DNA from: a virus
Reading direction: 5' to 3' (one strand)
Virus record (IMG/VR): IMGVR_UViG_3300020438_000215
Span: 1-27,880 of that record
DNA length: 27,880 bases
Below are positions 1-27,880 of this stretch, piece after piece. Position numbers and translations under genes: made by a program. The first letter of the stretch is position 1. Each line of letters starts with the position of its first letter. Below the pieces are notes generated by a model. It saw only the letters and a program-made list of their open reading frames with translations. It was not told the DNA's origin and searched no databases.

Positions 1-443
1 ACGATCACTTTAACACCTTCAAGTTTTTGTTCACTTGTTTTTGTTGATCCTTGTAATGGTGTGTAACCTTCTGTTTGTAACTCGCTCATGTCTTTCTCAT
101 TCCTATTTTGATCAATTTTAAATGCATAGTTTTTTGGCGTTAATTCTTTGCCAAATATTCTATGATCAAAATCAAGCATATAACTCTTTGCAATATGCTT
201 AATGTTATTTATGACTCCTTTGACTTTTTCGTCTGTTTTTTCAGCACCCTGATGTAGTTTGATTTCACTGTTATCAGAGTCTAAATGTACCATATAATTA
301 GGCATTTTTACATAAAAGTAACGTGATACTGATGGATCTACTGTTTCATTGCCTGTAGATGAGTCATACATCTTAACATCATGTCCAGATCCTTTGATAA
401 CTTTGAATATCTTATTTGCTACTGTGTCACTATTAACTGCCAT
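1..443 (-). CDS. Large conserved T4-like phage protein of unknown function (5' part, runs off the left edge)
   Basis: The reading frame starts at ATG 443 (MAVNSDTVANKIFKVIKGSG) and stays open to base 1, so only the first 147 residues are visible. The segment around residues 40-110 (RYFYVKMPNYMVHLDSDNSE, then a KGVINNIKHIAKSYML helix and FGKELTPKNYAF) recalls, from memory, a large uncharacterised protein that sits beside gp17 in marine T4-like phages. No enzymatic motif is visible in this part. It lies 18 bp downstream of gp17 on the same strand, but has its own late-promoter-like core (449-456) only five bases before the ATG, so it may be made from a leaderless late transcript. The frame, codon use and absence of stops make it a real gene; the function is unknown and family membership is a memory-based judgement. 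Confidence 0.8.
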   Translation of the reverse strand, partial: MAVNSDTVANKIFKVIKGSGHDVKMYDSSTGNETVDPSVSRYFYVKMPNYMVHLDSDNSEIKLHQGAEKTDEKVKGVINNIKHIAKSYMLDFDHRIFGKELTPKNYAFKIDQNRNEKDMSELQTEGYTPLQGSTKTSEQKLEGVKVI

Positions 444-448
444 ACAAG

Positions 449-456
449 TATTTATG
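449..456 (-). promoter_or_regulatory. T4-type late promoter core, leaderless design
   Basis: The minus strand reads CATAAATA, then CTTGT, then the ATG at 443. The core matches T4 late TATAAATA at 7 of 8 positions. The five-base spacer would place transcription start on the A of ATG. Confidence 0.6.
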
Positions 457-461
457 CTTTC

Positions 462-2057
462 CTATATAATTATGGGCATTGGATCTTGCCAATCATCATC
501 ATCTTCAAGTTTGGCACCCAATGACTCTTCCATTGTAGCATCATATTTGGTTAAAAAGTCTGTCATACGCACTACTAACAACAATGCTGATACTAAATCG
601 TCATGCTCTCCTGATTTTGCTTCAAAAGAATTGCCTTTTGCTACAAATACTTTAAGTTCTCTTATGAGTGGTTTAGAATATAGTGTGATTTTATCAGCTT
701 CTACCCACTGTTTAAGTTTTGAACAAGCAGTGACTTTCGACTTGTTGGTTGTATTGTAACCTTTACGCACTACTCTACGTTGTTGACCACCTTTACGTGG
801 TTCATGTAAGAAATATCCAGGAAATTTATCTTCGCCCATTTCGTCAACAGTTACAATTGCGGCTTCACCAAGTGTATTATTTTCAATTGTCCAATATATT
901 TCTGGATTTGGTGTACCACTTGCTCGTAACTGTTGATCTAGTTCTTTGAGTATGCTGTGCATAACTCTAACTTGCCCCTGGATAGGCGTTTTATTATGTT
1001 GCCATTCAGCAACTTGTTTAAAATCTGGTAGGCTAAACACTTGTATAGCGGCATAATCGCCACCTGTACCCAAACACGGGTCTAATGATACAAGATATGT
1101 ATTGCCTTTTTGTACTTTTTGATACCAACGTACTTGTCCGTGTTTCACTAGTGGTTGTGTGCCTTGTAGTGTAACTAATTTTATACCATCAATAAGTGTT
1201 TCATCAAATGCGATAAATTCACATTCATGCTCACGTCTAAATCTTTCTTCACCTATACGTTGTCTTTCTTCTTTGGCCCATACTTCATTTCTTTCAGGAT
1301 GCTGACTCCAGTGTACAAACTTCGGTCTAAAACCATTCAGTCCTACATCTGCTGGATTACCATATTCGTCTTGTAATTTGTTAGCACCTCTCCACAACTG
1401 TGCAAATAGATCATCATCATTATTTGGTGTTGATGTAATAATACATTTACCACCTGTTGACAATGTTGGAGATAGTGAAGTCCAAAATTCTCGTGCTTTG
1501 TTCTGTGGTTCTACGAATGCAAACTCATCCATGTATATCATTGATATGGACATACCACGTCCTGTTGTTTCTGTGGTTGTTTGTGCTATAATTCTTGACC
1601 CATTATCAAAATCCATCGACCCTTTATTATAACTTGTTACTCCACACCTAATATAATCTGGTGTTTCTTCATATGCAAACCTTACACGTTGCATAATATC
1701 CTGTGCACCTTGATATTTGTGTGCCGCAATTAATATTAATGTGTCTGGATGAAACATTGCATACCATAATAAGTATCCTGCCGCACAGGTTGTCTTACCT
1801 GTTTGCCTTGCACACATGGCAATAGCAAATCTATATCCATTGTATGTTTCTAATAGTTCTTCTTGAAATGGATATGGATCAAATTTCATACGTCCTTTAG
1901 TAGGATGTTGAATCCACATGTGTGATTTCATAAAATGTATGTAACCTGTTTCTAAATCTGCACACAGTTTTAAATCTTGTAACTGTTCTGCTGTGTATTT
2001 AGATTTTGAATATGCTTTTTTGACTAGGTTACCTTCTAAAACTTTACTACGTGCCAT
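462..2057 (-). CDS. gp17: Terminase large subunit, gp17 (packaging ATPase and nuclease)
   Basis: This is the motor that pumps DNA through the portal and cuts the concatemer. The 531-aa length is somewhat below T4 gp17 (610 aa). The N-terminal ATPase shows a Walker A variant CARQTGKTT at residues 82-90, a Walker B with catalytic acid MIYMDEFA at 173-180 (D177, E178), and the coupling motif IITSTPN at 206-212. The C-terminal RNase H-like nuclease shows the acidic triad: SLDP (D326), IENN (E392) and EHDD (D486/D487). The long T4 N-terminal extension is absent. The start MARSKVLEGN is the first ATG after a perfect late-promoter core with no Shine-Dalgarno site. Unlike in T4, gp16 is not adjacent; five small genes separate the two subunits. 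Confidence 0.95.
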   Translation of the reverse strand: MARSKVLEGNLVKKAYSKSKYTAEQLQDLKLCADLETGYIHFMKSHMWIQHPTKGRMKFDPYPFQEELLETYNGYRFAIAMCARQTGKTTCAAGYLLWYAMFHPDTLILIAAHKYQGAQDIMQRVRFAYEETPDYIRCGVTSYNKGSMDFDNGSRIIAQTTTETTGRGMSISMIYMDEFAFVEPQNKAREFWTSLSPTLSTGGKCIITSTPNNDDDLFAQLWRGANKLQDEYGNPADVGLNGFRPKFVHWSQHPERNEVWAKEERQRIGEERFRREHECEFIAFDETLIDGIKLVTLQGTQPLVKHGQVRWYQKVQKGNTYLVSLDPCLGTGGDYAAIQVFSLPDFKQVAEWQHNKTPIQGQVRVMHSILKELDQQLRASGTPNPEIYWTIENNTLGEAAIVTVDEMGEDKFPGYFLHEPRKGGQQRRVVRKGYNTTNKSKVTACSKLKQWVEADKITLYSKPLIRELKVFVAKGNSFEAKSGEHDDLVSALLLVVRMTDFLTKYDATMEESLGAKLEDDDDWQDPMPIII

Positions 2058-2062
2058 ACTTG

Positions 2063-2070
2063 TATTTATA
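2063..2070 (-). promoter_or_regulatory. T4-type late promoter core, leaderless design (gp17)
   Basis: Perfect TATAAATA on the minus strand, then CAAGT, then the gp17 ATG at 2057. No room for a ribosome binding site between the predicted start of transcription and the start codon. Confidence 0.7.
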
Positions 2071-2086
2071 CTAATTAAATGCGTAC

Positions 2087-2350
2087 TTAATGGATATTGA
2101 ATATATCGTCCACAGGATTGAATTCTACTTGTTTTAAATTACCTGCATATGACAAATATATGTCCTTTATACGTGCTTCAACATTGTCATTCCAATGATT
2201 TAAAAATTTGTGTGCTTTTGGAAACTGTGGAGGTATGTCTGAAAATTGCCACATGAATAATTGTAGGATACTTTCGTAATCCGGCATCCAATAATACACT
2301 TTTATTGTTGTTATTCTTGCATCTTTGAGTATTTGATCTCTAATACGCAT
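2087..2350 (-). CDS. Usg-like family protein
   Basis: An 87-aa protein whose core pattern (IKVYYWMPDYESILQLFMWQ, then D-PPQFPKAHKFLNHW and a V-RIKDIYL-YA strand, ending near the C-terminus with VDDIFNIH) matches my memory of the Usg family. In Caulobacter the usg gene lies beside trpF-trpB-trpA, and the family is widespread in Alphaproteobacteria with no established biochemical role. Here the full family length is present, with no truncation. The gene starts at ATG 2350, five bases after a late-promoter-like core, and is followed after a 29-bp gap (2058-2086) by gp17. It is likely an auxiliary gene captured from an alphaproteobacterial host. Family assignment is by pattern recognition only; the role in infection is unknown. 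Confidence 0.7.
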   Translation of the reverse strand: MRIRDQILKDARITTIKVYYWMPDYESILQLFMWQFSDIPPQFPKAHKFLNHWNDNVEARIKDIYLSYAGNLKQVEFNPVDDIFNIH

Positions 2351-2355
2351 ACAAT

Positions 2356-2363
2356 TATTTATT
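2356..2363 (-). promoter_or_regulatory. T4-type late promoter core, leaderless design (Usg-like gene)
   Basis: Minus strand AATAAATA, then ATTGT, then ATG 2350. The spacing is identical to that at gp17. Confidence 0.6.
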
Positions 2364-2368
2364 GTATA

Positions 2369-2740
2369 TTAGGATACAAGTAATATGATAATATAATAAG
2401 TTAGATAATGTAGACCTTGGTCAATTGACGATAAAAACCAATAACCTTTTGATGGAGATTTTATACCAAGTCTTTGTTGTGTTGAACTTTTTAGGAAATC
2501 AATATGCCAATGTGCTAGATAATCACATATACCAAAAAGAATTGCCAACGGCCATGGTATAAAAAACAACAACACAAATATTGTACCAAGCCCATGTTGT
2601 ACATAATGCACCTGTGCTGACAAAGAAGTATATATAGATTTTTTTTGATTATAGGTTAATAGACTTTGAATCCATAAATCAATAACGCAATGTTTGATTA
2701 GCAGGAAAAAAAATAAACTACTTACAACAACCGCAGTCAC
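2369..2740 (-). CDS. Small polytopic membrane protein, DUF3307-like
   Basis: A 123-aa hydrophobic protein with about three to four membrane segments: roughly residues 3-18, 48-70 and 108-122, with a weaker one near 75-85. Its conserved-looking polar positions inside hydrophobic stretches are the family signature I recall for DUF3307: an N-terminal K-H-x-x-x-D (KHCVIDLWIQ), a central HYVQHG, a Y-L-A-H-x-x-I-D-x-x-K (YLAHWHIDFLK) and a C-terminal DQGLHYLTYY. The start is probably GTG at 2740, because no ATG exists in frame. It overlaps the end of the cysteine-rich peptide gene by 23 bp, which suggests translational coupling. Function is unknown; membrane location is a firm inference from composition. 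Confidence 0.65.
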   Translation of the reverse strand: MTAVVVSSLFFFLLIKHCVIDLWIQSLLTYNQKKSIYTSLSAQVHYVQHGLGTIFVLLFFIPWPLAILFGICDYLAHWHIDFLKSSTQQRLGIKSPSKGYWFLSSIDQGLHYLTYYIIILLVS

Positions 2741-2798
2741 AATGTTTACATTCTTCTGGACAATTGTGATTACACTTTTCGCACTTACTGTTGTTCAT
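2718..2798 (-). CDS. 26-residue cysteine-rich (metallothionein-like) peptide
   Basis: An ORF from ATG 2798 to TAG 2718 encodes 26 residues with eight cysteines (positions 6, 9, 13, 17, 20, 22, 24, 25) and two histidines (11, 19). Cysteines are spaced C-x2-C, C-x3-C, C-x2-C-x-C-x-C-C, which is the type of spacing seen in metallothioneins and zinc-binding peptides. The start codon overlaps the 3' end of the preceding acidic-protein gene by 14 bp, and its 3' end overlaps the next gene by 23 bp, so it sits as an overlapping link in a four-gene chain. Such a cysteine density is improbable by chance in AT-rich DNA. Metal binding is inference; no homologue is known to me. Confidence 0.6.
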   Translation of the reverse strand: MNNSKCEKCNHNCPEECKHCDCGCCK

Positions 2799-3105
2799 TT
2801 TTGAAACTTTCGTATTCTTCTGCTAAACGTGATTCTTTATCTTCTAAAGATTCATCAGTTGCAATTGGATTGTCTCCTGATCTTGCAGGAACAAACTTTA
2901 ACTTACGTTGTGCTTTTTTAGATGGTGTTAATGCATCAATGTCAATCTCTTGCTCATTTGGTTCATTAGTACCAGCAACTTCTACTTCTACTTCTTCTTG
3001 TGCAACTTCATCTGCTTTTGGTTGTACAACAAGAATAGTTGGCTGAATACCAGCAAGTGAAAGTAATCTTGACAATGCATCATTCTCATTAATTTTGTCT
3101 GACAT
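2785..3105 (-). CDS. Small acidic phage protein, possible core or scaffold component
   Basis: A 106-aa protein, highly charged, with an acidic and Val/Glu-rich middle (about residues 30-58), a basic patch SKKAQRKLKF near 62-71 and an acidic helix at the end. Its N-terminal stretch DALSRLLSLAGI resembles the C-terminal ELRKLAGL tail of this phage's own gp22 scaffold, a short helix with Leu-Ala-Gly that may mark core proteins. The gene overlaps the upstream gene by one base (TAATG) and has an AAGGGAAA-type ribosome site before ATG 3105. No family is recognised with confidence. Its position among head genes makes a scaffold or internal role plausible, but this is inference. Confidence 0.7.
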   Translation of the reverse strand: MSDKINENDALSRLLSLAGIQPTILVVQPKADEVAQEEVEVEVAGTNEPNEQEIDIDALTPSKKAQRKLKFVPARSGDNPIATDESLEDKESRLAEEYESFKNEQQ

Positions 3106-3674
3106 TACTTTTTCCCTTTCGCAATATAACTTGTAACTTTTGATTCTTGTAACCCAGTTACTACTTCGACATTGCCGCCTTCATTTTTTTGTGCTTTAGC
3201 AAGTCCTTTTAAAAAACTTTGTTTTGAATCTTCACTATGTACAATACTAGAAGCATCTTCTGAATCTTCTTTTTTATAATCCTGACCCATAATTGGCTCA
3301 TATGCATCATCTGTTTTTTCAGCATTTAGTTTGTCTTGTTCAGCCTGTAAAGGATCACCTTCGTGGCAAACAACAACTGATTCATATGGTAAACCCATAT
3401 GATCTGATAAATGTCTTGATAATGTTTGATATGAAACTGGCATAGCAGTTGTAACTTCAATTATAGTTACTTCTGTGTTGGTAACGTTTGCTGGAAAATC
3501 CAAAGGATGTTCCTGCATGATAGTTTTTTTAGGACTACCTACTTTTACTACATTGTACGGAGCCAATGCTAATTCCATTGCATCTAAATGTGAATCTTCA
3601 AGTACACCAGCAATTTTTACTTTGAATGTGTACTCTTTTACTGCTTCTGCTAGATATTGTTTAAATGTTTTCAT
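3105..3674 (-). CDS. Candidate internal head protein with T4-type capsid targeting sequence
   Basis: The 189-aa product begins MKTFKQYLAEA, which closely resembles the capsid targeting sequence of T4 internal proteins (IPIII begins MKTYQEFIAEA). In T4, gp21 cleaves such leaders after an L/I-x-E triplet; here L8-A9-E10 followed by A11 fits that rule. The rest is a folded-looking domain (about residues 15-112, with alternating strands such as EYTFKVKIAGVLED and EVTIIEVTTAM) followed by a charged, low-complexity tail. It has a late promoter, a leader and an AGGA ribosome site, as expected for an abundant structural product. It lies directly after gp16. The targeting peptide is clearly visible; packaging into the head is inference and the cargo function is unknown. 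Confidence 0.75.
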   Translation of the reverse strand: MKTFKQYLAEAVKEYTFKVKIAGVLEDSHLDAMELALAPYNVVKVGSPKKTIMQEHPLDFPANVTNTEVTIIEVTTAMPVSYQTLSRHLSDHMGLPYESVVVCHEGDPLQAEQDKLNAEKTDDAYEPIMGQDYKKEDSEDASSIVHSEDSKQSFLKGLAKAQKNEGGNVEVVTGLQESKVTSYIAKGKK

Positions 3675-3692
3675 CGTTAGTTTCCTATATTT

Positions 3693-4280
3693 TTATTTAT
3701 CTTTTTTATCGTTATCTACTCTGTCTAAGATCTGCTTTAACAGTTCATTACGATCACCCACAACATAGCCTTCTCCTTCAACAATATCTGCTGAACTATC
3801 CCCTGTGTTGTTCATTTGATCTACTCTTTGTTTCTTTAATTGTAGCTCAACCATGCGTAATTTCTTTTCTAATTTAGCATTTTTGGCTTCAACAGCATTT
3901 TTAAGCATTGTAGACGCTACTTCAAATAACTTTCCAGAATGTCTAACTTCTACATTCATTCCTAAATTCATTAGATCTTGGTATGATTTCATGGCTTCTG
4001 TGGCGTATGTATCCATGTCTTGATCTTCAGCATCTAACCCAGTAACTTGGGGTAATGCACGATCTATTTTTTCAGCAGTAGTAATTGCTTTTAAGATTGG
4101 TGTTGCAGAGGTGTCCTCATTGCTCGTTTCTTCAACTTGGTCACTTGCCCCCGTTTGAATTTCTTCGCCGCTGTTTTGATGTTGCGTATCTTCATTTTTG
4201 GTTTCATTTTTTGGCTCATCTAAACCCTCCTTGGCTTGATCAATAATATCTTCCATTGGTATTTTATTTTCATCTGTCAT
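3693..4280 (-). CDS. gp16: Terminase small subunit, gp16
   Basis: A 195-aa protein that would recognise DNA and regulate gp17. The first 75 residues are an acidic disordered region. The central part (about 90-155, TYATEAMKSYQDLMNLGMNV followed by a SGKLFEVASTMLKNAVEAKN helix and a long charged coiled coil KLEKKLRMVELQLKKQRVDQ) follows the T4 gp16 plan, in which a YGVVR-type segment precedes a helical oligomerisation hairpin. The C-terminal YVVGDRNELLKQILDRV matches the F-M-G-S-P-T-E-L-type tail of gp16. T4 gp16 has 164 aa. The gene has its own late promoter and leader. The next gene is the internal-head candidate rather than gp17. Confidence 0.8.
   Translation of the reverse strand: MTDENKIPMEDIIDQAKEGLDEPKNETKNEDTQHQNSGEEIQTGASDQVEETSNEDTSATPILKAITTAEKIDRALPQVTGLDAEDQDMDTYATEAMKSYQDLMNLGMNVEVRHSGKLFEVASTMLKNAVEAKNAKLEKKLRMVELQLKKQRVDQMNNTGDSSADIVEGEGYVVGDRNELLKQILDRVDNDKKDK
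3694..3701 (-). promoter_or_regulatory. T4-type late promoter core with leader (internal head protein)
   Basis: Minus strand GATAAATA, spacer AAAAT, then leader ATAGGAAACTAACG before ATG 3674. The predicted mRNA starts with ATAGGA, giving a Shine-Dalgarno site. Confidence 0.6.
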
Positions 4281-4310
4281 TGTTATAACCTAATTAACTA
4301 CGTATATAAT

Positions 4311-4318
4311 TATTTATC
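4311..4318 (-). promoter_or_regulatory. T4-type late promoter core with leader (gp16)
   Basis: Minus strand GATAAATA overlapping the gp4 stop codon, spacer ATTAT, then about 25 nt of leader with an AGG ribosome site before ATG 4280. Confidence 0.6.
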
Positions 4319-4742
4319 TCTTTAGTTTATATATAGAGTCTTCATTGAGTATTCTAAACATTATGCCTTTGCGTTTACACCATTCTCCGGCCGCTTTCCA
4401 TTTTGCTCTATTCAATGCAATAGTGGCTCTGTCTTTGGCGTTCTTGGCCGCTTCTTGAATTGTTTGTGCCCTTGGCTTGACTTCAATCATTTCAGCACGG
4501 GGCTTTCCATTTTTAGTTAGATACTGTACTAAGAAATCCGGTACATACACAGTATACTTGCCTGTAAACGGATTACGATATGGTATTTTAACTGGCTCAC
4601 TCGACCATGCAATAATATTTGGATTAGTGTCACAGAACTGCATAAACACTGCTTCCCAACTTGATCTATATATTGGTACTCGTTGCCCCACATACTTGCG
4701 TGGATTTTTTGGTTCAAATTGTCCTCTTTTAAAATAAGCCAT
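4314..4742 (-). CDS. gp4: Head completion protein, gp4 (also called gp50/gp65 in T4)
   Basis: A 142-aa protein close in length to T4 gp4 (150 aa). The N-terminus MAYFKRGQFEPKNPRKYVGQ and the stretch YRSSWEAVFMQFCDTNPNII, then W-S-S-E-P-x-x-I-P-Y and Y-x-V-Y-x-P-D-F, follow the gp4 pattern; the last belongs to the TnsA-like nuclease fold together with the MIEVKPRAQ strand (E and K of an E-x-K motif). In T4 this protein finishes the filled head before tail joining. The gene has a weak late-promoter core close to its start. Here it is transferred next to gp16 rather than lying with gp53 and gp5 as in T4. Confidence 0.88.
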   Translation of the reverse strand: MAYFKRGQFEPKNPRKYVGQRVPIYRSSWEAVFMQFCDTNPNIIAWSSEPVKIPYRNPFTGKYTVYVPDFLVQYLTKNGKPRAEMIEVKPRAQTIQEAAKNAKDRATIALNRAKWKAAGEWCKRKGIMFRILNEDSIYKLKR

Positions 4743-4748
4743 CAGTAG

Positions 4749-4756
4749 TATTTAAC
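4749..4756 (-). promoter_or_regulatory. Late-promoter-like core close to the gp4 start
   Basis: Minus strand GTTAAATA, then six bases CTACTG, then ATG 4742. It is like the leaderless-design sites but with one extra base and without the GT before ATG. Confidence 0.4.
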
Positions 4757-4758
4757 CA

Positions 4759-4860
4759 CTATTTGTTGTTTTTGTTTTCTAAATAAGTTATTAATATCAT
4801 AACACCAATTGACAATGGTGTACCCACAACGCACAGCAACAATGCCATACCTAATGTCAT
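4759..4860 (-). CDS. 33-residue single-span membrane peptide
   Basis: ATG 4860 abuts the stop codon of the preceding gene (TAA at 4861-4863). The 33-residue product begins MTLGMALLLCVVGTPLSIGV and is hydrophobic from residue 2 to about 27, then ends in the polar tail ENKNNK. This is the make-up of a one-pass membrane peptide with a cytoplasmic or periplasmic polar end. No strong Shine-Dalgarno site is visible, so translation would depend on coupling with the upstream gene. It fills the gap between the unknown 146-aa gene and gp4 exactly, which supports it being real. Function is unknown; a lysis or membrane-targeting role would be speculation. Confidence 0.5.
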   Translation of the reverse strand: MTLGMALLLCVVGTPLSIGVMILITYLENKNNK

Positions 4861-5301
4861 TTAATAAGCAATCATTCTTTTAACGTGATTTGGTGTTTGT
4901 GAAACTGATAGTGCTGTACCAATTTGACTGGTAACTGGTCTGTAATGATTAATTAGTGTTAAACCTAAATCTGAAAATGATATTGGATCTTTTTTTGAAA
5001 CAAACAATTGATCAAAAGATATATTTAAAGTTTTAATAGAATCAATACAAAGCAATGCGTATGCTTTTGCTAATTGTTGTTCTACGCCATTTGATGTAAA
5101 AGTAGCAAGTATTTGATCATACTGTGCTGGTGATATTTGAGTTTGTCGATTTCCATATTGATTTAATATTAGTGTTGTTACATCTTGTGCTTTAAGATTT
5201 GGTTGTGCATTTTGTATTGATGAAAAAACATTTCCAAACAGTGCTACTATTTTGCTTTCGCCACCTACTCTTGCTATTTGTTTTGTACTTTCATTTGCCA
5301 T
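4861..5301 (-). CDS. Unknown protein in the tail-gene cluster
   Basis: A 146-aa protein with no recognised family. It begins MANESTKQIARVGGESKIVA and reads as a mixed, mainly helical sequence with Gln/Asn-rich loops (ILNQYGNRQTQISPAQYDQI) and no signal peptide or membrane span. It sits in the gp19 transcription unit, 11 bp after the large tube-like gene, with an AAGG ribosome site before ATG 5301. Its context suggests a virion or tail-assembly role (for example a chaperone or a baseplate-tube connector), but nothing in the sequence proves it. Confidence 0.7.
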   Translation of the reverse strand: MANESTKQIARVGGESKIVALFGNVFSSIQNAQPNLKAQDVTTLILNQYGNRQTQISPAQYDQILATFTSNGVEQQLAKAYALLCIDSIKTLNISFDQLFVSKKDPISFSDLGLTLINHYRPVTSQIGTALSVSQTPNHVKRMIAY

Positions 5302-5312
5302 GTTACAATACC

Positions 5313-6716
5313 TTATACTATCCTTGATACGTTACCATTTAAATTTTTTGATAGTTTATCACTATCCAAATTTGAAGAAGGATTAGAAGTATAATTTTTT
5401 GCTGACAGTTTGTCAGGTTCACTAGAATACGCTTTACCAAAAACTGAACCTGTACTTGCGATTACAGAATGTGTTGATATTGTATTTGCTACGTTACCAT
5501 CTGTGCTTATCACTACATTTCCTTCTTGGAGTGTTGACCCATCTCCTTGAGATTCTGATGTAATAAAAGTTGATAAATTTGCCGCTACCTCACTCCAATC
5601 ATTGTTTGGTTCAAATGTACCATTGCTACCTTCTGGTGCAATTGTTATTCCAGGAGTTGCTGGCATTGTTAAACTGTTTTGAAGTATTTCATCAAAATCT
5701 ATTGTAACATCTTTTGCATTTGCCATACTGTGATTTAATGTTTCGTAAATTACTGTTTCATATGCAAACTGCATGCCAAGTTCAACTGGCACACTTGATT
5801 CGTATGATAGAACATCATGATCCATAGAAATTATTTTTGGATGAACAAATCTAATTAAATTGTATTGCCCGCCATGTATTAAAAATAAGTCTAAACTTTT
5901 TATTGGATATGTGGTATTGCTAACACTTGAATCTAAACCAAAATTGTGTTGATTGATAAAATCATCTTCAGACGTTAATGGATTTGATTGATACAGTCCT
6001 TTATTAAATACATTGTCGCCGCCATACTCTCTATTACGATTTCTTCCGTCTTTTAAATTTAATTCATACAAATATCTAAATAATTTTAATGCTGAGTTGT
6101 CCATAGTGTCATAAAATCTTATGTTGACTGGATCATAATCGACACGTCTATAAACATTTCTTTTTCTATTGTACTGATTTAGAGTGTCATATTGAAAATT
6201 AATTTTAGGTCCATCAATTTGTTTTATATTAAAAACTAAAGAACGTCTTACTGCATCTATAACTTGTGCTCTTGATTGTTTTAAATTATTTGTTGTTTTA
6301 GAATATGGAACTGTTCCTTGATAACTTTGGATTGATTGATCTAATCCTTCAATTCTATCATCACCAAAAATAGTTTGAAATAAACTGTCTGAAGCAAATC
6401 TAAAAGTTGCCAAATATTCAAATTTTTGTCTTGGCACTTGAGACATCAATGCTGTTGATGCCTGCCTTAATGAAAACTGATCCTGGGCTCTAGTAGGCCC
6501 TTGTATGAATAAACTTGAATCTTCTTGTACTTGTGTTAAAACTTCAACCTGTTGTGCTGTTAAACTGGCAATAGTTGCTTCATTTATAGCAATCAATTCG
6601 TCTGCATTACCCAATGCACTTGCAATTTCTTGCTCCGTGAAGACAGAAGAAGTTGTTTGTGATTGTATGAACTTCTTCTGCTCCGGAGTAATTTTACTTG
6701 GGTTGATACTAGTCAT
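5313..6716 (-). CDS. Putative tail-tube-like structural protein (gp19/gp54-related)
   Basis: A 467-aa protein directly after gp19 in the same transcription unit, with GGGAG ahead of ATG 6716. Residues about 1-75 are Gln/Thr/Ser-rich helices. Residues about 275-335 (FLIHGGQYNLIRFVHPKIIS, then MDHDVLSYESS and MQFAYETVIYE) follow the plan of the end of the tube-protein fold, where gp19 of this phage has QNVDYSDGDYAVSE and then VIMTIRYDNATH. The last 120 residues are low-complexity Ser/Asn/Thr. In T4, gp54 is a second tube-fold protein that starts the tube on the baseplate, so a gp54-like role is possible. The fold similarity is my reading of the pattern; the exact role is uncertain. Confidence 0.5.
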   Translation of the reverse strand: MTSINPSKITPEQKKFIQSQTTSSVFTEQEIASALGNADELIAINEATIASLTAQQVEVLTQVQEDSSLFIQGPTRAQDQFSLRQASTALMSQVPRQKFEYLATFRFASDSLFQTIFGDDRIEGLDQSIQSYQGTVPYSKTTNNLKQSRAQVIDAVRRSLVFNIKQIDGPKINFQYDTLNQYNRKRNVYRRVDYDPVNIRFYDTMDNSALKLFRYLYELNLKDGRNRNREYGGDNVFNKGLYQSNPLTSEDDFINQHNFGLDSSVSNTTYPIKSLDLFLIHGGQYNLIRFVHPKIISMDHDVLSYESSVPVELGMQFAYETVIYETLNHSMANAKDVTIDFDEILQNSLTMPATPGITIAPEGSNGTFEPNNDWSEVAANLSTFITSESQGDGSTLQEGNVVISTDGNVANTISTHSVIASTGSVFGKAYSSEPDKLSAKNYTSNPSSNLDSDKLSKNLNGNVSRIV

Positions 6717-6736
6717 AGAGTACTCCCTATATCAAA

Positions 6737-7339
6737 TTACGATATTGTATCGCCACCCGCTTGTGTTAACGGATTTAGTGGGAATACTTCTGTACCACCA
6801 GCGCCAATGTGTGTTGCGTTGTCGTATCTTATTGTCATGATAACTTGTACTGGTTCTGAAACCGCATAGTCGCCATCTGAATAATCAACGTTCTGTAAAA
6901 AACAACCTTCCAACATCCATTGTTCCAACTCAGCATCTGTTGAACCGTCTAAAATTTCAAGTCTTGTTTGAAATTTATATTGTCCACCACTTCTTGGACC
7001 AGTTTGTTCAAAGTGATTTAACTGCTTCTGAACTTGCTGACCTGTTAGTTTTGATATACTGTTAGTAATATCATCACGTAAAGTGATTGTGATCGGCTCC
7101 CATGTGTGTTTGCCCATCAAATATGCTACTGAGTTATAAACGTGTACAGGAACTTCTTCATGTGTTACTTTTGGTCTCGTTATGTTCATAACTTGCTGTG
7201 TTAAGTCCACTTGCGTTGCACCTAAGTTACCAAAGTTTGAAAAACGAACCCTAAAACGGTATTTAAGTTTAGGTTGTAAAATACCACCTCTACCTGTAGT
7301 TCCGTCTATTGGTACGCCAAATTTGTTTAATGTAGCCAT
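6737..7339 (-). CDS. gp19: Tail tube protein, gp19
   Basis: A 200-aa protein forming the inner tube through which DNA passes; T4 gp19 has 163 aa. Typical segments are YRFRVRFSNFGNL, the ITRPKVTHEEVPVHVYNS strand-turn-strand, WEPITITLRDD, the EILDGSTDAELEQWMLEGCF helix region and the closing DYAVSEPVQVIMTIRYDNA. The gene has a late promoter with a leader containing a 16-bp palindrome and a strong AAGGAG site, consistent with high expression. It follows gp18 after a strong terminator, so it is a separate transcription unit that continues into the tube-like gene and beyond. Confidence 0.92.
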   Translation of the reverse strand: MATLNKFGVPIDGTTGRGGILQPKLKYRFRVRFSNFGNLGATQVDLTQQVMNITRPKVTHEEVPVHVYNSVAYLMGKHTWEPITITLRDDITNSISKLTGQQVQKQLNHFEQTGPRSGGQYKFQTRLEILDGSTDAELEQWMLEGCFLQNVDYSDGDYAVSEPVQVIMTIRYDNATHIGAGGTEVFPLNPLTQAGGDTIS

Positions 7340-7353
7340 TGTAATCTCTCCTT
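7337..7353 (-). promoter_or_regulatory. Strong ribosome binding site element shared with gp18
   Basis: The 17 bases AAGGAGAGATTACAATG (including the start codon) are identical in front of gp19 and gp18 (10482-10498). Confidence 0.8.
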
Positions 7354-7368
7354 ACAAATTAATTTGTA
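7353..7368 (-). promoter_or_regulatory. 16-bp perfect palindrome, predicted 5' stem-loop of the gp19 mRNA
   Basis: TACAAATTAATTTGTA begins about two bases after the predicted transcription start (7370) and ends at the ribosome binding site. It could form a six-pair stem with a TTAA loop that protects the 5' end. Confidence 0.5.
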
Positions 7369-7375
7369 TTACTAG

Positions 7376-7383
7376 TATTTAGC
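7376..7383 (-). promoter_or_regulatory. T4-type late promoter core with leader (gp19)
   Basis: Minus strand GCTAAATA, spacer CTAGT, predicted start at 7370. The leader is about 31 nt. Confidence 0.6.
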
Positions 7384-7430
7384 AAAATATAGGAAAATTT
7401 ATGAAAAAGTTTGAAGTTAAAGGGTAAAAA

Positions 7431-7460
7431 AAAGGCTACTGTATCTCTACAGTAGCCTTT
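7431..7460 (-). terminator. Rho-independent terminator after gp18
   Basis: AAAGGCTACTGTA (7431-7443), a four-base TCTC loop and TACAGTAGCCTTT (7448-7460) form a perfect 13-bp stem. On the minus strand it is followed by a run of T (complement of the A run 7426-7433). A shorter T run on the other side could make it bidirectional. It lies 19 bp past the gp18 stop and so isolates the sheath gene from gp19. Confidence 0.9.
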
Positions 7461-7478
7461 TTGTGTGTGTTTTGTCTA

Positions 7479-10400
7479 TTAATTATAGCTCATGTTCTCA
7501 CCAGTGTTCTTTATTCGAACTGGAATGTATATAAACTCAGCCGCTTTTGCTGGCTGTATTGCTATATCAACCCATAACTGGTTAGCATCAATTCTAGTTG
7601 GTGTGTTGTTTGTGTCATCACAAACTACCAAGAAGTCATATAATGCTCTTTTTGACGATAGATCTGATAAAAATCTTTCAACCGTATCTGACACTTGATC
7701 TCTTGTCATTCTGTCATTTAATTCAAACAAGAATGGTTTTGCAAGTTGATCTAATTGATATCTTAAGTAACAAATTAATCTTGCTACGTTAACTCTATCA
7801 AGTGCTGATGCTGTAGGGTGCAATGTTTTTTGACCAAACACTGTTAAACCTCTATTAGGCATAAACGCAATCGGATTAACTTTTTTAGAGTATAATGTGT
7901 CTCTTGAACCTTCACTTAATACAACTGAGTTATATTCTCCTGATTGTGGATCAATATAACCAACTGATGAAGCATTTGAAACTAAACCTCTTTGATATCC
8001 TGCTGGAGCAAACCACTGGAATGCCGCATTATCACTTGAAGCAATTGTTCTTAATGCTATGTGTGAAGCTGGAACAACAACGTTGTTACCGCTTAAATCA
8101 GTTGCTAGTGCTGATGGATAGTAAACTGCTGAGTATGTATGAGCTGTTACTAAACCGTCTTCACCGTTAGTTGTTGCATTTGCTGAGTTTGATATCCAAT
8201 TAGATACTTCTGAAGGAGTTTTTAATCTAAACGGAGCATCAACAATAATAAATGCAGTTTCTTTTTTTGCAGTGTTAAGTGCAACCATTTCATCATAAGT
8301 TTCAGCATAACCTGGACATGCAATCAAGTTAAAAAATCTTGATTCAGCTCTAATTTCATCGTTGCTAACAAATGCCGCTTGTAAGGCAGTTACTACAACT
8401 TGTCTCTGAGCTTTTCTACCCATGTATGGTGAACCATCTGGTTTGTTACCAGCCGCATTAATCCAAATTGGACCAATGTTAGTGCCGTTAACAACATATG
8501 ATGTTTTGTATTCTTTTACAACATAACCTGAAATTCTTGTGTTGTATAATAATGTACCTTCAGCATAGTTAGCCGGATCAACTGCATCTGAATCAAATGA
8601 TGCATACGGAGAACCCCAACCTTGTGCTGATGTTGTTGTACCTGCTGGGTTACCTACTGCATCACCAAACACAATGCCTGAAGCCGATGATTGATCAGTG
8701 TTGTCAATTAAAACCCAACTTGATGAAGTTGTATTATACCAGTAAATTTTTGGATATGCTTCTAATTCATTTGAATCAATCCAAATGTCACCGTTTTCAA
8801 GTGCTGTGCCATCTGACTGTGTAGTTGGCGCATCTGATACCATTTGCAAGTCTCTTAAACCAGATGCTGTACCACCAACACCTGTGTTAACATTACCTGA
8901 TGTAAATGTATCTTTTGAGTTTGCGTATGCAAACCATTTCATAGTACCACCATCGTTTGTAGCAACATAAATGTCTGCTGTTAAATTAGTGTCATACCAT
9001 AATGTACCATCTACTGGACTTGAAGTTGGAGCATTTGCTGATGCTTCATATGATAAATCACTCCAAATTGAAGCCATGTACCATGAATCAGATCCTGAAG
9101 CCATGTTATCTGCAAAACCTAGTGTTGCAGTTGCTACACCAATTGTGTTACCTGCTGTTGCTGTATCTTCAACCCAAATGTTTTTACCATTTGTTCTTTC
9201 AAGTTTTAAGTACTCTTTTGTACCTGAACTTGCTTCGATTGATGCTTTAACAGTTATTGCTGATAAGTTAGCATCATTGTTGATACCTGCTACGATTTCT
9301 GCAAGTGTTACATTTGATCCTGCACCGCCTGCCGCTGTTACTGTTACGTCTTGGTTACAAATATTAATTTTTAAACCATCTTGTGAACCAGTTAAGTCAA
9401 TACCAGTACCTGAAAGATCAGCAGTCCCAGTAGCCGTTGTTGTAGTTGCTGAACCTCTGATTTTGATATTGTATGCTACTTCTGGTGTTGCATTGTTGGC
9501 TGTTTGTTTGTATGTTGCATTGTCAATTCTGCTGTTGTCCCACGCCGCATCATTATCATCATCAAATTGTACGTATAATGAATTTGTTGCTGGTGTTAAG
9601 GCTGTAACTGCATTATCATCATCAGCATATAAAGGTGCTGATATTGTTGAAAATTGACTTGTGCTTGTTGAGTAAAATTTTACTACTACATTTGCACCGC
9701 CACCAACTGCTGTTGATTTAACCCAAACGTCGCCGTTTCTTGTTGCACTTGGTTGTGAACCTGTGCCTGGCTGTATAAAAGCTCTAGAACCTGATACACT
9801 GTTTGCTGTGTCTTTAGCAGTTGTCCATGTATCTGCACCTACTTGGTACCATTGTCCTGCAACTTTTTCCCAAAGTTTTGCCGGAGTTGCTGAAGCAACT
9901 ACACAAAACTCACCGTTTGCACCAAAACTTGATTTTGGTGTTTTCTCAGCATCATTTTGTACGTTTGATGTTGCTGATGCACTTGGTGTATCAGTTAATA
10001 CAGTTGGAGTAATTTTGCTCCATGCTGTACCGTTTGTTTGATATACACCCCAATCAGTTGCTGTTGTGTCTAACCAGTAAGTACCATTTGCTGGTGTACC
10101 TGCTGGTACTGTTGTTGAGCCTGTAAGTTGTGCTGTATCTACATCAGCACGAACTACGTATGCTCTATTTGAAATTCCTAAGTATGAATATGCGGCTAAT
10201 AAACCGTATTCATTTCTTTCATCCCCTGGTAACATTGTTGAACCAGCGGAATAAAAATTTGGTGTACCGAATGTTGATAACAGTTCTCTCTGTGAACCGA
10301 CCAAATACGCTTTTCCAACGTTAGCACTTGTAGTACCTACCGCTGTTGAACCTGTAGAACTTGGATCAGCCTTATCTTGTGCTGAAGCCACTACAAACAA

Positions 10401-10484
10401 TGGTACTGTACCTTGTGCCGCGCCGGCGTAAAACGATTCGTCAGTTACTGTAACTGCTACACCCGGTGAAACTAAATCTGGCAT
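7479..10484 (-). CDS. gp18: Tail sheath protein, gp18, with a very large variable insertion
   Basis: The 1001-aa product is much longer than T4 gp18 (659 aa). The N-terminal 115 residues (MPDLVSPGVAVTVTDESFYA, then VGSQRELLSTFGTP and a SYLGISNRAYVVRADV strand) and the C-terminal part from about residue 690 (KAQRQVVVTALQAA, PFRLKTPSEVSNWI, the GYQRGLV and MPNRGLTVFGQKTL segments, DRVNVARLICYLRY, ending IYIPVRIKN) are classic contractile sheath sequence. Between them lie more than 550 residues of W/G/D/T-rich repeats such as NGTYWLDT, NGDVWVKS, DGTLWYDT and NGDIWIDS. Part of this insertion (residues about 131-300) is clearly related to a segment of gp14 in this window. It has its own promoter, strong ribosome site and terminator, so it is monocistronic. 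Confidence 0.95.
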   Translation of the reverse strand: MPDLVSPGVAVTVTDESFYAGAAQGTVPLFVVASAQDKADPSSTGSTAVGTTSANVGKAYLVGSQRELLSTFGTPNFYSAGSTMLPGDERNEYGLLAAYSYLGISNRAYVVRADVDTAQLTGSTTVPAGTPANGTYWLDTTATDWGVYQTNGTAWSKITPTVLTDTPSASATSNVQNDAEKTPKSSFGANGEFCVVASATPAKLWEKVAGQWYQVGADTWTTAKDTANSVSGSRAFIQPGTGSQPSATRNGDVWVKSTAVGGGANVVVKFYSTSTSQFSTISAPLYADDDNAVTALTPATNSLYVQFDDDNDAAWDNSRIDNATYKQTANNATPEVAYNIKIRGSATTTTATGTADLSGTGIDLTGSQDGLKINICNQDVTVTAAGGAGSNVTLAEIVAGINNDANLSAITVKASIEASSGTKEYLKLERTNGKNIWVEDTATAGNTIGVATATLGFADNMASGSDSWYMASIWSDLSYEASANAPTSSPVDGTLWYDTNLTADIYVATNDGGTMKWFAYANSKDTFTSGNVNTGVGGTASGLRDLQMVSDAPTTQSDGTALENGDIWIDSNELEAYPKIYWYNTTSSSWVLIDNTDQSSASGIVFGDAVGNPAGTTTSAQGWGSPYASFDSDAVDPANYAEGTLLYNTRISGYVVKEYKTSYVVNGTNIGPIWINAAGNKPDGSPYMGRKAQRQVVVTALQAAFVSNDEIRAESRFFNLIACPGYAETYDEMVALNTAKKETAFIIVDAPFRLKTPSEVSNWISNSANATTNGEDGLVTAHTYSAVYYPSALATDLSGNNVVVPASHIALRTIASSDNAAFQWFAPAGYQRGLVSNASSVGYIDPQSGEYNSVVLSEGSRDTLYSKKVNPIAFMPNRGLTVFGQKTLHPTASALDRVNVARLICYLRYQLDQLAKPFLFELNDRMTRDQVSDTVERFLSDLSSKRALYDFLVVCDDTNNTPTRIDANQLWVDIAIQPAKAAEFIYIPVRIKNTGENMSYN
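9585..10094 (-). repeat. Sheath copy of a module shared with gp14
   Basis: Encodes gp18 residues about 131-300. NGTYWLDTTATDWGVYQTNG aligns with gp14 NGDYWLDTANTNWGLYVGNG. Further matching stretches follow in the same order: KTPKSSF/KTPISSY, LWEKVAGQW/YFKKVANGSW and GDVWVKSTAVGG/GKIWWQTNTIGG. Confidence 0.8.
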
Positions 10485-10498
10485 TGTAATCTCTCCTT
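10482..10498 (-). promoter_or_regulatory. Strong ribosome binding site element shared with gp19
   Basis: The same 17 bases as at 7337-7353, AAGGAGAGATTACAATG, start codon included. Confidence 0.8.
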
Positions 10499-10536
10499 CA
10501 TAATTGTGGCAACTTTCATGTTACCATCATATACTA

Positions 10537-10544
10537 TATTTATT
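10537..10544 (-). promoter_or_regulatory. T4-type late promoter core with leader (gp18)
   Basis: Minus strand AATAAATA, spacer TAGTA, predicted start at 10531. The 47-nt leader holds a possible hairpin GGTAAC/GTTGCC before the strong ribosome site. Confidence 0.6.
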
Positions 10545-10599
10545 AGAAGTTGGATAAAAGAGGGTGGTTTAAGCACCAATATTTTCCCCTTTAAAGGGC

Positions 10600-10607
10600 A
10601 GTAAATA
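10600..10607 (+). promoter_or_regulatory. Late-promoter-like core, leaderless design (HNH-like gene)
   Basis: Plus strand AGTAAATA, then CATGT, then ATG 10613. A 12-bp palindrome CCCTTTAAAGGG (10587-10598) lies just upstream. Confidence 0.5.
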
Positions 10608-10612
10608 CATGT

Positions 10613-10969
10613 ATGACAGATAGTAGACCATTATGTAGTAAATGTAAGTCTAGACCTAGAGCCTTTAATTATAAAAAAGGTGATAAAACGTATTATCGTA
10701 AGATGTGCGATAAATGTATACGTTTAAGCAAAGGCAAAGGTGTTAGCTCTACTGCTACTTGGCAACAGCACGGATATAAAAAGAAAGCCATATGTGAAAA
10801 GTGTGGATTTAAAGCCAGACATTCAGCACAACTAGACGTGTATCATATAGATGGTGATCTACGCAATAGTGCTGTTAATAATTTAAAAACTATATGTGCT
10901 AACTGTCAACGTATTATGACTATGGAAGAATTTAAATGGCGTCAAGGTGACTTAATGCCTGACGTTTAA
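10613..10969 (+). CDS. HNH-like zinc-binding protein, possible free-standing homing endonuclease
   Basis: A 118-aa protein on the strand opposite to its neighbours, lying between gp18 and dNMP kinase. It carries four CxxC pairs: C8/C11, C32/C35, C61/C64 and C95/C98. The HNH-type core is LDVYHIDGDLRNSAVNNLKT at about residues 74-93, giving the first His (H78) and the Asn (N89 or N90). The terminal His that normally follows the last CxxC is replaced by Gln (CANCQR, Q99). Similar YHIDG-type proteins ending in a GDL-PD tail are, from memory, common in marine T4-like phages. The start is ATG 10613, preceded by a late-promoter-like core and no Shine-Dalgarno site. The stop overlaps the kinase stop (TTAA). 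Whether it still cuts DNA is uncertain. Confidence 0.8.
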   Translation: MTDSRPLCSKCKSRPRAFNYKKGDKTYYRKMCDKCIRLSKGKGVSSTATWQQHGYKKKAICEKCGFKARHSAQLDVYHIDGDLRNSAVNNLKTICANCQRIMTMEEFKWRQGDLMPDV

Positions 10970-11628
10970 AACGTTTGTGTTTGATGTTTATTTTTTGATA
11001 CTTTAGATAATACTTTTACTACACCTTGCACTTTATCTGTAAGTTGCTCTAGTGACCCATTATTTTCAATTATAAAGTCTACTAATTGACCTGTATGATC
11101 CCATTCACTTGCATGTATACCAATGTCTGCTAATTGTTGTATTGCAAAATCATCATCTTGTTGTGCTTGTTTAGCCAACTCAGTCCAATGTGGATCATCT
11201 CCACGTTTTACTCTAATTGTAAATCCGCCCATCTGTTTTACAAATGCAAGTTCATTTCTAAATCTGCAATCAGTAATGATAGTTGGTTTTTGACCCCCAG
11301 CAATATATCTATGTTCTAAACTATCTAGCCAAATCCTAGGATGAAAATGTTCTCTAAATAATTCTGTACCTACAATTTGTAGTGCAAGTCTGGGTGTAAA
11401 GTTTTTTATTGACAGTTTGTTTGCCCAATAAGGATCAACACATTCTCTAAAGTGTCTGCTGTGATCAGTATCACCTTCTAGTGTTTTTCTAGGCCAATTA
11501 AATATGTTTGCTGTGGCATCTTTTAATGGTGCCGCAAACGAATCTTTTTTATAATCATGCTGTGTTGCTAAAATATCTGCTACAGTGTTTTTGCCACTGC
11601 CAATCCAGCCTACTAATCCAATAATCAA
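10966..11628 (-). CDS. gp1: Deoxynucleoside monophosphate kinase (T4 gp1 family)
   Basis: The 220-aa protein (T4 gp1 has 241) would phosphorylate dNMPs, often including modified ones, to dNDPs for phage DNA synthesis. The N-terminus has a P-loop GWIGSGKNT at residues 7-15. Further family features are FAAPLKDATANIF (substrate and lid region), LALQIVGTELFREHFHPRIW, the PTIITDCRFRNE strand with a D-x-R-x-x-N/H-E motif, HASEW near the C-terminus and DFIIENNGSLEQL at the end. It follows the small unknown gene by one base (11629) and shares its sigma70-like promoter. This is a nucleotide-metabolism enzyme placed among structural genes, converging with the HNH-like gene. Confidence 0.85.
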   Translation of the reverse strand: MIIGLVGWIGSGKNTVADILATQHDYKKDSFAAPLKDATANIFNWPRKTLEGDTDHSRHFRECVDPYWANKLSIKNFTPRLALQIVGTELFREHFHPRIWLDSLEHRYIAGGQKPTIITDCRFRNELAFVKQMGGFTIRVKRGDDPHWTELAKQAQQDDDFAIQQLADIGIHASEWDHTGQLVDFIIENNGSLEQLTDKVQGVVKVLSKVSKNKHQTQTF

Positions 11629-11629
11629 T

Positions 11630-11890
11630 TTACCACCTCAGTTTTAATTGTGTTGCAATATCTTCGCTGTCAACTTTTACAGTTAATTCATCGCAACCTG
11701 CATTTTCCCAATGCCAGTCTTTTTCATACTTGTAACCAAGCATACCCATGTAGTTTGCAACTCTGGCAACTGCATCAACTTCTCTGTAGTTGGCATTAAG
11801 AGCTCCACCTTCAACACTGGTACCTGTTGACTGTCCTATGTATTCGTCTCTTTTAGAAATTTTATCTATGTCTAAAGTAACTTCAATCAT
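11630..11890 (-). CDS. Small unknown protein upstream of dNMP kinase
   Basis: From ATG 11890 this is 86 aa (MIEVTLDIDKISKRDEYIGQ). An upstream in-frame ATG at 11908 would add MLYYSN, but a sigma70-like promoter predicts transcription start at about 11890, so I prefer the shorter form. The second half (AVARVANYMGMLGYKYEKDW, then ELTVKVDSEDIATQLKLRW) looks like a small alpha/beta fold. No family is recognised. One base separates it from the dNMP kinase gene, so the two are co-transcribed; a regulatory or accessory role in nucleotide metabolism is possible but unsupported. Confidence 0.7.
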   Translation of the reverse strand: MIEVTLDIDKISKRDEYIGQSTGTSVEGGALNANYREVDAVARVANYMGMLGYKYEKDWHWENAGCDELTVKVDSEDIATQLKLRW

Positions 11891-11896
11891 GTTACT

Positions 11897-11925
11897 ATAG
11901 TATAACATTAATGATATGTTGTCAA
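11897..11925 (-). promoter_or_regulatory. Sigma70-like promoter for the small gene and dNMP kinase
   Basis: Minus strand TTGACA (11925-11920), 17-bp spacer, TACTAT (11902-11897). Transcription would start at about 11890, on the start codon. The -35 is perfect and the -10 matches 4 of 6. Confidence 0.4.
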
Positions 11926-11931
11926 ATGAAA

Positions 11932-12681
11932 TTATCCAATAACAAAAGAAATAGGATCGCCGCCATCAACGTATTTTTGAATTTCGTCTTCTAAACGATC
12001 CATTGATGCTTGTGCTTCTGCTTTTAAATCAGTACCGTTTAGTGTTACACCACCTTGTGCACCTGGCAACTGGCCAAATTTAGATCTTGCTTCACCTAAC
12101 ATCATTTTACACTGTGCGAGTGCATATTCTCTTATCCATGATTTTGCATAAGGATCATCTAATAATGTTTCGTCTGTTCTTCTCATATAAACTTGAAGTA
12201 ACAATGTTTCTGCATTTCTTGGTCTTCTTACAATTGTAAGTTTTTTAGTCACTGTGTCCCAAGTAAAATTAATTTTGTTACCAAACAATCTACCAATAGT
12301 TTCTTGATATTGACTAAATGCTTCCCAAGTAGTTAAACCACCAATTCTACCTGCTTGTAAAAAATACAAGTTAGTGTATGCAATTTCAAATGGATCAACA
12401 TCAACACCTGATTGCTGGTCTGAACCTAAAGCACGTCTAAACGATTCACGTACTTCGATAACTTCTGTTGGCAATGTGTATTCATTTATGTCTTTTTGCA
12501 TCTGCAAAAATAATGTTGCTTCTTCATTAGCATTTGATGATCTTTGTCTGAATCTGTCAAAAGACATATCTAAACCCTGATTGTAGTGTTTTGGATCAAG
12601 TTCAACATCAACCATACCATCGCCTAGTAGGTTACGCATATCTTCTATAATTTTATCTCTATTTGATTTTGCTTTAGCCAT
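11932..12681 (-). CDS. gp13: Neck protein, gp13
   Basis: The 249-aa product is a head-closure protein that, with gp14, seals the portal and provides the tail-joining surface. Key segments are MRNLLGDGMVDVELDPKHYN, the helix LDMSFDRFRQRSSNANEEA, the strand pair INEYTLPTEVIEV, FLQAGRIGGLTTWEAFSQY and the C-terminal LAQCKMMLGEARSKFGQLPG helix with GDPISFVIG at the end. These match the gp13 plan; T4 gp13 is 309 aa. It has a late promoter and a short leader. Its usual partners gp14 and gp15 lie about 1 kb away on the opposite strand, which is a break of the normal 13-14-15 order. Confidence 0.85.
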   Translation of the reverse strand: MAKAKSNRDKIIEDMRNLLGDGMVDVELDPKHYNQGLDMSFDRFRQRSSNANEEATLFLQMQKDINEYTLPTEVIEVRESFRRALGSDQQSGVDVDPFEIAYTNLYFLQAGRIGGLTTWEAFSQYQETIGRLFGNKINFTWDTVTKKLTIVRRPRNAETLLLQVYMRRTDETLLDDPYAKSWIREYALAQCKMMLGEARSKFGQLPGAQGGVTLNGTDLKAEAQASMDRLEDEIQKYVDGGDPISFVIG

Positions 12682-12699
12682 TTTAATATCCTATACTTG

Positions 12700-12707
12700 T
12701 ATTTATT
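12700..12707 (-). promoter_or_regulatory. T4-type late promoter core with leader (gp13)
   Basis: Minus strand AATAAATA, spacer CAAGT (identical to that of gp17), then a leader ATAGGATATTAAA before ATG 12681. It shows that the GT-ending spacer is a promoter property and is not due only to the start codon. Confidence 0.65.
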
Positions 12708-12710
12708 TTA

Positions 12711-13661
12711 TTATTGAAAAATACGGACAAGTACAGTTTCTTTATTCAATCGTCCGTTAAGTTTAGTTTCAGTAGTAGATAGTGCTTTAAAGGTGTTCTT
12801 AATCGCTTGTAAACCGCTCGTATTCAGCTTTTCCATCACTTCTTGGGGTTTACGTACTGTTTTCTGTAAAGCCGTGCTTAGATCGTAATTTAACAGGGTT
12901 GTGCCTTTTAATGTCAAACCATGGTGTTTGTGTGTGGCTTCGTATATACCTAACTTCCTATTTTTGGTATTGTAAATTACAACTGCTGAACATCCAATCA
13001 ATTTTATTGGAGGCTCTGATACTAATTTAAGATCAGGAAACTCTGCTTTGTATTTTATTTTTGCCGCCATTTTTTCTTTTGAAGGTGGTTTCCATTTGCG
13101 TGGTTTACGCTGTTTCTTTTTGTTTGTTGCCCAAGTTTCACAATCTTTATGAACATTTTGCCACCAAGTAATATGCTGTTTCATTTCTTTTTTTGAATAT
13201 GACTCAAAACCTTCAACATAATCTTGTTGATCATCTGTACGTTCATTTGGTTTAATATCTCTATACATCAATCCTTTTGACTGTTCATCAATATACATAT
13301 TAACTTGTTCTTGAATCAATTTCATAAATGCTCCAGGTATATCGTTTGCCAAAAAGTAATTGTATGCTTTAAATTTCTTAGGATCTTCATTTCTAGCCCA
13401 CACTTTTTCAAATTCGTCATCAAGATCTCCTATGATCTTAAACATCCTTACTCGCATACGATCTTGTATAGATGGTCTTTTTGGTTTAATTTCAACTGAT
13501 TCTTGCTGTGATTCTGCTTCTACAGGTGCCTGCTTGACTGGTTCTAGCTCAGCCGGCTGGTCTACTGTTTCTGGTAGTGCTGTACTTCTACCGTCATCTA
13601 ATCGCTTTAGAAAATCAGGTATATCTAACAAGTTGCTGTCTTTCAATTTTTTCTTCTCCAT
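12711..13661 (-). CDS. Conserved T4-like phage protein of unknown function
   Basis: A 316-aa protein. Residues 1-65 are a Pro/Glu/Gln-rich disordered region. Residues about 68-185 are helical and charged. A strongly basic linker (KKKQRKPRKWKPPSKEK) lies near 180-196. The C-terminal 100 residues (LIGCSAVVIYNTKNRKLGIY, LTLKGTTLLNYD, TVRKPQEVMEK, LNGRLNKETVLVRIF) recall a widespread uncharacterised protein of marine T4-like phages; this is from memory. It lies between gp13 and gp14. Upstream are both a perfect sigma70 promoter (13679-13706) and a late-type core five bases before ATG, so it may be expressed early and late. Function is unknown. Confidence 0.8.
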   Translation of the reverse strand: MEKKKLKDSNLLDIPDFLKRLDDGRSTALPETVDQPAELEPVKQAPVEAESQQESVEIKPKRPSIQDRMRVRMFKIIGDLDDEFEKVWARNEDPKKFKAYNYFLANDIPGAFMKLIQEQVNMYIDEQSKGLMYRDIKPNERTDDQQDYVEGFESYSKKEMKQHITWWQNVHKDCETWATNKKKQRKPRKWKPPSKEKMAAKIKYKAEFPDLKLVSEPPIKLIGCSAVVIYNTKNRKLGIYEATHKHHGLTLKGTTLLNYDLSTALQKTVRKPQEVMEKLNTSGLQAIKNTFKALSTTETKLNGRLNKETVLVRIFQ

Positions 13662-13666
13662 ACTGC

Positions 13667-13674
13667 TATATATA
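13667..13674 (-). promoter_or_regulatory. Late-promoter-like core, leaderless design (316-aa gene)
   Basis: Minus strand TATATATA (7 of 8), then GCAGT, then ATG 13661. The spacer again ends in GT. Confidence 0.4.
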
Positions 13675-13678
13675 CATC

Positions 13679-13706
13679 ATTATACATAATTCGCTAGTTT
13701 TGTCAA
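13679..13706 (-). promoter_or_regulatory. Perfect-consensus sigma70 promoter
   Basis: Minus strand TTGACA (13706-13701), 16-bp spacer, TATAAT (13684-13679). Both hexamers are exact matches to the bacterial housekeeping consensus. Transcription would start near 13672, leaving about 11 nt before ATG 13661. Confidence 0.75.
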
Positions 13707-13716
13707 TCTTTAGTTG

Positions 13717-13724
13717 AATAAATA
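13717..13724 (+). promoter_or_regulatory. T4-type late promoter core with leader (gp14-gp15)
   Basis: Plus strand AATAAATA, spacer CTTAC, predicted start at 13730. The leader ATAAAAGGATATTGAT contains an AAAGGA ribosome site for ATG 13746. Confidence 0.65.
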
Positions 13725-13745
13725 CTTACATAAAAGGATATTGAT

Positions 13746-15584
13746 ATGCCACGACTGAGCTTATGGAAACCACAAAAAGGTAATGATTACAAGATGATTG
13801 ACCGTGTGATCCGCGAACATTTTAATGTTGGTGGCACTGGGGTATTCATTCACAAATACCTTGGTCCACATGCTCAAGCAAATACCACTGATTTAACACA
13901 ACCTGATAATTCTGTGGTACGTCCTAATAACATACAAGACTTATTATTTTTAGAAAATAGAGATCGCAAGTATGATCCAGATGTGTATGACATGCGTGGA
14001 GTATATCAAGTACAAGATTCAGATTTTGATCTAACACAATTTGGTGCATTTCTATCTAATGATACTATCTATATGACTTTCCATTTAAATGATATGATTG
14101 ATATCATAGGTAGAAAATTAATGAGTGGTGATGTATTAGAATTGCCACACCAACGTGACGACACAATGTTAGACATGGCACGTTTAGAGTTTGCCACAAG
14201 GCCAGCAAAAAAATTCAGAAAAGGTGAAACCATTACAGGTGCAACCAGTGGCGTAACTGCAACTGTGGTAAATTATAATCACGAAGCAAAAGTTTTAAGA
14301 ATGGTCACAGATGGTGACTTTACAATTGGTGAAACTGTTACTGGTACATCAAGTTCTGCCGCAGGAGAAGTTGCGGCTTACTATCCAGAAGGACCACAAG
14401 CAATCAATAGATATTATGTTGTTGAAGATGCCGCAAGAGGTTCAGAAGGTTATTCACCAACTTGGTATCCACACATTTGGAGAGTTAAATGTACTCCACT
14501 AGTAGACAGTCCAGAGTTTTCAGATATACTTGGTACTGGTGAAGAAAAAGATGATTTACGAAATTTAATTTCAACATACCAATCAGAAATTGACATTGGT
14601 GATGCAATTGTTAATCAAGCACAAAACGAAGTTCCTAAAAAAGGATATGAAACTGCACACTTATATGTTAATAAAGCAGATCAATATGTTCCAGGTAATG
14701 TTTATGGACATTGGCAAACCAATATTGCATCATTTAAACTTTACGAATCAACAGACAAAAATTGGCAAACATTTGATTACTTTGTAAGTTCAACGGCACC
14801 AACTGCTAATTACAAAAACGGTGACTATTGGTTAGATACAGCAAATACCAACTGGGGATTATATGTTGGTAATGGTACTGTATGGAACAGTCAAACTGTA
14901 TCAGTAGTTGACTCAGCAAATATTGATGGCAGTACTAAAACACCAATATCATCATATGTACCTTCAAATGATTATGCTGTAGTAGTTTCAGATAGAAACG
15001 TTGGTGCAACATATTTTAAAAAGGTTGCAAATGGTTCTTGGGTAAAGATTGCAACAGATTCAACCACAACTACTTTATTAGGTGTTGATGTTTCTATTAA
15101 CGCAACTCAACCTTCAACTAATACTGCTGGTAAAATATGGTGGCAAACAAACACAATAGGTGGATTAAATATTTCATTTAAAAAATATTCGTCAACAACT
15201 GACAATTGGGTTACACAAGATATTACGCTACATTCAAGCCAAGATTCGGCTAATGATGCATTTGGATTTATGACCAAAGTTGGTGTACATGCTGGTGATG
15301 GTAAACCACCAAATGGTATTGCAATAGCACATACAGGTTCAAGTTTTCCTAATTCATTAGATGATGGTGATTACATATTACGTACAGATTATGAACCAAA
15401 CAGATTATTCAAAAAAGTTGGCAATAGATTTATAAAAGTTGAAGACGATTTTAGAGGTACATACTCTGCCGCAAATAGAATATTAAATACATTTATCGAA
15501 AACACAAATGTAAGTGATAATACCAGTGATGGTAAAGAACAGCAAGGTTTAAGCAAAGCAGTTAAACCAAGGACAGATATATAA
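13746..15584 (+). CDS. gp14: Neck protein, gp14, with two internal insertions
   Basis: The 612-aa product is more than twice T4 gp14 (256 aa). Residues 10-145 (FLENRDRKYDPDVYDMRGVY, then FGAFLSNDTIYMTFHLND, MSGDVLELPHQRDD) and about 218-265 (RYYVVEDAARGSEGYSPTWY, PHIWRVKCTPLV) are the gp14 core. Insertion 1, about residues 157-212, has two copies of an F-x-x-G-E-T-x-T-G motif (FRKGETITGATSG and FTIGETVTGTSSS). Insertion 2, about 356-505, is the W-rich module shared with gp18. The stop overlaps the gp15 start by one base (TAATG), so translation is coupled. gp14 forms the neck ring with gp13; the insertions probably decorate the outside. It is on the opposite strand from gp13. Confidence 0.8.
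   Translation: MPRLSLWKPQKGNDYKMIDRVIREHFNVGGTGVFIHKYLGPHAQANTTDLTQPDNSVVRPNNIQDLLFLENRDRKYDPDVYDMRGVYQVQDSDFDLTQFGAFLSNDTIYMTFHLNDMIDIIGRKLMSGDVLELPHQRDDTMLDMARLEFATRPAKKFRKGETITGATSGVTATVVNYNHEAKVLRMVTDGDFTIGETVTGTSSSAAGEVAAYYPEGPQAINRYYVVEDAARGSEGYSPTWYPHIWRVKCTPLVDSPEFSDILGTGEEKDDLRNLISTYQSEIDIGDAIVNQAQNEVPKKGYETAHLYVNKADQYVPGNVYGHWQTNIASFKLYESTDKNWQTFDYFVSSTAPTANYKNGDYWLDTANTNWGLYVGNGTVWNSQTVSVVDSANIDGSTKTPISSYVPSNDYAVVVSDRNVGATYFKKVANGSWVKIATDSTTTTLLGVDVSINATQPSTNTAGKIWWQTNTIGGLNISFKKYSSTTDNWVTQDITLHSSQDSANDAFGFMTKVGVHAGDGKPPNGIAIAHTGSSFPNSLDDGDYILRTDYEPNRLFKKVGNRFIKVEDDFRGTYSAANRILNTFIENTNVSDNTSDGKEQQGLSKAVKPRTDI
14811..15260 (+). repeat. gp14 copy of the module shared with the tail sheath
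   Basis: Encodes gp14 residues about 356-505 (NGDYWLDTANTNWGLYVGNG and following). It is collinear with gp18 residues about 131-300, encoded at 9585-10094 on the other strand. Confidence 0.8.
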
Positions 15585-16957
15585 TGGCACAATTTTGGTA
15601 TGATCAACAAATAAGAAGATACTTATTACAATTTGTACGTATCTTTAACGGCTTTCAAATTCAAACCGGACAAAAAAATGCAGGTGGTTCTGCATCGCAA
15701 AAATACAGAACTGTACCAATGCGTTATGCAGATATGTCAAGAATGGTTGCCCATATATTGCGTGGCAATACAGAAAATGCACTAAACTCTACACCATTTA
15801 TGACTTGCCATGTTGCTAATTTAAATGTAGCAAGAGAACGTAGACATGATCCTAAATTAGTATCATCACAACAGATACAAGAACGTAAGTATGATGCTAT
15901 CAACGATCAGTACACAGCAGAACTTGGTAATACATATACTGTTGACAGATATATGCCTGTGCCGTATGATTTAACTATTAATGTTGATGTATGGTGTTCT
16001 AACACAGAACAAAAATTACAATTATTAGAACAGATATTAACATTATTTAATCCTACAATAGAAATTCAAGCAAACACAAATCCATTAGATTGGACAAATA
16101 TAACAGTTGTAGAATTAATTGACATACAATGGTCATCAAGATCAGTTCCACAAGGTGTTGACTCACAATTAGATATTGCTACACTAATATTTCAAGTTCC
16201 AGTCTGGATTAACCCTCCAGCGAAAGTTAAAAAGCAATCAATCATACACGGAATTATTAATAGAATTCATTTAGATGACGGAGTTGGTGATTTAGAATAT
16301 GACAAAAACATGCAGGACTTTTTTGATCAATTCAGCAACTTAGAAGAAATAGTTGTTACTCCACAAGATGCTCAAGTTGATGTGACTGGTAACACAATCA
16401 GTTTATTAAATGCACAAGGTGTAAATGAAGGTTATTCATGGAAAGAGTTTTTTGAACAGTATGGAGAGTTTCAAGCATCGACTTCAAAAGTAAAACTAAG
16501 ACGTGCGGCAGACATAGAAGATTCAACACAAGATATTGTTGGCACTATTGCTTACAATCCTGCAAATGATAATCAACTAATTTTTACAATTGATTCAGCA
16601 ACACTGCCAACCAACACACAAAATGCTGTATTAAAAATTATCGATCCTCAAAAAAATACTCCAGGTGATGGTACACTATCAGGTCAACAAGCAGGTCAGC
16701 GATATTTAATTATTAATGATATTGTGGCAAACTCTAGTAATTGGGGTACTGTTGAGGCTTCAGCAAATGACATTATAGAATTTAACGGCACACAATGGGA
16801 AATTTCTTTTGATGCTAGTGTAAATGGATCAACTGCACAATACGTAACCAATAGTGCTACTGGCTATCAATATTCGTGGAGCAATAGCGAATGGATTGAT
16901 ACATATCAAGGTCAATATAAACCAGGCTATTGGATTTTAAATTTATCAGGACTATAA
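15584..16957 (+). CDS. gp15: Tail terminator and sheath stabiliser, gp15
   Basis: The 457-aa product caps the completed tail and stabilises the sheath; T4 gp15 is 272 aa. The N-terminus MAQFWYDQQIRRYLLQFVRI followed by FNGFQIQTGQ and KYRTVPMRYADMSRM matches the gp15 opening (F-Y-N-S-S-x-R-R-Y in T4). PVPYDLTINVDVWCSN, LEQILTLFNPTIEIQ and the LDIATLIFQVPVWINPPA strand complete the core by about residue 215. The remaining residues are a longer C-terminal region ending in a repeat-like IEFNGTQWEI and YQYSWSNSEWIDT domain. It is translated from an overlapping start within the gp14 transcript. Confidence 0.9.
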   Translation: MAQFWYDQQIRRYLLQFVRIFNGFQIQTGQKNAGGSASQKYRTVPMRYADMSRMVAHILRGNTENALNSTPFMTCHVANLNVARERRHDPKLVSSQQIQERKYDAINDQYTAELGNTYTVDRYMPVPYDLTINVDVWCSNTEQKLQLLEQILTLFNPTIEIQANTNPLDWTNITVVELIDIQWSSRSVPQGVDSQLDIATLIFQVPVWINPPAKVKKQSIIHGIINRIHLDDGVGDLEYDKNMQDFFDQFSNLEEIVVTPQDAQVDVTGNTISLLNAQGVNEGYSWKEFFEQYGEFQASTSKVKLRRAADIEDSTQDIVGTIAYNPANDNQLIFTIDSATLPTNTQNAVLKIIDPQKNTPGDGTLSGQQAGQRYLIINDIVANSSNWGTVEASANDIIEFNGTQWEISFDASVNGSTAQYVTNSATGYQYSWSNSEWIDTYQGQYKPGYWILNLSGL

Positions 16958-16989
16958 TTTACCATCTTGACTATCTATCAAAACCATGC

Positions 16990-16997
16990 TATAAATA
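16990..16997 (+). promoter_or_regulatory. T4-type late promoter core, leaderless design (Nudix gene)
   Basis: Perfect TATAAATA, then TTAGT, then ATG 17003. It decides the start of the Nudix gene: a longer frame with TTG at 16967 would run across the promoter. Confidence 0.7.
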
Positions 16998-17002
16998 TTA
17001 GT

Positions 17003-17425
17003 ATGTATGATGCTGTAGGTGCCACATTTTTATCACAAGACACAAAAAAGTTTTGCTTTAACAAAAGATCAAAACGTGTAAGTAATTCTGGTACTTGGAG
17101 TTTTTGGGGTGGCAAGGTTGAACTAGGTGAAACTGTTATAGGAGCCTTAAAAAGAGAAATCAAAGAAGAAGTTGGCTTTGTTCCTGAGATTATAAAAATA
17201 CATCCACTAGACATTTATCAAAGCGATGACGGTCATTTTATGTATCATACGTTTGTGATAGTTACACCAAAAGAATTTGAACCAAAAATAAACCATGAAT
17301 CACAAGATTACAGTTGGTCAACTATTAATCAATTTCCAAAACCTTTGCATCAAGGTGCCCGTAAAACTCTTTTGGATAAAAACAATGTTAAAAAGTTAAA
17401 ACTAATAGTAAATAGTATAAAGTAA
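17003..17425 (+). CDS. Nudix hydrolase
   Basis: The 140-aa protein hydrolyses a nucleoside diphosphate linked to another moiety. A perfect Nudix box (G-x5-E-x7-REUxEExGU) spans residues 37-59: G37, E43, R51-E52, E55-E56, G58. The fold follows the usual order, with strands before (MYDAVGATFL, KFCFNKRSK) and after (YHTFVIVTP, YSWSTINQF) the box. The substrate cannot be read from the sequence; T4 has a Nudix enzyme (NudE) acting on ADP-ribose, Ap3A and FAD, and MutT-like or ADP-ribose activity is possible here. I chose ATG 17003 over the TTG at 16967 because a perfect late-promoter core ends five bases before it. It lies 45 bp after gp15. Confidence 0.88.
   Translation: MYDAVGATFLSQDTKKFCFNKRSKRVSNSGTWSFWGGKVELGETVIGALKREIKEEVGFVPEIIKIHPLDIYQSDDGHFMYHTFVIVTPKEFEPKINHESQDYSWSTINQFPKPLHQGARKTLLDKNNVKKLKLIVNSIK
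17407..17414 (+). promoter_or_regulatory. Weak late-promoter-like core before the AT-rich unknown gene
   Basis: AGTAAATA overlapping the Nudix gene end. The predicted start is near 17420, with a 38-nt leader containing an AGGAT site. It matches 6 of 8 positions. Confidence 0.3.
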
Positions 17426-17457
17426 AGCACTATTAAAAAATTAGGATAACTTAAAAA

Positions 17458-18126
17458 ATGTCAACAATAATTAGTTTTTATCAGGCAAAGATTGTCTTTG
17501 CCTTTAATCAATTTGATAAAAACAATATCATTACTAATTTTATTCTTGAAGAAATTCATCCAAAATTTAATTCACAAGAAGATATAGATAAAGAACTTGA
17601 TAGTTATCCTGCTAAATCTCGTAAAAGATTTTATAGTATATTAGTTAATATAAAAGTGGCTATTAAAAAAATGACCAGTAAAGAAAATAACAATGTTAGA
17701 TTCACACTTGAAGACGAATATTTTCAACTTTTACAAAATTTAAAAACAAATAATGTAAAGTATAAGGTTCCATCAATTTTAGTAAAATATAGAAAAGACA
17801 TTAATCCAATTCGTGCATTAAAATTTGAATTACAAGAAATTATGGCTATGCCAGAATCTGATGACGACTATTATCTTTGGATTATAAAACAATATAGAAA
17901 TGAACGAAAGATATCTGAAATTATAAAAGATGTTAATATTGACATGGAAAATATTAAAAAAATGCAAGAAAAATATCGTAGTGCTAAAAAAAATTATGAT
18001 TACTTCATCTTACCAATGAGTTATTATCATTGTGTTGAAATTGAAACTGATATGAAAAGTTGGGTTAGTACTTTAAGAGAGTTTTATATTTGGACTCAAA
18101 ATTCAATTAATCAAAGATATCTTTAA
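17458..18126 (+). CDS. Unknown AT-rich accessory gene
   Basis: A 222-aa protein with no recognised family. It is lysine-, isoleucine- and asparagine-rich and predicted to be almost entirely helical, with segments such as DKELDSYPAKSRKRFYSILV, YFQLLQNLKTNN and a coiled-coil-like NIDMENIKKMQEKYRSAKKN near residues 160-180. There is no signal peptide or membrane span. Base composition is visibly more AT-rich than in the adjacent gp14/gp15, which suggests recent acquisition. An AGGATAAC ribosome site precedes ATG 17458. Its stop overlaps the convergent fibre gene stop (TTAA). It may be a host-interaction or accessory gene; nothing supports a specific function. Confidence 0.7.
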   Translation: MSTIISFYQAKIVFAFNQFDKNNIITNFILEEIHPKFNSQEDIDKELDSYPAKSRKRFYSILVNIKVAIKKMTSKENNNVRFTLEDEYFQLLQNLKTNNVKYKVPSILVKYRKDINPIRALKFELQEIMAMPESDDDYYLWIIKQYRNERKISEIIKDVNIDMENIKKMQEKYRSAKKNYDYFILPMSYYHCVEIETDMKSWVSTLREFYIWTQNSINQRYL

Positions 18127-20474
18127 ACAACAATATTAATTAATCTAACACCTGTGTCGTTGCTTGTTTCTAAAGACTTACCAATTACACAAAATCCTGG
18201 AGGAGTAGGACTGTCATCAGTTAATGTACATGCTGTGCCAGGAGTAACATTAGTTACAAGCACATCACCTTTTCTTACAGGACCTTCTACTTTACAAGGA
18301 ACTTTACCACGTAATGCAACTGCTACACCATCGCCGTCTTTGTTCATTAAATATGCTGGAGCAGTTGATACAACTCCTGCTACTCTTGAATCTTGTAATG
18401 CTTTACATTGTGTTACTTCTTTGTCACCACCAAATATTAAAACTGTACCTGGTTCATAATCAGCATCTGATTCATATATCTCTGCCAAGTCAGCATAGTG
18501 AGCCTTGTTGTCTGTAGAGTGAGACGTTGCAAATTCAATATCAGCAAGGGCAGTTTCTGTAATGTTTGTTGATGTTGCACCATCAACTGTTGTTGCCGCT
18601 GTCCATCTAGAATCAGTATGATCCCAAAACCAAACAGCATTGTTTACTGACGATCCTCTGTCAATCATTATACCAGAATCCAGTGTGCTTGTAGCACCAC
18701 TGTTTTTGTTTAGCAACATGATCGAATCTTCAACTTCAATATTGACTACGTCTAATGTTGTTGCTGTGCCAGTAACAGTCAAGTCACCATTTATTTGTAC
18801 AGCACCAGAACCACCGTCTGCAGTCAATACAATGTTATTGCCTGTAGTTGAAATAATTGCGTGTGTTTGTACATCTAAATCCCCACCAAGTTGTGGTGTT
18901 GTATCGTCAACAACTTCTGTAATAACATCTATACCTGCTGTCCAGGTAAACTGTCCTGACGAATGATCGTATTTTAATAACTTGCCATCATCTGATGGTG
19001 CAACTGAATCGACATTACCTAATCCTGTCAATGTCATTGTGGCCGCCACTGCTGACGGTGTAACCCCTTCCCAACTTGTTCCATTGTATCTTAATATATT
19101 GTTGGTTGATGATGTTAATACTGGACTCATTGTTGGTGTTTGGTTTACCCAACTAGTGCCACTATTTGCATATATTATCTGTCCTGTTTGTTGTGATGTA
19201 ATTGTAACATCGCCTAAATCAGTAATTTGATCTACTACATCAATTTTAAATTCTGTTGCAGTAAAACTTATATTTGTTAAGTCATATGCATTTGACGATC
19301 CAGAAGTAAATTGTACAGCAACTTTATATGCAACTGATGTTACTGCCGGACTTGATCCTGTTAAGTCATCTAAAAATGTAAATGATAATGGAAACCCTTG
19401 TGTATTACTATTGTATGTTGTGATCGGACTTGGCGTCCATGTACCACTGCCATTAATAGATCTAAACAAACCAACTTTTGCTCCGCCGGCTGTTTCTACA
19501 TCAATATTAGATGAATATGATATTTCAACTTTTCCGTTTGATGTAATAGTAAAAGTAGGAACTGTTGCAATATCATTAAAAGTTGTCCCCATACCTGATA
19601 AGTTAACACTAGTTGTTGATGATTTTTGTGTGTTGACTACACCTAATGCAGGTGCTTGAGCTACAAAACTAGCACCGTTATACATCAGTACGTTACCGTT
19701 TGCTACGCCAGATGTGTTTACATCTGATAGTGCATTAATACTTGCCGCGGCAATACGTGCATCTGCTCTTGCGTTTGTGTAGTATAATTTTGATGCATCT
19801 TCTGTGATATGAGCTGTTGTGTCTGGTATATTTAATACACCATTGCTACTGTTGTATGCTTGTGGGCCTGCTGTGCCTAAACTAATTGACGCTCTTGCTC
19901 TAGCATCTGTATAATATAAATTTGTTGAACCTTCTGATAATGTATCAGTAGTTGTGTGTCCACTATTGCCAGGAGCCCATCTTGAGTTTGAATTATCCCA
20001 AACAAGCACTTGTCCATTTGTTGGAGTCGCTGTGTGTACATTTGACAATGCACTTATTACCGCATTTGAAATCCTTGCATCTGCTCTAGCATCTGTATAA
20101 TATAAATTTGTTTGTTCTGGTATATCTAGTGTCGATACTTGATTAGCACCTGTACCAAAATCAATATGTGTATCATTAACATTGTTTAATGCTAGATTAA
20201 ATATACCACTGATTGTTCCTGTTGTTGTGATATTTTTGTTTCCAAAATCCCAACCTGCGGCCGCTGTATACCCAAGTGTTGCAGTAACTGATCCACCAGA
20301 TTCAACTTCAATACCTGCTGTATCAGTACCTAATGTACCACCCTTGTTTAGTGTTATCAGCCTGTCTTTGATTTGAGTATCTGTAGTTGTTGTGACTATT
20401 TGTTCACCAGTAACTTTTAAATTACCTTTGACAACTAGTTCGTCTGCTACTGTTAACTGCTTTATATCTGCCAT
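18123..20474 (-). CDS. Tail-fibre-like repeat protein
   Basis: A 783-aa protein of fibre type. The N-terminal part (VADELVVKGNLKVTGEQIVT, then LITLNKGG and GIEVESGGSVTATLG, residues about 8-75) is a repeat unit that recurs near residues 560-625 (INGDLTVTGTATTLD, IMLLNKNSG, GIMIDRGSS). Three copies of a YYT-D/N-ARA-x-A motif occur near residues 125, 187 and 231, linked to S-x-x-NG-x-VL-x-x elements. The C-terminal domain from about 661 (HYADLAEIYESDADYEPGTV, VAGVVSTAPAYLMN, GRVPCKV-like GKVPCKVEG, VRKGDVLVT) resembles the terminal domain I remember from fibre proteins of marine T4-like phages. It probably forms part of a host-recognition or baseplate fibre. It has a late promoter and a GGAG ribosome site. 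Confidence 0.75.
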   Translation of the reverse strand: MADIKQLTVADELVVKGNLKVTGEQIVTTTTDTQIKDRLITLNKGGTLGTDTAGIEVESGGSVTATLGYTAAAGWDFGNKNITTTGTISGIFNLALNNVNDTHIDFGTGANQVSTLDIPEQTNLYYTDARADARISNAVISALSNVHTATPTNGQVLVWDNSNSRWAPGNSGHTTTDTLSEGSTNLYYTDARARASISLGTAGPQAYNSSNGVLNIPDTTAHITEDASKLYYTNARADARIAAASINALSDVNTSGVANGNVLMYNGASFVAQAPALGVVNTQKSSTTSVNLSGMGTTFNDIATVPTFTITSNGKVEISYSSNIDVETAGGAKVGLFRSINGSGTWTPSPITTYNSNTQGFPLSFTFLDDLTGSSPAVTSVAYKVAVQFTSGSSNAYDLTNISFTATEFKIDVVDQITDLGDVTITSQQTGQIIYANSGTSWVNQTPTMSPVLTSSTNNILRYNGTSWEGVTPSAVAATMTLTGLGNVDSVAPSDDGKLLKYDHSSGQFTWTAGIDVITEVVDDTTPQLGGDLDVQTHAIISTTGNNIVLTADGGSGAVQINGDLTVTGTATTLDVVNIEVEDSIMLLNKNSGATSTLDSGIMIDRGSSVNNAVWFWDHTDSRWTAATTVDGATSTNITETALADIEFATSHSTDNKAHYADLAEIYESDADYEPGTVLIFGGDKEVTQCKALQDSRVAGVVSTAPAYLMNKDGDGVAVALRGKVPCKVEGPVRKGDVLVTNVTPGTACTLTDDSPTPPGFCVIGKSLETSNDTGVRLINIVV

Positions 20475-20499
20475 TTAATGCTCCAATATGTGTTATTAT

Positions 20500-20507
20500 T
20501 ATTTAGC
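20500..20507 (-). promoter_or_regulatory. T4-type late promoter core with leader (fibre gene)
   Basis: Minus strand GCTAAATA, spacer ATAAT, then a 20-nt leader with TTGGAGC before ATG 20474. Confidence 0.5.
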
Positions 20508-20541
20508 AGATTTGGCCAATTTGTAATATGTGTAGTCAAGG

Positions 20542-20568
20542 GAAACCCCGGAATAAATCCGGGGTTTC
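20542..20568 (-). terminator. GC-rich hairpin after gp23, probable terminator or 3' stabiliser
   Basis: GAAACCCCGGA (20542-20552), loop ATAAA, TCCGGGGTTTC (20558-20568): a perfect 11-bp stem that stands out in AT-rich DNA, 19 bp past the gp23 stop. The T run after it on the minus strand is poor (TTTCCCTT), so termination efficiency is uncertain. Confidence 0.7.
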
Positions 20569-20586
20569 TGTGTATTTAAAACGTTA

Positions 20587-21756
20587 TTAGATAAATGTTA
20601 CGTTTGAAATATCAATTTTTGATAGGTAGTCTGCTGAATTACCAAGTGATGATGCAGTGTTTGTTAACTCTACATAACCGTATCTTGTCATAAAGCTCAC
20701 TACTGGTTCAAAAGTTGACGGATCCACAATAACGCCTGATGACATTAGTGGAATGTACGGACAATAAAATGCCGCCGCGTCTACTTCACCAGCACCTTTG
20801 TAACCTACTAATACTGGAGAATCATCTACCAAGTATGAGTTTACATATACTCTCATAGCGCCGTTTAATGTACCAACAAATTTAGTGTTAGTAGGTGCTT
20901 CAAAAGTACCTTCAGTTGTTCTTGCGAACGCTGAAGTTGTTGCTGATTGTAACACAGTCAAAGCCTGTGGAGAAACTACAGCCCAGTTAGCCGCGCCTCT
21001 TCTAGTTCTTTGTGCAATTAAGTTTGCTTCTCTGTTGATTGCTACTGCCAATGCCGCATGTTCGTCTCCAACAAATGTTGGTGTACCAGTTGCGTTACCT
21101 TGGTTGTATGCTGTACCAGAGCCTGCTAATGATGTTAGTGAAGAAAGAATCTCTTGATCGATCTCAGCAGTAATTTCTTGTGCTAATGCCGCCATTACTT
21201 CTGCTTCTACATCTAAACCATGCATTGCTGATGCGTCTTGTGCCGCTTCAAATGTCCAACGTGCTGATAATTTACGTGTTTTCGCTTCAACAGTTTGTTT
21301 TAAGATTTGAATTGACATTTTGTTACCAGCTTCACCTTCTAAAGATGAAGTTGATGTACCAGCTGGTACTGATTGTGCACCTGAACCTGGGTTTGCTGAA
21401 TAAGATCTTGCAATCTCAAAAGGTGATAGTGCTTCAGCACCTGCTGTTACACCGTCTTTTGCGTCTGAATATCTAACTCTTAATGTGTGAATTTGACCTA
21501 CTGGGCCAGTCATTGGTTGTACACCAACGATTTCGTTAGCTATAACTGTAGGCATCACACGTCTGATTATTGGAAGAATTACTTTGTTTAAAGCCGCTAC
21601 ATTACCAGCACCTGTGGCACCTGTTGTTGCTGACTCAGCCAAGTATCTCTTTGTATTCTCAAGGACAGCTTCCATTGACGTTTTCTTTTGGCCTGATAGA
21701 CCTTCTGTTAACGCTGATTTAGTTTCTGTCCAATTTTCATTGATCATGTTTGTCAT
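20587..21756 (-). CDS. gp23: Major capsid protein, gp23
   Basis: The 389-aa precursor forms the HK97-fold hexamers of the head; T4 gp23 is 521 aa. The propeptide ends with KRYLAE followed by S42, which fits gp21 cleavage after L-x-E at residue 41 (residue 65 in T4). The mature part shows the gp23 signature NKVILPIIRRVMPTVIANEI at about 56-75, then VGVQPMTGPVGQIHTLRVRY, SIQILKQTVEAKTRKLSARW, DLEAELM-like DVEAEVMAALAQEITAEID, and C-terminal FYCPYIPLMSSGVIVDPSTF with SFMTRYGYVE. The start codon lies one base after the gp22 stop and has AGGAG nine bases upstream. The T4 Ig-like insertion is absent. A GC-rich hairpin follows. Confidence 0.97.
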   Translation of the reverse strand: MTNMINENWTETKSALTEGLSGQKKTSMEAVLENTKRYLAESATTGATGAGNVAALNKVILPIIRRVMPTVIANEIVGVQPMTGPVGQIHTLRVRYSDAKDGVTAGAEALSPFEIARSYSANPGSGAQSVPAGTSTSSLEGEAGNKMSIQILKQTVEAKTRKLSARWTFEAAQDASAMHGLDVEAEVMAALAQEITAEIDQEILSSLTSLAGSGTAYNQGNATGTPTFVGDEHAALAVAINREANLIAQRTRRGAANWAVVSPQALTVLQSATTSAFARTTEGTFEAPTNTKFVGTLNGAMRVYVNSYLVDDSPVLVGYKGAGEVDAAAFYCPYIPLMSSGVIVDPSTFEPVVSFMTRYGYVELTNTASSLGNSADYLSKIDISNVTFI

Positions 21757-21757
21757 T

Positions 21758-22861
21758 TTAATTAACTCCTAGACCTGCTAGTTTTCTAAGTTCAACAATA
21801 TCACCTGTTTCTGAACTTACTTCAGCAGGTGCTTCTCTATTACCAGTTACCTCTGTTACTGATTCAGTAACAATAGTTTTGCTTGAAACAGCTGGTGCTG
21901 ATTCATTTAAAACTGCTGGTAAGTATTTGTTAAACTGTTTTTTCAAATCACTTGTCTGTACAGATTCAAGTAATTCGTTCATTACGCGACGCTTGTCTTT
22001 AGACAAGTTTGCAGTTAACTCTGTAAGAGCTTTTTCACGTACATTCTTATCTTCAGCAATTCTCAACTTCATTTGAACTGCTTCGATTTCTGCGTCTTTT
22101 TCTTTTAATTTAGATTCTGCTTCAGTAGTGTTTACTGAAACTGTTTCTAATTCATTTTGAAGTTTTCTAACCTCAGTACCTTCGGCTAGATGAGAAGACA
22201 TATACTCGCCGGCGAAAGCATCAAAAACTTTTCTACCAAAGTTGTTTTCTTTAGCAACCTTGATATCTTCTTTAAGTTGTGATATTTCACTTTTTAAACT
22301 TGTCTCAACTGTTTTTTCAACAACTTGTGCCGCTTTAGAAACAAAACGTTGTTTGGCTTCAGCAATCATCTTTTTGCCTTCCGCTACTAATTTAACTTTT
22401 TGTTCTACAACTGCTCGTTTGTCGTTTTCAAATTCAGTTAGTTCTTTTGCTAATTGTTTAACAACAAAGTTTTCCAATTTTGCAAAATTACCTTTCAAGT
22501 TTGTTCTGTCAGCGTGTAGTTCTTTTACTTCTTTGGCTAATTGCTCAGCAACAAATTTGTCTACTAGACCAACATGTTTTTCAATGTTTGTTTTGTAAGC
22601 AACTGTTTGCTCAGCCAATGCCGCTCTGTCAGCCTTAAGTTCTTCAATTTCTGAAGTAATTCTGTCAGTAAGCATTGTGTCCATAGCCTCAACAATCTGA
22701 CCCTTGTCATTTTCATAACGTTGGGCAAATTCATCTCGAAGTTCAGCAGTGATCTCTTCTCTGGCTTCATCTAATTTAGATTTCCACGTTTCTTGAATCT
22801 GATTTTTCAAGTCTTCTGAAATTGCATCTGACTCAAGTATTCCGTTAAAAATATCTGCCAT
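21758..22861 (-). CDS. gp22: Prohead core scaffold protein, gp22
   Basis: The 367-aa product is a long charged coiled-coil protein, the main core on which gp23 assembles and which gp21 degrades during maturation (T4 gp22 is 269 aa). Acidic and basic heptads run from about residue 15 to 290 (for example TSEIEELKADRAALAEQTVA and EFENDKRAVVEQKVKLVAEG). The C-terminal third contains SKDKRRVMNELLESVQTSDL, LKKQFNKYLPAVLNE, and ends in ELRKLAGLGVN. Several L/I-x-E triplets suit processing by gp21. An AAGGAGAACT site precedes ATG 22861. It sits between gp21 and gp23 as in T4. Confidence 0.92.
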   Translation of the reverse strand: MADIFNGILESDAISEDLKNQIQETWKSKLDEAREEITAELRDEFAQRYENDKGQIVEAMDTMLTDRITSEIEELKADRAALAEQTVAYKTNIEKHVGLVDKFVAEQLAKEVKELHADRTNLKGNFAKLENFVVKQLAKELTEFENDKRAVVEQKVKLVAEGKKMIAEAKQRFVSKAAQVVEKTVETSLKSEISQLKEDIKVAKENNFGRKVFDAFAGEYMSSHLAEGTEVRKLQNELETVSVNTTEAESKLKEKDAEIEAVQMKLRIAEDKNVREKALTELTANLSKDKRRVMNELLESVQTSDLKKQFNKYLPAVLNESAPAVSSKTIVTESVTEVTGNREAPAEVSSETGDIVELRKLAGLGVN

Positions 22862-22873
22862 GAGTAGTTCTCC

Positions 22874-23503
22874 TTATAACTTCAACTCTTTTATTAATTT
22901 GACTATCTCATCTCTAAGATAGCCTTCTGCTTTGCGATCATGAACTGCGTCTGCGCCTATACCGTATAAACGTCTTCCGCCTCTCATGTTCATCAAACCT
23001 TCATATATTGCTTTTGGATAAGCATCCGGTGCCGACGGTTGTGCAACAATGTCCACAGTAACAATTTCAAAATCAGCAACTTTGCCGCTTTCGTTTACGT
23101 TACCAGTACCTCTTGATGACACACCCAATTTTGCTCCGCTTTCCAAAAGGGTTTTTACAATGTTTCCCATTGGGGTTGGTAAAATTTTAAGTTTACCAAT
23201 TCCGTTTGGACCATCCATCCACATAGATTCAATCATGTGTGACACACGGTCTAAATTAACTGTTAATTCTTCAGGGTGATCTGCTTCACCTAGTACAGAA
23301 TAACCGCCTTTCAAGCGTTCGTCCACAGAAGTCACCGCTTTTTCGATTTCTTCTAGTGGATAAACACGTGAATTTTGATTCTTTACTCCGCCTTGGATGA
23401 ATACACCTTTCATAAACAAGTTTTTCTTATCACCTTCGCCTTCATGTAATACTTGCATGCCGGCTTGATCAAAAGTTAAACTTTCTAATAATGGTTTTAT
23501 CAT
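22874..23503 (-). CDS. gp21: Prohead core protease, gp21
   Basis: The 209-aa serine protease of family S77 (T4 gp21 is 212 aa) cleaves scaffold, internal and capsid proteins after L/I-x-E. The His and Ser of the active site are visible as EADHPE (H76) and LGVSSRGTG (S129/S130). Family segments NSRVYPLEEIEKAV, YSVLGEADHPEELTVNLDRV, IVKTLLESGAKLGVSS and ADFEIVTVDIVAQPSAPDAY are in the usual order. The C-terminal residues are charged and probably removed by autocleavage, as in T4. An AAGGAGAT ribosome site precedes ATG 23503. Confidence 0.95.
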   Translation of the reverse strand: MIKPLLESLTFDQAGMQVLHEGEGDKKNLFMKGVFIQGGVKNQNSRVYPLEEIEKAVTSVDERLKGGYSVLGEADHPEELTVNLDRVSHMIESMWMDGPNGIGKLKILPTPMGNIVKTLLESGAKLGVSSRGTGNVNESGKVADFEIVTVDIVAQPSAPDAYPKAIYEGLMNMRGGRRLYGIGADAVHDRKAEGYLRDEIVKLIKELKL

Positions 23504-23527
23504 CTGACGATCTCCTTATAAATCAAA

Positions 23528-24478
23528 TTATGCTTTTGCCTTTGGTGCAGGTGACATTTTAGCGTCGCCCTGTGCTGGACTGTCTGGGTTTGGTTTAACT
23601 GCTGGAGCCTTACCACCTTTTTCAGCCACGTCGCCACCAGCTTTCACTGGATCTGCGCCGTCTATTCTCTTAGCACCACCGTTTGATGATACTGGGGAAT
23701 TAGCGTTTGCACCGTTGTCTCCACCTTTTGGAGTGGCAACAGCCTTCATTTCAGTTGCTTCTTCTAGCTCTTCGCCGTCTTTTGAATCTTCTTCTGAACC
23801 TTCAAACGCAACTTCGTCAGCAACTTCAACTGTTTCTTCTGCTGGCATTTCCATAGATGGCATTTCGCCTTCTAAGTCGCCTGCGGCTTCTTCGTTGTCA
23901 TCACCGTCTTCGTCTTTGTCTTCGTCGCCCATCATTTTTTCAAATTCAGCTTTAAGATCTTCTAAAGCATCTTCTAGATCGTCAACTCTGTCTTCAACTT
24001 CCTCATGATCATGGTCATCTGATTCGCCATCTTCATCACCATCATCTTCGTTAGTTTCTTCATGCTCAATTTCTTCAGCATGTGCGTCTGCCTCATCTTT
24101 GACAGCATTAGTTAAATCTTCTTCTTGATCGCCCGAACCGCCAACTTTTTCTTCAACGGTTTCATCACCTGACTCATCAGTTGCTTCTTCAACTGCTTCT
24201 TCATCTGAATCTTTTGCTTCTTCTACAGCATCATCATCTGATTTTTCTGCTTCTTCAACAGTGTCCTCATCTGATTTTTCTGCTTCGTCAACAGCTTCTT
24301 CAGTGTTTTCAGTAGTTAAATCTTCTTCGATTTCGTCAGTTTGGTTTTCGATCAACTCTTCATGTATTTTTCTAGCCTTCTCAACAATTACATCATGTAA
24401 AAGCTCTTGAGCTTTGTCTGATTCATTGTTAACTAGATATTCTAGAACTTGTTCTAGTTTAGACTTTGTAGTAGACAT
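23528..24478 (-). CDS. Acidic prohead core protein, gp67-like
   Basis: From ATG 24478 the product has 316 aa. An in-frame ATG at 24493 would add five residues, but GGAG lies nine bases before the inner ATG and overlaps the outer one, so I prefer the inner start. The N-terminal helix region (KLEQVLEYLVNNESDKAQEL, then LLHDVIVEKARKIHEELIEN) is followed by about 200 residues dominated by Glu and Asp, and then a Lys/Pro/Ala-rich end. This is an enlarged version of the T4 gp67 plan, in which a short helical head precedes an acidic tail (80 aa in T4). Position between gp20 and gp21 agrees. The role would be core assembly and, after cleavage, acidic internal peptides. Confidence 0.7.
   Translation of the reverse strand: MSTTKSKLEQVLEYLVNNESDKAQELLHDVIVEKARKIHEELIENQTDEIEEDLTTENTEEAVDEAEKSDEDTVEEAEKSDDDAVEEAKDSDEEAVEEATDESGDETVEEKVGGSGDQEEDLTNAVKDEADAHAEEIEHEETNEDDGDEDGESDDHDHEEVEDRVDDLEDALEDLKAEFEKMMGDEDKDEDGDDNEEAAGDLEGEMPSMEMPAEETVEVADEVAFEGSEEDSKDGEELEEATEMKAVATPKGGDNGANANSPVSSNGGAKRIDGADPVKAGGDVAEKGGKAPAVKPNPDSPAQGDAKMSPAPKAKA
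24149..24298 (-). repeat. 11-residue tandem repeat in the gp67-like protein
   Basis: About four and a half units of an 11-aa repeat, consensus AVEEAEKSDED (33 bp). The Val positions recur every 11 residues, then every 12 in the last unit. Such hendecad spacing is compatible with a right-handed coiled coil. It is also a likely site of slippage. Confidence 0.7.
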
Positions 24479-24494
24479 ATCGTTAATCTCCATT

Positions 24495-24510
24495 ATATTA
24501 CTAGTAATAT
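24495..24510 (-). promoter_or_regulatory. 16-bp perfect palindrome in the gp67-like leader
   Basis: ATATTACTAGTAATAT lies directly before the ribosome binding site of the gp67-like gene, within the predicted 5' leader. It may form a stem-loop or bind a dimeric protein. Confidence 0.4.
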
Positions 24511-24554
24511 CGCATAGACACCTATATAAGGTACTATCGTATATACTATTTACA

Positions 24555-24562
24555 TATTTATA
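24555..24562 (-). promoter_or_regulatory. T4-type late promoter core (gp67-like, gp21, gp22, gp23 unit)
   Basis: Perfect TATAAATA on the minus strand, spacer TGTAA, predicted start at 24549, with a 71-nt leader to ATG 24478. I saw no other clear core until after gp23, so this may drive the whole head operon. The 130-bp gap here holds no gene. Confidence 0.65.
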
Positions 24563-24623
24563 GGATTATTAGTGGAAAAGGCACCTATTTTGACTCGTTT
24601 TGTAATAATGACTTATTATTACG

Positions 24624-24824
24624 TTATACAGCAGGTGGCTGTGCATACATTGTAGCCACAAATTCTTTGTTTTTTTCTTGATCTGCTTTACGCATTTCAC
24701 GTACTTTACGCAATTTGTTTAAGTGCTTTAATGTAAGGCGTGTCTTACGACCATCTTCAATGTGTGCCATATGATAATGATCATGTTCTGGAAAATAGTT
24801 TTCTTTTAATTCAGTGTAACGCAT
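24624..24824 (-). CDS. Small conserved basic head-module protein
   Basis: A 66-aa protein: an N-terminal MRYTELKENYFPEHDHYHMA, then a strongly basic helix (KTRLTLKHLNKLRKVREMRK at about residues 27-46) and a short C-terminal YAQPP tail. From memory, proteins with HYHMAHIEDG-K-x-x-LTL-HLNKLRK occur at this place in marine T4-like phages, without a known function. It lies between the gp67-like gene and another basic gene; T4 has gp68 at the same site, so it may be a gp68 counterpart, but the sequences are not obviously alike. The start ATG 24824 is five bases after a late-promoter-like core and has no Shine-Dalgarno site. Confidence 0.75.
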   Translation of the reverse strand: MRYTELKENYFPEHDHYHMAHIEDGRKTRLTLKHLNKLRKVREMRKADQEKNKEFVATMYAQPPAV

Positions 24825-24829
24825 ACTTT

Positions 24830-24837
24830 TATTTACC
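24830..24837 (-). promoter_or_regulatory. Late-promoter-like core, leaderless design (66-aa gene)
   Basis: Minus strand GGTAAATA, then AAAGT, then ATG 24824. It overlaps the stop of the preceding gene. Confidence 0.5.
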
Positions 24838-25183
24838 TTTTACCTCTACGAGCTTTAAGTGCCATATTTGCACGTTTTACACGTTGCGATGCTTGACTAA
24901 ACTTTTTAGTATATGATGATCTGGCACCATGTATTTTGCCTTTTGCTTGGCGTGTGCTTTTCATTTTAGTACTTTGCTTAATGTTTAATGGCTTATTACA
25001 AGTGCTTGGATTAGCAACAATACGTCCTTTTCTAGGACCAGTTGGACATCTAAAACGTTGTGTGGTAATTTTTGCTTTACCTTTTGCTTTTGATCTTCCA
25101 GTACGTCCAAATATCTGACTAGCACCTTCTTCAATAGGTTCTAATGAATACAAGTCTGTTGTACTAATTTCGTAAATTTTCAT
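24833..25183 (-). CDS. Very basic internal head or DNA-binding protein candidate
   Basis: A 116-aa protein whose C-terminal 95 residues are dominated by Lys and Arg (for example SKAKGKAKITTQRF, MKSTRQAKGKIHGARSSYTK and KRANMALKARRGKR). A pair of cysteines (C46, C61) bracket a CPTGPRKGRIVANPSTC loop. The acidic N-terminus MKIYEISTTDLYSLEPIEE, followed by G20, contains an I-E-E triplet (17-19) that fits gp21 cleavage; removal would leave a purely basic protein suited to binding packaged DNA. Its place between gp20 and gp67-like, together with a perfect late promoter and an AAAGG ribosome site, supports a head role. Processing and DNA binding are inference. Confidence 0.7.
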   Translation of the reverse strand: MKIYEISTTDLYSLEPIEEGASQIFGRTGRSKAKGKAKITTQRFRCPTGPRKGRIVANPSTCNKPLNIKQSTKMKSTRQAKGKIHGARSSYTKKFSQASQRVKRANMALKARRGKR

Positions 25184-25202
25184 AATAATACCTTTGCTAT
25201 GT

Positions 25203-25210
25203 TATTTATA
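25203..25210 (-). promoter_or_regulatory. T4-type late promoter core with leader (basic head protein)
   Basis: Perfect TATAAATA on the minus strand, spacer ACATA, leader GCAAAGGTATTATT before ATG 25183. Confidence 0.65.
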
Positions 25211-25211
25211 A

Positions 25212-25688
25212 TCAAAGGTAAACTAAATCTGCACTAGGATAAGTTGACACTTCAAATGCATCTTGTGGTAATGCTCTAGACAATGTTATAGCAATTTTGG
25301 TATTTGGAATTATTTTTTTCATATTGTCATAACCAGTTGATCGACTAGATATACATTTAAACAGGTGTGCCCCACATATAATCAATTGCGTTAAGTTATT
25401 TTTATTCATGTATTCTTCTAATAAATCTGATTGTTCTATATATGTTAATTCATTTTTATTTTCTGATAAAAATGTGAAATAGGGATTAGGAGAATGATGA
25501 TGCATTGCTATATTAATATGTGCTCCTTGTTTTCTATAACTATCTAACTTGGTTGATAAGAATTTAGAAAACTCGCACATGTCTTGTTTTATAACTGTGA
25601 TACTTTCTTTAGAAATATCAGTAAAAGGTATTTCGTCTGTGTCCCAAATATCAATCACATTAATTAATGTATGAGACATATTCATCAT
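25212..25688 (-). CDS. Isochorismatase-fold-like accessory protein
   Basis: A 158-aa protein. The N-terminal strand TLINVIDIWDTDEIPF places an Asp where cysteine hydrolases of the isochorismatase family have their catalytic Asp. The segment SDLLEEYMNKNNLTQLIICG followed by AHLFKCISSRSTGYDN matches the family plan, where a strand and G precede a nucleophilic Cys (C112). The catalytic Lys between them is not obvious; K79 in ENKNELTYIEQ is a candidate. If correct, it could act on nicotinamide, isochorismate or a similar amide; the substrate is unknown. It lies between gp20 and the basic head protein, apparently as inserted cargo. A TAAAAATA core followed by ACAGT precedes ATG 25688. Family assignment is tentative. 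Confidence 0.6.
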   Translation of the reverse strand: MMNMSHTLINVIDIWDTDEIPFTDISKESITVIKQDMCEFSKFLSTKLDSYRKQGAHINIAMHHHSPNPYFTFLSENKNELTYIEQSDLLEEYMNKNNLTQLIICGAHLFKCISSRSTGYDNMKKIIPNTKIAITLSRALPQDAFEVSTYPSADLVYL

Positions 25689-25693
25689 ACTGT

Positions 25694-25701
25694 TATTTTT
25701 A
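25694..25701 (-). promoter_or_regulatory. Late-promoter-like core, leaderless design (isochorismatase-like gene)
   Basis: Minus strand TAAAAATA (7 of 8), then ACAGT, then ATG 25688. It overlaps the gp20 stop codon. Confidence 0.45.
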
Positions 25702-27405
25702 TGCTGGTGTGTCAGTGTCTGGTGTTAATGGGGAATCAGCACCTGCGTCTGCAACATCGCCTGCTGGTTCATCTTCTAGTGTTTCACCATCTGTGGCTGG
25801 CATTGGTGCCGCTCCTACATCTGATAATCCTGCGCCGCCACCTAAGTCATCACCCTGTGCTGGTGGTTCAGTAGCATTGGCATTTTCTTCTGCCCAAAGT
25901 TTTTCGTTCTTGTAAATTTCACCTTCATCAAGTCCAAGATAACGTGACATAGCAAAACGTTTAGAAATAAATGGAACTTGCTGTACCTGTGTAAAGATAC
26001 TAACCATTTGGTTATCAATTTCAACTTGTCTATACTTGCCAAAGTTTTGTGGTTCATTAAATTGTATTTCAAATGAGCCTGAATCAATTTCAATTCCTCT
26101 GTGCTTTAAAAACATTTTAAATTCTTTATCAAGTGCAGGCATAATCATCGACTGTAAACGTTGACAAAATTTTGTAAATCTAAATTCTTGGATGTATGCT
26201 GTACCAACTCTACCGTCAGTAAATGCTGACCCTGGATCATCTGGTGTTGATGGCAAATAACTTGATGGAATTCTTAAACCTTTCATCAACTTATTATTAA
26301 AGTATTTTAAGTCATCAATTTCACCTAGGTTTTGACCACCTGGTAATGTTTCAACTTTTGATCCACGACCTTCAGCCGTCTGTGCAAAGAAATAATCTTC
26401 AATCTGTGATAAAGGATTGTAAGCGGCATCCATGATGTTTTGTCCGCCACCTGTTTTGTTTGGAATACGTTTTTGATGTATTTCGTTTTTAACACGTTCG
26501 ATAAATGCCATTGCTTTGTTGCTAGGCATGTTACCTACGTCGATGTAAAACACTCTACGTTCTGGTGCTCTTTGAACTCTGTAAATGATAATAGCATCTT
26601 CTAATAATTCTTTTTGCTTGTACACTTTAAATATTGCTTCTAGTACTGAAGTACCAAAAGGCCAAAATCTATCCATGCCTTCTGACAATGATATGTGTGC
26701 AATATGTGAAGCATCAACCGGTGTTGTCATTACTTCCATATTAAATCTACCAGATTGTGATGTTGTGGTTGCACTTGTCATGCCTTTGTATTTGGCATCA
26801 CCGCTGAACGGCATGTTACCACTTTGATATGCTGTTGGAGCCGTGTACTGATATTGACTCATTGTTGTTAGGTTTAAATTTTGTAAATTTAAATCTAAAT
26901 CTCTGATAAAGTATGCTTCTGGCTTTTTGCCTTTACCTTCATTAACAACTATCTTTTCAATTTTTGCATGATCAACCCAAAGTAATTTATATGTCTCTGG
27001 ATCTCTAACTAATACCTGATCACCATACTTGATTACATTTCTAAAAAGTTTAAAACATCGCTTGTCCCAATCATTAATGCTTGACCATTGTTTGATTGTT
27101 TGTTCTAAAATTTCTGTTTCTGTATCAGTTGGTTTGTCTTTGTAAAAAATTTTAAATGGAGCACCTGTCTTTGGATCATTGTGAGTTGAAAATTCTGCAA
27201 TGGTATCAAGTGCCGCGTTTATTTCTGTGTCAAGGTCCATTTGATCATATTGATAATAACGTTCAATACGATTTGGTTGTCCCGCATATACTTCTGGTAA
27301 CCATGAACTGTATTTTGAATTCGATGTTTCTCCATACGAACTGCCAACGGGACTTTGCTGTCCTAGTTTGGTTTCATATGTAGTAAAGTGTTTTTTCCAA
27401 CTCAT
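25699..27405 (-). CDS. gp20: Portal protein, gp20
   Basis: The 568-aa product (T4 gp20 has 524) forms the dodecamer at the special vertex through which DNA enters and to which the neck attaches. Typical segments are RIERYYQYDQMDLDTEINAA at about residues 46-65, ALDTIAEFSTHND, FRNVIKYGDQVLVRDPET, the ARAPERRVF-like QRAPERRVFYIDVGNMPSNK, DYFFAQTAEGRGSKVETLPG with GGQNLGEIDDLKYF, RIPSSYLPSTPD and FTKFCQRLQSMI. The C-terminal 60 residues are an acidic, Ala/Asp/Pro-rich tail. Its own late promoter and a leader with AAAAGG precede ATG 27405. Confidence 0.96.
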   Translation of the reverse strand: MSWKKHFTTYETKLGQQSPVGSSYGETSNSKYSSWLPEVYAGQPNRIERYYQYDQMDLDTEINAALDTIAEFSTHNDPKTGAPFKIFYKDKPTDTETEILEQTIKQWSSINDWDKRCFKLFRNVIKYGDQVLVRDPETYKLLWVDHAKIEKIVVNEGKGKKPEAYFIRDLDLNLQNLNLTTMSQYQYTAPTAYQSGNMPFSGDAKYKGMTSATTTSQSGRFNMEVMTTPVDASHIAHISLSEGMDRFWPFGTSVLEAIFKVYKQKELLEDAIIIYRVQRAPERRVFYIDVGNMPSNKAMAFIERVKNEIHQKRIPNKTGGGQNIMDAAYNPLSQIEDYFFAQTAEGRGSKVETLPGGQNLGEIDDLKYFNNKLMKGLRIPSSYLPSTPDDPGSAFTDGRVGTAYIQEFRFTKFCQRLQSMIMPALDKEFKMFLKHRGIEIDSGSFEIQFNEPQNFGKYRQVEIDNQMVSIFTQVQQVPFISKRFAMSRYLGLDEGEIYKNEKLWAEENANATEPPAQGDDLGGGAGLSDVGAAPMPATDGETLEDEPAGDVADAGADSPLTPDTDTPA

Positions 27406-27430
27406 AGTATATACATGCCTTTTATGCAGT

Positions 27431-27438
27431 TATTTATA
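27431..27438 (-). promoter_or_regulatory. T4-type late promoter core with leader (gp20)
   Basis: Perfect TATAAATA on the minus strand, spacer ACTGC, leader starting ATAAAAGG before ATG 27405. Confidence 0.65.
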
Positions 27439-27498
27439 TAAATTATATAGTATTTTAATAATGATTGCAACCACTATATTTTGTCCTAGTTATTGTTC

Positions 27499-27880
27499 CT
27501 AAAGTTTATTAGGAATTTCTTTGGCCGATTTTGCTGTGCCTGACGTATGTTTTGCAATTTCTGTCAATAGTTGTAGAGAAGTAGTTTGGTAATCTGCTTC
27601 TGCTGTCATGCTTGGATCACTTGATCCTGACATTGGAAGATATTGTTTTGAAATACGTAATTTTGTTTCAGATAATTGTGCTGGATCGAACATGTTTGTG
27701 CCTGCGGCTGGTTCTGTATTATTTCCTCCATCTGTGCCTGTTCCAGATTCTACATTTTGTTTGAACATTGGATTTCCATAAAATTTACCAATTTCACTGT
27801 CAATTGATGCTTTGATAATTTCTCTCGCTTCTGCAAGTTGTGTAGGATCTTTAGATTTTCGAGCCTTTTGAAATTTTAGT
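27499..27880 (-). CDS. Unknown protein upstream of gp20 (3' part, runs off the right edge)
   Basis: The frame is open from base 27880 to the stop at 27499, so 126 C-terminal residues are seen. An internal ATG at 27768 is probably not the start, because the in-frame sequence upstream (KFQKARKSKDPTQLAEAREI, then IKASIDSEIGKFYGNP) reads as good coding sequence. The visible part has a basic helical segment, a Gly/Thr/Asn-rich linker near the middle, and a helix LQLLTEIAKHTSGTAKSAKE at the end. No family is recognised. It precedes gp20 on the same strand, but gp20 has its own promoter in the 93-bp gap. Confidence 0.7.
   Translation of the reverse strand, partial: LKFQKARKSKDPTQLAEAREIIKASIDSEIGKFYGNPMFKQNVESGTGTDGGNNTEPAAGTNMFDPAQLSETKLRISKQYLPMSGSSDPSMTAEADYQTTSLQLLTEIAKHTSGTAKSAKEIPNKL

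Follow-up and report, generated by a model that had tools for sequence, protein, structure and literature searches.

The window, a viral stretch of 27,880 nucleotides analysed here in full, carries a structural gene cluster of the T4 superfamily, encoded mostly on the minus strand and comprising a gp20-like portal gene, gp21 to gp23, gp18- and gp19-like genes, and gp17; the names gp18 to gp23 are our presumptive reading of the list of open reading frames. Within this cluster, a late operon opens with the gene for a 189-aa virion structural protein (3105-3674, minus strand; phrog_14802, E 9e-10), continues with a 106-aa gene of the head/packaging type (2785-3105, minus strand; weak PHROGs virion structural match, E 0.006; conserved in the related loci L122, L123, L126, L127, and L129) and then with a 26-aa Cys-rich micropeptide gene (2718-2798, minus strand), and closes with the gene for a 123-aa DUF3307 membrane protein (2369-2740, minus strand; PF11750, E 8e-6; phrog_2470, E 4e-15). 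Downstream lie the genes for an 87-aa Usg-like protein (2087-2350, minus strand; PF06233, E 4e-20) and for gp17, the large subunit of the terminase (462-2057, minus strand; phrog_36964, E 6e-126). The genes that flank the micropeptide gene are of the head and packaging kind.

A pattern scan finds a T4-type late promoter box, GATAAATA, at 3694-3701 on the minus strand, upstream of the 189-aa, 106-aa, micropeptide, and DUF3307 genes. Further minus-strand boxes are found at 2356-2363 (AATAAATA), marking the next transcription unit, which begins with the Usg-like gene, and at 2063-2070 (TATAAATA) before gp17. The micropeptide gene has no late box of its own next to its ATG and is a member of the operon behind GATAAATA at 3701; it is nevertheless a late gene in the T4-like sense, since a NATAAATA box drives its transcription unit. 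Cyanomyoviruses and T4 use NATAAATA/TATAAATA as their late promoter, NATAAATA being the cyanophage consensus (PMC2984593), and in T4 the late box occupies positions -13 to -6 of the transcript (PMC1524935). Four boxes of this kind in the window (2063-2070, 2356-2363, 449-456, and 16990-16997) stop precisely 5 nt short of an in-frame ATG, that of gp17, the Usg-like gene, a 147-aa ORF, and a 140-aa Nudix-like frame, respectively, and leaderless late mRNAs are therefore predicted in this phage. As a separate observation, the Usg-like gene, which has a late box to itself, is the immediate upstream neighbor of gp17, and its orthologues adjoin gp17 in seven related loci (L122, L123, L126, L129, L135, L136, and L138), while tblastn finds no Usg-like protein among 50,697 deposited phages. 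Usg (PF06233) is an alphaproteobacterial family, and the gene may be a clue to the host and to a role yet to be explored.

Read from 2798 to 2718 on the minus strand (ATG-AAC-AAC-AGT-AAG-TGC...TAG), the micropeptide gene encodes MNNSKCEKCNHNCPEECKHCDCGCCK, and translation bears out what the initial annotation had described: 26 residues with eight Cys (positions 6, 9, 13, 17, 20, 22, 24, and 25) and two His (11 and 19), two C-x2-C motifs (C6-E-K-C9 and C17-K-H-C20), two C-x3-C motifs, and a C-x-C-x-CC end (C20-D-C22-G-C24-C25). Cys thus makes up 8 of 26 residues (31%), Phe, Trp, and Tyr are absent, and there is no aliphatic residue beyond Met1. The initial annotation named no strand; the plus strand across 2718-2798 gives a quite different reading. 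The gene overlaps both of its neighbors, as had been claimed: by 14 nt the upstream 106-aa ORF, whose end falls inside it, and by 23 nt the downstream DUF3307 ORF, which starts with GTG at 2740. The latter overlap is real because this GTG aligns with the starts of DUF3307 homologs in L122, L123, L126, and L127, and with an ATG in L129 and L138. We also note that the DUF3307 frame stays open upstream of the GTG across the whole insert described below (2695-2785, TTVSAKSVITIVQKNVNIV-) without a usual start codon, which may be a leftover of the insert's origin; a weak 24-nt internal repetition, seen by eye in the insert, was considered as its origin as well.

Conservation of the gene at this locus is narrow. 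Judged by gp17, the nearest relatives are L124 (100%; the same contig as L121, with 5 differences in 6,088 nt) and L125 (98%), and both encode the same peptide, L125 with one synonymous change (AAG/AAA). In L126 (96%), L127 and L128 (94%), L138 (89%), L129 (88%), and L123, the flanking genes are kept and a clean gap of about 50 nt takes the place of the peptide gene. Because the gap is clean between kept flanks, and because a single gain or loss suffices on the gp17 tree (modest support), the pattern at this locus reads as an insertion or a loss, not as an eroding ORF. Within the window lineage, the three copies differ by only one substitution, which is synonymous. A search between gp16 and gp17 of relatives, as the initial annotation had proposed, thus returns the gene only from two near-identical viruses, the other kin being without it. 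What that annotation had named as evidence against the gene, namely Cys codons not conserved where the flanking genes are, is literally what the close kin show, but the family is conserved at other loci of other T4-like phages.

At least 13 other viral contigs carry a free-standing ORF of 26-31 aa with the arrangement C-x2-C-x-H-x-C-P-x2-C-x(2-4)-C-x-C-x-CC. The pattern C-x2-C-x-H-x-C-P-E-x-C recovered the window type together with L333, L347, L350, L358, L348, L349, and L353, and a second pattern, with at most seven Cys positions and the His, brought in at least six further members (L405, L367, L419, L463, L379, and L459); MENKYCEDCGHDCPEVCQECSCDCKCCE, MSTENKYCEDCGHDCPDMCQDSACDCKCCN, MENKCEDCGHKCPEECKESSCDCKCC, and MENKCNDCGHECPIECKEQACDCECC are examples. 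In the family alignment (A1), members have 8-9 Cys, at most one Tyr, and almost no hydrophobic residues, eight Cys and one His are invariant, and all length differences are multiples of three. With a two-residue deletion placed in the linker, every Cys of the window peptide aligns with one of the eight invariant family Cys. The window peptide also shares the Cys/His spacing that defines the family and, like all members, has its ATG 4-8 codons ahead of the first Cys and its stop 0-1 codons past the last. The promoter, being a feature of context, was left out of this definition.

The surroundings of the free-standing members are of two kinds. In L353 and L405, the gene comes directly after gp23, whose closest counterpart is a cyanophage gp23, and after a hairpin that resembles a terminator and has a run of T. 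The hairpins lie at about 2330-2375 in L353 and about 6245-6290 in L405, and within about 15 nt of them come a late box and then the peptide gene. Since the hairpin after gp23 is followed by a late box, the peptide gene behind the major capsid gene seems to be transcribed as a unit of its own. The remaining members have a variable 360-490-aa gene on one side and a DUF6267 gene on the other, near a gp41-like helicase, and the DUF6267 neighbors are closest to those of Pelagibacter phage HTVC008M and of cyanophages. In L333, L348, L349, L367, and L379, a hypervariable slot upstream of the peptide gene is bounded by an 81-82-aa gene and the DUF6267 gene; it holds unrelated-looking proteins of 360-490 aa in otherwise similar phages, with one weak PDDEXK match, and appears to be a site where cassettes of nuclease or exclusion genes insert. 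Each of the free-standing copies (13 of 13) has TATAAATA with its end 4-7 nt ahead of the ATG, where about 0.5% would be expected for each. With the box at -13 to -6, transcription of these genes would begin no more than about 2 nt from the ATG and give nearly leaderless mRNAs. The overlaps at both ends, although real in the window, are peculiar to this insertion; the other members stand alone, each behind a late promoter of its own.

Because the search patterns fixed parts of the Cys/His spacing, only unselected features count as independent evidence of homology. The C-x-C-x-CC end is absent from the pattern C-x2-C-x-H-x-C-P-E-x-C, yet the family members matching this pattern have that end and an immediate stop. 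In addition, C24 and C25 lie outside all patterns that brought in another member, and both are invariant and encoded by TGT or TGC only; Cys codon variation throughout the family is limited to these two codons. The pooled pN/pS is 0.24 overall and 0.36 in columns outside every search pattern, where each pair that includes the window offers only 4-5 synonymous sites that are strictly unselected. In the comparison of L333 with L353, pN is 0.09-0.15 and pS is almost saturated. When a profile is built without the window, the window peptide ranks first among the window frames with an E-value of 4.5e-5 (runner-up, 1.3), a match that carries a large HMMER composition-bias correction of 26 bits, and together with its near-identical copies it is the best non-member in 120,688 frames from 4.1 Mb (E 0.0015-0.007). 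None of 20,000 shuffled peptides attains its profile score, and 77 of 20,000 do so when the Cys positions are held fixed. We are highly confident, on these grounds, that the window peptide and the free-standing copies form one family.

Frames of this composition are rare by chance. With an ATG start, 20-60 aa, at least eight Cys, and at least 25% Cys required, 300 dinucleotide-shuffled windows contain two such ORFs (0.007 per window), and 700 kb of gp17 loci, fetched regardless of Cys, contain no such ORF; the shuffles and the gp17 loci together make a chance origin of the Cys-rich ORF unlikely. A first, loose Cys pattern matched only low-complexity frames. A second pattern gave some 30 look-alike peptides of 29 aa (MTDEK..CPCECEDCDCC), which were rejected as relatives because a conserved 147-aa protein has its Val/Ala-rich signal peptide encoded there in another frame, so that each Cys is xxT|G[CT]N of the 147-aa gene; they do not score against the family profile at E<=1. 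The look-alike ORFs, 29-48 aa long, occur in L212, L210, L227, L243, L288, and about 25 other loci, with recurring start and stop, over a 147-aa phage protein that begins MKK..VPVVPNFTQGSM.., and each is probably a by-product of Val/Ala codons after T. In the look-alikes and the window peptide alike, the Cys codons are T|G[CT]N against a Val or Ala codon of the next frame. However, the by-product explanation does not carry over to the window peptide, since the DUF3307 frame has no ATG, GTG, or TTG before 2740 and since, between flanking genes of at least 60 aa, the intervals of the free-standing relatives hold the peptide gene alone.

One may argue that an insert of about 50 nt merely opened an untranslated Cys-rich frame, and that its likeness to other peptides is convergence picked out by the search patterns; the absence of the gene from all but two near-identical kin, the Val/Ala codons of the DUF3307 frame behind every Cys codon, and the analogous spurious frames over a signal peptide in other phages would all suit this view, but it is extremely unlikely given that the leave-one-out profile and the shuffles contradict it, that the start, the length, E7, and the terminal CC-stop match members chosen without those features, that the spurious frames fail to score against the family, and that the homologs stand free between genes, each with its own late promoter. 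The ORF is thus almost certainly a real coding gene, which would be translated during infection.

The family lies outside current collections. The window peptide has no match in Pfam up to E 10, metallothionein models included, and three other members have none in Pfam either; PHROGs yields no family match (one family hit, at E 2-7, is noise); and no match is found in NCBIfam, for which the window peptide was searched, in PADLOC, or, by sequence, in PDB. tblastn with family members and a look-alike against INPHARED (50,697 deposited phage records) returns only weak, partial matches, none of them credible, and profile searches of the whole records find no intact member in HTVC008M, Melnitz, C48C1, S-TIM4, DSL-LC02, or P-TIM40, the match in HTVC008M having an internal stop. 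A scan of genome contigs gave ten matches, none of them an ATG-opened micropeptide, with a pattern that demanded C20 and so leaves room for the commoner type in bacteria. No paper on a phage metallothionein was found in the literature searched, which covered few subscription papers. From its sequence, this appears to be a new family of phage micropeptides that resembles metallothioneins and stands outside every described metallothionein family.

Three functions had been proposed for the peptide at the outset: a metallothionein-like metal buffer, a zinc ribbon adaptor, and a redox peptide. The first fits best, the second is the main rival, and the third is the least likely. Metallothioneins are matched in several respects. 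The peptide is very small and falls within their broad range of size and composition (below 10 kDa, about 20-30% Cys or more), it has C-x-C, CC, and C-x2-C motifs and almost no hydrophobic residues, and the window copy is without aromatics, where metallothioneins have few or none. Examples of metallothioneins are the 25-residue copper metallothionein of the fungi Neurospora and Agaricus and the bacterial SmtA/BmtA proteins (PF02069); His ligands are also used by bacterial metallothioneins. The phage peptide differs in having no Pfam match, a Cys spacing of its own (C-x2-C-x-H-x-C-P-x2-C...), and a place in T4-like phages under late promoters, and its metal binding is predicted. Since nine conserved ligands fall within about 20 residues that have no hydrophobic core, the peptide would be ordered only by metal. 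A metal-thiolate cluster like that of metallothioneins would account for the conserved Cys and His, for linkers that vary freely, and for the C-x-C-x-CC end, and we consider it very likely that this is a metal-thiolate peptide.

The zinc adaptor, rather unlikely in our judgment, would hold one or two structural Zn in its N-terminal C-x2-C-x-H-x-C knuckle, and perhaps in a second Cys4 site, and would dock on a partner; host RNA polymerase, late-transcription factors, and head proteins are candidates. It draws on the conserved His, the Pro after the third Cys, and the non-ligand residues conserved in most members (E7, Asp, and Gly), all of which suggest a defined fold; on an AlphaFold2 model of the family, in which a beta hairpin forms around the first C-x2-C (pLDDT 69, pTM 0.30); and on weak tblastn matches that include DksA/TraR zinc fingers (E 0.1-2). 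The C-x2-C-G-H of the N-terminal half does resemble the knuckles of zinc ribbon proteins (DksA/TraR, rubredoxin type). However, nine ligands in 20 residues are far beyond the need of one knuckle, the linker residues are free to vary (columns 7, 11, 14-16, and 20), C-x-C-x-CC is a cluster motif rather than a knuckle, hydrophobic or basic surface is lacking, and the peptide is too short for a ribbon core and has no profile or fold match, Foldseek returning nothing for the model among PDB folds. Because AlphaFold2 gives a hairpin only, without a fold or a PDB sequence match, the adaptor stays the main rival. The peptide is probably a buffer rather than an adaptor. A thiol redox or disulfide peptide, whose Cys would form disulfides or serve as a sink for reductant, for instance in lysis or oxidative stress, accords with eight reactive thiols and with the adjacent-Cys and C-x-C motifs but is very unlikely, as no signal peptide is present, so that it would be cytoplasmic and reduced, as the His and the exact spacing are conserved, and as there is no C-x2-C active site in a thioredoxin-like fold.

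Returning to the metallothionein-like reading, we regard a mobile, late-expressed metal-thiolate peptide of a new phage family of 26-31 residues as the probable explanation overall. The gene would move as a small cassette, in most phages with its own T4 late promoter beside the start codon. In the window, the cassette would have been inserted between two genes of a late operon, to be read through from GATAAATA at 3701, probably with coupled translation. The gene resembles the small proteins and morons of T4-like phages (Kyanoviridae type), which are likewise short cassettes between core genes, patchy in sister phages and with their own promoter, although none was found described with a Cys8His core and no PHROGs family corresponds. 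The peptide would be made late in infection together with head and packaging proteins, and would bind about two or three divalent ions such as Zn, or a Cu(I) cluster. It may buffer Zn or Cu freed by the turnover of host proteins, or hold Zn for late phage proteins; the late timing and the linkage to head and packaging genes suggest zinc or copper handling during virion assembly, before lysis. A bolder and more speculative possibility is that these are the first known phage metallothioneins, carried by marine T4-like phages: mobile micropeptides, made from essentially leaderless late mRNAs, that seize host zinc or copper during virion assembly, either stripping host metalloproteins or shielding assembly from freed metal.

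In summary, the initial annotation was right to see a genuine Cys-rich micropeptide gene here, in a marine-type T4-like phage, and a metal-binding role is the best reading of its family and conserved Cys/His frame. A synteny check in close kin alone would have wrongly dismissed this gene. The case also shows that a phage gene family, although conserved, can escape gene callers that apply length cut-offs as well as the family libraries derived from them. Marine microbes are limited by trace metals, and to our knowledge hardly any protein-level tests have addressed how phages control the metal pools of their hosts during lysis. A defined, conserved, and synthesizable family of 26-31 residues under late promoters makes the question of phage metal control directly testable.
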